Origin: Caulobacter sp. CCH9-E1
Lineage (GTDB): Bacteria; Pseudomonadota; Alphaproteobacteria; Caulobacterales; Caulobacteraceae
Assembly: GCF_001556515.1 (NCBI RefSeq)
Contig: NZ_LSJA01000285.1
Location: forward strand, 1 to 51,260
Direction: 5' to 3'
DNA: 51,260 nucleotides
Shown here: positions 1-51,260 of the stretch, piece by piece
How the letters are laid out: each line of letters opens with the position of its first letter
How positions within the stretch are numbered: the stretch's first letter is position 1
Notes under the pieces: model-generated
Databases searched by the model: none
Seen by the model: only the letters and a program-made list of their open reading frames with translations
Told to the model about the DNA's origin: nothing
Translations under genes and position numbers: made by a program

Positions 1-29
1 CCTCCTCTAAACGGAACCCTCAATCTGTC

Positions 30-1022
30 TCAAAGGCGCTGACGGCGGACAGTGCCGCGAAACTCCTTGGCGTTATCGGCCATCACGATCAGGGGCAGGC
101 CCCAGACCGGCCAAATCATGTCGACGCCGATTACCTTCAGCCAGGGCTCCTTGCGGGTGATTGAATGGAAGATCGCGGCACCGGCGACGCTGGCTGAAGG
201 GTCGTCTAGCGTCAGGACGTAACCCGTGGGCATGCAGGTATGGGTGTCGATGACCATGGCAAGCCACGGCCGCCCGATTGGAATGCGGTAGACGTCGTCT
301 ACGATCTCTACGTCATAGGGCCAGTAGTCGATCTGCACGCAGGAAAGAGGCGCCGTGCCAAAGGGGAACTTCCCCATCATCTTGGCTTTCGCATCGCGAG
401 CCGCCCGCTTGCCGACGCGGCGCTCAATCACCAGGATTGGGTCAAGAGCGTCGATGTGGCGGTAGACGGTCGGGATGCCCGGAAAAGGCAGCTTGGCATC
501 CGCGAAGGCAGGCAGCACGAAATTGTCGTAGAACTCTTTGACGTTGCGCTGCTTGCGATTGAGGTACTCCTTGTCGATCAGATAGCTGAGCAAGGCGACC
601 CGTTCATCACCAAGTCTGCTCCGGCCGCGACCGCCCGATCTCTTGCCCGGCAACAAGCTCACAGGGTCGCCGTTCCACTGTTCCAGGCGCCTGTAGATCG
701 TCGCCCTGCTTACGGCCAAGGTCTTCGCGGCAGCGGCAATAATCGCGTCGCGTTCACCGCGCTCGACTGTCTGATCCAGGAGCGGGCCCAAAACCTCCCG
801 CCATCTATAGGCCAGTTCGATTTCAGCGGGACTGCAATCGTCGAAGTGCCGCTTTGAGCGGGTTACGGCGTCCACCCGATCGACATCACCCGATGTCACC
901 GCACGGGTGTCGCCGTTCTCAAATCGGACAAGGAACAGGTCAAAATCGAGGATTTTCACGAAACGGGCGGCGCGTCCGCTGATCGTGACCTCCTCACCGA
1001 CGCTGAAGTTAGCCGGTTTCAA
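30..1022 (-). pseudogene. TnsB-like DDE transposase, truncated
   Basis: This is the N-terminal half of a Mu/TnsB-type transposase, which cuts and joins the transposon 3' ends. A helix-turn-helix lies near residues 100-116 (AVSRATIYRRLEQW). The catalytic domain begins near 230 with the first Asp in VQIDYW (D232) and the second in MADNAKEF (D316). The frame stops at residue 330, so the catalytic Glu expected about 35 residues after D316 is absent. TnsB proteins usually have 550-700 residues. In a neighbouring frame the bases after the DNAKEF motif give GALSAVSAFETD before a stop, which resembles the next expected helix and suggests a frameshift or decay. The start overlaps the end of tnsA by 14 bases, as in a coupled operon. 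The product should not be catalytically active. Confidence 0.75.
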
Positions 1023-1704
1023 TCGCCCCCTCCTCAGCAGCTACATCCGCCCACCACTTCATTCGCATGTCATCGCTAATTGGCGCATCAAGATCCGCCG
1101 CCAGATATCCGACGCCCAACATGTGCAGCAGCGCCTGCTGGGCGGTGTCACGCAGCAGCCCATCGGCGATGAGTAGCCTCTTCACCTCCCCGAACGAGCG
1201 GCTCTCCACTCCGGGGTAGGTCAGGATCGCGCGAGCCGTGGAAATGATGTCTTGTGAAAGAGGCCGGCGCATCGCTGGGCCGATCAGGGCGGCGTTGCTT
1301 TGCCTGGCGCAATAGATACTGCGGTCGGTGATCACGCGGAAACCGACTCCCTTCGCGGCGAAATAGCTCCTCGCCGCCCGGTACTTCGGGGCCAAGCCCG
1401 CGTAATCGCGCTTCAAGATGGCGTAGGGCTTAACTTCGAAAACAACCCTGGACCTGCCATGCGGGATGGCTACGTCATCCCACCAGACGGCAAGGACGTC
1501 GGGCGTGTATCGCCGTCGACGGCCATCCACGACCAAATCAATGGTGATCGGCTGCGTTACCACGGTCTCGATGCCTGGATCTATTTCCAGGAGAATCAGG
1601 AAATCCCGTTCAAGCTTGGATTCGTAATGAAGCTGCCGAGGAGGATATCGCGTCGGCAGTGAGCCGGTGATCGACCGATGGCTAGGCGGGATAGTTCGGG
1701 TCAT
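1009..1704 (-). CDS. tnsA: TnsA-like transposon endonuclease
   Basis: TnsA is the endonuclease partner of TnsB in heteromeric Tn7-type transposases and cuts the non-transferred 5' strands, which gives cut-and-paste movement. The 231-residue protein has the expected acidic core near the N terminus: Glu in ESKLER, Asp in YTPDVL about 40 residues on, then an E-x-K in FEVKP. The C-terminal half (about 150-231) resembles the helical TnsA domain that contacts TnsC. I chose the ATG at 1704 because GGAGG sits 6 bases upstream; a TTG at 1728 would extend the frame by 8 codons. The gene lies directly inside the transposon end and looks intact, unlike its partner tnsB. Confidence 0.8.
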   Translation of the reverse strand: MTRTIPPSHRSITGSLPTRYPPRQLHYESKLERDFLILLEIDPGIETVVTQPITIDLVVDGRRRRYTPDVLAVWWDDVAIPHGRSRVVFEVKPYAILKRDYAGLAPKYRAARSYFAAKGVGFRVITDRSIYCARQSNAALIGPAMRRPLSQDIISTARAILTYPGVESRSFGEVKRLLIADGLLRDTAQQALLHMLGVGYLAADLDAPISDDMRMKWWADVAAEEGAIETG

Positions 1705-1725
1705 CGGCGACCTCCAATCATGTCG

Positions 1726-1843
1726 CAATATCTACGGAAAAAGACGAACGAGTCTCGCCTTCTTTGAAAAATTCTTCTGGGCTCTGTGCCGCCTGCGAGG
1801 AGAACAAACCGGCATTTCATCTCATTATCTCCGAGAAATCACA
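1726..1843 (-). repeat. Transposon end with TnsB-site-like direct repeats
   Basis: Two 20-base direct repeats, at 1726-1745 and 1823-1842, match at 14 of 20 positions and share the core TATCTnCG followed by an A-run. A weaker third copy of the TCT..GA.AAA core lies near 1757-1773. Repeated TnsB sites of about 20 bp at each end are characteristic of Tn7-like elements. That TnsB binds here is inferred from position and repetition. Confidence 0.5.
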
Positions 1844-2544
1844 CCGGCGGCGGCCATCGCGCCAAGCCGGGCGAGGTGTCTCTCGCGCATAACGGCGTCC
1901 TGTTCCTGGACGAGTTGCCGGAGTTCGGCGTGCAGGCGCTCGACAGCCTTCGCGCGCCCTTGGAGACCGGCGAGGTGATGGTGGCTCGCGCCAACGCCCA
2001 TATCCGCTATCCCGCCAGGGTTCAGCTGGTCGCGGCGATGAACCCCTGCCGTTGCGGTCACGGCGGCGCGGGACGGGGCGCCTGTGGCAAGGCCCCCCGG
2101 TGTCAGAAGGACTACCAGGGCCGTGTCTCGGGCCCGCTAATGGACCGGATCGACCTGGCGGTCGACATGCCGGCCGTGACGGCGGCCGATCTTTCCTTGC
2201 CGCCGCCCTCAGAAGGTACGGCCGAGGTCGCCGCCCGGGTCGCCCGCGCCCGTCGCCTGCAGGCGGAGCGGGCCGCTGACCTGGATGGCGGCGAAGCGTT
2301 GAATGGCCGCGCGGAGGGCGCCTTTCTTGAGCGGATCACCGCCCTGGACGAGCCTGGCAGGGCCCTGTTGGCGCGCGCGGCGGAGGCGGGGCGCATCAGC
2401 GCCAGAGGCTGGACCCGCGTCTTGCGCCTGGCCCGCACGATCGCAGATCTGGAAGGCTCGGACGGGGTTCGGCGCGTCCATATCGCCGAGGCGCTGGCCC
2501 ATCGGCGCACGACGAGCGTCGGCGAGGAGGCCCTACAGGGTTGA
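1844..2544 (+). pseudogene. comM: 3' half of comM (YifB/Mg-chelatase-like AAA+ ATPase), disrupted
   Basis: ComM is a hexameric AAA+ helicase that drives branch migration during integration of transforming DNA. Full-length proteins have about 500 residues and about 233 remain. The remnant starts in the conserved Gly-rich segment (TGGGHRAKPGEVSLAH). It keeps Walker B (GVLFLDELPEF), the sensor and Cys-rich zinc-like segment (MNPCRCG...C...C) and the C-terminal helical domain to the stop. The Lon-like N domain and Walker A are missing, displaced by the transposon. A GTG-started frame from 1786 inside the transposon runs into the remnant, so a hybrid peptide could be made, but it cannot bind ATP. 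Confidence 0.85.
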
Positions 2545-2580
2545 CCACCCGTTAATGGGCTCCAGCTAAGGTCGCGTCTC

Positions 2581-4125
2581 ATGAGCGACCCCAAAGCGAC
2601 GAGTGGGCGACCCGGCGTCACGCCCGAGCAGCTGGCCACCCTGAGCCATGAATTCCGCACGCCGTTGAATGGCGTGCTGGGCATGGCGCGCCTGCTCGAG
2701 AACACCAAGCTGACGGCCGAGCAGCGGTCCTATGTCACCGCCCTGCGCGAGAGCGGCGACCATCTGCTTTCGTTGGTCAATGACGTCCTGCATTTCGCGC
2801 GCCTGGGCGCGGCCTCCATCGAACTGAGCCTTGCGCCGGTCGATATCGAGAGCCTGCTGCGGCAAGTCGCCGAACTGATGAGCCCCCGTGCGCACGAAAA
2901 GGGCGTGGAAATCGCTTGGGCCCTGACGGCCCCTCTGCCGGTGATCCGGGCCGACGAAGGCCGTCTACGCCAGATCCTGCTCAATTTCGCGGGCAACGCC
3001 GTGAAGTTCACGGAAGCCGGCGGCGTGCTGCTCTCGGCCTCGGCCGGTGAGAACGGTCGGGTGCGCTTCTCGGTGGCCGACACCGGGCCGGGCGTCGCGC
3101 CCGAAGCCCGGACTCGCATCTTCGAGGCGTTCGTCCAGACCGACATCACCCATAGCACCCAGCTCGGCGGCGCGGGCCTGGGCCTCGCCATCGTCTCGCG
3201 CCTGGCCTCGGCCATGGGCGGCGAGGTCGGCGTCGGCGGCGAAGTGGGACACGGCGCCGAGTTCTGGTTCGAAGCCCCCTTCGAGACGGCCACGCCCGCC
3301 CCCCGCGAGGCGCCGCTGTCCGGTCGGAACGTGGCGATCGCCTCGCCCAACGCCATTGTCCGCATCGCCACCGCCCGCCAGATCGAAGCGGCAGGCGGCC
3401 GAGCCTTCACCGCCGTCGATGTCAACGCCGCCCTGACCGGCGCGCCCGCCGACGCCGTCCTGCTGATCGACGCCGCCCTTTTCGGATCTCGCGGCGCGTT
3501 CAAGGCGCCGGCGGGCCGCAAGGCCGTGGTCCTGCTCACACCCGAGCAGCGCGATCGCATCGATCCGCTGAAGGCCGCCGGCTTCAGCGGCTATCTGATC
3601 AAGCCGCTGCGAGCCGCCTCTCTGGTCGCCCAGGTGCTGCAGGCCGACACCGCCGAGGCCGCGCCCGGTCCCAACGCACATCACGACGACGACCGTATCG
3701 CCGGCGCCGTGGCTCATGGGGTGCGGGTGCTGCTGGCCGAAGACAACCCGATCAACGCGTTGCTGGCCCGCACCCTGCTGGAGCGCGAGGGCTGCAAGGT
3801 CGACCGCGTCGCCGACGGCGAGCAGGCGATCGCGGCCGCCGTGGCGGGCTCCTACGACCTGATCCTGATGGATCTGCGCATGCCTGGCATGTCGGGGGTC
3901 GACGCCGCCCGCGCCCTGCGCGCCAAAGGCGTCGCCGCCCCGATCGCCGCGCTGACGGCGGACGCCTTCGACGAGGACAAGCGCGCCTGCTTGGCCGCCG
4001 GCATGGACGACTTCCTGGTCAAGCCGCTGACCCAGGAGGCGCTGCGAGACGTGCTGACCCGCTGGACCACGTCTGGCGTCGCCGGCTGGACGAAAAGCGC
4101 GACGCGATCCAAGGTCGCCGGCTGA
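2581..4125 (+). CDS. Soluble hybrid histidine kinase (HisKA-HATPase-pseudoreceiver-REC)
   Basis: The protein begins directly with a dimerisation/phosphoacceptor domain: H23 in SHEFRTPLNG lies 22 residues from the start, with no room for a sensor. The HATPase domain spans about 125-240 with N box NAVKF, DTGPG and GAGLGLAIV. Residues about 250-360 fold-match a receiver but have lost the phosphoacceptor Asp (LLIDAALFG) while keeping the terminal LIKP. A true receiver at about 380-500 has D431 in LILMDLRMPG and LVKP. There are no membrane segments, so it should be cytosolic and take its signal from a partner or act as a relay. It starts 36 bases after the comM remnant, so the insertion may have altered its transcription. 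The partner and signal are unknown to me. Confidence 0.85.
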   Translation: MSDPKATSGRPGVTPEQLATLSHEFRTPLNGVLGMARLLENTKLTAEQRSYVTALRESGDHLLSLVNDVLHFARLGAASIELSLAPVDIESLLRQVAELMSPRAHEKGVEIAWALTAPLPVIRADEGRLRQILLNFAGNAVKFTEAGGVLLSASAGENGRVRFSVADTGPGVAPEARTRIFEAFVQTDITHSTQLGGAGLGLAIVSRLASAMGGEVGVGGEVGHGAEFWFEAPFETATPAPREAPLSGRNVAIASPNAIVRIATARQIEAAGGRAFTAVDVNAALTGAPADAVLLIDAALFGSRGAFKAPAGRKAVVLLTPEQRDRIDPLKAAGFSGYLIKPLRAASLVAQVLQADTAEAAPGPNAHHDDDRIAGAVAHGVRVLLAEDNPINALLARTLLEREGCKVDRVADGEQAIAAAVAGSYDLILMDLRMPGMSGVDAARALRAKGVAAPIAALTADAFDEDKRACLAAGMDDFLVKPLTQEALRDVLTRWTTSGVAGWTKSATRSKVAG

Positions 4126-4160
4126 AGCGGGGGCGGTTCCCTCGCCGGGGATTCCGCCGC

Positions 4161-5858
4161 ATGACCGAGCAGACCGAGGGCGCCAAGACCAAGCCCGAGA
4201 AGAAAAGCCTGCTGCAAACCCTCGCCTTCTTCGGCGAGCGTCGCAGCCTGGTGATGCTGGGTCTGGGGTTCGCGTCCGGCCTGCCCTACATGCTGATCTT
4301 CGACACGCTGTCGCTGTGGCTGCGCGACGCTGGCCTGTCGCTGGCGGTGATCGGCTTCTTCAGCCTCGCGACGCTGTCCTTTTCCTTCAAGTTTCTTTGG
4401 GCCCCGTTGATCGACCGGGCCAAGGTGCCCGTGCTGCATCGCCTTGTCGGACACCGGCGAGCCTGGATGCTCGCTTGCCAGGCCACGATCATCCTGGGCC
4501 TGCTGGCGATCTCCGGCATCAATCCCGCAGCCAATCTCGGACTGATGGCGCTGGCCGCGGTGGTGACGGGTTTCGCCACGGCGACGCAGGACATCGTCAT
4601 CGACGCGTGGCGCATCGAAGTGGTCGACACCGAGCGCCAGGGCCAGATGGCGGTGGCGGTACAGTGGGGCTATCGCGGCGCCATGATCATGGCGGGCGCT
4701 GTTCCGCTGCTGCTGGCTGAACGCTTCAACTGGAACATCTCCTACCTGTTCATGGCGGTCGCCATGCTGATTGGCGTGCTCGCGACGCTTCTGGCGCCGC
4801 GTGAAGCCGCTCATGCGATCCGTCCCATCCACACCGACGGCGTGACCCAGTCCAAGCCGCTGGAGCTCGGCGAATGGCTCGTGCGCTTGGCTGTCCTGCT
4901 CGTCGGCGCTCTGCTGATCGGCTCGGGCCTGTCCGGCGACGCCAGCCTGCTGTCGAAGTTCGTCGGGGGCGAGATCCTGGCCGACGCCTGGACGGCCAAG
5001 CCGAACGGCATCTGGCTGCAGCTGGCCGGCATCCTCGCTGGCCTCGCGGTGGTGGCTGTCGCCGCTTCGCCGATCCCAAAGGTCCAGACCAAGCCCGGCG
5101 TCTACCTGTCGACCGCGCTCGGCTCGCCGCTGAAGGAATTCCTGACGCGCTTCGAAGGCGTCGCCGGCCTGATCCTGGCGGCGATCTGCGTCTATCGCGT
5201 CTCCGACTTCGTGCTGAACATCATGAACCCGTTCTATCGGGACATGGGCTTCTCGCTGACCGAGATCGCCGAGATCCGCAAAGTGTTCGGCATCATCGCC
5301 TCCATGATCGGCGTCTTCCTGGGCGGCGTGGTCGTGGCGCGCCTGGGCCTGATGAAGGCGCTGGTCATCGGCGCCTTCGCCCAGCCGATCAGCAACCTGA
5401 TGTTCGCCCTGCTGGCCATGAGCGGTCACAGCGTGCCGATGCTGTTCACGGCGATCTGCCTCGACAACATCGCCGGCGGCGTCGCGGGCACGGCCCTGAT
5501 CGCCTACATGTCGAGCCTGACCTCGGCGGGCTTCACCGCGACCCAATACGCGCTGTTCTCGTCGCTCTACGCCCTGCCCGGCAAGCTGGTCGCCTCGCAG
5601 TCCGGCCGCATCGTCGAGGCCTCCGCCCAGGCGGCCGAGCATGGCGGTCCGATCGCCGTGCTGAAAGGCCTGTTCACGCGCCTGCCGCCGGAGAGCTTCA
5701 CCGCCGCCGGAGCCAAGCTCGGCGTCAGCGCCCAGGCCATGGCGGCGGGGTACACGGCCTTCTTCATCTATACGGCGTTGATCGGTCTGGTGGCGATCGT
5801 GCTGTCGTTCATGGTCGCGGCGCGCCAGAAGCCAAACGAAAGCCTCGCCGAAGCCTAG
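4161..5858 (+). CDS. ampG: AmpG-family muropeptide permease (MFS)
   Basis: AmpG permeases import GlcNAc-anhydroMurNAc peptides from the periplasm for cell-wall recycling. The 565-residue protein opens with a short charged cytosolic tail and then GLGFASGLPYMLIFDTLSLWLRDAG, the typical first AmpG helix. This is followed by FLWAPLIDR (the MFS loop 2-3 motif) and QDIVIDAWRIE, also characteristic of AmpG. Twelve or more hydrophobic segments follow. A longer loop near 205-320 with extra hydrophobic stretches fits the 14-helix AmpG layout. It lies 35 bases after the hybrid kinase and may share its transcript. Its stop shares a CTAG with the convergent protease gene. The family is secure; the substrate is inferred. 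Confidence 0.85.
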   Translation: MTEQTEGAKTKPEKKSLLQTLAFFGERRSLVMLGLGFASGLPYMLIFDTLSLWLRDAGLSLAVIGFFSLATLSFSFKFLWAPLIDRAKVPVLHRLVGHRRAWMLACQATIILGLLAISGINPAANLGLMALAAVVTGFATATQDIVIDAWRIEVVDTERQGQMAVAVQWGYRGAMIMAGAVPLLLAERFNWNISYLFMAVAMLIGVLATLLAPREAAHAIRPIHTDGVTQSKPLELGEWLVRLAVLLVGALLIGSGLSGDASLLSKFVGGEILADAWTAKPNGIWLQLAGILAGLAVVAVAASPIPKVQTKPGVYLSTALGSPLKEFLTRFEGVAGLILAAICVYRVSDFVLNIMNPFYRDMGFSLTEIAEIRKVFGIIASMIGVFLGGVVVARLGLMKALVIGAFAQPISNLMFALLAMSGHSVPMLFTAICLDNIAGGVAGTALIAYMSSLTSAGFTATQYALFSSLYALPGKLVASQSGRIVEASAQAAEHGGPIAVLKGLFTRLPPESFTAAGAKLGVSAQAMAAGYTAFFIYTALIGLVAIVLSFMVAARQKPNESLAEA

Positions 5859-6688
5859 ACCGCCAGGCACACCACCTGGGCCACGCGCAGGTCGCGGCGC
5901 AGGCCGTCGGCCACGCGGCCGTAGTTCTCGGTGGTGATCGGCTCGCTCGGCGCGAATTCCGAAGGCGACGGATGGCGACGGGGCCCCAACAGCGTCTTCA
6001 GGGTCTCGGGCGCGGTCGTGTAGATACGCCCGCGACGCGGGGCTTCGGCGACGGTGACCCCGATCACCCGGCCCGCCGCGTCCAGCGCGGGCGCGCCGGA
6101 CAGACCCGACAGCGTGCCCTTCAGGGTGTCGGTGCGGCCAACCTCGGCCCAGACCAGAACCGGCTCGGTGCGCGCGCCGCGGCCATGGACCACCAGGTTC
6201 TCGCGCCCCAGCAATCGCGAAGCCGCCTCGCCCGGATGGCCCTGCGGGAAGCCAGGATGATAGGCCCGCGCGCCCCGACGTAGCGGCTGATCGATGCCGA
6301 GCGGTACGGCGGGCGCGCCGCCCTCGGTGGTCAAAAGCGCCGCGTCGGCGCGCGGGTCGACATGGACCCTGGCCGCGACCCCGCGCCCGTCGGCGACCAC
6401 GATCGCGGCCTGCTTGCAGCCATCGACCACGTGGCGCGCGGTCAGCCAGGCGCCGTCGTCGCCGATCGAGAAGGCGGTGCCGGATCCCGGCTCTGGCCGC
6501 TCGGGCACCTGCACCACGATGGACGGATCGAACGGCGAGGACGGCCCCAACGGCAGCCCCTCCTCGCCAGGCACCGGCGGCGGCGGCGGCGGCGCATCGG
6601 ATCGCTCCTGCCGGCCGACGGCGACGACCAGCAGGGCGCTGACCACCACCGCATAGACCAGCCAATCGGGGAGCTTGGGGAAATGCAT
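5855..6688 (-). CDS. Membrane-anchored trypsin-like serine protease
   Basis: An N-terminal membrane segment (residues about 9-25, LVYAVVVSALLVVAV) is followed by a Pro-rich linker and a chymotrypsin-fold domain. The catalytic triad reads H86 in TARHVVDG, D115 in DPRADAALL and S197 in GLSGAP. The protease domain therefore probably faces the periplasm. There is no PDZ domain, which separates it from DegP/HtrA. It follows the DUF350 gene by 19 bases on the same strand, so the two are likely co-transcribed. Substrate unknown. Confidence 0.8.
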   Translation of the reverse strand: MHFPKLPDWLVYAVVVSALLVVAVGRQERSDAPPPPPPVPGEEGLPLGPSSPFDPSIVVQVPERPEPGSGTAFSIGDDGAWLTARHVVDGCKQAAIVVADGRGVAARVHVDPRADAALLTTEGGAPAVPLGIDQPLRRGARAYHPGFPQGHPGEAASRLLGRENLVVHGRGARTEPVLVWAEVGRTDTLKGTLSGLSGAPALDAAGRVIGVTVAEAPRRGRIYTTAPETLKTLLGPRRHPSPSEFAPSEPITTENYGRVADGLRRDLRVAQVVCLAV

Positions 6689-6707
6689 GGGGACGCTCCG
6701 CGTCCGC

Positions 6708-7136
6708 TCAGCCGGCCACGGCGGCGGCTAGGATCAAGGCCGTGGCGAGTTTGGCGCCGACCAGCAGGGCCGCGGCCGAGATCTCGCCGTCCTGAATGCG
6801 TTCGGGCAACCCTTTCAGGACCATGTCGGTGCAACGGAAAACGAGCAGCTGCACAGCCGTGGTCGCCGCGCCCCAGATGACGATCTCGACCACCGACGTC
6901 GCCGCGCTCAGCGACACCGCCAGAGGAACGGCGAGACCCACCATCACCCCGCCCAGCGACAGGGCGGCCGCGGAGTTACCCTCGCGGATCAGCGTGATCT
7001 CCTTGTGCGGCGTCATCAGCGCATAGAGCGTCGTGCCCAGGATCAGCATGATCAAGGTCACGCCCGCATGCAGGAGGGTGATCGGAAACCCGGTGGCGAA
7101 GGCCTGGACCTCGGGCGATTGAAGCTGGGAAGGCAT
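6708..7136 (-). CDS. DUF350 family inner-membrane protein
   Basis: The 142-residue protein has four predicted membrane helices (about 18-40, 58-80, 83-105 and 118-140) with Gly/Ala-rich faces, including LYALMTPHKEITLIREGN between the first two. This matches the DUF350/YjfL family. Some members have been linked to membrane stress responses, but the molecular role is not established. It precedes the trypsin-like protease on the same strand; pairing a small membrane protein with a periplasmic protease suggests a shared envelope function, which is inference. Confidence 0.75.
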   Translation of the reverse strand: MPSQLQSPEVQAFATGFPITLLHAGVTLIMLILGTTLYALMTPHKEITLIREGNSAAALSLGGVMVGLAVPLAVSLSAATSVVEIVIWGAATTAVQLLVFRCTDMVLKGLPERIQDGEISAAALLVGAKLATALILAAAVAG

Positions 7137-7221
7137 GGACGCGGACTACCCCCGGAAAGGTGCGGCTTCCTGACTAACACGGCAGGCCAAGGCTTGCGTA
7201 GGGGGCGCGTGTGCGACCGAA

Positions 7222-7671
7222 TTACTTATAGAAGCCCTCTCTCAGATTGAGGCCGTGCTCGATGAAGACCTTCAGAGCGCAGAGCATGCCGGTCCAGCCT
7301 TCGCAATTGCCGAACGCGGCCTTCTCCCCCGCGCGGGTTTCGCTCCAGCCCGCCTCGTGAATCTTGACGAGGGTGCGCCCGTCTCCGGTGTCGGCGAAGG
7401 TCATGGTGACCGTCGTCTTGTAGGTCGCGCCGGGCTCCGAGGCGCCCCAGCGAAGGACGATTTTCTCGTTCTGGACGACCTCGATCACCTCGACCGGGAA
7501 GGCGCCGGGGAAGTCGTGGAAATCCCAGGTCACGGTCGCGCCGGCCTCAAGCCGCCCCTGGGCGCCGCCGGTCGTGAAATAGCCGGAGAGCGTCTTGGGA
7601 TCGACGACGGCCTCAAAGACCTCCGCGACCGGCCTGGCGATCCGGCCGCTGACGGTGAATTCGTGGGACAT
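7222..7671 (-). CDS. SRPBCC (AHSA1/START-like) domain protein
   Basis: A 149-residue single-domain protein of the activator-of-Hsp90-homologue type. It starts MSHEFTVSGRIARPVAEVFEAV, has the conserved W..GG/LEAGATVTWDF strands and ends in GWTGMLCALKVFIEHG. Such proteins form a hydrophobic cavity for small ligands and are commonly encoded next to ArsR-type regulators, as here. The start is the ATG at 7671 with a GGAGGGG Shine-Dalgarno; the frame upstream of it runs through the shared operator. It is probably repressed by the divergent ArsR protein. Ligand unknown. Confidence 0.85.
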   Translation of the reverse strand: MSHEFTVSGRIARPVAEVFEAVVDPKTLSGYFTTGGAQGRLEAGATVTWDFHDFPGAFPVEVIEVVQNEKIVLRWGASEPGATYKTTVTMTFADTGDGRTLVKIHEAGWSETRAGEKAAFGNCEGWTGMLCALKVFIEHGLNLREGFYK

Positions 7672-7686
7672 GGAGCCCCTCCATCC

Positions 7687-7713
7687 TTGAAGGACGCGAC
7701 AATGTGTTATAAT
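7687..7713 (+). promoter_or_regulatory. Sigma-70-like promoter for a probably leaderless arsR mRNA
   Basis: TTGAAG at 7687-7692 and a perfect TATAAT at 7708-7713 are 15 bases apart. A start 7-9 bases after the -10 box falls at the A of the arsR ATG (7722). The mRNA would then have no leader, and no Shine-Dalgarno is visible. The spacer is shorter than the optimal 17. Confidence 0.5.
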
Positions 7714-7722
7714 ATTATAACA
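7705..7722. promoter_or_regulatory. Perfect 18-bp palindromic operator over the arsR start
   Basis: TGTTATAATATTATAACA is its own reverse complement and stands out as pure AT-type sequence in GC-rich DNA. It covers a -10 box on each strand and ends on the first base of the arsR start codon. A dimeric ArsR-family repressor bound here would shut off both divergent genes, including its own. Binding is inferred from symmetry and position. Confidence 0.8.
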
Positions 7723-8057
7723 TGTCAAGCGAGGACGAAGCCGACCTGATCTTCAAGGCCTTGGGCCACCGGGCGCGGCGGCAAATCTTGGATCTGCTAA
7801 AGGCCGAGTCGCTGACGACCGGCATGCTGTGCGCGCGGTTTCCGGAACTCGATCGCTGCACGGTCATGCAGCACCTGGGCGTTCTCGAAGAGGCCGGCCT
7901 GGTCGTGGCCGAGCGGCGCGGGCGCGAACGATGGAACCACCTGGACGCCCTGCCGATCCACGCCATCCACGAGCGCTGGATCGGTCCCTACGCGGCCTAT
8001 GCGGCGAGCATGCTCAGCCGACTGAAGAGAACGGTCGAGGAGAACGAGAAGGTCTAG
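7722..8057 (+). CDS. ArsR-family transcriptional regulator
   Basis: A 111-residue winged-helix protein: [17 protein letters not shown] is the typical ArsR first helix, [19 protein letters not shown] the recognition helix, and [15 protein letters not shown] the wing. It has no ELCVC-type metal site, so it probably belongs to the ArsR/SRPBCC-pair subgroup rather than the metal sensors. It starts inside its own palindromic operator, which implies autorepression. It overlaps the end of rlmN by four bases through a shared CTAG. Inducer unknown. Confidence 0.9.
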
Positions 8058-9265
8058 GCCGCCTCGTCGTCATCCTCGCTCAGCACGCCGGCCATCGCCG
8101 CCAGCGACAGCTTGCGCAGGGCGCTGGCGCGGACCTTCTCGCTCTCGCTCTTCAGCTGGCCGCAGGCGGCCAGGATATCGCGGCCGCGCGGGGTGCGGAT
8201 CGGCGAGGAATAGCCGGCCTTGTTCAGGATCGCGGCGAAGGCCTCGATCGTCGCCCAGTCCGAGCACTGATAGTCGCTGCCGGGCCAAGGGTTGAACGGG
8301 ATCAGGTTGATCTTGGCCGGGATGCCCTTGATCAGCTTGACCAGGGCGCGGGCCTCCTCGGGGCTGTCGTTGACGCCCTTCAGCATCACGTACTCGAAGG
8401 TGACCCGGCGGGCGTTCGACAGGCCGGGATAGGCGCGGATGCCGGCCATCAGCTCGGCGATCGGATATTTCTTGTTCAGCGGCACCAGCACGTCGCGCAA
8501 GGCGTCGTTGGTGGCGTGCAGGCTGATCGCCAGCATGGCCTGGGTCGTCTCGCCCAGCTTCTCCAGCATCGGCACGACGCCCGAGGTCGAGACCGTGATC
8601 CGGCGGCGCGAGATGCCGATGCCCTCGTTGTCGCTGATGATCTCGATGGCGTCCGCGACCTGGCCCAGGTTGTAGAGCGGCTCGCCCATGCCCATGAACA
8701 CGATGTTCGAGAGGACGCGGTCTTCCTTGTCCGACGGCCATTCGGCGAGATCGTCCTTGGCGACCTGGACCTGGGCGACGATCTCGGCCGCGGTGAGGTT
8801 GCGGACCAGGGGCTGAGTGCCGGTGTGGCAGAAGCTGCAATTGAGCGTGCAGCCGACCTGACTGGAGACACACAGAGCGCCCGCGCGACCGACGCCGGGG
8901 ATGTAGACGCTTTCGACCTCGATGCCCGGCGCCATGCGGATCAGCCACTTGCGGGTGCCGTCCTGGCTGACCTGGCGTTCGACGATTTCGGGCCGGGCGA
9001 TCGTGAAGGTCTCGGCCAGGCGCGCGCGGGTCTCCTTGGCGACGTCGCTCATGGCCGCGAAGTCGGTGACGCCGCGATGGTGCATCCAGCGGAAGATCTG
9101 GGTCGCTCGCATCTTGGCCTTGCCGTGCTCGACCACGCCGCTCTCGACCAGGGCGGCGACCAGCTGCGGGCGCGTGAGGCCCGACAGATTGACCAACGGC
9201 TTGGTGACGGCGGTGGCGGGCGCGGCGTCGGACGAGACGCGCGACAGGTCGAGGGTGACGCTCAA
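8054..9265 (-). CDS. rlmN: RlmN, dual-specificity 23S rRNA/tRNA adenine C2-methyltransferase
   Basis: RlmN is a radical-SAM enzyme that methylates C2 of A2503 in 23S rRNA and A37 in some tRNAs. The 403-residue protein has the CxxxCxxC cluster motif in [14 protein letters not shown] and the GMGEPLYN glycine motif. It also has the cysteine-containing C-terminal region ([18 protein letters not shown]) that supplies the methyl-carrying Cys. I place the start at the TTG at 9265 ([10 protein letters not shown]), where family similarity begins. No ATG or strong Shine-Dalgarno lies nearby, but a 12-codon ATG frame (9300-9262) ends in a TGA overlapping this TTG, so coupled initiation is possible. The function is very secure; the start is less so. 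Confidence 0.92.
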
Positions 9266-9348
9266 GGGGGTGTCCGGATCTTCGGGGTCGAGGCGGACAT
9301 ATAGCAGGTCCGGCCGGGTTTTCCAAAAGGCCCGGACGTCGCGGGACG

Positions 9349-10149
9349 TCAGACCTTGCGGAAACGGCCGCCCTGGTTGGCCATCAGCGCCAGGGCCCAG
9401 TCGTCGGGCAGAACCTTGGCCACGGCGGCGATGGCCTTGTTGGGCGAGCCTGGCACGCAGATCGGACGGTTGGCCTCGGCGGCTTCGTACCCCGCCGCCG
9501 CGACCTCGTCCGCGCCCAGCCACATCCAGTCCGGCACGCCCTGGCTGACCTGGGCTCGGGTGCCGTTGACGTCGTGGAATTCCGAATAGGTGAAGCCGGG
9601 GCACAGCGCGCTGACATGCACGCCATTCGACAGGTTCTCCAGATGCAGGCTCTGGGAGAACTTCACCAGGAAGCCCTTGGTCGCGGCGTAAAGCGTATGG
9701 CCCGCCGCGCCGGGAACCAGGCCGGCCAGCGAAGCGACATTGGTGATCCGGCCGAACCGGCGCTCGACCATGCCCGGCAGCACCTTGTGGGTCATCTCGC
9801 AGACCGAGGTCAGCATCACCTGCAGGAAGGTCGCCTGGTCGGCCCAGCTCGTCGTCGCGTAGGTGCCGGGCAAGCCGTAACCGGCGTTGTTGACCAGAGC
9901 ATCGACCACTCGCCCTTGCTCGGCGATGGCGGCCAGCACCGTGTCGACGCCCGCCGGCTCGGCGAGGTCGGCGGCGACGGCGTAGGCCTCGACGCCCGAA
10001 CGGAGCTTGATCTCGGCGGCCAGGGCCTCAAGTCGGTCGGCGCGGCGCGCGGTCAGCACCACGTCATAGCCGTGGCTGGCGTAGATGCGGGCCGAAGCGG
10101 CGCCGATGCCAGCGGAGGCGCCGGTGATCAGGGCGAGACGACGAGCCAT
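9349..10149 (-). CDS. Short-chain dehydrogenase/reductase
   Basis: A classical SDR of 266 residues. The Rossmann Gly motif TGASAGIG is at residues 9-16, NNAG near 88-91, and the catalytic Tyr/Lys in YAATK near 156-160, with Ser in NVASLAG before it. ARRADRL after the second strand suggests NADP(H) preference. The variable C-terminal region gives no clue to the substrate. It precedes rlmN on the same strand by 83 bases. Family certain, reaction unknown. Confidence 0.85.
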
Positions 10150-10208
10150 GCGGTCATCCGATCAGAGCAAAAAACGTCGCCGGACAGCAGCACGGCCGAT
10201 GATTTGGT

Positions 10209-10997
10209 TCAAGCCGCCCCGCCGCGCGCGACGAACCAGCCATTGCGGAAGGCTTGGTCGGCCTTGCCATAGGTGAACGGCGAGCCGTCCGGCTGAGTGA
10301 AGGTTCCGCCGGCGGCGACCAGCACCGCGTGAGCGGCGGCGGTGTCCCATTCGGAGGTCGGGCCGTGGCGCGGATAAATGTCGGCCGAGCCCTCGGCGAT
10401 GCGACACATCTTGATCGACGAATCCATGGCCGTGCGGAGATCGAAGCCGTACTCAGCCGCCAGCTCGGCGGCCTTTTCCTCGCGCATGGTGTGACTGATC
10501 AGGCCCAGGGCGCTACCGGTCGGCCAAGGCCGTACGCGGGCCGGAGCTTCTGGCGCGTCAGGACCGTTGCGCTTCATCGCGCCCTCGGCCGTCGTGTACC
10601 ATACCTCGCCGGTGGCCGGGGCGCAGACGGCGCCGGCGACCGGCAGGCCGTTCTCGATCAAGCCAATATTGACCGTGAAGTTCGGGTCGCCGCGCACGAA
10701 GGCCTTGGTGCCGTCGACAGGATCCACCAGGAAGAAGCGCGATCCGACGGCGTCGGGGGTCCCGAACTCGCTGGCGTGCTCCTCGGAGATCACCGTAACG
10801 CCCGGAAACGCTTCGGCCAGGCGTTGAAGGATCAGGCGCTCGCCCGCGCGGTCGGCCTCGGTGACTGGGCTCTCGTCCGCCTTCTGGGCCACGGCCAGCT
10901 CGGTTCGCCAGAACGGCAGGATGATCGTCGCCGCCTCCTCGGTGATCCGGGCCAGGGCGCGGCCCCAATCAGCCAGTGTTTGGGTCGTCTCGCTCAT
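10209..10997 (-). CDS. cysQ: CysQ-like 3'(2'),5'-bisphosphate nucleotidase
   Basis: A member of the Li+-sensitive inositol monophosphatase superfamily, likely to convert adenosine 3',5'-bisphosphate (PAP) to AMP and recycle the by-product of sulfate assimilation and sulfotransferase reactions. Metal ligands are visible in SPVTEADRAG, ISEEH and DPVDGTKAF. The C-terminal GPTSEWDTAAAHAVL favours CysQ over plain inositol phosphatases. It overlaps the DUF3553 gene by four bases (ATGA), so the two are translationally coupled. The sulfotransferase-like gene at 13213 would make PAP, a possible functional link. Confidence 0.85.
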   Translation of the reverse strand: MSETTQTLADWGRALARITEEAATIILPFWRTELAVAQKADESPVTEADRAGERLILQRLAEAFPGVTVISEEHASEFGTPDAVGSRFFLVDPVDGTKAFVRGDPNFTVNIGLIENGLPVAGAVCAPATGEVWYTTAEGAMKRNGPDAPEAPARVRPWPTGSALGLISHTMREEKAAELAAEYGFDLRTAMDSSIKMCRIAEGSADIYPRHGPTSEWDTAAAHAVLVAAGGTFTQPDGSPFTYGKADQAFRNGWFVARGGAA

Positions 10998-11182
10998 GCC
11001 TGTCCCCGAGGGTCGTCGCCGACGAATTCCAGCCGGACGCGCCGGCCGTCAATCGTTTGCTTGCCCGCCTCTTCGAAATTGACGGTGATCCGATGTCCGA
11101 TCACGGACTGAACCTGACCCAGGCCCCAGTCGGGCTGGTCGGGATGGCGCACCAGGGCGCCTGGCTCAAGAAACGGATCCAT
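10994..11182 (-). CDS. DUF3553 small protein
   Basis: A 62-residue protein beginning MDPFLEPGALVRHPDQPDWGLGQVQSV and continuing with a short beta-rich NFEEAGKQTI segment. It resembles the DUF3553 family, which looks like a small SH3-like barrel related to CarD/UvrD C-terminal modules. A strong Shine-Dalgarno (AGGAGGG) precedes the ATG. It is coupled to cysQ by an ATGA overlap and is divergent from chpT with 66 bases between starts. Function unknown. Confidence 0.75.
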   Translation of the reverse strand: MDPFLEPGALVRHPDQPDWGLGQVQSVIGHRITVNFEEAGKQTIDGRRVRLEFVGDDPRGQA

Positions 11183-11248
11183 AACGGCCCTCCTCTAGAG
11201 GCTTGGGGCAGTTTGCCAAAGCCTCAAATCACGGCAGACTTCGCCGCT

Positions 11249-11932
11249 ATGACCGATATCGTCCCCGAGACCGTTCCCGCGAATCCGGCGCCTGCGCAAA
11301 CGGACGTGCAGGGCCCCGACTTCGCCGCCATGCTGGCCGCGCGCCTGTGCCACGACTTCATCAGCCCGGCCAGCGCCATCGTCTCGGGCCTGGACCTGCT
11401 GGAAGACCCCGCCGCCCAGGACATGCGCGACGACGCCATGAACCTGATCGCCTCGTCGGCCCGCAAGCTGGCGGACCTGCTGCAATTCACCCGCGTGGCC
11501 TTCGGCGCCTCGGCCTCGGCCGAGAATTTCGACAGCCGCGAGCTGGAGAAGCTGGCGCAAGGCGTCTTCGCCCATGTGCGCCCGACCCTCAACTGGGCGA
11601 TCGAGCCCCAGGCGATGAACAAGCCGTCCGCCCGAGCGGTGCTTAACATCGCCCAGATCGCCGCCAGCGCCTTGCCGGCCGGCGGCGTCGCCACCGTGAA
11701 GGGCGTGAGCGCCGATGGGCGTTTCTCGATCATTGCCGAGGCGGTCGGCCCGCGCGCGCGTTTGCGGCCCGAGATTCTGGCCGGGCTGAAAGGCGAGCCC
11801 CTGGCCGAGGGCCTGGGCGGTCCATGGGTCCAGGCGGCCTATCTGAACGCCCTGGTGCGCGCGGCTGGCGGACAGATCGCCTGCGAAGTGGGCGAGGATC
11901 GCGCCTCGATCGCGGCCTGGGTGCCCGCCTAG
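11249..11932 (+). CDS. chpT: ChpT histidine phosphotransferase
   Basis: ChpT carries phosphate from the hybrid kinase CckA to CtrA (transcription and replication control) and CpdR (ClpXP proteolysis adaptor) in the Caulobacter cell cycle. The 227-residue protein matches the Caulobacter sequence I know: phospho-His H35 in LAARLCHDFISPASAI begins a dimeric helical hairpin. A degenerate HATPase-like domain follows and no longer binds ATP, ending in WVQAAYLNALVRAAGGQI. The start is the ATG at 11249; the upstream frame overlaps the divergent DUF3553 gene. It is followed after 81 bases by a response regulator. Confidence 0.95.
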   Translation: MTDIVPETVPANPAPAQTDVQGPDFAAMLAARLCHDFISPASAIVSGLDLLEDPAAQDMRDDAMNLIASSARKLADLLQFTRVAFGASASAENFDSRELEKLAQGVFAHVRPTLNWAIEPQAMNKPSARAVLNIAQIAASALPAGGVATVKGVSADGRFSIIAEAVGPRARLRPEILAGLKGEPLAEGLGGPWVQAAYLNALVRAAGGQIACEVGEDRASIAAWVPA

Positions 11933-12013
11933 CGCCTTCATAGCGCTCGGAAATTCGGCAAACCGCTCCTTAACCAGAAGCCTTCATCCTGGTCGTCTGG
12001 ATTGGAGCACGCC

Positions 12014-12379
12014 GTGAAGACCTGCCTGGTGGTCGACGACAGCCGGGTGATCCGCAAGGTCGCCCGCCGAGTCCTCGAGGACATCGGCTTCGACATCGCC
12101 GAGGCTTCCGACGGCATGGAAGCTCTGGCCTGGTGTCGCGCGGCCATGCCTGACGCCGTGCTTCTCGACTGGAACATGCCGGTGATGAACGGCCTCGAAT
12201 TCCTACGCCTGCTGCGCAAGGAGCGAGGCGGCGACGCGCCCAAGGTCATCTTCTGCACTGTCGAGAACAGCATCGACCGCATCCGCGAGGCCCTGGACGC
12301 CGGCGCGGACGAGTACATCATGAAGCCGTTTGACGGCGACATCATCCTGGCGAAGTTCGCCGAGGCGGGTCTGCTGTGA
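12014..12379 (+). CDS. Single-domain response regulator (CheY-like)
   Basis: A 121-residue stand-alone receiver: acidic pocket D8/D9 in LVVDDSR, phosphoacceptor D52 in VLLDWNMP, Thr in FCTVENS and Lys in YIMKPFDG. There is no output domain. The GTG start at 12014 has GGAG six bases upstream; the TTG at 12002 would overlap that site. The next gene, a CheR-like methyltransferase, overlaps by four bases (GTGA), so the two are made together. Its place after chpT raises the possibility that it takes phosphate from ChpT, but that is only context. Confidence 0.85.
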   Translation: MKTCLVVDDSRVIRKVARRVLEDIGFDIAEASDGMEALAWCRAAMPDAVLLDWNMPVMNGLEFLRLLRKERGGDAPKVIFCTVENSIDRIREALDAGADEYIMKPFDGDIILAKFAEAGLL

Positions 12380-13206
12380 CCCCCGAGCACATCGAGCTTC
12401 TGGCCGCGCTGGGGCGCGCCCGCGCCGGCGTACGGGTCGAGGTTGAAAAGCCCTACCTGATCGAGAGCCGCCTCACCCCTCTGGCGCGACGCGAGGGCTT
12501 CGAGAGCATCGAAGCCCTGATCGACGAACTGCGGGCGAAGCGGGAGGAGCGGTTGATCTGGGCGGTCGTCGAGTCGCTTTGCCGGACCGAGACGACCTTC
12601 TTCCGCGGACGAGAAGCCTTCACGGCGCTTCGCGAAGGCGTGCTGCCGTCACTCTCTCACCGTCGGGATACGCCGCTGCGGATCTGGAGCGCGGCCTGCG
12701 CCACCGGCCAGGAGGTCTATTCGGTCGCCATGGCCGCCGCCGAGGCGACGGGCTTAGCGCCGGGCGCGCGGTTCGAATTCTTCGGCTCGGACCTTTCCGA
12801 ACGGTGCCTGGAGAAGGCTCAGAGCGGCCTCTACACCCAGTTCGAAGTCCAGCGCGGCCTGCCGATCCGCATGCTGGTCAAGTATTTCGAGAACCAGGAC
12901 GACACCTGGACGATCTCGCCGCGCATCAGACAGATGGTGCGCTGGCGGCGGATCAACCTGCTGTCCGATCTCTCGGCGCTCGGCGCGTTCGACGTGATCC
13001 TGCTGCGCAACGTCTTGCGCAACATGGTGCCGGCGCTGCGGCACAAGGTCGTCCGCAGCCTTGCCGGACGGCTCGCGGCGGATGGGGTGCTGGTGCTGGA
13101 TCCCGAGGACGACGTCACGGGTCTCGACGACATCCTGGTCGCCGCGCCCGGCGGCGCGGGCCTCTATCTGCGCGATCCGACGATTGGGACGGCCGCCGCG
13201 GCGTAG
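12376..13206 (+). CDS. CheR-like protein methyltransferase
   Basis: A 276-residue CheR-family protein: an N-terminal helical domain (about 1-80), the SAM-binding motif IWSAACATGQEVYSVAM near 98-115, and FDVILLRNVLRNM near 206-218. The last corresponds to FDVIFCRNVLIYF of classical CheR. Classical CheR methylates glutamates of chemoreceptors, but no receptor or other che gene is nearby. It is translationally coupled to the single-domain receiver upstream, suggesting that the receiver regulates the methyltransferase. The target is unknown. Confidence 0.8.
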   Translation: MTPEHIELLAALGRARAGVRVEVEKPYLIESRLTPLARREGFESIEALIDELRAKREERLIWAVVESLCRTETTFFRGREAFTALREGVLPSLSHRRDTPLRIWSAACATGQEVYSVAMAAAEATGLAPGARFEFFGSDLSERCLEKAQSGLYTQFEVQRGLPIRMLVKYFENQDDTWTISPRIRQMVRWRRINLLSDLSALGAFDVILLRNVLRNMVPALRHKVVRSLAGRLAADGVLVLDPEDDVTGLDDILVAAPGGAGLYLRDPTIGTAAAA

Positions 13207-13212
13207 ACGTCT

Positions 13213-14298
13213 TCAAGCTCTTCGGGACTTAGGCTGCAGACGCGCGAGGGCGGCGCCGCCTGCGACGCCGGCCAGCATCTCGCCGATCCGGGCCAGCACG
13301 CTGGCTCGCGTAGGCGGCAGGGCCGCGAGCGCAGGGGCGAGCTTACGATACAGGATCGGGTGCGCGCCGGGCCCAACGATGGCCTCATGCAGGCCCATGG
13401 CGTCCACCACGGCGCGAGCGGCCTTGCGCCATGCGATGGGCGGAGCCTCCCCGTGCGGCGGCGGCGCGCGGCAGTCCGAGAAATCAGGTTTCAATCCGCC
13501 GCCGGCGGCGATCGCGGCTTCGATTTCTCGCGCATAGGCCCGATCCCGCGCCAATCGATCCACATCGATCACCAGATCGGCGTGCGGAAGCGCCTTCAGA
13601 TGGGACGCCAGCCAGACCGCCAGGAAGGCCTGGAAAGACAGGCTGGACGGACGGCGCTTGAACGCCCGGCGCACCGTCGCCAGACGCCGGGACAGCGGTC
13701 CGGCGCCGCCGAACTCGCGGCCTAGAATCTGTCTGGCGGCGTCGCGCCAGGCGGCCATCTCCGAAAGCAGGACATAGTGGCAAAGCTCGAAATAGGTCGG
13801 CCTCGGACGGCGACGCAACGAATAGAACGAAAGCCACTGTTGCACAGGGTCACGCACCAGCACGATGTGGAAGCCGCCAAAGCGCTTCTTCAGCCACCCC
13901 GCGCGCCCGAGCGTCCGGCAGCAGGCGAGCACCGGCGTCTCGCCCCGCCTTCGCGCGGCGTCGATCAAGCTCTCGACATAGGCTTGCTGCGCCAAATCGC
14001 TGGCCTCGGGCTCGATCCAGTAGCGGTCCAGGGCAAAGCTGGCGTCAAAGCACCGAACGCCGCCGGCCGGGTCCAGGACGACCTCGAACTCCTTGAGATA
14101 GGGCTCGCCGCCGCCCGGATGCCTAAGGCCGCTATTGTCGGGGGTCTCGGCGCCGATCGTCTCGGCCGTCACACGGGCCAGTTGCTCGTGCCAAGGCTCG
14201 TAGTAGGCCCGAACATTCGGCGCGACGCGAAAGCGATGCCAGATGTACGTGCTGGAGCACCGCCAACCGCTATGAACGAAGACAGCGCCGCTCGACAA
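13213..14298 (-). CDS. Sulfotransferase-like P-loop protein
   Basis: The N terminus (AVFVHSGWRCSSTYIWHRF) resembles the 5'-phosphosulfate-binding loop, and FHIVLVRDPVQQWLSFYSLRRR near 155-176 matches the 3'-phosphate-binding motif of PAPS-dependent sulfotransferases. The remaining 190 residues are helical, Ala/Arg-rich and not family-specific. The likely start is a TTG at 14298 with GAGAGGG upstream; no ATG is available. The substrate could be a lipid, glycan or small molecule. It ends six bases from the end of the convergent CheR-like gene. Confidence 0.6.
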   Translation of the reverse strand: MSSGAVFVHSGWRCSSTYIWHRFRVAPNVRAYYEPWHEQLARVTAETIGAETPDNSGLRHPGGGEPYLKEFEVVLDPAGGVRCFDASFALDRYWIEPEASDLAQQAYVESLIDAARRRGETPVLACCRTLGRAGWLKKRFGGFHIVLVRDPVQQWLSFYSLRRRPRPTYFELCHYVLLSEMAAWRDAARQILGREFGGAGPLSRRLATVRRAFKRRPSSLSFQAFLAVWLASHLKALPHADLVIDVDRLARDRAYAREIEAAIAAGGGLKPDFSDCRAPPPHGEAPPIAWRKAARAVVDAMGLHEAIVGPGAHPILYRKLAPALAALPPTRASVLARIGEMLAGVAGGAALARLQPKSRRA

Positions 14299-14404
14299 TC
14301 ACTTGGTCCCTCTCCCGGAGAGACCACAATTCACCGGCTGCTTTTCAGCTGTATCTCTCGCGAGCGCTTCTCGTTTGCGACGTCGCAACACTTGGCGCCG
14401 CGCT

Positions 14405-14436
14405 GAAAGAAAAAGGCCCGCCGTCGCCGGCGGGCC
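14405..14436 (-). terminator. Rho-independent terminator after the entericidin gene
   Basis: A perfect 9-bp stem (GGCCCGCCG / CGGCGGGCC, loop of 4) at 14415-14436 is followed on the minus strand by TTTTTCTTTC. It begins 22 bases after the stop of the entericidin gene. The rest of 14299-14404 shows nothing I recognise. Confidence 0.85.
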
Positions 14437-14458
14437 TCTGTCTTGAAGACCTCTAACG

Positions 14459-14599
14459 TCAGTTGCTCTTGACGTCCTTGGCCGTGTCGCTGACGGCGCG
14501 ACCGGCCGACGAGACGTCCTTGCCGGCGCCTTCGACCGTATTACAGGCCGCGACCGACAGGCTGGCGGCGAGGGCTGCCAGGATCACCAGTTTACGCAT
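14459..14599 (-). CDS. Entericidin A/B family lipoprotein
   Basis: A 46-residue lipoprotein: signal peptide MRKLVILAALAASLSVAAC with lipobox VAAC (Cys19), then NTVEGAGKDVSSAGRAVSDTAKDVKSN, the small amphipathic entericidin pattern. GGAGAAG sits 4 bases before the ATG. It has its own exact sigma-T promoter 65 bases upstream and a strong terminator, so it is a monocistronic stress gene. Entericidins are envelope lipoproteins linked to stationary-phase stress; the exact role in Caulobacter is unknown. Confidence 0.88.
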   Translation of the reverse strand: MRKLVILAALAASLSVAACNTVEGAGKDVSSAGRAVSDTAKDVKSN

Positions 14600-14663
14600 G
14601 CTCTTCTCCGCTGTTGGCCTCCCAGGGCATCATGGGAAGGCTGTGACGTAATCGCCCGGAGAG

Positions 14664-14688
14664 AACGTCAGCGGCGAAGCTCGGTTCC
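14664..14688 (-). promoter_or_regulatory. Sigma-T promoter of the entericidin gene
   Basis: On the minus strand GGAAC, 16 bases, CGTT, an exact match to the EcfG/SigT consensus. The expected start is near 14657, giving a leader of about 57 bases. Confidence 0.85.
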
Positions 14689-14705
14689 GGTGGAGGCCCT
14701 TAGAT

Positions 14706-16400
14706 TCAGGCCGCTGATCCCACGGCGAGCGGCGTCGGGAAGATCAGCCGAACCGTAAGACCGCGAGGCTCCTGCGTCTCGAAGGAGACCTTGCCGCGCA
14801 GCTGACGGGCGAAGGCGGTCATCAGGGTCCGACCCACGCCGCCGCCAAGGCTGTCCGCCGCCCCCGGACCGTCGTCGCTGATCGACAGCTCGGCCTCTTC
14901 GCCCCGCACATAGAAGCTGACCCGAAGCGTCCCTCCCGTCGCGCCGAAGGCGTGCTTCTGCGCGTTGGTGATCGCCTCGACGGCGAACAAGGCGATCGGC
15001 GCCAGACGGTCGGGGTCGATCACCAGGGGATCGGCGTGGACCTCGGTCCGCACCAGGCTGGACGTCCCCATGTCGTTCGCCAGAAGCTGGGCGGTCAGCT
15101 CTTCCAGGAAGGGGCGCAGGTCGACCCGCTTCAGGTCAGGCCCCTGATAGAGGGCGCGATAGATCTGGGCCAAGGCCGTGATCCGTTGGCGCGTGTCGTT
15201 CATCGCCGCCTTCGCCGCCGGATCGGCCAGGGCGCGTTGCTGCATGTTGAGCAGCGAGGTGATGATCTGCAGGTTGTTCTTCACGCGGTGATGGATCTCG
15301 CGCATCAGCGCGTCCTTGTCCGCCAGGCTGTCCATCAGCGAGGCGTCGCGGGCGACGATGGCGCCGGCCATGGCGTCGAGGGTGGCGGCCAGCTCCCGGA
15401 TTTCCGGCGGCGCACGCTCGGCCTGCAAGGGCCTGACCGTAAAGCGTCCACGCGCGTAGATGGCCGCGACGCGTTGCAGATAGACAATCCAGCGGATCAC
15501 GCCCCGCTCGGCGGTGAACCACACCGCCGCCAGGCCCAGGACGAACGCCAGCAACGGCAGAAGCAAACGGGAGATGGGATTGATCCAGGCCCAGGACAGC
15601 AGTCGGGGCGCTGGCGCCGAGAGGATGACGAAGACATTGTCATCGACCAGAGGCGCGGCCGAGAACGTCCGATCGCGGCGCTGAGCGTCACGTGCGTTCC
15701 AGAGCGCCGCGCCACGCTGCTTGGCGACGGCGCGCCAGCCGCTGGGCGGGGCGCTGAAGGCGGCGGGACTGGTGGCGGCGAACACCCGCCCGCGAGAGTC
15801 CGCCAGAGCCACCTCGGCGCCGCCGGGCAGAAAGCGGTTGGCCGTCTCCACCTTCAGATCGTCCAGCGTCAACACCGCGGCCATCGCGCCCTCGAAACGC
15901 TCCGGCGAGCCCGAGCGGACAGCGGCGAGGACAGCCGGTTCATTGGCGTAAGTCGCGCCAGGATCCGCGGCGACCACCAGGCTGGCGCCCCTCCGAAGGG
16001 ATTGGAACCAGGCGCGCGCGCCGCGTTGCGGGTCGTAAGGCGTCGTGGCGGCGGCGCAGGCCACGCGGCCGCGCGCGTCGAAGCGGATCAAGTTCGCGTA
16101 GCCGGGCAGTCTCGCGCGCATGTCGGCCAGACGCTGGGCGCACTCCAGCCCGACCGTGCCCGGCCCCAGCGTCTGCAGCAGCACGCCCGCGGACATGATC
16201 CGCGCGCGCGCGACGGCCGCGCTGCGGCCCGCCGCCAGCTCCAGACTCTGGCGACGCGAGTCCGCCTCCGCGCGAAACGCGAAGACGGACTGCAGACCGC
16301 CTAAAATCAGCACGGGCAGCAGCGCGACGCACAGAGCTATGGCGAGACGGACGCGGATGGATGTGACGGCCTGCGTGGCGCGGCCGGCGAGCGCTTTCAC
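14706..16400 (-). CDS. phyK: PhyK, general stress response sensor kinase
   Basis: PhyK phosphorylates the anti-anti-sigma factor PhyR. The 564-residue protein has a membrane helix at about 17-42, a periplasmic sensor domain (about 43-270), a second helix at about 275-298 and a HAMP-like linker. A HisKA_2 domain follows with the acceptor His in EIHHRVKNNLQ (370/371), then a HATPase domain with NAQKHAF and DDGPGA. The TM-sensor-TM layout fits an envelope or osmotic signal. Its start overlaps the sigT stop by four bases (ATGA), so it belongs to the nepR-sigT-phyK operon read from the sigma-T promoter at 17255-17279. Identification rests on family features plus position. Confidence 0.93.
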   Translation of the reverse strand: MKALAGRATQAVTSIRVRLAIALCVALLPVLILGGLQSVFAFRAEADSRRQSLELAAGRSAAVARARIMSAGVLLQTLGPGTVGLECAQRLADMRARLPGYANLIRFDARGRVACAAATTPYDPQRGARAWFQSLRRGASLVVAADPGATYANEPAVLAAVRSGSPERFEGAMAAVLTLDDLKVETANRFLPGGAEVALADSRGRVFAATSPAAFSAPPSGWRAVAKQRGAALWNARDAQRRDRTFSAAPLVDDNVFVILSAPAPRLLSWAWINPISRLLLPLLAFVLGLAAVWFTAERGVIRWIVYLQRVAAIYARGRFTVRPLQAERAPPEIRELAATLDAMAGAIVARDASLMDSLADKDALMREIHHRVKNNLQIITSLLNMQQRALADPAAKAAMNDTRQRITALAQIYRALYQGPDLKRVDLRPFLEELTAQLLANDMGTSSLVRTEVHADPLVIDPDRLAPIALFAVEAITNAQKHAFGATGGTLRVSFYVRGEEAELSISDDGPGAADSLGGGVGRTLMTAFARQLRGKVSFETQEPRGLTVRLIFPTPLAVGSAA

Positions 16401-17008
16401 CGCAGAGAGCTCAGCCGCTCCGCGTCGGCCAGGATGGCGTGCATCGCATCACCAGCGGCCGCGCCATCGCGGTCGTAGGCGCCCGCTTCAAGGATCGCCT
16501 GCAAGGCGCGGCGGGCCCGACTGACCCGGCTCTTCACCGTGCCGACCGCGCAGCCGCAGATCTCAGCGGCTTCCTCGTAGGCGAAGCCGCCCGCGCCGAC
16601 CAGGATCAAGGCTTCACGCTGCTCGGCGGGCAGCATGGCCAGGCCCAGGCGAAGCTCGTCGAGCGCCACGGGCGCTTCGGGGTCATCCACCGCTACGAGG
16701 GTCCGCTCCGCGGCTTCCTGGTCGAGCTGGCTCTGGCGCCAGCTGCGGCGCTTTTCGGAATAGAACTGGTTGCGCAGGATCATGAAGGTCCACGCCTTCA
16801 TGTTCGTGCCCAGCTGGAAGCTGGCGCGCGCGTCCCAGGCCTTCATCATGGCGTCCTGCGCCAGATCGTCGGCGGCGGTCGGATCCCCCGTCAGAGTCCG
16901 CGCGAAGGCGCGCAGATGCGGGATAAGGGTCACCAGCTCACGCTTGAACAGAGCGTCGCGCGCGGGATCGGGCGGCGAACGCCCCACCTTTTCTTCGGCC
17001 ATGGTCAT
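16397..17008 (-). CDS. sigT: SigT, EcfG-type sigma factor of the general stress response
   Basis: A 203-residue ECF sigma factor. Region 2 spans about 25-90 (LRAFARTLTGDPTAADDLAQDAMMKAWDARASFQLGTN), and region 4 about 125-180 (LGLAMLPAEQREALILVG, YEEAAEICGCAVGTVKSRVSRARRAL). The EcfG class is held inactive by NepR. It overlaps nepR upstream and phyK downstream by four bases each, so the three are translationally coupled. Transcription from a sigma-T promoter before nepR gives positive autoregulation. The matching promoters in this window are its predicted targets. Confidence 0.95.
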   Translation of the reverse strand: MTMAEEKVGRSPPDPARDALFKRELVTLIPHLRAFARTLTGDPTAADDLAQDAMMKAWDARASFQLGTNMKAWTFMILRNQFYSEKRRSWRQSQLDQEAAERTLVAVDDPEAPVALDELRLGLAMLPAEQREALILVGAGGFAYEEAAEICGCAVGTVKSRVSRARRALQAILEAGAYDRDGAAAGDAMHAILADAERLSSLR

Positions 17009-17211
17009 TGGCCTCCCGTCGGCGGCTCTGCCTTGCGCAGGATGTCGAGGAATTCGTCCGGCACGGGCTCGTTGACGACCTCGTCGAACATCTGGCGCAG
17101 CTTCACGCCGATGGCCTGTTGGCGCAGGCGCGCCTCGTCAAGCGCCGCGGCGCTCTTGCGTTTGTCTTCCATGGGTACGTGTTCGATCATGTCCTCGACA
17201 CCGAAGTGCAT
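17005..17211 (-). CDS. nepR: NepR anti-sigma factor
   Basis: A 68-residue protein with the conserved NepR helices: AIGVKLRQMFDEVVNEPVPDEFLDIL. NepR holds SigT until PhyR-P displaces it. I use the ATG at 17211, with GGGGG upstream. The longer frame back to a TTG at 17256 is impossible because that codon lies inside the sigma-T -10 box. Methionines at 17190 and 17172 are alternative starts and would not affect the core helices. Coupled to sigT by a four-base overlap. Confidence 0.92.
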   Translation of the reverse strand: MHFGVEDMIEHVPMEDKRKSAAALDEARLRQQAIGVKLRQMFDEVVNEPVPDEFLDILRKAEPPTGGQ

Positions 17212-17254
17212 CGGCGTCCGCCCCCTTTGGCCGAATGTCTTTCCGCCGGATAAC

Positions 17255-17279
17255 AACGTGCTTTTCCGTACCGGGTTCC
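17255..17279 (-). promoter_or_regulatory. Sigma-T promoter of nepR-sigT-phyK
   Basis: Minus strand GGAAC, 16 bases, CGTT, exact consensus. Start near 17248, 37 bases before the nepR ATG. It provides autoactivation of the operon. Confidence 0.9.
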
Positions 17280-17318
17280 ATAAGCTTGGGCATAAGATGT
17301 CAAAATTCCTCGACCGAC

Positions 17319-17343
17319 GGAACCGGTCAGTTGAGGAGGCGTT
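17319..17343 (+). promoter_or_regulatory. Sigma-T promoter of phyR
   Basis: Plus strand GGAAC, 16 bases, CGTT, exact consensus. It diverges from the nepR promoter with 39 bases between the two elements, so both arms of the partner switch are under SigT. Start near 17350, leader about 67 bases. Confidence 0.9.
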
Positions 17344-17416
17344 ATCGGCCTTCGACGGAACGGCGCAGCTTTGCCGTGCGTTCTACGGTTTTCGAGACAC
17401 CGCATCGGGAGGGGTC

Positions 17417-18217
17417 ATGAGTCTTCTTGCTCGGCTGGCGCCGCATCTGCCTTACATCCGCCGTTACGCTCGCGCCCTGACCGGCGATCAGACCACCGGG
17501 GATCATTATGTCCGCGTCGCGCTGGAGGCCCTCGCGGCCGGCGAGCGTTCGCTGGACGCCGACCTGTCGCCGCGCGTGGCGCTCTATCGTGTGTTCCACG
17601 CCATCTGGCTGAGCTCCGGCGCTCAGCTTGAGGCTCGTCGTGATGAGAGCATCTCGTCGGCCGACGACGCGTCTCAGCGGCTGATGCGCATCGCCCCGCG
17701 CTCGCGTCAGGCGTTCCTGCTGACCGCTCTGGAAGGCTTCACCCCGACCGAGGCCGCCCAGATCCTGGACTGTGATTTCGGCGAAATCGAACGGCTGATC
17801 GCCGACGCCCAGGCCGAGATCGACGCCGAACTGGCGACCGAGGTCCTCATCATCGAGGACGAGCCGGTCATCGCCGCCGACATCGAAGCCCTGGTCCGTG
17901 AGCTCGGCCACGACGTCACCGACATCGCCGCCACCCGTGGCGAGGCCGTGGACGCGGTCGCGCGACGCACGCCAGGCCTGGTGCTGGCCGATATCCAGCT
18001 GGCGGACGGTTCGTCGGGCATCGACGCGGTCAAGGACATCCTGGGTCGCCTCGACGTACCGGTGATCTTCATCACCGCCTTCCCGGAACGCCTGCTGACC
18101 GGCGAGCGTCCGGAACCGACCTTCCTGATCACCAAGCCCTTCCAGCCGGAAACGGTGAAGGCGGCGATCGGTCAGGCGCTGTTCTTCCATCCGCGCCGGA
18201 CCCGCAAGGCGGCCTAA
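17417..18217 (+). CDS. phyR: PhyR, anti-anti-sigma response regulator
   Basis: PhyR pairs a sigma-like N-terminal domain (about 1-135, including LMRIAPRSRQAFLLTALEGFTPTEAAQIL) with a C-terminal receiver (about 142-262). On phosphorylation at D192 (VLADIQLADG) the sigma-like domain opens and captures NepR. The receiver has acidic pocket ED in IIEDEP, the ITAFPE segment and K240 in LITKPF. The length of 266 matches the family. The ATG at 17417 follows GGAGGGG. It is divergent from nepR-sigT-phyK with its own sigma-T promoter and a strong terminator. Confidence 0.96.
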   Translation: MSLLARLAPHLPYIRRYARALTGDQTTGDHYVRVALEALAAGERSLDADLSPRVALYRVFHAIWLSSGAQLEARRDESISSADDASQRLMRIAPRSRQAFLLTALEGFTPTEAAQILDCDFGEIERLIADAQAEIDAELATEVLIIEDEPVIAADIEALVRELGHDVTDIAATRGEAVDAVARRTPGLVLADIQLADGSSGIDAVKDILGRLDVPVIFITAFPERLLTGERPEPTFLITKPFQPETVKAAIGQALFFHPRRTRKAA

Positions 18218-18239
18218 GGGCTTAAGGCTTCCAAATGAA

Positions 18240-18270
18240 AACGGCCTCCCGGATCGGGAGGCCGTTTTTC
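18240..18270 (+). terminator. Rho-independent terminator of phyR
   Basis: A perfect 12-bp stem (18240-18251 with 18255-18266, loop GAT) running into a T-stretch, 22 bases after the phyR stop. Confidence 0.92.
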
Positions 18271-18290
18271 TTTGGTCGATAGACGGGAGA

Positions 18291-18554
18291 CTATGGCTTT
18301 TGACGCGCGGGCTGTTGGGGGGTGGTTCCCGACCGCGCCTCGGCCGGAGTCGTGGCGCCGGTGTTGGCGTCCACGGAGGCTAGATCCTTGGCGCGGAAAC
18401 TCCAGGCGCCGAACAGCGCCATGGCGGCGAGCACGGTCGACACGATGAGGATCCAGAAGATGTGGCGACCGAAACGCCCTTGCCGCGCCCGCGTGGCGTT
18501 GACGCGAGGACCGGACGACGTTTGTTCGGCCTGATGATGGGTGTCGGTGGGCAT
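18291..18554 (-). CDS. Small single-pass membrane protein
   Basis: An 87-residue protein: a polar basic N terminus (RVNATRARQGRFGRH), one membrane helix at about 31-50 (IFWILIVSTVLAAMALFGAW), and a Ser/Thr/Pro-rich tail ending TTPQQPARQKP. The topology is probably N-in with the tail periplasmic. AGGAGG lies just before the ATG. It starts 23 bases after the gene at 18578-18778 and probably shares its sigma-T promoter. I recognise no family. Confidence 0.7.
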   Translation of the reverse strand: MPTDTHHQAEQTSSGPRVNATRARQGRFGRHIFWILIVSTVLAAMALFGAWSFRAKDLASVDANTGATTPAEARSGTTPQQPARQKP

Positions 18555-18577
18555 GGTGTCCTACCTCCTGAAAAGTC

Positions 18578-18778
18578 CTAGGGGGCCCAGGACGTGGTGA
18601 TATCGGGGCGGGCGAGAGCGGCCGCGCGATGATTGAAGCCCATCACCGTGGCGGCGGAGATCGCGCTGGCTGCGATCACGGCCAGGGCCATGAGCCGAGT
18701 GCGCGTGCGGCGCTGACTCTCGGTCAGGGTCTGCACAAAAACCGTTCCGCCATGCTGGGCCTGATAGGTCCGGATCAT
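18578..18778 (-). CDS. Small single-pass membrane protein, sigma-T controlled
   Basis: A 66-residue protein with a membrane helix at about 30-47 (MALAVIAASAISAATVMGF). I start it at the ATG at 18778 (MIRTYQAQHGG), which has GGGAG seven bases upstream. The frame could be extended to 18826, but that codon lies within the -10 box of the sigma-T promoter. First gene of a two-gene unit with 18291-18554. No family recognised; probably an envelope stress protein by context. Confidence 0.65.
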   Translation of the reverse strand: MIRTYQAQHGGTVFVQTLTESQRRTRTRLMALAVIAASAISAATVMGFNHRAAALARPDITTSWAP

Positions 18779-18824
18779 GACGCAGCTCCCCAGATGCGAC
18801 GGCCTCTTCGCCGCCTGGAAGGTC

Positions 18825-18849
18825 AACGCCTCCCCTACTCAGCTGTTCC
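18825..18849 (-). promoter_or_regulatory. Sigma-T promoter of two small membrane protein genes
   Basis: Minus strand GGAAC, 16 bases, CGTT, exact. Start near 18818, leader about 40 bases. Divergent from the gsrN promoter with 46 bases between elements. Confidence 0.85.
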
Positions 18850-18895
18850 CGCGGAGCCGCCGCGCGGGGAATGTAAAAAATAATCGCGCCTGACG

Positions 18896-18920
18896 GGAAC
18901 TCATTCCGGCACGCGCCGTT
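18896..18920 (+). promoter_or_regulatory. Sigma-T promoter of the GsrN-like sRNA
   Basis: Plus strand GGAAC, 16 bases, CGTT, exact consensus. No protein-coding frame follows it on the plus strand; the next gene is on the minus strand, so a non-coding product is expected. Confidence 0.88.
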
Positions 18921-18926
18921 TTCATC

Positions 18927-19045
18927 TTCGCGAAGGCGGCGACGCCCCCCCGACTTGAGGCTGGCGCAAGCCAGCCTGCCGCCTTCGCACCCCCCTTTGT
19001 TGATGCGAACTCAGGCGGACCGGCTATCCGGCCCGCCCTTCTTCG
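18927..19045 (+). ncRNA. gsrN: GsrN-like general stress small RNA
   Basis: The RNA starts about seven bases after a sigma-T promoter and ends at an intrinsic terminator, about 115-120 nt. It contains a perfect 11-bp outer stem (18930-18940 with 18978-18988) and an inner 7-bp hairpin with a GCAA tetraloop (18959-18965 with 18970-18976). Two C-tracts would be unpaired, seven C at 18945-18951 and six C at 18990-18995. GsrN of Caulobacter is a SigT-dependent sRNA that uses a C-rich loop to pair with katG mRNA and promotes oxidative-stress survival. Promoter, size, C-tracts and location in the GSR region all fit. The name comes from these features, not an alignment; the ends are estimates. Confidence 0.82.
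19014..19045 (+). terminator. Intrinsic terminator of the GsrN-like sRNA
   Basis: GGCGG-A-CCGG, loop CTAT, CCGG-C-CCGCC (19014-19037) followed by CTTCTTCGTCCTGTTC. Nine pairs with one opposed A/C. It may also slow transcription arriving from the minus-strand OmpA-like gene. Confidence 0.7.
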
Positions 19046-19051
19046 TCCTGT

Positions 19052-19513
19052 TCAGCGCGTGGGCGGCGCCAGATCGAAGATGATGTCAGCGCGTCGGCGC
19101 AATGGCGCGGCGACACCCGAAGAAGCGGCGCCGAGGTCGCCGACGGCGGCGAGGTCGAAATCAGCTCTGCCAAATCCATGCGCCGCCAAGGCGCGGGACA
19201 CGGTGTCGGCCCGGCGCTTCGAAAGAGCCAGATTGGCCTCCGACGCGCCCACCGCATCGGCCAGTCCGACAACCCTCACGCCGCGGATCTGACAGCCCCG
19301 AGCCTGCGTGCGAGCGCTGGCCAGGACCATTCTGGCTTCAGGCGTCAGGACGGCGCTGTCCTGATCGAAATAGATCGATGATGCGAAGCCCGCGCAGGTC
19401 GGGCCCGCCGCCGCGACGGGTTTCTTCAGGCTCCGCCAAGGCCCCGAAGTCTCGGCGCAGGCCGCCAGCGACAGCGCGGCGGCGATCACAATGGCTGCGT
19501 TCGTCGTCTTCAT
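19052..19513 (-). CDS. OmpA-like peptidoglycan-associated lipoprotein
   Basis: A 153-residue protein: lipoprotein signal MKTTNAAIVIAAALSLAAC with lipobox LAAC, then a linker and an OmpA C-terminal domain (about 45-150). The domain includes SSIYFDQDSAVLTPEARMVL, VVGLADAVGASEANLALSKRRADTVSRAL and RRADIIF. The usual GxAD and NxxLSxRRA motifs are present, so it may bind peptidoglycan. The ATG at 19513 has GGAGGAGG upstream. A terminator separates it from the glycine-zipper gene and I see no sigma-T promoter before it, so its own promoter is unidentified. Confidence 0.82.
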   Translation of the reverse strand: MKTTNAAIVIAAALSLAACAETSGPWRSLKKPVAAAGPTCAGFASSIYFDQDSAVLTPEARMVLASARTQARGCQIRGVRVVGLADAVGASEANLALSKRRADTVSRALAAHGFGRADFDLAAVGDLGAASSGVAAPLRRRADIIFDLAPPTR

Positions 19514-19542
19514 GGTTCCCTCCTCCAGACACGCGAGCACGA

Positions 19543-19572
19543 AAAAGGCGACCGGCAGGACCGATCGCCTTT
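19543..19572 (-). terminator. Intrinsic terminator of the glycine-zipper gene
   Basis: On the minus strand AAAGGCGAtCGG, loop, CCGgTCGCCTTT runs into more T: an 11-pair stem with one mismatch. It lies just after the stop of the gene at 19595. Confidence 0.75.
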
Positions 19573-19594
19573 CGATGAACCAAGCCGCCCCGCC

Positions 19595-19939
19595 CTAGTA
19601 GCGGGGGCTGCCGTCTTCCCAATAGTAACGGCTGCTGCGGGAGTCGTAGTAGTAATAGCGCCCCGCGCGCTCGTCATAATACTGGCGGCGATTGACCGAG
19701 TTGGCGCCGCAGCCGCCGTCTTCCCGACAGCCCTTCACCGCGCCGACCGTGCCGCCCAGGGCCGCGCCCACGGCGGCGCCGGTGCTGGCGCTGCCGCCGC
19801 CGACATTGTTGCCGATCACCGCGCCCGCAAGCGCGCCGAGCGCCGCGCCGCCGGCGGCGTTGCGTTCCACATTGCCGGTCGAGGTGCACGCCGCGGCGAG
19901 CACACCCACGCCCATCAGGGCGATCATGGTCGTCTTCAT
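19595..19939 (-). CDS. Glycine-zipper lipoprotein, sigma-T controlled
   Basis: A 114-residue protein with lipoprotein signal MKTTMIALMGVGVLAAAC. It is followed by a glycine-zipper segment (about 28-70, GGAALGALAGAVIGNNVGGG repeated in GAAVGAALGGTVGAV) and a tail with several Tyr-rich stretches (RYYYYDSRSSRYYWEDGSPRY). Glycine-zipper proteins insert in or coat membranes. The start is the ATG at 19939; the longer frame crosses the sigma-T promoter and the start of the divergent gene. Monocistronic. Confidence 0.82.
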   Translation of the reverse strand: MKTTMIALMGVGVLAAACTSTGNVERNAAGGAALGALAGAVIGNNVGGGSASTGAAVGAALGGTVGAVKGCREDGGCGANSVNRRQYYDERAGRYYYYDSRSSRYYWEDGSPRY

Positions 19940-19976
19940 CTTGGCTCTCCGTTCCGAGCTTGTCCCCTGCCCGACA

Positions 19977-20001
19977 AACGGCCACCGTCCGGGAGGGTTC
20001 C
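19977..20001 (-). promoter_or_regulatory. Sigma-T promoter of the glycine-zipper gene
   Basis: Minus strand GGAAC, 16 bases, CGTT, exact. Start near 19970. Only 9 bases separate this element from the plus-strand sigma-T element at 20011. Confidence 0.85.
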
Positions 20002-20010
20002 GTGCGAAGC

Positions 20011-20036
20011 GGAACCATGGCCGCTTCCGGGCCGTT
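20011..20036 (+). promoter_or_regulatory. Sigma-T promoter of the lipid kinase/phosphoesterase pair
   Basis: Plus strand GGAAC, 17 bases, CGTT. Start near 20043, leader about 27 bases before the GTG at 20070. Back to back with the glycine-zipper promoter. Confidence 0.8.
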
Positions 20037-20069
20037 GGGTCGGCGAGTTTCGCGAGACAGGGGGCGCCC

Positions 20070-20921
20070 GTGCGGCGGATCGATATCGTCGTCAACACCG
20101 CCTCGGGGTCGGTTGGCCCGGACGCGCCAGCCATCGCCGAGCGCATGCTGGCCGAGCACGGTGTGAATGGGCGCGTCCACGCCCCTCAAACCCATGAGCT
20201 GGCGATCTGCCTGCGGGACGTCATCGACGGAGCGCCGGACGCGGTCTTGGTCCTGGCGGGGGATGGCACGGCGCGCGCCGCGGCCGAGCTGGCGGGGCCG
20301 GAGGGACCGATGATCGCACCCCTGCCTGGCGGGACCATGAACATGCTGCCCCACGCCCTCTATGGCGAGCGGCCGTGGCAGGCGGTCATGGCCGACTGCC
20401 TGGCGGCGGGCGAGGCGCGGATGATCTCGGGCGGCGAGGTTGGCGGCCGCCTGTTCTTCGTCGCCGCCATCCTGGGCAGCCCCGCCTTGTGGGCGACGGC
20501 GCGGGAGGCCGCGCGCGAAGGCCGCTTTGACCTGGCCGTCGCCCGGGCCCGACGAGCGGTCCAGCGCGCGTTTTCGGGCAGGCTGCGCTTTGTGCTCGAT
20601 GGACGCCCCAAGCAGCGCGCCGAAGCCCTGACCCTGATGTGTCCGCTGGTCTCGACCGCCCTGGACGCGGAAGAACGAGCCCTGGAAGCCGCCGCCCTGG
20701 ACCCTTCGAGCGCGCTGGACGTCTTTCGCCTGGGCTTCAACGCCGCCCGCGGCCAGTGGCGCGAAGACCCTTCGGTCTCCGTCGGCCGTTGCCGGACCGG
20801 CCGGGTCTGGGCCGGCGGACGCATTCCGGCGATCCTGGACGGCGAGCCGGCGCGCTTTGATCCCAAGGTCTCGATCCGCTTTCGCCCGAAGGCGTTCCGC
20901 GCTCTGGTTCCGCCCGCATGA
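20070..20921 (+). CDS. Diacylglycerol/lipid kinase family protein
   Basis: A 283-residue member of the DagK/sphingosine-kinase (LCB5) fold. The nucleotide-binding strand VLVLAGDGTARAAAEL holds the GDGT motif near residues 60-65, and PLPGGTMNMLPHALYG the second glycine motif. The C-terminal beta-sandwich ends RFDPKVSIRFRPKAFRALV. Soluble members phosphorylate lipids such as diacylglycerol; the substrate here is not determined. Start is a GTG at 20070 after GGGGG; earlier frame codons lie before the sigma-T start site. Its stop overlaps the next ATG (ATGA), so it is coupled to the metallophosphoesterase. Confidence 0.82.
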   Translation: MRRIDIVVNTASGSVGPDAPAIAERMLAEHGVNGRVHAPQTHELAICLRDVIDGAPDAVLVLAGDGTARAAAELAGPEGPMIAPLPGGTMNMLPHALYGERPWQAVMADCLAAGEARMISGGEVGGRLFFVAAILGSPALWATAREAAREGRFDLAVARARRAVQRAFSGRLRFVLDGRPKQRAEALTLMCPLVSTALDAEERALEAAALDPSSALDVFRLGFNAARGQWREDPSVSVGRCRTGRVWAGGRIPAILDGEPARFDPKVSIRFRPKAFRALVPPA

Positions 20922-21703
20922 AGCTGGTCCAGGTCTCGGACATTCACTTCGGCGGCGAGAACCGCGAGGCCGTGGAGGCCGCGACGCAGCGGATCCGCGA
21001 AGAGGCGCCTGATCTGATCGTCGTCGCCGGCGACCTTACGCTGGACGGAAAGACCTCGGAATTCGATGCGGCCGCGGCGTGGATCAACAGCCTTCCACGC
21101 CCCACCCTCATCGTCCCGGGCAATCACGACACGCCCTTCGTGGGACCAGGCGAGCTCTGGGTCCGGTTCACGCGTCCCTGGCGACGGTTCAAGGATCGTT
21201 TCGGTTTAGATGATGGGGCGGACTGGAGAGGGCCGGGCGTCACCATCGCCTCCCTCAACACGGCGCGGGCCGCCCAGCTGCGCTGGAACTGGTCCAAGGG
21301 CGCGGTTTCGCGAAGCCAGATACGCCGCGTCGTTGAAGCGCTGAAGGCGGCTCCCTCGGACGATCTGAAGGTGGTGGTCTGCCATCATCCGCTGATGGAG
21401 GTCCTGGGCGGACCGATGACAGCGAGGGTCCGCGGGGGCGTCGACGCCGCAAACCGCTTCGTCGCGGCCGGCGCCGACATCGTGCTGTCGGGTCACATTC
21501 ACCTGCCGTTTGTGACCGCGCTCCCCTTCGGCGACGGCAAGGCCCAGCTAGTGGGCTCCGGCACCCTCTCCCTGCGCGAGCGCGGCGCCGCGCCGGGCTT
21601 CAATGTGATCGAAGCGGACCCCGGTTGCGTCCGGGTGACCGCCCTCGCCTATGAGCGCGGCCGCTTCGAGGTCTGGCGCACCTGGGCGTTCGATCGGCGC
21701 TGA
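20918..21703 (+). CDS. Calcineurin-like metallophosphoesterase
   Basis: A 261-residue phosphoesterase with all five blocks: VSDIHF (D-x-H, residues 7-9), AGDLTLDG (GD), VPGNHDTP (GNHD), CHHP and SGHIHLP (GHxH). These ligands bind two metal ions. The best guess is a cyclic-nucleotide or lipid-headgroup esterase like others of the Icc/UDP-diacylglucosamine class, but the substrate cannot be read. It is translated from the same mRNA as the lipid kinase with a four-base overlap, suggesting action on related phospholipid intermediates during stress. Confidence 0.85.
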   Translation: MKLVQVSDIHFGGENREAVEAATQRIREEAPDLIVVAGDLTLDGKTSEFDAAAAWINSLPRPTLIVPGNHDTPFVGPGELWVRFTRPWRRFKDRFGLDDGADWRGPGVTIASLNTARAAQLRWNWSKGAVSRSQIRRVVEALKAAPSDDLKVVVCHHPLMEVLGGPMTARVRGGVDAANRFVAAGADIVLSGHIHLPFVTALPFGDGKAQLVGSGTLSLRERGAAPGFNVIEADPGCVRVTALAYERGRFEVWRTWAFDRR

Positions 21704-21709
21704 AAAGCA

Positions 21710-21737
21710 AACGGCGCGCCCCGAAGGCCGCGCCGTT
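21710..21737. terminator. Hairpin between convergent genes
   Basis: Nine-bp stem AACGGCGCG / CGCGCCGTT (21710-21718 with 21729-21737). It is followed by CAAAAG on the plus strand and by a TTTGCTTTTC stretch on the minus strand. It may end both the phosphoesterase operon and the convergent DUF1328 gene. Confidence 0.6.
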
Positions 21738-21760
21738 CAAAAGCTCGATGAACGTCTCCG

Positions 21761-21934
21761 CTAGGGAGCGCGTCGCCCCCTGAACAGGTGGCTGACCAGC
21801 GACACCAGGAACAGGACCAGGAAGACGTAGAACAGAATCTTGGCGATCCCCATCGCCGCGCCCGCGATGCTGGTGAAGCCCAGCAGGGCGGCGATCAGGG
21901 CGATCACCAGGAAGGTCAGGGCCCAATTCAGCAT
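21761..21934 (-). CDS. DUF1328 (YtjA-like) small membrane protein
   Basis: A 57-residue protein with two membrane helices: [47 protein letters not shown], then a basic tail RGRRAP. It matches the DUF1328/YtjA family, common in stress regulons. GGAGAGG lies before the ATG. A sigma-T promoter (N17 spacing) sits 80 bases upstream. Function unknown. Confidence 0.85.
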
Positions 21935-22012
21935 TGGCCTCTCCGGATTGGCCCGGCGGATCGCCGGGGCGGGTTGTCAGGTCTCCGAGACCTTATGGCC
22001 TCGCTTCCTGAC

Positions 22013-22038
22013 AACGCGCCCGAAGCGCCGGACGTTCC
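22013..22038 (-). promoter_or_regulatory. Sigma-T promoter of the DUF1328 gene
   Basis: Minus strand GGAAC, 17 bases, CGTT. Start near 22006. It lies in the 116-base gap between sodB and the DUF1328 gene, downstream of sodB on the same strand. Confidence 0.8.
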
Positions 22039-22050
22039 GGCGGGGTCGAC

Positions 22051-22668
22051 CTATTCCGGAGCCGGATAGGCCCAGCCTTGCGCGCCAGCCTTGGCGGCGG
22101 CGTATTGGCTGTCGGCCAGGGTCCAGTTGGCCAGGTTGTCGAAGAAGGCTTCCAGGAAAGCCTTCCGCAGGTTCTGATAGTCCAGGTAGTAGGCGTGCTC
22201 CCAGACGTCCGCGACCAGCAGCGCCGTCAGGCCTTGGGTCACCGGGCTTTCAGCGTCGTGGGTCGAGATGATCTTCAGCGCGCCCGTGGCGTCCGAAACC
22301 AGCCACACCCAGCCCGAGCCGAAGTGGCCGACGCCTTCGGCGACGAACTTTTCCTTCAGCTCGGCCAGGCCGCCGAACGTGCTGTCGATCGCCGCGGCGA
22401 GCTCGGCGCCCGGAGCGGTCTTGGTCGGGCTCATACCGTCCCAGAAGAAGGCGTGGTTCCAGGCCTGCGCGGCGTTGTTGAACACCTTGCCCGGACCAGC
22501 CGACTTGATCACCGCTTCCAGCGAGCCCTTGTCGTCGCCGTTCAGCAGGCCGTTCAGGGCCGTGACATAGGCGGCGTGGTGCTTGTCATGGTGGAAGTGG
22601 AGCGTGTTGGCGGAGATGGTCGGCTCCAGCGCGTCGTAGGCGTAGGGCAGGTCCGGCAGCTTGTACAT
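22051..22668 (-). CDS. sodB: Superoxide dismutase, iron type
   Basis: Converts superoxide to hydrogen peroxide and oxygen in the cytosol. The 205-residue protein has metal ligands H26 (LHFHHDKHH), H72 (WNHAFFW), D154 and H158 (DVWEHAYY). NNAAQAWNH places the active-site Gln (Q68) in the position typical of Fe-SODs, and GHFGSGW completes the core. There is no signal peptide. The ATG at 22668 follows GGAG. A 20-base inverted repeat abuts the ribosome site and may control expression. No sigma-T box is visible upstream. Confidence 0.95.
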   Translation of the reverse strand: MYKLPDLPYAYDALEPTISANTLHFHHDKHHAAYVTALNGLLNGDDKGSLEAVIKSAGPGKVFNNAAQAWNHAFFWDGMSPTKTAPGAELAAAIDSTFGGLAELKEKFVAEGVGHFGSGWVWLVSDATGALKIISTHDAESPVTQGLTALLVADVWEHAYYLDYQNLRKAFLEAFFDNLANWTLADSQYAAAKAGAQGWAYPAPE

Positions 22669-22676
22669 GTTCACTC

Positions 22677-22696
22677 CATGGGAAGGCGTTCCCATG
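22677..22696 (-). promoter_or_regulatory. Inverted repeat abutting the sodB ribosome-binding site
   Basis: CATGGGAA, four bases, TTCCCATG: perfect 8-bp arms, 8 bases upstream of the sodB ATG on the minus strand. In mRNA the 3' arm runs straight into the GGAG Shine-Dalgarno. It could be a protein operator or a translational hairpin. I saw nothing else recognisable between here and 22885. Confidence 0.55.
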
Positions 22697-22885
22697 AAGG
22701 GAGGAGCGGGAACGCGACGAGGCATCTAGAGGCGCCGGCGCGAAAGTGTAAGTCGCCAGACGCATGATCTTGGTCAATTTTTAGAGATAAATTCCCTTTG
22801 AAACTTGGGGTTTCCGCTCGTCGGACAAGACGTCGCCGCCGCTGGATGGCTCCGGCGGCGGCGATGCTGTTCTCGCGTCAGTGCT

Positions 22886-23281
22886 TCAGCGCTGCGGCGG
22901 CTTGGGATCCAGGAAGGCCTTCGCCAGCGACGCTGTAAGCGTCGGGTTCTTCAGCGCGATGATGCCGGCGGCCAGACCGATGCCTAGCGACAGCAGCGGA
23001 CGCTCGCGCACGATATCGACCACCTTGCCGGTCAGATCGAAACCGCCCTGCGGCATCTCCTGTTGGCTGGCGCGACGGTTCTCGGCCTTGCGGGCGGCGA
23101 TCATGCCGGCGATGGCGACGATCAAGGCGGCTACGGCGGCGACGATCGCCGAGGCTCCGGCCGCGCCGACCAGCGGCAGCAGGACCGCATACAGCGCGAA
23201 GGCGGCGGAAACGACGCTGACGGCGGCGGCGGCGGCGATCGCCGCAGCGGCCGCCAGGGTCATGAGGGTTTTCTCGAACAT
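22886..23281 (-). CDS. Phage-holin-like membrane protein
   Basis: A 131-residue protein with two or three membrane helices (about 8-35 and 37-62, both Ala-rich), then a polar loop (ARKAENRRASQQEMPQGG) and a C-terminal RERPLLSLGIGLAAGIIAL helix. This resembles the putative Actinobacterial-holin-X/phage holin superfamily that often follows DUF883 genes in alphaproteobacteria. Its start overlaps the DUF883 stop by one base (TAATG), so it is the second gene of a sigma-T operon. A lytic role is unlikely. Function unknown. Confidence 0.7.
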   Translation of the reverse strand: MFEKTLMTLAAAAAIAAAAAVSVVSAAFALYAVLLPLVGAAGASAIVAAVAALIVAIAGMIAARKAENRRASQQEMPQGGFDLTGKVVDIVRERPLLSLGIGLAAGIIALKNPTLTASLAKAFLDPKPPQR

Positions 23282-23631
23282 TACCGGTTATTGCTACGGC
23301 CGCCGGCGATCAGCAGGCCGATCAGGACACCGACGCCCACGCCGGCGAGGGTGGCGGCGATGGGGCGCTCACGAACGCGCTCGGACACGTAGCGCTGGGC
23401 TTCCTCGATCTGCTGGCCGGCGGTGTCGGTATAGGCGCGGCTCTGCGCGCGGAGGGTTTCGAAGCCTTCCGCGACCGACTTTTCGACGCGCTTGGCGGCT
23501 TCGGTGAGCGAGACACGGGCGGCGTTGGCGGCTTCTGTAAAGCTACGCTCGGCGTGTTCCACGGCTTCCAGCGTGGCGCCCTTGGCCTTGTTGGCTTCCT
23601 TGGCGGCGGGATTCAGAGAATTGGCGGGCAT
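23281..23631 (-). CDS. DUF883/YqjD-ElaB-like membrane-anchored protein
   Basis: A 116-residue protein: a long amphipathic helical region (about 10-85, with AAKRVEKSVAEGFETLRAQSRAYTDTAGQQIEEAQRYVSERV), then a C-terminal anchor RERPIAATLAGVGVGVLIGLLIAGGR. This is the layout of E. coli YqjD/ElaB, tail-anchored stationary-phase proteins that bind ribosomes. I chose the second of two ATGs (23631), because AGGAG is six bases before it and touches the first. Under a sigma-T promoter, and coupled to the holin-like gene. Confidence 0.8.
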   Translation of the reverse strand: MPANSLNPAAKEANKAKGATLEAVEHAERSFTEAANAARVSLTEAAKRVEKSVAEGFETLRAQSRAYTDTAGQQIEEAQRYVSERVRERPIAATLAGVGVGVLIGLLIAGGRSNNR

Positions 23632-23686
23632 GGTCATCTCCTGTTCGCGACGCGACCGACCGGGACGCGGGAAGCGGCGTCCCGAC

Positions 23687-23712
23687 AACGTCGCATTCGT
23701 CGCTGCGGTTCC
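23687..23712 (-). promoter_or_regulatory. Sigma-T promoter of the DUF883/holin-like operon
   Basis: Minus strand GGAAC, 17 bases, CGTT. Start near 23680, leader about 50 bases. Confidence 0.82.
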
Positions 23713-23815
23713 ACGATACTCAAGGACCCCAAGCTTCACCACTCGAATCCGCCTGCTTAAGGGCCCTGATTCAAAGGCGCTCGCGCCGAACGCGAACCAA
23801 GTTTAAGGTCGAATC

Positions 23816-25654
23816 ATGGACGACGCCCCAATCGTCAGCGACGACCGCCAGGAAACCGCCCGCCTCAAGGCTTTGCGCGCGCTTGGAATTCTGGACGGCG
23901 AGGTGAATGAACCGCGCCTCCTGCGGATCGCGCGCCTGGCCTCCCGGCTGTTCGACGCCCCGAAGGCGGCCGTCGCGCTGGTTGACCAGGACCGCGTCTG
24001 GCGCAAGGCGTTCGTCGGCTATGCGGGCCCGGAAGCTCCCAGGTCCAACGACCTCGCCGGCAAGGTGGTCTCGGCCGGAAGAGCCGTCGACCTGGCCGCG
24101 CCGATCCGCGACGGCCAAGGCCACATTCTGGGCGCGCTGGTCGTCGAGGGGCCCAGCGCGCACGGCCTGCCCTCCGCTGAGGACCTACAGGCGTTGGAGG
24201 ATCTGGCGGACCTAGCGGCCGAAGTGCTGACGGCGAAACCCGAGGGCGACAGAACGCTGGAGGGCGAACGTCTAAACCTCGCCATCACCGCGGCGGCGCT
24301 TGGCGAGTTCGAGTGGGACATCAAGCGCGACGTCTTCAAGATCAGCCCTCGCCTGGCGAAGGTCGCGGGGATCGCCCCGGGCGTGATCCCGTCCGAGAAC
24401 GGCGCGGCGCTGTTTCCCTACATCCATCCAGAAGATCGCGAGATCGCCCGCGAGACGATCAACAAGCAGCTCGCCGAGACCGGCCGTTACAGCCTGGAAT
24501 ATCGCCGCCTTCCCGACGCGGACGGTCGGGCGGTCTGGTACCATGGGTCCGGCGTCATGCTGTTCGGGCCGGACCACGAACCGACCTATCTGATCGGCGT
24601 CGTCCAGGACATCAGCGAGCGCAAGGCCGAGGAACAGCAGCGCGAGGCGCTCGTCGCCGAGCTGGATCACCGGATCAAGAACCTGCTGGCGGTCGTGCAG
24701 TCGGTCGCCGCCCAGTCGGCGCGCAAGTCGGCCTCGCTCGACGTCTTCCTCAAGACCTTCGCCGCGCGCCTGAAGTCGATGAGCTCGGCGCATGACTTGC
24801 TGAGCGCCGCCCGTTGGCGTGGAGCGACGCTGGCGCGGATCGCCGCCGCCGAGCTCGGCGGTCTCGCGCCGACCCAGACCCGCTGGGACGGCCCGGAGCT
24901 GTTCCTGACGCCGCGCGCCGCCGCGGCGCTGTCGCTGGCGATGCATGAACTAGCGGTCAACGCCGTGCGCTACGGCTCACTGTCGACCGAGAATGGCAAG
25001 GTGGAGGTCGTCTGGCGGCGCACGCCGGAAGGCGGTTTCGCCCTCGAGTGGCTGGAGACGGGCGGACCGCCCGCGACGGCGCCGGTGACCAAGGGCTTCG
25101 GCGCCACGCTGATCGAGGACGTCGCCGGCCGCGAACTGGGCGGTTCGGCCAAGATCAATTATCGCTCCAGCGGCGTCACCGCCATGATCGTCGGCGCGGC
25201 CGAGGCCCTGGCCGACGCGCCTCCGGTCGAACCCGTCAGCGCCCTGCCCGAACGGATCGTCGAGACCGTCGTCGCCGCTGACGAGACCGTGCGCCCGGGC
25301 GCGATCGCCGGACTCAAGGTTCTGATCGTCGAGGATTCGCTGCTGCTGGCCCTGGAGCTCGAAGCGGGCCTGGAGGACGCCGGCGTCGAGGTCGTGGGCT
25401 GCGCCGCCGAGCTGGGCGAGGCCCTGTCGATGGTCGAGAAGGACTTCGATGTCGCGGTCTTGGACGCCGACCTGAACGGCCAGTCGGTCGCCCCCGTGGC
25501 CGAAATCCTACGCAGCATGGGTCGCCCCTTCGTGTTCGCCACCGGCTATGCCGACAAGGCTGCGCCTATGGGATTCGACGCCCCGATCGTGCGCAAGCCG
25601 TACAACGTCCACCAGATCGCCCGCGCCGTGGCGGGGGTCACGGGTCGGGCATAG
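23816..25654 (+). CDS. GAF-PAS-HWE hybrid histidine kinase with C-terminal receiver
   Basis: A soluble 612-residue kinase. Residues about 10-140 form a GAF-like domain (RLLRIARLASRLFDAPKAAVALVDQDRVW). A PAS domain spans about 155-270 (GEFEWDIKRDVFKISPRLAKVAGI, LIGVVQDISERKAEE). The HWE/HisKA_2 phosphoacceptor is H285 in AELDHRIKNLL, with a HATPase after it (MHELAVNAVRYGSLS). A receiver (about 500-610) has D550 in VAVLDADLNG and the PFVFATGY signature of the FATGUY receiver class. HWE kinases with FATGUY receivers often feed or modulate the GSR. It lies 104 bases from the DUF883 sigma-T element but I see no sigma-T box in its own direction. Signal unknown. Confidence 0.85.
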   Translation: MDDAPIVSDDRQETARLKALRALGILDGEVNEPRLLRIARLASRLFDAPKAAVALVDQDRVWRKAFVGYAGPEAPRSNDLAGKVVSAGRAVDLAAPIRDGQGHILGALVVEGPSAHGLPSAEDLQALEDLADLAAEVLTAKPEGDRTLEGERLNLAITAAALGEFEWDIKRDVFKISPRLAKVAGIAPGVIPSENGAALFPYIHPEDREIARETINKQLAETGRYSLEYRRLPDADGRAVWYHGSGVMLFGPDHEPTYLIGVVQDISERKAEEQQREALVAELDHRIKNLLAVVQSVAAQSARKSASLDVFLKTFAARLKSMSSAHDLLSAARWRGATLARIAAAELGGLAPTQTRWDGPELFLTPRAAAALSLAMHELAVNAVRYGSLSTENGKVEVVWRRTPEGGFALEWLETGGPPATAPVTKGFGATLIEDVAGRELGGSAKINYRSSGVTAMIVGAAEALADAPPVEPVSALPERIVETVVAADETVRPGAIAGLKVLIVEDSLLLALELEAGLEDAGVEVVGCAAELGEALSMVEKDFDVAVLDADLNGQSVAPVAEILRSMGRPFVFATGYADKAAPMGFDAPIVRKPYNVHQIARAVAGVTGRA

Positions 25655-25657
25655 GCC

Positions 25658-26101
25658 ATGCTGATCCGCGCCGCCGCGCCGCGAGACCTTGACGATTGGA
25701 CCGCGCTCCGCGCCGAGCTCTGGCCGGAGGATGATGTCGCCGACCACCGCGCGGAGGTCGCCGACGCGCTCGCCTCGGAAAAGGACATTGTCGCCTTCGT
25801 GGCGGAAGCCCCTGACGGTCGCCTCGCAGGCTTCGTCGAAGCGGCCCTGCGTCACGACTACGTCAACGGCTGTGACACCTCGCCCGTCGTGTTCGTCGAG
25901 GGTCTGTACGTGCGCCCCGAGTTCCGCAACGCCCAGGTCGGGCGAGCCCTGTGTGACGCGGTCGCCGATTGGGGGCGGCGCCGCGGCTGCAGCGAACTGG
26001 CGTCAGACGCCTTGGCGGACAACCTCGAAAGCCACGCCTTCCACCAGGCCGTCGGTTTCGAGGAGACCGAGCGAGTGGTCTATTTCCGCAAGCCGCTCTG
26101 A
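25658..26101 (+). CDS. GNAT acetyltransferase, AAC(6')-I-like
   Basis: A 147-residue GNAT-fold protein: MLIRAAAPRDLDDWTALRAELWP, the acetyl-CoA loop VRPEFRNAQVGRALCDAVADWGRRRGCSELASD, and HQAVGFEETERVVYFRK. The ending closely resembles aminoglycoside 6'-N-acetyltransferases of the AAC(6')-I group, but chromosomal homologues usually act on other amines. It starts three bases after the kinase stop, so it is in the same operon. Resistance should not be assumed. Confidence 0.75.
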   Translation: MLIRAAAPRDLDDWTALRAELWPEDDVADHRAEVADALASEKDIVAFVAEAPDGRLAGFVEAALRHDYVNGCDTSPVVFVEGLYVRPEFRNAQVGRALCDAVADWGRRRGCSELASDALADNLESHAFHQAVGFEETERVVYFRKPL

Positions 26102-26107
26102 AGCGTC

Positions 26108-27310
26108 CTAGATTACGCTCCGCGCCCGCAGATCCGCCAGCCCCTGGGCGTCCAGACCCGCCAGCTCGGCCAGGACGGCGTCGGTGTGCTCGCCGAGCGT
26201 GGGGCCCGGCCAGCGCACGGCCCCGGGGGTTTCCGTCAACCGTGGAAAGGCGTTCTGCATCTTCACCTGGCCGAACACCGGATGGGGCACGGTGACGATC
26301 GACTGGCGAGCCTGGAACTGCGGATCGTCGAGCATATCCGGCGCCCTGTAGATCCGCCCCGTCGCAAGACCCGCCGCCTCCAGCTTCGGCAGAAGGTCTT
26401 CGATATCCTGATCGGCGGTCCAGGCCGCGATGCGGGCGTCGAGTTCGGCCTGATGCGCGCCCCGGGCGGCGTGATCGCGATAGCGCGGGTCCTCAACGAG
26501 GTCCGGACGGCCCATCAGGTCGCAAAGCCGCTTGAAGAGCGTGTCCTGATTGGCGCCGATCAACACCAACTCTCCGGATCGGGTCGGATAGACGTTCGAC
26601 GGCGCTATACCCGGCAAGACCGCGCCAGAGCGCTCGCGGATATAGCCGGTGAGATCGTACTCGGTGATCAGGTTCTCCATCACCGTCAGCACGCTTTCGT
26701 AGATCGCCGCGTCGACCACCTGTCCCTTGCCGGTCCGCTGGCGGGCATGCAGGGCCATCATCACGCCGAGCGCGGCGTTGAGGCCAGAGAGGCTGTCGCC
26801 GATCGAGATGCCCGCTCGGGCCGGCGGCCGATCGGGCTCGCCGGTGATGTGGCGCAGGCCGCCCATCGCTTCGCCGACCAGCGCATAGCCGGCGCGCTTG
26901 GAATAGGGGCCGGTCTGACCAAAGCCGGAGACGCGCGCCATGACGAGGCCGGGATTGGTCTTGGCCAAGGCCTCGTAGCCCATGCCCCACTTCTCGAGCG
27001 TGCCCGGCCGGAAGTTCTCGACCACCACGTCCGCCTTGGCGATCAAGGTCCGGGCGATGTCGCGCCCCTCCTCGGTCCGCAGGTCGATCGTGACGGACTT
27101 CTTGTTGCGGCCGATCACCGGCCACCAGGGCGACAGCCCCTTGGGCTTGGAGCGTCCCCACTGGCGCATCGGATCGCCGACCTTGGGATCCTCGAGCTTG
27201 ATCACCTCGGCGCCGAAGTCGCCCAACACCTGTCCGCAGAAGGGCCCGGCGATCAGCGAGCCCATCTCGATCACGCGCAATCCGGAAAGCGGGCCTTCGA
27301 TCATCGACAT
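26108..27310 (-). CDS. Class III CoA-transferase (CaiB/BaiF family)
   Basis: Transfers CoA between carboxylic acids through an aspartyl-CoA intermediate. The 400-residue protein has the interlocked-dimer N-terminal motif LSGLRVIEMGSLIAGPFCGQVLGDFGAEVIKLE and NKKSVTIDLR. ENFRPGTLEKWG follows, and the catalytic Asp is probably D172 in SIGDSLSG. The C-terminal half matches formyl-CoA/succinyl-CoA transferases, but no oxalate or carnitine genes are near. The ATG at 27310 (MSMIEGP) follows GGGG; a GTG five codons earlier is possible. Substrate unknown. Confidence 0.85.
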   Translation of the reverse strand: MSMIEGPLSGLRVIEMGSLIAGPFCGQVLGDFGAEVIKLEDPKVGDPMRQWGRSKPKGLSPWWPVIGRNKKSVTIDLRTEEGRDIARTLIAKADVVVENFRPGTLEKWGMGYEALAKTNPGLVMARVSGFGQTGPYSKRAGYALVGEAMGGLRHITGEPDRPPARAGISIGDSLSGLNAALGVMMALHARQRTGKGQVVDAAIYESVLTVMENLITEYDLTGYIRERSGAVLPGIAPSNVYPTRSGELVLIGANQDTLFKRLCDLMGRPDLVEDPRYRDHAARGAHQAELDARIAAWTADQDIEDLLPKLEAAGLATGRIYRAPDMLDDPQFQARQSIVTVPHPVFGQVKMQNAFPRLTETPGAVRWPGPTLGEHTDAVLAELAGLDAQGLADLRARSVI

Positions 27311-27326
27311 GTTCCCCAGCTCCACG

Positions 27327-27352
27327 GGAACCGATCACGGCCCCGTGATGTT
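27327..27352 (+). promoter_or_regulatory. Near-consensus sigma-T promoter with a palindrome in its spacer
   Basis: GGAAC, 17 bases, TGTT: one base off the -10 consensus, oriented to the DUF4142 gene (start near 27359, 71 bases before its ATG). The spacer and -10 contain a perfect palindrome ATCACGG-CC-CCGTGAT (27334-27349), which could be an operator. Confidence 0.4.
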
Positions 27353-27429
27353 CTTTTGGCACGACGGCGAACCGCGGCGCCGGAGTTTGATCCCTCTCTA
27401 CAAAAAAGAACCCAGGGAAAGACAGAGCC

Positions 27430-28062
27430 ATGACCCGTCACCTGATGATTGTCGGCGCCGCCGTGGCGGCGCTGAGCCTCGCTGCTTGCGGCCAGAAGAC
27501 CGACGAGACCAAGGGCGCCGCCACCCCGGCCGAGCAAGCCGCGACGCCGGACGCCAACCCCGCCGCCACCATCCCGACCCCTTCGGACGAAACCAAGGCC
27601 GACGTCTTCGTCGCCAAGGCCGGCGCCAGCGATATGTTCGAGATCGAGGCCGCCAAGATCGCGGCCAAGCGCTCAACCAACCCGTCGATCAAGACGTTCG
27701 CGGCCAATATGCAAAAGGCGCACATGAAGACGACCGAGGAGCTCAAGGCCGCGATCGCCGCCTCGGGCGCGTCGCTCACCCCGCCGACCATGCTGCCGCA
27801 AGACCTGCAGGACAAGCTGGACGACCTGAACAAGGCCGACGCCAAGGACTTCGACAAGAAGTACGCCGACAGCCAGGTCGACGCCCACCAGGCGGCCCTG
27901 AACCTGCTGCAGCGCTACGCTCAGGACGGCGACACCCCCGCCCTGAAGTCATTCGCCGCGGCGACCGCCCCGAAGGTCCAGGAGCACCTGAACATGGCCG
28001 AGGGCCTGAAGAACGGCTTCGACACCGGTGAAGACGTCGCCAAGGACAACGCCAACCGCTAA
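27430..28062 (+). CDS. DUF4142 lipoprotein
   Basis: A 210-residue protein: lipoprotein signal MTRHLMIVGAAVAALSLAAC (lipobox LAAC, Cys20), a low-complexity Ala/Pro/Thr linker to about 55, then a DUF4142 four-helix ferritin-like domain. The domain reads FVAKAGASDMFEIEAAKIAAKRSTNPSIKTFAANMQKAHMKTTEEL and SQVDAHQAALNLLQRYAQDGDTPALKSFAAATAPKVQEHL. DUF4142 proteins are periplasmic or outer-membrane-attached and frequent in alphaproteobacterial stress regulons. It is monocistronic with a strong terminator. Function unknown. Confidence 0.85.
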   Translation: MTRHLMIVGAAVAALSLAACGQKTDETKGAATPAEQAATPDANPAATIPTPSDETKADVFVAKAGASDMFEIEAAKIAAKRSTNPSIKTFAANMQKAHMKTTEELKAAIAASGASLTPPTMLPQDLQDKLDDLNKADAKDFDKKYADSQVDAHQAALNLLQRYAQDGDTPALKSFAAATAPKVQEHLNMAEGLKNGFDTGEDVAKDNANR

Positions 28063-28085
28063 GCTGGCGCCGTCGTGAAGACATG

Positions 28086-28117
28086 GCCCGCCGCCCCAGT
28101 GGGACGGCGGGCTTTTT
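28086..28117 (+). terminator. Rho-independent terminator of the DUF4142 gene
   Basis: Eight-bp stem GCCCGCCG / CGGCGGGC with an 11-base loop, followed by TTTTT, 24 bases after the stop. Confidence 0.88.
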
Positions 28118-28121
28118 CGCC

Positions 28122-31100
28122 TCAGTTGCCGACCGCGACCGTGTTGTCGTCGCCGTTGCGGTCGATCACCGTGTTGTACGGGTCGATCCCCGCGAACTTC
28201 GGCTTCCTGGCCACCGTAAAGGTGAAGGTCTGCACGCCCGAACGGATCGGACGACGCTCGTAGACCAGCACATCCTTGGCGTCGAAGCCCTTGTCGCCGG
28301 GCTTGGCGGTGAAGACACCGATGTCCATCGTCTCGTTCAGCGACGCGGCGGTCTCCTTACCCTTACCGTCGGCATACTTCTTCTGAGCGTCCACGGTGAT
28401 CGTGACGTCGAACTTGCCGTCAGGTCTCGCTTTCACCGAGGCGGTCTTGGCCTTCAGATCGTAGAGCGTGATCTTCTCGAACAGGTCGGTGATCAGCGCC
28501 TGCTTGTCCGCTGGCGCCTCGGCCCGAAGATAGGTCAGGAAGTCGGTGGTGATCGGATACGGCGCGCCCTTGAAGGCGTATTGGGCGATCAGCTTGCGCA
28601 GGGCGCGATTGACGACCTCTTCGCCGAGCTCGTTCTGCAGGCGATACATGACCAGCGAGCCCTTGCGATAGTAGACGTAAGGCTGGGTCTCCACCTTGGC
28701 CAAGGGCTGCTCGTCGATCACGTCGCCGCCTCGCGCGCGCAAGTAGCTGTCGAGTTCGAACTTCAGGAACTTGCGGATCTGGTCCTCGCCATAGGCGTGC
28801 TTCATGACCATCAGGGCCGAGTACTGGGCGAAGGTCTCGCTCAGCATGGCGCCGCCCTGCTGATCCGCGCCGATCACCTGGTGAGCCCACCATTGGTGGC
28901 CGATCTCGTGCGCCCCGACATAGGTGACCATGTCGATCTTGGACGGATCGCGGTAGTCGGAGATGAAGAACAGCCCTTCGGACCACGGGATGGTGTTGGC
29001 GAAGGACTGGGCGAACTGGGCGTAGTCCGGGAACTCCTGGAAGCGCAGCTGGCGGAACTGGTAGGGGCTGAAATTGGCCTGGAAGTAGTCCAGCGACCGC
29101 TTCATCGCGGTCTTCATCCGGTCGATGTTCCAGGGATGCTGGGCGTCGTAATAGACCGCCAGTTCGACGCCCTTGTAGGTCTCGCGCGACACCTGATAGC
29201 GCGCCGACTGGATCGAAACGAACGGCATGATCGGCGCCTCGGTGACGAAGCGGGCGATGCGGCGGCCGTTCTTGACCGTATCCGAGACCTTGTAGCCCGG
29301 CGCGATCGGCGTCTGGTCAGCTTCGGTCGAAACGGTGATATCGGAGCTGATGAAGTCGGCGTCCTTGCGCAGGCCGTTGAACTGGCGGGATGCGACGTCA
29401 CCCAGCTTGGCCATGCGAAGTTCGGGCGGCAGGCCGTACTTGCGGCGCTTGGCGCGATCTTGCAGCAGGCCTTCGCGCGACATGCCCAGCAGCGGCGTGA
29501 TCTCCATGTTGTTCACGAACGAGCCGTTATCGACGACCCGGCGCTCTTGGTCGCTGTTTGGGAAGCCTCGCTGGGCGCGCAACGTGATGAAGCTCATCTT
29601 GCGGCGCTCGCCCGGGCGCATGGGCGTGTCGAAGGCGAAAATCCGGTAGTTGAAGGCCTCGAAGGTCTTCTTGGGCCGCGCGCCCTCGATCGACAGGCCC
29701 TTCACCTGGAGGTCGCGATCGAAGCGGACGTGGATCTCCTTCAGCGGCGCGCCGGTCTTGTTCTCCAGGACATACGAGCCCTTGGTCTCGACGCTGGGCG
29801 CGTGCGGATGCAGGTCGACGTCAAGCGTCATCGCCACGATCTTGGGCTGCGGCGTGTTCTCGAAGGGTAGCAGAGTTTTTTCGTAATCCGCCTGCCACTT
29901 CTCGTTGTCGATCTTGGTGCGGTAGGGGTTCCAGACGTTGGTGTTCAGGTAGATGTAGCCGCCGGCGGCCGCGAAGACGGCCAGCGACAGGGTCATCAGA
30001 ATCCCCGCTCCGCCGTTCAGGCGCGCGGGCAGGCGACGCAGGCGCGGCAGAAGCCGGCTTTCGGTCCCCCGGCGCCACAGGGCGTGCGCCAGCACCAGCA
30101 AGACCAGCGCGAAAGCGCTCCAATAGGCCCGCAGCCACCAGGCCCCGATCCAGAACTTGCCCTGGCCGTTCATGTCTGAGAAAGGCGTCGATGTGACCGA
30201 GCCGTAGTTGTAGAGCTTGTGCTCGAAGCCCAGGTTCACGAAGGTGATGGTGGTGACCAGATAGATCACCATCAGCCCCCAGCCGATGAACTTATGCGGG
30301 CTGAGCGCCTGCAGGAAGACGGCCAGCGCCGCCAGCAGAATCCAGTCGACCGACTGCGGCAGCAGGTACCAGAGCAGGTACTTTTCGAACTCGAAGTTGA
30401 AGTAGCCATGCAGGGCCTGGCTCAGCACCGCCGCCAGGACGCTGATCAGCAGCGTCGAGATCAGGACCAGGCTGATCGCCAGAGTCTTGGGAACGACGAA
30501 CGCCCAATCGGGCACGGGCGTCGCGTCGATGATCTCGTGCGTCTTGCGCTCGCGTTCGCGCCAGACCAGTTCGCCCGAGTAGTAGATGGCGATGATGACC
30601 GGGATCAGGCTGAACGAGCCCAGCAGAGGCTCGATGAGCACGTGCGTAACGGGATAGATGACGCCGCCATAGGTCCCCGCCTCGGTGGCGAACCACAGCG
30701 AACCCATGGCGTTGGCCAGGCCCAGGAACAGCAGCACGAAATAGGCCGGGCTTTTGAACACCTGGCCCATGTCCAGCCGCGTGCGAACAACCAATTGCGC
30801 CCAGGCGGTCTGACGATCGAAACGGGGCGCGGGCAGAGGTCCGGCGAGGGCCGACGGCGGCGCCTCATTGGCCGTCCCTTTGGTCGCCTTGACCTTGCGC
30901 TGGCCTGACAGGTCCGCCGACTGGAACCGGAAGAGGCCATGGGCCAGCCCCAGAAACCCGACCGCCAGGGCGCTCACGAAGACGCGATTGAACAGCAGCG
31001 CGCCCGTGAAGGGCGGCACAAGACTGTTGCGCTCGCTGGCGGTCCAGTACCGCGTCGCCTGGCCGAACGCCGAAGCCCCCAGCGGCTCCCAATAGGCCGC

Positions 31101-31709
31101 GATCTTGGCGTATTCCGGCCGCCGCAGGGCGATGCCGGCGACGATCCAGAGCACGAGGAAGGCGATGACGCCGACATAGGTCCACATCATCGACCGGGTG
31201 ACCGTGGCCAGGGCGAAGAACAGCGCCGAGGTCAGCAGGATCGTCGGCAAGGCCAGGACGAAGTACGAGAAGAGGTAGGCGTGGAGATCGTTCGGCCCGA
31301 GTCGCTCCGGATCGATCCAGGGCATGAACGAGCCCAGCCAGATGGCGAGGGGCACGACCAGGAACGAGATCGCGGCCGCCAGGAAGGCCCCGGCGAAACG
31401 GCCGTACAGATAGTCGAATTTGCGCACGCGGGTGGACCGCAGGATCGGCCCAAAGCCTGTCTCGTCGTCACGAACCACCACATTGGCCACGAAGGCCGTG
31501 GTGACGAACATGTAGAAGATCGACAGGATGATATGCGTCTGGGCGATCGCGAACGGGGCGTTCTTATGGATGTTGCCGCCGCCGCCGATGCGGATTTGGT
31601 CGATCGTCGCCGCCCCGAAGGTCAGCAGGAAGAAGATGGTCGCCACCACCCAGAAGACGGGCGACTTCAGCTGGTAGCGGAGCTCGAAACCCGCGATCTT
31701 GCGAAACAT
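28122..31709 (-). CDS. ABC transporter permease fused to an M1-family aminopeptidase
   Basis: A 1195-residue membrane protein. The first 560 residues hold two blocks of about six membrane helices each, starting MFRKIAGFELRYQLKSPVFWVV, with RERKTHEIIDATPVPDW between them in the style of ABC-2 permeases. After a further helix (about 580-600) comes a large M1 gluzincin domain with the zinc motif HEIGHQWWAHQ near residue 935 and its third ligand Glu in LSETFAQYSAL about 20 residues on. The peptidase domain is probably periplasmic. The ATPase gene ends 13 bases upstream, so the two form one transporter. The fusion is a known but uncharacterised architecture; peptide or protein export coupled to cleavage is a guess. 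Confidence 0.88.
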   Translation of the reverse strand: MFRKIAGFELRYQLKSPVFWVVATIFFLLTFGAATIDQIRIGGGGNIHKNAPFAIAQTHIILSIFYMFVTTAFVANVVVRDDETGFGPILRSTRVRKFDYLYGRFAGAFLAAAISFLVVPLAIWLGSFMPWIDPERLGPNDLHAYLFSYFVLALPTILLTSALFFALATVTRSMMWTYVGVIAFLVLWIVAGIALRRPEYAKIAAYWEPLGASAFGQATRYWTASERNSLVPPFTGALLFNRVFVSALAVGFLGLAHGLFRFQSADLSGQRKVKATKGTANEAPPSALAGPLPAPRFDRQTAWAQLVVRTRLDMGQVFKSPAYFVLLFLGLANAMGSLWFATEAGTYGGVIYPVTHVLIEPLLGSFSLIPVIIAIYYSGELVWRERERKTHEIIDATPVPDWAFVVPKTLAISLVLISTLLISVLAAVLSQALHGYFNFEFEKYLLWYLLPQSVDWILLAALAVFLQALSPHKFIGWGLMVIYLVTTITFVNLGFEHKLYNYGSVTSTPFSDMNGQGKFWIGAWWLRAYWSAFALVLLVLAHALWRRGTESRLLPRLRRLPARLNGGAGILMTLSLAVFAAAGGYIYLNTNVWNPYRTKIDNEKWQADYEKTLLPFENTPQPKIVAMTLDVDLHPHAPSVETKGSYVLENKTGAPLKEIHVRFDRDLQVKGLSIEGARPKKTFEAFNYRIFAFDTPMRPGERRKMSFITLRAQRGFPNSDQERRVVDNGSFVNNMEITPLLGMSREGLLQDRAKRRKYGLPPELRMAKLGDVASRQFNGLRKDADFISSDITVSTEADQTPIAPGYKVSDTVKNGRRIARFVTEAPIMPFVSIQSARYQVSRETYKGVELAVYYDAQHPWNIDRMKTAMKRSLDYFQANFSPYQFRQLRFQEFPDYAQFAQSFANTIPWSEGLFFISDYRDPSKIDMVTYVGAHEIGHQWWAHQVIGADQQGGAMLSETFAQYSALMVMKHAYGEDQIRKFLKFELDSYLRARGGDVIDEQPLAKVETQPYVYYRKGSLVMYRLQNELGEEVVNRALRKLIAQYAFKGAPYPITTDFLTYLRAEAPADKQALITDLFEKITLYDLKAKTASVKARPDGKFDVTITVDAQKKYADGKGKETAASLNETMDIGVFTAKPGDKGFDAKDVLVYERRPIRSGVQTFTFTVARKPKFAGIDPYNTVIDRNGDDNTVAVGN

Positions 31710-31722
31710 CGGCCGCCCTCCG

Positions 31723-32601
31723 TCAGGCCGCCCGCCGCGTGGTCGAGAGGGTGGAGAAGTAGACATCCTCCAGGCCCCCTTCGACCGGCGCGAAGCCATC
31801 GCCCGGATTGTCGTCGGACAGGATGTGGATGACGGTGCGGCCCGCCAGCAGACGGGTGGAAATCACTTTGTAGCGGGCCTTGGCCGCCTCGAGGTCGCTC
31901 TTGTCGATGATCTTCTTCCAGATGCGGCCCTTCAGCTTGGCCACCAGGTCCGCCGGCGCGCCTTCGCTGACGATGCGGCCATCGCAGATGATGGCCATGG
32001 CCGGGCAAAGATCGGAAACGTCCTCGACGATGTGGGTGGAAAGGATCACCACGACGTTCTCGCCGATCTCGGCCAGCAGGTTCAGGAAGCGGTTGCGTTC
32101 TTCGGGGTCGAGGCCCGCCGTGGGCTCGTCGACGATGATCAGGCGCGGATCGCCGATCAGGGCCTGGGCGATGCCGAACCGCTGGCGCATGCCGCCGGAA
32201 AAGCCAGCGATCGCCTTCTTGCGCACAGTCCAGAGGTTCACCTGGTTCAGCAGGTGCTCGACCGTCTCCTTGCGGTCCTTGGCGTTGGCGATCCCCTTCA
32301 GCACCGCCATGTGGTCCAGCATGTCGTAGGCCGAGACGCGCGGATAGACGCCAAAGTCCTGCGGCAGGTAGCCGAGCGTGCGACGCAGCAGCTCTGGCGT
32401 CTTCAGCACGTCGATGTCACCGAAACGGATGTGGCCGGAGGTCGGCGCCTGCAAGGTGGCGATCGTGCGCATCAAGGTCGACTTGCCCGCGCCGTTCGGC
32501 CCCAGAAGGCCATACATCCCGCGCGGGATCGTCAGATTGACCTCGTCCAAGGCTTTGACGCCGTTGCCGTAGACGTGGGTCAAGTTCTCGATGATCAGCA
32601 T
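31723..32601 (-). CDS. ABC transporter ATP-binding protein
   Basis: A 292-residue ATPase with Walker A GPNGAGKST (residues about 34-42), Q-loop YLPQDFG, signature FSGGMRQR, Walker B LIIVDEPTAGLDPEE and H-loop STHIVEDV. The C-terminal 70 residues are a regulatory extension. It resembles the ABC-2-type ATPases (CcmA/NatA style) that pair with the permease-peptidase fusion immediately downstream. No substrate-binding protein is present, which favours export. Confidence 0.9.
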   Translation of the reverse strand: MLIIENLTHVYGNGVKALDEVNLTIPRGMYGLLGPNGAGKSTLMRTIATLQAPTSGHIRFGDIDVLKTPELLRRTLGYLPQDFGVYPRVSAYDMLDHMAVLKGIANAKDRKETVEHLLNQVNLWTVRKKAIAGFSGGMRQRFGIAQALIGDPRLIIVDEPTAGLDPEERNRFLNLLAEIGENVVVILSTHIVEDVSDLCPAMAIICDGRIVSEGAPADLVAKLKGRIWKKIIDKSDLEAAKARYKVISTRLLAGRTVIHILSDDNPGDGFAPVEGGLEDVYFSTLSTTRRAA

Positions 32602-32799
32602 GAACGTTCCGTCGCCCCCGAATGCCGCCCAAATATCCCCACACCGTCATGACTCGGCGGCGCGGATAGGGGCAAGTGAAAGAACGTTTAGGCAAGGCGT
32701 TCAACCCAGGGATTTTGGAAAGCCCTCGCTTTCGGCCTGGCGCCTCCGAACGTGCGACGAGGGTTTTTGCGAGGGCGGTTTGGGTCTACAGGAAGCGCC

Positions 32800-33480
32800 A
32801 TGACGACTTACGCCTTTCCCCCGCATGCCCTTCCGACGGTCCCGGTGGAGGGATCGGACGCCGTCTTTCCGGTTCGCCGGATCCTTTGTGTCGGCCGCAA
32901 CTACGCCGCGCACCGGCGCGAGATGGGCGGCGACGAGCGCGATCCGCCCTTCTTCTTCGCCAAGCCCGCAGACGCGGTCGCGCCGCTGCGCGGTGAAATC
33001 CCCTATCCGCCCGCCACCAGCGACCTGCACCACGAGATCGAGCTCGTCGTGGCGCTGAAGGCCGGCGGCGCGGACCTCACGCCCGAACAGGCGCTGACCT
33101 GCGTCTTCGGCTATGCGGTCGGCGTGGACCTGACGCGCCGCGACCTGCAGGGCGCGGCCAAGGCCAAGGGCCAGCCCTGGGAAGCGGGCAAGGCCTTCGA
33201 CGCCAGCGCCCCGATCAGCGCTCTCCGAGTCATGGGCGAGCCCGCGCCGGAAGCGGCCATCACGCTCTCGGTCAATGGCGCCGAGCGCCAACGGGGTCAG
33301 ATCGGAGACATGATCTGGAATGTCGGCGAGGTCATCGCCAAAGCCAGCGCGCTCTGGACCCTGGCGGCGGGCGACCTGATCTTCACCGGCACGCCAGAAG
33401 GCGTCGCCGCCATCGTCCGCGGCGACAGGGTGGTCGGCGAGATCGACGGCGTCGGCCGGCTGGAATTCACCCTGGTCTGA
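32800..33480 (+). CDS. Fumarylacetoacetate hydrolase family protein (fumarylpyruvate hydrolase-like)
   Basis: A 226-residue FAH-fold enzyme: ILCVGRNYAAHRREMGGDERDPPFFFAKPADAV, the metal ligands in DLHHEIELVVAL (E-x-E), and D in GYAVGVDLTRRDLQ. The C-terminal motif is LIFTGTPEGVAAI. The short form and FFFAKPADA motif resemble fumarylpyruvate hydrolases of the gentisate pathway. With the maleylacetoacetate/maleylpyruvate isomerase-like GST eight bases downstream, ring-cleavage product degradation is likely, though no dioxygenase is in the window. The ATG at 32800 follows GGAAG. Confidence 0.85.
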   Translation: MTTYAFPPHALPTVPVEGSDAVFPVRRILCVGRNYAAHRREMGGDERDPPFFFAKPADAVAPLRGEIPYPPATSDLHHEIELVVALKAGGADLTPEQALTCVFGYAVGVDLTRRDLQGAAKAKGQPWEAGKAFDASAPISALRVMGEPAPEAAITLSVNGAERQRGQIGDMIWNVGEVIAKASALWTLAAGDLIFTGTPEGVAAIVRGDRVVGEIDGVGRLEFTLV

Positions 33481-33487
33481 GGCCGCC

Positions 33488-34120
33488 ATGAAGCTCGTCC
33501 TGCACAGCGCCAAGCGCGCCAGCGCGCCCTATCGGGTGCGTATCGGCCTCAATCTCAAAGGCCTGGCTTTCGAACTGCGCCCTGTCGACCTAGTGGCGAA
33601 CGCCCACCAAACCGAGGACTATCGCAGCCTCAACGCCCAGGCGCTGGTGCCCACGCTGGAAGTCGATGGACGCCCTCTGACCCAGAGCCTGGCGATCCTG
33701 GAATGGCTGGACGAAGCTTTTCCGGAGCCGCGCCTGCTGCCGACCGATCCGTTCGACCGCGCCACGGTGCGAGCCATGGCCGAGATCATCGCCTGCGATA
33801 TTCATCCGTTGAACAACCTGCGGATCCTGCGGGCGCTGACCGCCCTGGAGATCGACGAAGATCAGCGCAACGCTTGGGTGACCCGGTGGATCTCGGACGG
33901 CTTTTCCGCGTTGGAGCCGCTCGTCGCCCGTCACGGCGGCGCTTTCGCCTTCGGCGACACGCCGGGTCTCGTGGATTGTCTCCTGACGCCGCAAGTGTTC
34001 AACGCCGGGCGTTTCAACGTCGACCTCTCGCCGTTCCCAGCGATCCAAGCCGCAGCCGCCCGCGCGGCGCTGCACCCGGCCATCGCGGCCGCACACCCCG
34101 ACCACCATCCGGAGCGCTAG
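33488..34120 (+). CDS. maiA: Zeta-class glutathione transferase, maleylacetoacetate isomerase
   Basis: Isomerises maleylacetoacetate or maleylpyruvate to the fumaryl form with glutathione. The 210-residue protein has a thioredoxin-fold N domain (MKLVLHSAKRASAPYRVRIGLNLKGL, LVPTLEVDG, LTQSLAILEWLDE) and the zeta-class helical domain (AEIIACDIHPLNNLRILRAL, GDTPGLVDCLLTPQVFNAGRF). The usual SSCSWRVR loop reads RASAPYRVR, with a Ser retained but the Cys lost. It acts just before the FAH-like enzyme encoded upstream; both lie in one operon with the carbonic anhydrase. Confidence 0.85.
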   Translation: MKLVLHSAKRASAPYRVRIGLNLKGLAFELRPVDLVANAHQTEDYRSLNAQALVPTLEVDGRPLTQSLAILEWLDEAFPEPRLLPTDPFDRATVRAMAEIIACDIHPLNNLRILRALTALEIDEDQRNAWVTRWISDGFSALEPLVARHGGAFAFGDTPGLVDCLLTPQVFNAGRFNVDLSPFPAIQAAAARAALHPAIAAAHPDHHPER

Positions 34121-34753
34121 ATGCTTGAGGATCTGAAAGCCAAGAACGCCGCCTGGTCAAAGAGCAAGACTCAGGTCGATCCCGACTTCTTCAAGCGCCT
34201 CGAAGGTCAGCAGAGCCCGGAATATCTCTGGATCGGCTGCAGCGACAGCCGCGTGCCCGCCAACGAAATCGTCGGCCTGGACCCGGGCGAGCTGTTCGTC
34301 CACCGCAACGTCGCCAATCTGGCCCCGCCGCAGGACGCCAATTATCTCAGCGTGCTGCAGTTCGCGGTCGACGTCTTGAAGGTCAAGCACATCATGGTCG
34401 TGGGTCACTACGGCTGCGGCGGCGTGGCGGCGGCGATCGACGGACAGCGCCGCGGCCTCGTCGACCACTGGCTGCATCCGATCCGTGAGGTCTGCGCGGA
34501 GCACAAGCACGAGCTGGCTCAGATTCCGGAAAAGCGCGCCATGCTCGACCGCCTGACCGAGCTGAACGTCGCCCGCCAGGTGCGCAACGTCGCCGCCGAC
34601 GTCTTCGTGCAAGACGCCTGGGCTCGCGGCCAACAGCTCGCTGTGCACGGCTGGGTCTATTCGCTGCACGACGGGCTGGTCACCGACCTCGACATCGGCA
34701 TCGCCAGCCTGGCCGACTATGAGCGCGTCGTGGCGGAGTCGATCGACGGCTAG
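34121..34753 (+). CDS. can: Beta-carbonic anhydrase, cytosolic
   Basis: Interconverts carbon dioxide and bicarbonate. The 210-residue protein has zinc ligands C40, D42 (CSDSR), H96 and C99 (GHYGCGG), and follows E. coli Can closely (MLEDLKAKNAAWSKSKTQVDPDFF, LFVHRNVANL, DAWARGQQLAVHGWVYSLHDGLV). There is no signal peptide. Its ATG follows the maiA stop with no gap. It is convergent with a second, exported beta-carbonic anhydrase 17 bases away. Confidence 0.94.
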   Translation: MLEDLKAKNAAWSKSKTQVDPDFFKRLEGQQSPEYLWIGCSDSRVPANEIVGLDPGELFVHRNVANLAPPQDANYLSVLQFAVDVLKVKHIMVVGHYGCGGVAAAIDGQRRGLVDHWLHPIREVCAEHKHELAQIPEKRAMLDRLTELNVARQVRNVAADVFVQDAWARGQQLAVHGWVYSLHDGLVTDLDIGIASLADYERVVAESIDG

Positions 34754-34770
34754 GTCCGCCGCCTTCAACG

Positions 34771-35589
34771 TCAGGCGTCGAAGGCGACCGCGCCCGTGCT
34801 GAGATCGTAGCAGGCCGAGACGATCTTCAGGCGCCCCTCCTCCAGCCGCTCGGCAAGCGTGCCGTCAGACACCTTCAGGCGGCGCGCGATGTCGCGAACG
34901 TTCTGGCGGATCGCGGCGTCCTGCAGGTCGGCCGGATGCTGCTCCTCGGCCTCGATCACCGCCGGCAGGATCGGCAGCACCATTTCATGCAAGGCGCCAT
35001 GCAGCTCGGCGTGCTTGGTGGCGACGTCCACCGCCGCGCCCACGGCGCCGCACTTGGTGTGCCCCAGCACGACGATCAGCGGCGCGCCCAGGTGCTCGAC
35101 GGCATAGACGATCGAGCCGAGGCCTTCGCGGCTGACAGTCGAGCCGGCGACGCGGACGACGAAGAGTTCGCCCAGATTGCAGTCAAAGATCAGTTCCGGC
35201 GCGGCGCGGCTATCCGAGCATCCGATGATCACCGCGAACGGCTTCTGGCCCTTGGACAGTTCGGCCACGCGGGCCATGGACGGCAGGGAGATGTTGGCGC
35301 CGCCCCTGGCGAAGATGGCGTTGCCCTGCTTCAGGCGGCCCAAGGCCTCGTCAGGGCTGATGGCCATGTCGGCGGGAGCCGGCGGCGCGGGCGGCGGCTC
35401 CATCGGCTTGACGGTCGAGAGCGCCTTGTCCAACGCGGCCTTGTCGGTCGTCTGATGCTTGAGCGCCCGCGACGTGCGACGGCCCTTCTTGGTCAGGAGG
35501 CTGGGCGAGCCGCCTTCGCCCTCGGCGAAGGCCAGGGCCGGCGCCGCCGCGCCGATGAGCGCGCCCAGCAGCAATCGTCTCGAAACCAT
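34771..35589 (-). CDS. Beta-carbonic anhydrase with twin-arginine-like signal peptide
   Basis: A 272-residue protein: an N-terminal signal with RR (MVSRRLLLGALIGAAAPALAFA) and a 55-residue Pro/Lys-rich linker. A beta-carbonic anhydrase domain (about 78-272) carries zinc ligands C124, D126 (CSDSR), H177 and C180 (GHTKCGA). GHTKCGAV puts it in a different subclass from the neighbouring Can. The export route (Tat or Sec) is not certain, but the mature enzyme is probably periplasmic. GGGGGACG precedes the ATG. Confidence 0.88.
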   Translation of the reverse strand: MVSRRLLLGALIGAAAPALAFAEGEGGSPSLLTKKGRRTSRALKHQTTDKAALDKALSTVKPMEPPPAPPAPADMAISPDEALGRLKQGNAIFARGGANISLPSMARVAELSKGQKPFAVIIGCSDSRAAPELIFDCNLGELFVVRVAGSTVSREGLGSIVYAVEHLGAPLIVVLGHTKCGAVGAAVDVATKHAELHGALHEMVLPILPAVIEAEEQHPADLQDAAIRQNVRDIARRLKVSDGTLAERLEEGRLKIVSACYDLSTGAVAFDA

Positions 35590-35661
35590 CTCGTCCCCCG
35601 ACGTCGATCAATGTCGGAGAACAGCTAGACCACAACGACTCTAAGGAACGTTAACCGCGCT

Positions 35662-36135
35662 CTACAGCGGCAATTCAACGCGCTTGACCACCGTGCGCAT
35701 CGCGATGCTCGAGCTCACGCGGACAACCCCAGGAATACGGGTAAGCTCCTGCGCGTGGACCCGTTCAAGGTCGTCCACGTCCCGAACCACCAGCCGCAGC
35801 AGATAGTCCGATCCGCCGGTCATCAGATAGCACTCGGCGACCTCGCGCACGCTCGCGATGGCCTTTTCGAACGCGCTCAGCGCCGACTCCGCCTGTGACG
35901 ACAGCGTCACGGTCACGAAGACGCTGAGCGGCAGGCCGACCGCGCGCTCGTCGATCACGGCGGCGTATCGGCTGATCACCCCGGATTCTTCCAGGGCCCG
36001 GACCCGGCGCAGGCAGGCGGACTCGGAAAGATTCACCGCCTCGCCCATTTCCACATAGCTGGCTCTCCCTCGCCTCTGCAGGAGGTTGAGGAGCTTCCGG
36101 TCGAAACCATCGAGATTGGCGGCGGGTTTCGTCAT
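35662..36135 (-). CDS. Lrp/AsnC-family regulator of alanine dehydrogenase
   Basis: A 157-residue protein: an N-terminal helix-turn-helix (about 8-60, LDGFDRKLLNLLQRRGRASYVEMGEAVNLSESACLRRVRAL) and a C-terminal RAM ligand domain (about 70-150, with VAECYLMTGGSDYLLRLVVRDVDDLE). It is divergent from ald, an arrangement in which the Lrp homologue (AldR-like) activates or represses ald in response to alanine. The ATG at 36135 starts the family-conserved part; 14 codons of upstream frame are discarded. Confidence 0.88.
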   Translation of the reverse strand: MTKPAANLDGFDRKLLNLLQRRGRASYVEMGEAVNLSESACLRRVRALEESGVISRYAAVIDERAVGLPLSVFVTVTLSSQAESALSAFEKAIASVREVAECYLMTGGSDYLLRLVVRDVDDLERVHAQELTRIPGVVRVSSSIAMRTVVKRVELPL

Positions 36136-36253
36136 GTTTGGCCCGTTTGACGCAGGAATCCTGCACAAATTTAGCACCGAAGCACGAAATCACCAAGGAA
36201 ACTGCGCCGTCCGAAGAGCAGAATTCCAGGAAAGCGCTTTTGGAGGAAGCATC
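36136..36253. promoter_or_regulatory. Shared control region of the lrp-like gene and ald
   Basis: A perfect palindrome GCAGGA-A-TCCTGC lies at 36152-36164, 16 bases outside the regulator's start. A related half-symmetric GCAGAATTCCAGG occurs about 65 bases further on towards ald. Lrp proteins bind spaced imperfect repeats of this kind, so these are candidate sites. A GGAGGAAG ribosome site for ald ends the region. Confidence 0.5.
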
Positions 36254-37366
36254 ATGCGGGTTGGCGTCCCAACAGAGATCAAACCGGGCGAGCACCGGGT
36301 CGGCCTGACGCCGACGGCCGTCCGGGAATATGTCGGCCACGGCCATACCGTGCTGGTCCAGTCGGGCGCCGGCCTCGGCGCCGGCTATGCCGACGAGGCC
36401 TATGTCAAGGCGGGCGCGACCATCGCCCCCGACGCCGCGGCGGTGTTCGCGGGCGCGGACATGATCGTGAAGGTCAAGGAACCGCAGAAGGTCGAGTGGG
36501 AGAAGCTCGAACCGCGCCACATCCTCTTCACCTACCTGCACCTGGCGCCCGATCCGGCCCAGACGGAAGGCCTGCTGAACAGCGGGTGCGCGGCCATCGC
36601 CTATGAGACCGTCACCGACGCGCGCGGCGGCCTGCCGCTGCTGGCGCCGATGTCGGAAGTCGCCGGCCGGATCGCGGTCTTCTCGGCGGCCGAGACTCTG
36701 CTCAAGCACAACGGCGGCATGGGTCTTCTGCTCAGCGGCGTGCCCGGCGTGCCGCCAGCGCGCGTGGCCGTTCTGGGCGGCGGCGTGGTCGGCAGCAACG
36801 CCGCCCGCATGGCCGCGGGTCTCGGCGCCGAGGTGGTGGTGCTGGAGCGCTCGATCCCGCGCATGCGCGAGCTGGACGACCTCTACCAGGGCCGCATCCT
36901 GACCCGCTATTCGACCTTCGCCGCCGTCGAGGAAGAGATCCTCAAGGCCGACGTGGTGATCGGCGCGGTGCTGACGGCCGGCGCGGCCGCGCCCAAGCTG
37001 GTGCGCCGCGAACACCTGAAGCAGATGAAGCCCGGCTCGGTGCTGGTCGACGTCTCGATCGACCAAGGCGGCTGCTTCGAAACCAGCAAACCCACGACCC
37101 ACGCCGAGCCGACCTACGTGGTCGACGGCGTCGTGCACTACTGCGTGGCCAACATGCCCGGCGCCGCGCCGCGCACCTCGTCCGAGGCCCTGGGCAACGC
37201 GACCCTGCCGTTCGGTCTGGCGCTGGCCGACAAGGGCCTCGACGCGCTGAAGTCGAACGTTCACCTGGCGCGCGGCCTCAACGTGCTGAAGGGCCAGCTG
37301 ACTCACCCGGCCGTCGCCGAGGCGTTGGGCAAGACGTCGATCGACCCCTACGGCGCCTGGAACTAG
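36254..37366 (+). CDS. ald: Alanine dehydrogenase
   Basis: Reversible NAD-dependent oxidative deamination of L-alanine to pyruvate and ammonia. The 370-residue protein starts MRVGVPTEIKPGEHRVGLTP with the conserved substrate Arg/Lys region. It has KVKEPQKVEW and the NAD fold VAVLGGGVVGSNAARMAAGLGAEVVVLE near 170. The catalytic His is probably in YLHLAPD, and DVSIDQGGCFETSKPTTH and VVHYCVANMPGAAPRTS complete the signature. Length matches the family. Divergent from its likely Lrp-type regulator. Confidence 0.95.
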   Translation: MRVGVPTEIKPGEHRVGLTPTAVREYVGHGHTVLVQSGAGLGAGYADEAYVKAGATIAPDAAAVFAGADMIVKVKEPQKVEWEKLEPRHILFTYLHLAPDPAQTEGLLNSGCAAIAYETVTDARGGLPLLAPMSEVAGRIAVFSAAETLLKHNGGMGLLLSGVPGVPPARVAVLGGGVVGSNAARMAAGLGAEVVVLERSIPRMRELDDLYQGRILTRYSTFAAVEEEILKADVVIGAVLTAGAAAPKLVRREHLKQMKPGSVLVDVSIDQGGCFETSKPTTHAEPTYVVDGVVHYCVANMPGAAPRTSSEALGNATLPFGLALADKGLDALKSNVHLARGLNVLKGQLTHPAVAEALGKTSIDPYGAWN

Positions 37367-37377
37367 GCCTGGCTTTT

Positions 37378-37405
37378 CGGTTCCCCGGTCTTGGCCGGGG
37401 AACCG
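37378..37405. terminator. Strong hairpin between convergent ald and the spsF-like gene
   Basis: Eleven-bp perfect stem CGGTTCCCCGG / CCGGGGAACCG with a six-base loop. No T-run follows on either strand, so termination would rely on structure; it may protect mRNA 3' ends instead. Confidence 0.5.
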
Positions 37406-37406
37406 G

Positions 37407-38111
37407 TCACGCCGCGAAGCGGGCGATGTCCTGGCGGCTGCCGATCAGGTCCAGCACGTCGTTCATCCGGAAGCCCGGATCGACGGGATGCAAGGCGTCG
37501 TAGACCGAGCGCGCAAAGGCGAGGTCCGCGGCCGTCTTGACCCGCCAGTCGAGGCGCGACCAGTCGCGCGGCGCGGTCAGGTGCGCCTGGCTCCAGCGGC
37601 CGGGCTGATTGCGGATCGCGGCGGTGGGCGAGATGCGCGCCATCGGATCGCGCTCCTCGGCGGCCGCGGCTTGAAGCGCGCCAGCCTTGATCACCTCGAC
37701 CTCAAGACCGGCCGGATAGGTGCGCTGGACGCGGTTGGACGTGTAGTCGGCGCCGCTGGCCAGGGCCAGGCGGATGGCCTCGTCAATGACCCCGGGATCC
37801 ACGAACGGCGCGTCGCCCTTCAGGCGAACCACGTGGCTGACCGAACTGATCGTGTCGGCGCAGCGGGCGATACGCGCCAGGATGTCCGCGCCCGCCCCGC
37901 GGTGGACCGTGTAGCCGCGCGACACCAGGAAGCCGGCTAGAGCGTCATCGACGGTGTCGGCGCTGGTGGCGACGATGATTTTCGAGAGGCAACGCGCGCC
38001 GCGCAGGCGCTCCAGCTGACGGATGATCATCGGCTCGCCGCGAAGCGTAGCCATCGACTTGCCCGGCAGTCGAGTGGAGCCCATCCGGGCCTGCAGCACG
38101 GCGAGGATCAT
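37407..38111 (-). CDS. SpsF-like CMP/NTP-sugar nucleotidyltransferase
   Basis: A 234-residue protein of the cytidylyltransferase fold: MILAVLQARMGSTRLPGKSMATLRGEPMI (nucleotide-binding start), VATSADTVDDAL, and VVRLKGDAPFVDPGVIDEAI with the catalytic Asp. It resembles SpsF of spore-coat polysaccharide and similar enzymes in flagellin or surface-sugar pathways. The aldo/keto reductase 183 bases upstream on the same strand could belong to the same pathway, as in other spsF clusters. Substrate unknown. Confidence 0.78.
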   Translation of the reverse strand: MILAVLQARMGSTRLPGKSMATLRGEPMIIRQLERLRGARCLSKIIVATSADTVDDALAGFLVSRGYTVHRGAGADILARIARCADTISSVSHVVRLKGDAPFVDPGVIDEAIRLALASGADYTSNRVQRTYPAGLEVEVIKAGALQAAAAEERDPMARISPTAAIRNQPGRWSQAHLTAPRDWSRLDWRVKTAADLAFARSVYDALHPVDPGFRMNDVLDLIGSRQDIARFAA

Positions 38112-38294
38112 GTCGCATCTCTCCCTCAGTTGGGATCAAGCTAGGCTGGAAGTCTTAAAATCCGAGTGAACCTTAGGGTTAATAGGCGTTGACGCTCTTC
38201 AGCCGGAGATCGCGCCTGCGATCTTCGGCCAGATCATTGTCCAAGTTGATTCTAGGGACGCGCCAGAGGAACCGGCCCGTCGGCGAGACATCTG

Positions 38295-39170
38295 TCAGGC
38301 GACCCAACGTCGCGGGTCGAGCGCGACCGGATCGTCGATCGCCATCTCGTCCCAATCCAAATCCGGCGGCGGGCTGGAGGCCGCGGCCACCACCGCCGAC
38401 AGTTCGGCGGCCGAGTTCACGCCGACCAGGACCGCTGAGCCCTCCGGACGCGAAAGCGCGAAACCCAGCGCCGCCTGGAGCGGGTCCGAGCGGCCTTCGG
38501 CGATCATGCGGCGGACGCGCGAAAGACGCCCCGAGGCGCCCTTCAACTGGGCCGGCACGCGATCCGGCGGCAGGAACAGCAGGCCGTTCAGGAAGATCGA
38601 GCGCAGATGGACCTCGATCCCCATGCCAGCGATGCGCTGCAGCGAGCCGTCGGCCAGCAGGCGCTGGTCGAGCAGGCTGGCGGGGGCTTGCAGGATGTCG
38701 GGCTTGAAGCGCTTGGCGACGCCGACGGGATCGTCCGAGGCATGGGCCGCGACGCCGATCTTGGCGAAAACGCCTTGATCCTTCAGGCGCTGGAGACGCT
38801 CCCAGAGCGCCGGACCATGCGCGCCGAACAATTCCGACGGCGAATGAACGATGATGGCGTCCGCGCGCTCGACGCCCAGGCGACGGAGCGTGGCCCGGGC
38901 CTCGGCCTCGACATAGTCCGGGCCGCGATCGGCGCGACCAGCGGCCAGGGTGACGCGGAACGGCGTCGGACGCGGCAGGAGCTCGCCCAGGATGGTTTCA
39001 GCGCGGCCGAACAGGCCCGAGGCGTCCAACACGGACAGACGCGCGCGGGCGGCGATGTTCAGAATCTCGCGGGTCTCGACTTCGGGCGAGCGGCCGCGAG
39101 GCGCGGAACCGCTGCCGTCGAGGCCGAACTGCGCGGCCGCGAGACCCAATTTTGAGACCGAAATGGACAT
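38295..39170 (-). CDS. Aldo/keto reductase family protein
   Basis: A 291-residue TIM-barrel protein: KLGLAAAQFGLDG, ARLSVLDASGLFGRAETILGELL (Asp and, where Tyr is usual, LFGRAE) and ADAIIVHSP. ALGFALSRPEGSAVLVGVNSAAELS is the C-terminal cofactor-binding segment. The canonical catalytic Tyr in D-x-x-x-x-Y is replaced (DASGLFG), so catalysis may be altered. Such sequences occur beside spsF in surface polysaccharide loci. The ATG at 39170 is the only good start. The gap 38112-38294 shows no feature I recognise. Confidence 0.7.
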   Translation of the reverse strand: MSISVSKLGLAAAQFGLDGSGSAPRGRSPEVETREILNIAARARLSVLDASGLFGRAETILGELLPRPTPFRVTLAAGRADRGPDYVEAEARATLRRLGVERADAIIVHSPSELFGAHGPALWERLQRLKDQGVFAKIGVAAHASDDPVGVAKRFKPDILQAPASLLDQRLLADGSLQRIAGMGIEVHLRSIFLNGLLFLPPDRVPAQLKGASGRLSRVRRMIAEGRSDPLQAALGFALSRPEGSAVLVGVNSAAELSAVVAAASSPPPDLDWDEMAIDDPVALDPRRWVA

Positions 39171-39270
39171 GCCATCCGTGCGGGAAATCACTAATCGAAG
39201 ACCAACGCTACGCGCCAAGGTTTGAACATCAGGTTTCTGGAACCTTGCCGAGGGGTTAAAGTTGGTCCCA

Positions 39271-40245
39271 ATGATGAACCATCGCTCCGACGCGGATTGG
39301 CCGATGCACGGCATGGTCGAGGACGCCCGTCCGGCCCTGTCCGAAGCGCTTTCGCGAGGCCCCGCGGCTCTGGCGACGATCGTTTCGCTGGGCGGCGGCG
39401 GCCCTCGTCCGGTTGGAACGCAGATGGTGTTCGGCGCGCAAATCGTTTCCGGCTTTCTGTCCGGCGGCTGCATCGAGGCTGACGTCGAAGACCATGCTCG
39501 AGCATGCCTCGTGGACGGCCGGGTTCGGCGCCTGGTCTACGGCGAGGGCAGCCCCTGGCCGGATATCCGCCTGCTGTGCGGCGCGCGGATCGAAATCCTG
39601 GTCGAACGGATCCCGCCCGACGACGCGGCCGTACGGGCGCTTCTCGACCTTTCCCAGCGACGCATTCCCGCCTTCTGGGTCAGCGACGGCGCGCGCCGTC
39701 TCTGCGCGGAGGAGCCGCAAGCCCCTTGGCCGGGCTCCTTCGAGCGCGCTTACGATCCTCAGCCGCGCCTGATTGTCGTTGGCTCCGATCCCACGGCCCT
39801 GGCGGTCGCGAGCCTGGGGGCGCAATCGGGCTTCGAGACCACCCTGATCAGGCCGAAAGGGCCTTCGTCGCCGCCGCCGCTGGCCGGCGTTGCCTATCGT
39901 CGCGACAGCGTCGAGACTGCCTTGGCTGAGATCGGCCTGGACGCCTGGACGGCGGTTGCGGTCTGCGGTCACGAGCCTGAGCAGGATCATGCCGCGCTGA
40001 AGGCGGCCCTGCCCTCGGAAGCGCCCTATGTGGGCCTGCTCGGCGCCCGGCGTCGGCTTCCGGAGCGCCTCGCGCGCCTCAGGTCCGAGGGCCTTTCTGA
40101 CCGCGACCTCGCCAAGCTGCGCGCGCCGATAGGCCTCGACCTCGGCGGCAAGGCGCCGTTCGAGGTGGCGGTGGCGGTGATCGGCGAGGTGATGGCCGCG
40201 CGCCATGGCCAGCCGGTCCTGGCGCGACGGCCCGCGAACGCCTAG
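39271..40245 (+). CDS. XdhC/CoxI-family molybdoenzyme maturation protein
   Basis: XdhC-type chaperones bind molybdenum cofactor and help sulfurate and insert it into xanthine dehydrogenase-like enzymes. The 324-residue protein has the N-terminal motif ATIVSLGGGGPRPVGTQMVFG...SGFLSGGCIEADV. A Rossmann-like C domain (RLIVVGSDPTALAVASLGAQSGFETTLI) ends in VGLLGARRR and LDLGGKAPFEVAVAVIGEVMA. No molybdenum hydroxylase lies in the window. I use the ATG at 39271; a TTG at 39262 has a better-spaced GAGGGG and is an alternative. Its stop codon is the first three bases of a palindromic repeat. Confidence 0.82.
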   Translation: MMNHRSDADWPMHGMVEDARPALSEALSRGPAALATIVSLGGGGPRPVGTQMVFGAQIVSGFLSGGCIEADVEDHARACLVDGRVRRLVYGEGSPWPDIRLLCGARIEILVERIPPDDAAVRALLDLSQRRIPAFWVSDGARRLCAEEPQAPWPGSFERAYDPQPRLIVVGSDPTALAVASLGAQSGFETTLIRPKGPSSPPPLAGVAYRRDSVETALAEIGLDAWTAVAVCGHEPEQDHAALKAALPSEAPYVGLLGARRRLPERLARLRSEGLSDRDLAKLRAPIGLDLGGKAPFEVAVAVIGEVMAARHGQPVLARRPANA

Positions 40246-40294
40246 AGCGCGTTAGGTTTAAGTGTAAGCCGCTGAACCGCCCGAACGCGCTCTA
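40243..40294. repeat. Inverted repeat 1 between xdhC-like and creatininase genes
   Basis: Perfect 11-bp arms TAGAGCGCGTT (40243-40253) and AACGCGCTCTA (40284-40294) around 30 bases. The left TAG is the xdhC stop. Its layout suggests a palindromic intergenic repeat (REP-like). Confidence 0.7.
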
Positions 40295-40305
40295 AGCGTG
40301 TGAAT

Positions 40306-40356
40306 TAGAGCCTGTTTGTCTGGCTAGTTGGCTCCATCTAAACCAGACAGGCTCTA
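40306..40356. repeat. Inverted repeat 2 between xdhC-like and creatininase genes
   Basis: Arms TAGAGCCTGT..CTGG (40306-40323) and CCAGACAGGCTCTA (40343-40356), 14 pairs with a four-base bulge. Read on the minus strand, the TAG at the outer end is the stop of the creatininase gene. It shares the TAGAGC tip with repeat 1. Confidence 0.7.
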
Positions 40357-41106
40357 GGCGGGCGTGACCTCGGCCGAGAAGGCTTCGAGGTCCTCGATCA
40401 GCGACCTGGCGGCCAGGTCGACCAGCGCCCCGCCCTTCTCGGGCGTGGCCTGGGCCGGATCCGAGCCCATGCGGCCGTCGGCGTAGCGCGCGCGGAAGTC
40501 GAGCGCCTCGCGGATCGGTCCCGTCGGCGCGATCCTAGGCTCATAGGCGGCGGTCTTGATCGTCTCGGGATAGGCCCACTGGGTCACGGCGATCTCGGAC
40601 GGGGTGGCGTGGCTGCCGTGGCCGGTCGGAAACTGGCTGTTGGCCAGGGCGTTGACGCCAGCCAGATCCCACCAGTTCTTCAGCTTCAGCGCGAACGGCG
40701 CGCGCTCCCTGCGGAAGCTGTACTCCGCGTAGATCTCGGAGAAGGCCGCCTCGATCGAGGCGACATTGCCGCCGTGGCCGTTCAGGAAATAGATCCGCTT
40801 GAAGCCGTGGGCGCCCAGCGAGCGCACCCAGTCGCCGATCGCGGCAATGAAGGTCGAGGGCCGCAGGAAGATGGTGCCCGGAAAGGCCAGATGATGCTGG
40901 GCCATGCCGATGTTAAAGGTCGGCGCGACCAGCACTTTGTCGGCGCGCTTGTGGGCCTCGTGCGCGATGATCTCGGGACACAGCCAGTCGGTGCCCAAAA
41001 GCCCCGTCGGGCCATGCTGCTCATTCGAACCGATCGGCACCACCACCGTCTGGTTCGTCTTCAGATAGGCCTCGATCTCGGCCCAGGTGGACAGTGCGAG
41101 CAGCAT
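40354..41106 (-). CDS. Creatininase-family amidohydrolase
   Basis: A 250-residue protein with the binuclear-metal motifs: VVVPIGSNEQHGPTGLLGTDWLCPEIIAHEA (Glu, His, Asp ligands), FLNGHGGNVASIEAAF (His) and GHGSHATPSEIAVT (Glu). The family includes creatinine amidohydrolase, MftE peptidases and ArfB-type formamide hydrolases, and sequence alone does not choose between them. The ATG at 41106 follows AGGAG. It is divergent from the AcoR-like regulator. Confidence 0.85.
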   Translation of the reverse strand: MLLALSTWAEIEAYLKTNQTVVVPIGSNEQHGPTGLLGTDWLCPEIIAHEAHKRADKVLVAPTFNIGMAQHHLAFPGTIFLRPSTFIAAIGDWVRSLGAHGFKRIYFLNGHGGNVASIEAAFSEIYAEYSFRRERAPFALKLKNWWDLAGVNALANSQFPTGHGSHATPSEIAVTQWAYPETIKTAAYEPRIAPTGPIREALDFRARYADGRMGSDPAQATPEKGGALVDLAARSLIEDLEAFSAEVTPA

Positions 41107-41245
41107 GGGAAACTCCTGAGAAACCTCGCGTCGTTTAAGCTCAAAGCGAGGTGACCACACGTAAAATCCCGTATTGCGTCATCGACTGACGTTGCGTCAT
41201 GCTGAAGGTCTGGATGGGGGGACACTCGTCCGCGGAGGAAACGCT

Positions 41246-42196
41246 ATGGCCAACGGCCATGCCGAAAGGGTTCTTTCGGTGCTGCGCGACGGCGCCGCGC
41301 CGGCCCTGTCGCCGATCGCCGCCTCGTGGCGACGCTGCCTGACCCAGCATCACCTGGATCCGGAGAACCGAAAGCCGCCCGAGACCCTCACGGGCGCTGA
41401 GCTGCGTCTGGCGCAGGAACGCATGGGTCCGCTGCTCGCCGCGGCCCAGGACAATCTCGACGCCCTCTTCCAGGCGGTGGGCGACGCCGGCTGCTGTGTT
41501 CTGCTGACCGACGCCGATGGCGTCCCGGTCGATCGCCGGGGCGCGGAGGGCGACGACACGGTCTTTCGCCGCTGGGGCCTCTGGCAGGGCGCGGTCTGGA
41601 GCGAGGCGCGCGAGGGGACCAACGGAATTGGCACCTGCCTGACCGAACAGCGCGTGCTGACGGTCCATCGGGACCAACACTTCCACACCCGCAATATCGG
41701 CCTCTCCTGCACCGTCGCCCCCTTGTTCGATCCGGCTGGCCGCGTCGCGGGGGCGCTCGATGTCTCCTCTTGTCGTCCGGGACTCGAAGCCTTGACCGGC
41801 ATGGTCGAGCGCATCGTCACCGACGCGGCCCGAAGGATCGAGGCCAAGGCCTTCCGGGAAGCCTTCCCGAACGCCCGGATCGTCTTGCTGCCGGAAACGG
41901 GCGCGGAGCGGGCCTCCGTTCCGATGCTGGCGGTCGATGGCGACGACCTCGTGATCGGGGCCACCCGCGCGGCGCGACAGGCGCTGCGATTGACCGACGA
42001 GATGTTGCGGCGCGGGCTCGCTTCGCCCGACCGTTCGGCCGGCTTGGATGACGCCGAGCGCGCCGCCGTCCGCCGCGCCCTGACCCAGGCCGGCGGCAAT
42101 GTCTCGGCGGCCGCCAACCTCCTGGGCCTGTCGCGCGCGACGCTGAACCGCAAACTCAGGCGGCTTGGCCTGGAACGCGGTCGCGAATTCCACTGA
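41246..42196 (+). CDS. AcoR-like regulator lacking the AAA+ domain
   Basis: A 316-residue protein with the N-terminal region of AcoR-type activators (SPIAASWRRCLTQHHLDPE) and a GAF domain (about 55-190, VLLTDADGVPVDRR, WSEAREGTNGIGTCLTEQRVLTVHRDQHF). It ends in a Fis-type helix-turn-helix (about 270-312, VRRALTQAGGNVSAAANLLGLSRATLNRKLRRLGL). The sigma-54-interacting AAA+ domain (GAFTGA) is entirely absent, so it cannot remodel sigma-54 polymerase. It must act as a repressor or sigma-70-type activator. GGAGGAAACG precedes the ATG. It lies just before the aldehyde dehydrogenase gene and a perfect palindrome it may bind. Confidence 0.85.
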   Translation: MANGHAERVLSVLRDGAAPALSPIAASWRRCLTQHHLDPENRKPPETLTGAELRLAQERMGPLLAAAQDNLDALFQAVGDAGCCVLLTDADGVPVDRRGAEGDDTVFRRWGLWQGAVWSEAREGTNGIGTCLTEQRVLTVHRDQHFHTRNIGLSCTVAPLFDPAGRVAGALDVSSCRPGLEALTGMVERIVTDAARRIEAKAFREAFPNARIVLLPETGAERASVPMLAVDGDDLVIGATRAARQALRLTDEMLRRGLASPDRSAGLDDAERAAVRRALTQAGGNVSAAANLLGLSRATLNRKLRRLGLERGREFH

Positions 42197-42199
42197 ACC

Positions 42200-42217
42200 T
42201 GTCTCAGATCTGAGACA
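42200..42217. promoter_or_regulatory. Perfect 18-bp palindrome upstream of the aldehyde dehydrogenase gene
   Basis: TGTCTCAGATCTGAGACA is its own reverse complement and sits four bases after the regulator's stop, about 100 bases before the aldehyde dehydrogenase ATG. It is a likely operator for the Fis-type helix-turn-helix of the adjacent AcoR-like protein. No -24/-12 sigma-54 promoter is visible downstream. Confidence 0.75.
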
Positions 42218-42315
42218 CATCCTCCTCGCCGCGCCGCGCGCCCGCTTCGCTGAACGAGGAACAGGGCCGCACACTCCCTCCAGAAGCCCGCCGAGAAGGC
42301 GGCATGGAGGAAACC

Positions 42316-43836
42316 ATGACCAAACCCGAATTCATCGAGTCCCTGGCGCGCCCGCCGTTCAAGGCTCGCTATGACAATTTCATCGGCGGCCAGTGGATGG
42401 AGCCGGCCGACGGACGCTACTTCGACAACAGCTCGCCGATCCACGGCAAGAAGATCTGCGAGATCGCCCGCTCACAAGACGTGGATATCGAGCGCGCCCT
42501 GGACGCGGCCCACGCCGCCAAGGCCGCGTGGGCCAAGACGAGCCCGGCCGATCGTTCTCGCATCCTGCTGCGCATCGCCGACCGTATGGAAGAGAACCTT
42601 GAGCTCCTCGCTACGGCCGAGACCTGGGACAACGGCAAGCCTATCCGCGAAACCATGGCCGCCGATATTCCGCTGGCCATCGACCACTTCCGCTATTTCG
42701 CCGGCTGCCTGCGCAGCCAGGAAGGTTCGATCTCCGAGATCGATCACGACACCATCGCCTATCACTTCCACGAGCCCCTGGGCGTGGTGGGCCAGATCAT
42801 TCCGTGGAACTTCCCGCTGCTGATGGCCTGCTGGAAGCTCGCCCCAGCCCTGGCGGCCGGCAACTGCGTAGTGCTGAAGCCGGCTGAACAGACCCCCGCC
42901 TCGATCATGGTCTGGGCCGAGCTGATCGGCGATCTGCTGCCCGCCGGCGTGCTCAACATCGTCAACGGCTTCGGGATCGAGGCGGGCAAGCCGCTGGCTT
43001 CCAGTCCGCGCATCGCCAAGATCGCCTTCACCGGGGAAACCTCGACCGGCCGGCTGATCATGCAGTACGCCAGCCAGAACCTGATCCCGGTCACCCTGGA
43101 GCTGGGCGGCAAGTCGCCGAACATCTTCTTCGACGACGTCATGCGCGAGGACGACGACTACTTCGACAAGGCGCTGGAAGGCTTCACCATGTTCGCCCTG
43201 AACCAGGGCGAGGTCTGCACCTGCCCAAGCCGGGCGCTGGTGCAGGAGTCGATCTATGAGCGGTTCATGGAGCGCGCCCTCAAGCGCGTGAACGCCGTGG
43301 TCCAGGGGAGCCCGCTCGACCCCGCGACCATGATCGGCGCCCAGGCGTCCGAGGAACAGCTGAACAAGATCCTGGGCTACATGGACATCGGCCGGCAGGA
43401 AGGCGCCAAGCTTCTGGCCGGCGGCCACCGCAAGGTCCTGCCGGGCCAGCTGGCCGACGGCTACTATGTCGAGCCGACGGTCTTTGAGGGCCACAACAAG
43501 ATGCGGATCTTCCAAGAAGAGATCTTCGGCCCGGTCCTCGCCGTGACGACCTTCAAGACCGAGGAAGAAGCGCTCGCGATCGCCAACGACACCGCTTTCG
43601 GCCTGGGCGCTGGGGTGTGGAGCCGCGACGCCAACCGCTGCTACCGCTTTGGCCGAGGCATCGAGGCGGGCCGGGTGTGGACCAACTGCTACCACGCCTA
43701 TCCCGCGCACGCGGCCTTTGGCGGCTACAAGCAGTCGGGCGTGGGCCGCGAGACCCACAAGATGATGCTGGACCACTATCAGCAGACCAAGAACCTGCTG
43801 GTCAGCTACAGCGCAAAAGCCCTCGGCTTCTTCTGA
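42316..43836 (+). CDS. NAD-dependent (acet)aldehyde dehydrogenase
   Basis: A 506-residue aldehyde dehydrogenase, the typical length of AldB/ExaC-type enzymes. The cofactor region is [34 protein letters not shown], the catalytic Glu is in [10 protein letters not shown], and the nucleophile Cys in [43 protein letters not shown] is the C-terminal signature. These enzymes oxidise acetaldehyde and similar aldehydes to acids. I start at 42316 because the ATG at 42304 overlaps the GGAGG site. Acetyl-CoA synthetase follows, so acetaldehyde to acetate to acetyl-CoA is a plausible route. Confidence 0.92.
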
Positions 43837-43950
43837 TCCGACTTCGATTTCGAGCCGGCCTGCCCGGGCGTGAGAAACCATAATGGTCTTCTTGCGCCCG
43901 ACGCTTGGCTTCGCCTATTCCGGCGGCAATAATATTAGGGAGTGCGGTGG

Positions 43951-45891
<1,941 letters not shown>

Positions 45892-45931
45892 GACCTGACG
45901 AAAGTCGCGCCGAGGCGTTAGCTTCGGCGTG

Positions 45932-46486
45932 ATGCGCCCGATCGTCCTCGCCCTGAGCCTCTCTGTCGCCTTGGCCTCGTCGGCCGCGCGCGCGGAGGAT
46001 GGCGAACGCGGCGACGGCGTCGGCGTCTCGATGCGGCTCGACGATCAAGGGCATGGCGTCGTCCGCGCCCACACCGAGATCGCCGCGCCGCCCGAGCTTG
46101 TCTACCGCACCCTGCTCGATTGCGACCGCGCCGCCCGGATCATGCCGGGCGTCCGCCGTTGCAAGGTGGTTTCCAAGGACGCGACGGGCGAGATCCGCGA
46201 ACATGTGGTGCTGTTCAGCTTCTTTCTGCCGGCGGTTCGCTCGACCTCGCGGGTGACGCTGGAGCCGAACCGGCTGATCCGCTTCACTTGCATCCGGGGC
46301 GATATCCGAGCCTGCGACGGAACCTGGCGGCTGACGCCGATCGATGGCGGCCGCCGGACGCAGGTGGACTATGATTTCTGGGCCAGCGCGCCGTTTGGCC
46401 TGCCCATTGATCTGGTCGGGCGCATGATGCGGCGAGATGCGCCAGCGGCGCTGCGGGCTCTACGTCGCGAGTGCGAGCAGCCATGA
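45932..46486 (+). CDS. Exported SRPBCC (cyclase/dehydrase-like) protein
   Basis: A 184-residue protein with a signal peptide (MRPIVLALSLSVALASSAARA, cut near 21) and a START-like domain: HTEIAAPPELVYRTLLDCDRAARIMPGVRRCKVV, REHVVLFSFFLPAVRSTSRVTLE, and GTWRLTPIDGGRRTQVDYDFWASAPFGLPIDLV. This matches the polyketide cyclase/dehydrase type, placed in the periplasm here. Coupled to the DCC gene by an ATGA overlap. The Shine-Dalgarno is weak. Ligand unknown. Confidence 0.8.
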   Translation: MRPIVLALSLSVALASSAARAEDGERGDGVGVSMRLDDQGHGVVRAHTEIAAPPELVYRTLLDCDRAARIMPGVRRCKVVSKDATGEIREHVVLFSFFLPAVRSTSRVTLEPNRLIRFTCIRGDIRACDGTWRLTPIDGGRRTQVDYDFWASAPFGLPIDLVGRMMRRDAPAALRALRRECEQP

Positions 46487-46911
46487 CACCGCGCCCGCCC
46501 GAAGAGCCCGATGGCCTGATGCTGTTCGATGGGGTGTGCAACCTGTGCAACGGCGCGGTTCAGGCGGTTTTGGCGGTCGACCGCGAAGGCGCCATCCGCT
46601 TCACGCCCCTGCAGTCGCCTTATGGGCAGGCGCTGGCCGCAAGGCATGGTCTGAACCCAGAATCGCCCGACAGCTTCATCTTCCTTGACCAGGGCCAGGC
46701 GCTCACCAAGACGGCGGCGCTCGCGGCGATCCTGCGTCGCGCGTCCCGTCCCTGGCGGTGGCTCGCGATCATCGATCGCCTGCCGCGCGGCCTGACGGAC
46801 CGGATCTACGACGCGATCGCCCGCAATCGCTATCGGCTGTTTGGACGGCGCGAGCATTGCGTGGTCCCGACCGAGGACCAGCGCGCCCGGTTCATCACCG
46901 AAGCGCCCTAG
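46483..46911 (+). CDS. DCC-family (DUF393) thiol-disulfide oxidoreductase-like protein
   Basis: A 142-residue protein with the DGVCNLCNGAVQ motif near the N terminus, whose CxxC resembles a thioredoxin-type redox site. IRFTPLQSPYGQAL and the C-terminal DRIYDAIARNRYRLFGRREHCVVP are typical of DUF393. The start is the ATG at 46483, which overlaps the upstream stop. It shares a CTAG with the convergent bphP stop. Partner unknown. Confidence 0.82.
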   Translation: MTPRPPEEPDGLMLFDGVCNLCNGAVQAVLAVDREGAIRFTPLQSPYGQALAARHGLNPESPDSFIFLDQGQALTKTAALAAILRRASRPWRWLAIIDRLPRGLTDRIYDAIARNRYRLFGRREHCVVPTEDQRARFITEAP

Positions 46912-49442
46912 AACAACGCCGCGACGCTCTCGGCGCTGTAGGGCTTTTGCAGAACCGGCGCTTCCTTGAAGCGATCCGGGAAGGCCGCGCTGTCGCCAAA
47001 GCCGGTGCCGAACGCGAACGGCACACCCGCCTCCTGCAGCGCCCGAGCCACCGGGAAGCTGGTTTCCGATCCGAGATTCACGTCCAGGATCGCGAAGGGC
47101 GGCAGGTCTTCCGCCAAGGCCTCCAAGGCCTGACCGACGCTGGAGACGACCGTCACCTGCTTGACCCCCAGGCGCATCAGCATGTCCTCCAGATCGAGCG
47201 CGATGATCATGTTGTCTTCCAGCACCAGCATCCGCTCCGGCGCGCGCACGGGCGTCTCCGCGCGCTTGGCCTTGGCGATCGTCGCCTCGACCCCCTCGGT
47301 CGTGACATAGCGGGCGGGAACACGGATCCGGGCCTGGAATCCCTCGGGGCGGTAATCGAGCGTCACCTCGCCATCCAGATCGTGCGGAATGGAGTATTCG
47401 ATGATGGTGGAGCCGAATCCCCGGCGCGTGGGCGGCTTGACCAGCGGACCGTCGCGTTCGCGCCACTCGATGATCAGGTCGCCGCGCGCGTCGCGTTCCC
47501 AATCGACCGCGACATAGCCACGCTGATCGCACAGGGCCCCATACTTGGCCGAGTTCGTCATCAGCTCATGGATGACCAGGGACAGGAGAGAGAAGGCGTC
47601 CGGCGCGAGGGCCGTGGGCGCGCCGGTCAGGCGCACACGGTCGGCCTTGGCGCTCAGATAGGCCTCCGCCTCGGCGGTGATCAGGTCGCTCAGCGCGCCC
47701 GGACCCCATTGGTAGCGGGTGATCTGGTCATGCGCCCGGGCCAGGGCCTGGACGCGTCCGCCCACCACTTCGGCGAATTGCTCGACCGTCGAGACCCCCG
47801 CGCGGCTCTGGCTGATCAGCCCTCGGATCAAGCCGAGGATGTTGCGGACCCGGTGGTTCAGCTCGGCGATCAGCAGCTCCTGCCGCTGGTTGGCGCGTTG
47901 GCGCTCCTCGTCGGCGAGGTCGGTCAGGCGGAAGACGATCTCCAGCAGGCTGACGCGCATGCTCTCGGCCAGGAAACGCTCGACCTGCGTCCAGGGCCGG
48001 CTGTGGCCGCGTACGGTCTCCTCCCAGGCCTCGAAACTCTTGCGCGGCGTCAGCCGCTCGCCCAGCGGCCCGACCTGAACCAGCTTGGCGGGCTGACCCG
48101 CCCAGACGACGGTCTGGGCCTCCTCCTTGCGGAAGAAGATCAGATAGTCGCGGGGCGAGCGCGACAGCGGCGCCGCCATCATGCCGGCCGCCTTGCCGGC
48201 CCACGACGCGGCCGACGGCAGCAGCGCGGCGATCTCGTTGGTCGCAAAGACCGAATGGGTGTCCTTTTCGCGCAGCAGCCGGATCAGGGCGTGGACATTG
48301 CTGGCGTCGGGTGTCGAGTCCCGGAGGGTCAGTCGACCTTCCAGCCACAGCGCCAGGCCGTCGCAATGGACCAGTCGGCACAGGTCGTCGAGATAGGGAC
48401 TGAGCGTATCCGCGCCCTGCGGCGCGCCCACGACCGTCGCCATCATCCGATCGTGCAAGGCGCGCGCCTCGGCGTGGCGGCGCGTCTCGATCTCCCGTTC
48501 CCGGCTCTCAAGCGTCAGCGAGAACAGCTGACCAAACAGTTCGGCCGCCGTGCGGCGCTCATAGCTGATGTGCTTGGGCGCATAATGGTGGCAGGCGAAA
48601 AGCCCCCACAACTTGCCGTCGCGCAGGATCGAGATCGACAGCGAGGCTCCAACGCCCATGTTGCGCAGGTACTCGATATGGATCGGCGAGACGGCCCGCA
48701 GCATGCTCATGGAGAGGTCCACGGGCTCGCCGGTGACGCTGATTTGCGGCGTGATCGGCGAGACCTCCGCATCCACGTCGGCGATGATCCGCAGCCAGTT
48801 GCGTTCGTACAGGGCGCGCGCCTGAACCGGTATATCGGAAGCGGGGTAACGCTGCCCCAGGAATGAGCCGACGCCGGGCCGCACCGACTCGGCGATCACC
48901 TCGCCCGCGCCGTCATGGTTGAAGCGGTAGACCATGACCCGGTCGAACTCCGTCAGCGCGCGGACCTGGCGAGCGGCCTCGTGGCAGAAGTCCTCAAAAC
49001 CCGGGCGCGCGGCGATCCGCATCGTCATGGACCGCACCGCCGAGGCCGCCTCGATAAGGGCTTCGGCCTGACTGGGCTCGCCCTCGATGATCAGCATGCG
49101 GCCGGAATAATGCAGCGCCAGGTCAAAGTCCTCGCCGCCGTCGACCAACGGCTGGCCAAACATCCGCTCGACCGCGTCAGCTCCCCGCATGATCTGCAGC
49201 CGACCGCGAATGGCGTGGATCGCATGACCGCTCATGACCTGGGTCAGGGGGCGACCGATGAGATCCGTCGCCGGCAGGCCCAGAAAACGCAGCGTGGTGG
49301 TCGAGGCATGGACGACCAGCCAGTCGGTGTCGACCGCGAGCAGGAAGCCGAACGGCTGAATCGCGCCGAGCATATGGATCGGCTCGCGATCGCAGTTGGT
49401 CAGATCGACCTCAAATCCGGACACGGACGCCGGCTCGTACAT
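46908..49442 (-). CDS. bphP: Bacteriophytochrome hybrid kinase (PAS-GAF-PHY-HWE-REC)
   Basis: A red/far-red photoreceptor of 844 residues. C17 in LTNCDREPIH is the biliverdin-attachment Cys of bacteriophytochromes. The PAS domain runs to about 130 and the GAF domain from about 145 to 320, with PASDIP and HIEYLRNMGVGASLSISI. The PHY domain (about 330-510) carries the tongue motif PRKSFEAW. The HWE/HisKA_2 phosphoacceptor is H530 in ELNHRVRN, and the HATPase contains HELMTNSAKYGAL. A C-terminal receiver (about 730-844) has Asp in FAILDVNLG and PFAFGTGFGD, a variant of the FATGUY signature. It overlaps bphO by 32 bases. The pair is read from a sigma-T promoter. Confidence 0.93.
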   Translation of the reverse strand: MYEPASVSGFEVDLTNCDREPIHMLGAIQPFGFLLAVDTDWLVVHASTTTLRFLGLPATDLIGRPLTQVMSGHAIHAIRGRLQIMRGADAVERMFGQPLVDGGEDFDLALHYSGRMLIIEGEPSQAEALIEAASAVRSMTMRIAARPGFEDFCHEAARQVRALTEFDRVMVYRFNHDGAGEVIAESVRPGVGSFLGQRYPASDIPVQARALYERNWLRIIADVDAEVSPITPQISVTGEPVDLSMSMLRAVSPIHIEYLRNMGVGASLSISILRDGKLWGLFACHHYAPKHISYERRTAAELFGQLFSLTLESREREIETRRHAEARALHDRMMATVVGAPQGADTLSPYLDDLCRLVHCDGLALWLEGRLTLRDSTPDASNVHALIRLLREKDTHSVFATNEIAALLPSAASWAGKAAGMMAAPLSRSPRDYLIFFRKEEAQTVVWAGQPAKLVQVGPLGERLTPRKSFEAWEETVRGHSRPWTQVERFLAESMRVSLLEIVFRLTDLADEERQRANQRQELLIAELNHRVRNILGLIRGLISQSRAGVSTVEQFAEVVGGRVQALARAHDQITRYQWGPGALSDLITAEAEAYLSAKADRVRLTGAPTALAPDAFSLLSLVIHELMTNSAKYGALCDQRGYVAVDWERDARGDLIIEWRERDGPLVKPPTRRGFGSTIIEYSIPHDLDGEVTLDYRPEGFQARIRVPARYVTTEGVEATIAKAKRAETPVRAPERMLVLEDNMIIALDLEDMLMRLGVKQVTVVSSVGQALEALAEDLPPFAILDVNLGSETSFPVARALQEAGVPFAFGTGFGDSAAFPDRFKEAPVLQKPYSAESVAALF

Positions 49443-50016
49443 TCAGGACTCCAGGCGAGGCGGCGGTCTCGAACGCGGCCGAGAAGCACTGAAACCCATA
49501 TCGCGCACCCGCAACGGCCTCGTCTGTCCGCAAGCCGACTTTCGGTTGCGCTTCCAACCACCCCAGGAAGGAGCGCCAGAGATCGGCCTCATCGCCATGG
49601 CCGAGGTAGCCGGTCGGCAAGCCGGGCGCCGACCTCCGCACGCGGCGGGCCAGAAAACGCGCGCCCAGCCTCGAGCCCTCAAGAACATAGAGGAGGCCCA
49701 CGCCGAACCCTCGCGACGGCGTGGGTTCGGCCGCAGTGACTGGAGGCGCCAGACCTAGGGCGACGAGATCGCTCGACAGCGCCGCGCGCCGGCTGCGATC
49801 GGGCCAATCACCCAGCCAAGCCCCGACGCCGGCCCGCTCCAACGCCAGCTCCAAGGGCGTCAGAGCGACGGCGGAGGCCGAGAGAAACCGCCCGTACCCA
49901 GAGGGACTCTCGATATCGAAGGTCAGCGCGACAGCGTCCAGAGCCGCGTGGTCTTTGGCGGTCGCCGCGCGGAGACGGTCACGAAGCAAGGGTTCAGTCA
50001 ATCTGGGGCCCCACAC
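49411..50016 (-). CDS. bphO: Heme oxygenase supplying biliverdin (BphO-like)
   Basis: Cleaves heme to biliverdin, the chromophore of BphP. The roughly 200-residue protein has LLRDRLRAATAKDHAALDA with the proximal His and the distal-helix motif GFGVGLLYVLEGSRLGARFLARRV. TGYLGHGDEADLWRSFLGWLE follows. The bphO-bphP order on one strand supports the role. The start is uncertain. A TTG at 50085 lies upstream of the predicted sigma-T start site (near 50048) and is excluded. The GTG at 50016 and a TTG at 50001 remain, the latter with GGGG seven bases upstream. Confidence 0.82.
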   Translation of the reverse strand: MWGPRLTEPLLRDRLRAATAKDHAALDAVALTFDIESPSGYGRFLSASAVALTPLELALERAGVGAWLGDWPDRSRRAALSSDLVALGLAPPVTAAEPTPSRGFGVGLLYVLEGSRLGARFLARRVRRSAPGLPTGYLGHGDEADLWRSFLGWLEAQPKVGLRTDEAVAGARYGFQCFSAAFETAASPGVLNVRAGVRVRI

Positions 50017-50054
50017 GCGCGACCCGCGAGCGGGGAGTCGAGACGAACGCTCTA

Positions 50055-50079
50055 AACGGTCATTCGGCGTTCCGGTTCC
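50055..50079 (-). promoter_or_regulatory. Sigma-T promoter of bphO-bphP
   Basis: Minus strand GGAAC, 16 bases, CGTT, exact consensus. Start near 50048, 32 bases before the GTG chosen for bphO. The spacer itself contains another GGAAC. Confidence 0.82.
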
Positions 50080-50160
50080 CGGCAAATGACAGGTCGGTAA
50101 GGTTTATCTCGAAATCGACGGTGCTAGGGTCCAGAACAGTTGTTCAGGAGACCCTCGCGC

Positions 50161-51260
50161 ATGATCCGCACCGCCAAGCTCGCCTTCGTCGCGGCCGCTC
50201 TTTCCTCCACGGCCTTGTCGCCCATGGCCTGGGCCGCGACCCCATCCGCGAAGCCAAAGGCTGCGGCGTCGACGCCCAAGGTCGCCAGTGTCGCCGCGAT
50301 CAAGGCGCCGCCGATTGTCTATCAGCAGCGCGTCCTGCCCAACGGCATGAAGGTCTTCACCTCGCGCGACGCCACCACGCCCAATGTCTCGGTGCAGGTC
50401 TGGTACGGCGTGGGCTCCAAGGACGATCCGCGCGGCCGCTCGGGCTTTGCCCACCTCTTCGAACACCTGATGTTCAAGGCCACGCGGAACATGCCCAGCG
50501 AGACGCTGGACCGCCTGACCGAGGATGTCGGCGGCTTCAACAACGCCTCCACCTGGGACGACTTCACCAACTATTACGAGGTCGCGCCGGCCAATCACCT
50601 GGAGCGCCTGCTCTGGGCGGAGTCCGACCGCTTGAAGTCGCTGGTGATCGACGAGAGCGTGTTCGCCTCCGAGCGCGACGTCGTGAAGGAAGAACTGCGC
50701 CAACGCGTCCTGGCCGATCCCTATGGCCGCTTCTTCGCGCTCTCGATCCCGCAGCAGTCGTTCACGACCCACCCGTACCAGCGCCCGGGCATCGGCTCGA
50801 TCGAAGAGCTGGACGCGGCCACGGTCGATGACGTGCGCGCCTTCCACCAGACCTTTTACAGGCCCGACAACGCGGCCCTGATCGTCGTCGGCAACTTCGA
50901 CCAGGCCAAGCTGGACGCGATGATCGACCAGTACTTCGGCGGCATCGCCAAGCCGGCCGGCGACATTCCGAAGGTGACCATCGTCGAGCCCGCCCGCACC
51001 GCGCCCAAGACCGTGAACACCTACGGTCCGAACGTGCCGCTGCCCGCCCTGGCGATCACTTGGCTGGCGCCCGCCGCCGCCGACAAGGACGCTCCGGCTC
51101 TGACCGTGCTGGACGCCATCCTGTCGGCCGGCAAGTCCTCGCGGCTCTATGACAGCCTGGTCTACGAGCAGAAGATCGCCCAGTCGGTGTTCTCCAGCGC
51201 GCCGAACAACGCCCAACCGGGCCTGTTCTACGTCGGCGCGATCATGGCGGGCGGCAAGAC
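50161..51260 (+). CDS. M16-family zinc metallopeptidase, partial at window end
   Basis: The first 366 residues of a pitrilysin/processing-peptidase-like protein. A signal peptide (MIRTAKLAFVAAALSSTALSPMAWA) and an Ala/Lys/Pro-rich linker precede the M16 domain. The domain has the inverted zinc motif HLFEH (H98, E101, H102) and ERDVVKEELRQRV, which probably supplies the third Glu. FYRPDNAALIVVGNFD and the start of the second homologous domain follow. Such secreted two-domain M16 proteins of about 900 residues are common in Caulobacterales and are thought to degrade periplasmic peptides. The gene continues past 51260. Confidence 0.9.
   Translation, partial: MIRTAKLAFVAAALSSTALSPMAWAATPSAKPKAAASTPKVASVAAIKAPPIVYQQRVLPNGMKVFTSRDATTPNVSVQVWYGVGSKDDPRGRSGFAHLFEHLMFKATRNMPSETLDRLTEDVGGFNNASTWDDFTNYYEVAPANHLERLLWAESDRLKSLVIDESVFASERDVVKEELRQRVLADPYGRFFALSIPQQSFTTHPYQRPGIGSIEELDAATVDDVRAFHQTFYRPDNAALIVVGNFDQAKLDAMIDQYFGGIAKPAGDIPKVTIVEPARTAPKTVNTYGPNVPLPALAITWLAPAAADKDAPALTVLDAILSAGKSSRLYDSLVYEQKIAQSVFSSAPNNAQPGLFYVGAIMAGGK

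Follow-up and report, generated by a model that had tools for sequence, protein, structure and literature searches.

Conserved SigT-type promoter elements before bacteriophytochrome genes of Caulobacter point to stress-gated light sensing

Does the SigT-type element that precedes a heme oxygenase gene and a bacteriophytochrome gene in Caulobacter sp. CCH9-E1 place a light sensor under the control of the stress response, and could that sensor in turn act on the response? The window analyzed here is the whole 51,260-nt stretch of contig NZ_LSJA01000285.1. Apart from bphO-bphP it carries a GSR cluster comprising phyK, a sigma factor that fits SigT, and a PhyR-type protein (Table 1); the sigma factor has a match in 73 of 75 Caulobacter genomes. 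SigT is reported to raise nepR, phyR, phyK, and lovK in C. crescentus (PMC5964349), and the window's own cluster would supply the SigT activity for bphO-bphP.

Table 1. Features of the window discussed in the text, in order of position
Feature	Position	Strand	Basis
phyK, in the GSR cluster	14706..16400	-	NCBIfam NF051872 HisKinPhyk, 808 bits vs 750
sigT, EcfG-type sigma factor	16397..17008	-	Pfam Sigma70_r2 and r4_2; name sigT by context
DCC1-like gene, convergent neighbour of bphP	46471-46911	+	Pfam
bphP, bacteriophytochrome PAS_2-GAF-PHY-HWE_HK-receiver, 844 aa	46908..49442	-	Pfam, NCBIfam
C-terminal FATGUY-like receiver of BphP, residues 713-844, PFAFGTGFG	46911..47306	-	NCBIfam below cut-off, motif
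HWE_HK domain of BphP, residues 527-608, phosphoacceptor motif ELNHRVRN	47619..47864	-	Pfam
bphO, heme oxygenase (makes biliverdin), 196 aa, TTG start	49411..50001	-	Pfam Heme_oxygenase; start by alignment
SigT/EcfG-type promoter element GGAAC-N16-CGTT	50055..50079	-	Motif match and conservation before bphO
M16 peptidase, divergent neighbour of bphO	from ~50161	+	Pfam

bphO precedes bphP and overlaps it by 32 nt. The Pfam Heme_oxygenase match of bphO (25.9 bits against a cut-off of 23) was obtained with the longer open reading frame, 49411-50085; there is no NCBIfam match. BphP carries the marks of a bacteriophytochrome (PAS-GAF-PHY, Cys17, PASDIP, PRxSF) and of an HWE kinase (the HWE_HK domain, ELNHRVRN, and WxE motifs). 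The sequence-only reading had described it as an HWE kinase with a C-terminal receiver, and both assignments hold, the kinase at 71.4 bits against a cut-off of 22.8 and the receiver through NCBIfam matches below cut-off. In NCBIfam, with all matches below cut-off, the kinase part resembles a LovK-type model and the receiver part the PhyR-family and PRK13435 models. Pfam Response_reg gives no match at 0.001 in the protein; the acidic, phospho-Asp, T, and K positions of the receiver were recognized by eye.

The photosensory part of BphP has bathy-typical traits: Q at PASDIP-3, G at PRxSF-8, R at PRxSF-3, and a linker of 47, which is DrBphP minus 3. The best PDB matches are 6g1y and its relatives, which we take to be Agp2 structures. 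BphP is probably a bathy phytochrome, predicted from its sequence to have a Pfr dark state and kinase activity that would peak in the Pr form, following far-red light. These traits are said to typify most known bathy phytochromes without being exclusive to them (PMC12362586), and darkness is reported to inhibit the autokinase activity of bathy phytochromes (PMC11021371).

The element, GGAACCGGAACGCCGAATGACCGTT (50079..50055, minus strand), is the exact GGAAC-N16-CGTT match that had been noted upstream of bphO; it lies in the bphO-bphP leader and points into bphO. The SigT motif is given as GGAAC/CGTT with a spacing of 15 to 17 (PMC5869019), and here both boxes lie upstream of the gene, on its coding strand, at a distance within that range. 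Its distance from the gene has to be revised. Because the likely bphO start is the TTG at 50001, the CGTT ends 53 nt before the start, not 32 to 40 bases as had been proposed. In an alignment of 15 bphO leaders (that of L002 is different and not alignable), the same column holds TTG in 13 and GTG in L014, and a G-rich stretch lies just 5′ of TTG 50001. An in-frame GTG at 50016, 38 nt from the CGTT, would fit the earlier estimate and is disfavoured by the alignment. The stated distance of 26 kb from the main GSR cluster stands, the last site of the cluster being 23687-23712; a single N18 match (41896-41922) lies between the cluster and the bphO element.

Could the element be a chance match, with a different promoter driving bphO-bphP? 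Exact GGAAC-N15-18-CGTT occurs 13 times in the window against 1.29 expected, and 11 of the 13 matches lie at 14.6-23.7 kb. Counts of exact N16-17 sites in five genomes (G001, G012, G013, G014, and G004) are 54, 54, 69, 63, and 75, and those of the mirrored control 79, 77, 53, 60, and 48, for totals of 315 and 317; sites with a TGTT variant are hardly enriched (162 vs 133 mirrored). We therefore rejected the rarity of the motif as proof of a promoter, and since exact sites are genome-wide no commoner than the control, a single isolated match is weak evidence. What gives the bphO element its significance is conservation rather than motif count. The chance of a match, reckoned from the mirrored rate in G012, is ~0.0008 per 100 nt of leader, and in 103 upstream stretches scanned the only occurrence of the mirrored motif was on the reverse strand, where the real motif likewise occurred once. 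Recurrence at an equal place and strand in all 15 orthologues and in seven of eight members of a second lineage, with constant boxes and variable spacers, makes coincidence highly improbable.

The closest BphP homologues (84 to 96% identical) were found in 14 of 75 Caulobacter genomes; named loci L031-L037 and L046 repeat genome contigs already included and were not recounted. Together with the window these give 15 loci, every one of which has GGAAC-N16/17-NNTT before bphO at the equivalent position and strand. The −10 is exact CGTT in five (the window, L001, L002, L003, and L011), including the window's own subclade, and TGTT in seven (L004-L010), AGTT in two (L012 and L013), and CATT in one (L014). 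Among the 14 rows with an N16 spacer (L010, which has TGTT and N17, was excluded from this footprint), the mean frequency of the major letter is 1.00 in the −35 box, 0.68 in the spacer, and 0.84 in the −10, where TT is invariant; it is 0.71 in the 12 nt before the element and 0.74 in the 20 nt after it. The boxes are more constant than the spacer, even though no more than 5 of the 15 loci have CGTT itself. The exact element persists in L002 despite a differing bphO and differing upstream DNA. In OR37 (L014, L037), CATT coincides with a bphP split across two frames, which would fit decay or a draft error.

The core GSR promoters, those on the nepR side and the first on the phyR side, were checked in 30 genomes, including 9 of the 14 with an orthologue, and none departs from CGTT; L169 has a further phyR-side site, which reads AGTT. 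Because 10 of the 15 bphO promoters are non-CGTT while the core promoters keep CGTT, only in the window's subclade and in L011 has the bphO promoter escaped degradation or alteration. Reduced strength, ongoing decay, or recognition by a second EcfG could each account for the non-CGTT promoters. A SigU-like second paralogue of EcfG might read the promoter instead of SigT, at any rate where the −10 reads TGTT. Consistent with this are at least two EcfG matches (E 1e-60) in 9 of the 10 non-CGTT genomes (the exception is G035; the second copies are 59 to 68% identical) and one match each in G001 and G012 among the four CGTT genomes. Yet these two, the nearest to the window, have the exact element with a single EcfG match, and G064 and G065 keep CGTT with two and three matches, respectively. 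Numbers are small and ancestry is shared; the association between the −10 letters and a second EcfG is no more than suggestive, and we regard control by the paralogue in place of SigT as unlikely.

The element recurs before more distant phytochromes. A second HWE-receiver lineage, ~51% identical, has eight Caulobacter members (L015-L022), seven of which (L015-L021) carry exact GGAAC-N16-CGTT directly before bphP, 93 to 111 nt upstream of the BphP match, with boxes at 1.00 and spacer at 0.66. A motif search found no bphO ahead of bphP in these seven, and weak heme-oxygenase matches lie elsewhere in all seven genomes (best E 5.6e-8 to 1.3e-13). Their BphPs have L, not Q, at PASDIP-3 (7/7) and share the other three bathy traits. 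The eighth member, L022, has bphO and lacks the element; it groups with genus g64 on the tree, apart from the others. In a third lineage (39% identical, L105-L109) the exact element is present in three of five loci, preceding bphO in L105 and L108, and L107 has CATT. L105 and L108, the two of the five tested with Pfam, are both HWE, and L108 has S at PRxSF-8.

Elsewhere the exact element is scarce. Within 1000 nt upstream it is found in none of 29 BphPs without a receiver (grouped by identity, length, and missing receiver motif; L023 and L120, checked with Pfam, are HisKA_2) and in none of 10 relatives from genus g294 (at most 64% identical; L081 and L079 offer 56 and 776 nt of upstream DNA). 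The remaining HWE BphPs of the family give 1 match in 18 over the same distance; L104, an HWE BphP from Caulobacter itself, is among the 18 and has none. The single match, at −151 in L090, was rejected because it falls within the bphO reading frame; CATT matches at −154 to −172 in L093 and L095-L097 likewise fall within bphO by their coordinates. A search of other Alphaproteobacteria (18 loci, 17 genomes), again over 1000 nt, gave a forward exact match only in L062, from another order, where GGAAC-N17-CGTT at −670 was discarded because, by eye, it belongs to a terminator-like palindrome. Among 20 named non-Caulobacter loci (L038-L045, L047-L058; 1500 nt scanned), the one exact match, at −1047 in L053, is too distant for a leader and was rejected as a bphP or bphO promoter.

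On a tree of 81 BphP proteins (8 of the 29 receiver-less proteins included, the fragment L014 omitted; a short search, with long branches), the exact-element label requires 5 changes, compared with a mean of 14.0 for shuffled labels, and well supported branches make at least 4 of the 5 unavoidable. The three carrier lineages are separated by lineages without the exact element. Since exact carriers are scattered on the tree, we read the pattern most simply as three recruitments of the element, plus −10 drift in the first lineage; a single ancient origin would call for many losses and is the less simple reading. Repeated recruitment suggests selection.

The proposal that bphO-bphP is a SigT target is well supported by promoter conservation in relatives: the pair is very probably such a target, and stress therefore probably raises light sensing. 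We consider it likely that one SigT-regulated bphO-bphP operon provides stress-gated light sensing; that light in turn tunes PhyR-NepR-SigT through the kinase and its receiver is a conjecture. Stress would free SigT from NepR, and SigT-RNA polymerase would start from the element at 50055-50079. Heme oxygenase, hence biliverdin, would be produced together with BphP, so that light sensing is gated by stress. BphP would signal far-red light or darkness, with its own receiver or the MrrA hub accepting the phosphate. Phosphate exchange among BphP, the receiver, MrrA, LovK, and PhyK would then let light tune PhyR-NepR-SigT, with either sign possible. It is the first step, the raising of bphO and bphP by stress and SigT, to which the sequence evidence speaks; light feedback onto the stress response could plausibly run through a relay of the MrrA type, as described for C. 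crescentus.

The route of any such feedback is better drawn through MrrA than directly to PhyR. HWE kinases had been said commonly to feed PhyR, but for Caulobacter a direct route is not our first choice: in C. crescentus the FATGUY regulator MrrA is reported to be phosphorylated by several HWE kinases and to act via PhyK and LovK (PMC5964349). Compared with paralogues in G001 and G012 (named by sequence reading), the BphP receiver is 41 to 42% identical to FATGUY single-domain-like proteins and 29% identical to PhyR. SigT might instead drive bphO-bphP while BphP signals elsewhere through its own receiver, to motility, attachment, or the cell cycle, with no loop. The neighbours of bphP are a DCC1-like gene and an M16 peptidase gene, so no partner regulator lies beside it; the outputs given for Agrobacterium Agp1 and Agp2 are conjugation and DNA transfer (PMC10813442), and MrrA is described as tying the stress response to development (PMC5964349). 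Weighing against this, the HWE/HisKA2 kinase class is linked to the alphaproteobacterial GSR (PMC12148442), and the BphP receiver lies near FATGUY regulators, of which two of three further ones are reported to act in the GSR (PMC5964349). An output without a loop is a real possibility, if on the doubtful side. The fuller scheme, in which SigT recruited HWE-receiver phytochromes three times in the Caulobacteraceae, with or without bphO, and exchange between the fused receiver and MrrA forms a red/far-red counterpart of the LovK-LovR loop, we advance tentatively, at not far short of an even chance.

A phytochrome-SigT link had been thought unreported in Caulobacter. Consistent with this, our search of the open full-text literature, which leaves most subscription papers outside its scope, found no publication recognizable as linking a phytochrome to the PhyR/EcfG response, none pairing a bacteriophytochrome with EcfG, and none in which phytochromes, HWE kinases, the GSR, and PhyR all appear. 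Among the named BphP loci C. vibrioides OR37 is represented but laboratory strains of C. crescentus are not, so bphP may be missing from the standard model strain. SigT control of bphO-bphP is a prediction that is easily testable in a culturable Caulobacter and, if true, would suggest what HWE-receiver phytochromes, a group with few known outputs, may do.

Among known systems, the bathy Agp2-type phytochromes of Agrobacterium, HWE kinases that carry a response regulator at the C-terminus, share the domain order of the window's BphP (PMC11021371) and its bathy-typical residues; their described outputs are conjugation and DNA transfer (PMC10813442), and no SigT or EcfG control of them was found in the literature consulted. 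LovK-LovR of C. crescentus has a photosensory kinase that acts on the stress response, with lovK raised by SigT, and is described as a negative regulator, seemingly independent of light (PMC4844311). There blue light is sensed through a flavin and the receiver is separate, whereas BphP is a bilin sensor with its receiver fused to it; LovK is placed in HisKA2 (PMC5964349), and BphP fits HWE better. The receiver itself resembles the FATGUY proteins MrrA and SdrG, whose motif is printed as PFXFATG(G/Y) (PMC5964349): PFLFATGYG of the second lineage (L015-L021) fits it, and PFAFGTGFG of the window comes near it, with G for A and F for Y. MrrA and SdrG are single-domain receivers, whereas that of the window is fused to a light-sensing kinase.

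The small RNA CC3552 lies within the general stress response (GSR) cluster of the window, downstream of a SigT-type site on the plus strand at 18896-18920; because its start falls 12 nt past the end of the CGTT -10 box, it looks like a SigT-driven transcript. We take this RNA to be, possibly, GsrN. Two divergent pairs of SigT-type sites also lie in the cluster; the phyR side of the set at 17255-17382 carries tandem sites, and this set is retained in several relatives.

Features in the window outside the bphO-bphP operon
Feature	Position	Strand	Basis or location
sRNA CC3552 (RF01529)	18932-19038	+	Rfam, 99.9 bits vs cut-off of 50
Divergent SigT-type site pair	17255-17382	both	motif scan, GSR cluster
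Divergent SigT-type site pair	19977-20036	both	motif scan, GSR cluster
Another HWE kinase with C-terminal receiver (GAF-PAS-HWE-REC)	23816-25654	+	near GSR cluster
AAACCTTAC	50097-50107	bphO strand	bphO-M16 peptidase intergenic stretch

Upstream of bphO, AAACCTTAC is conserved in 13 of the 15 aligned leaders and is perhaps the promoter of the M16 peptidase gene or a regulator site. In Caulobacter vibrioides OR37 (L014, L037), bphP is shared between two reading frames, with the break near residue 517, and the -10 box of its promoter reads CATT. At L106, from the third BphP lineage, the exact element stands just 286 nt upstream of bphP; downstream of it, from approximately -290 to 0 before bphP, there is no bphO frame of 100 residues, as if bphO had been reduced to remnants.

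The kinase-receiver part of BphP matches regions in two relatives' genomes (G012:C1:3836253-3837188 and G001:C1:1566223-1567158), each match spanning one stop codon. Both regions look like an HWE kinase gene with a distinct receiver gene after it (motif PFAFASGYG), as if the two members of such a pair had been joined into one in BphP.
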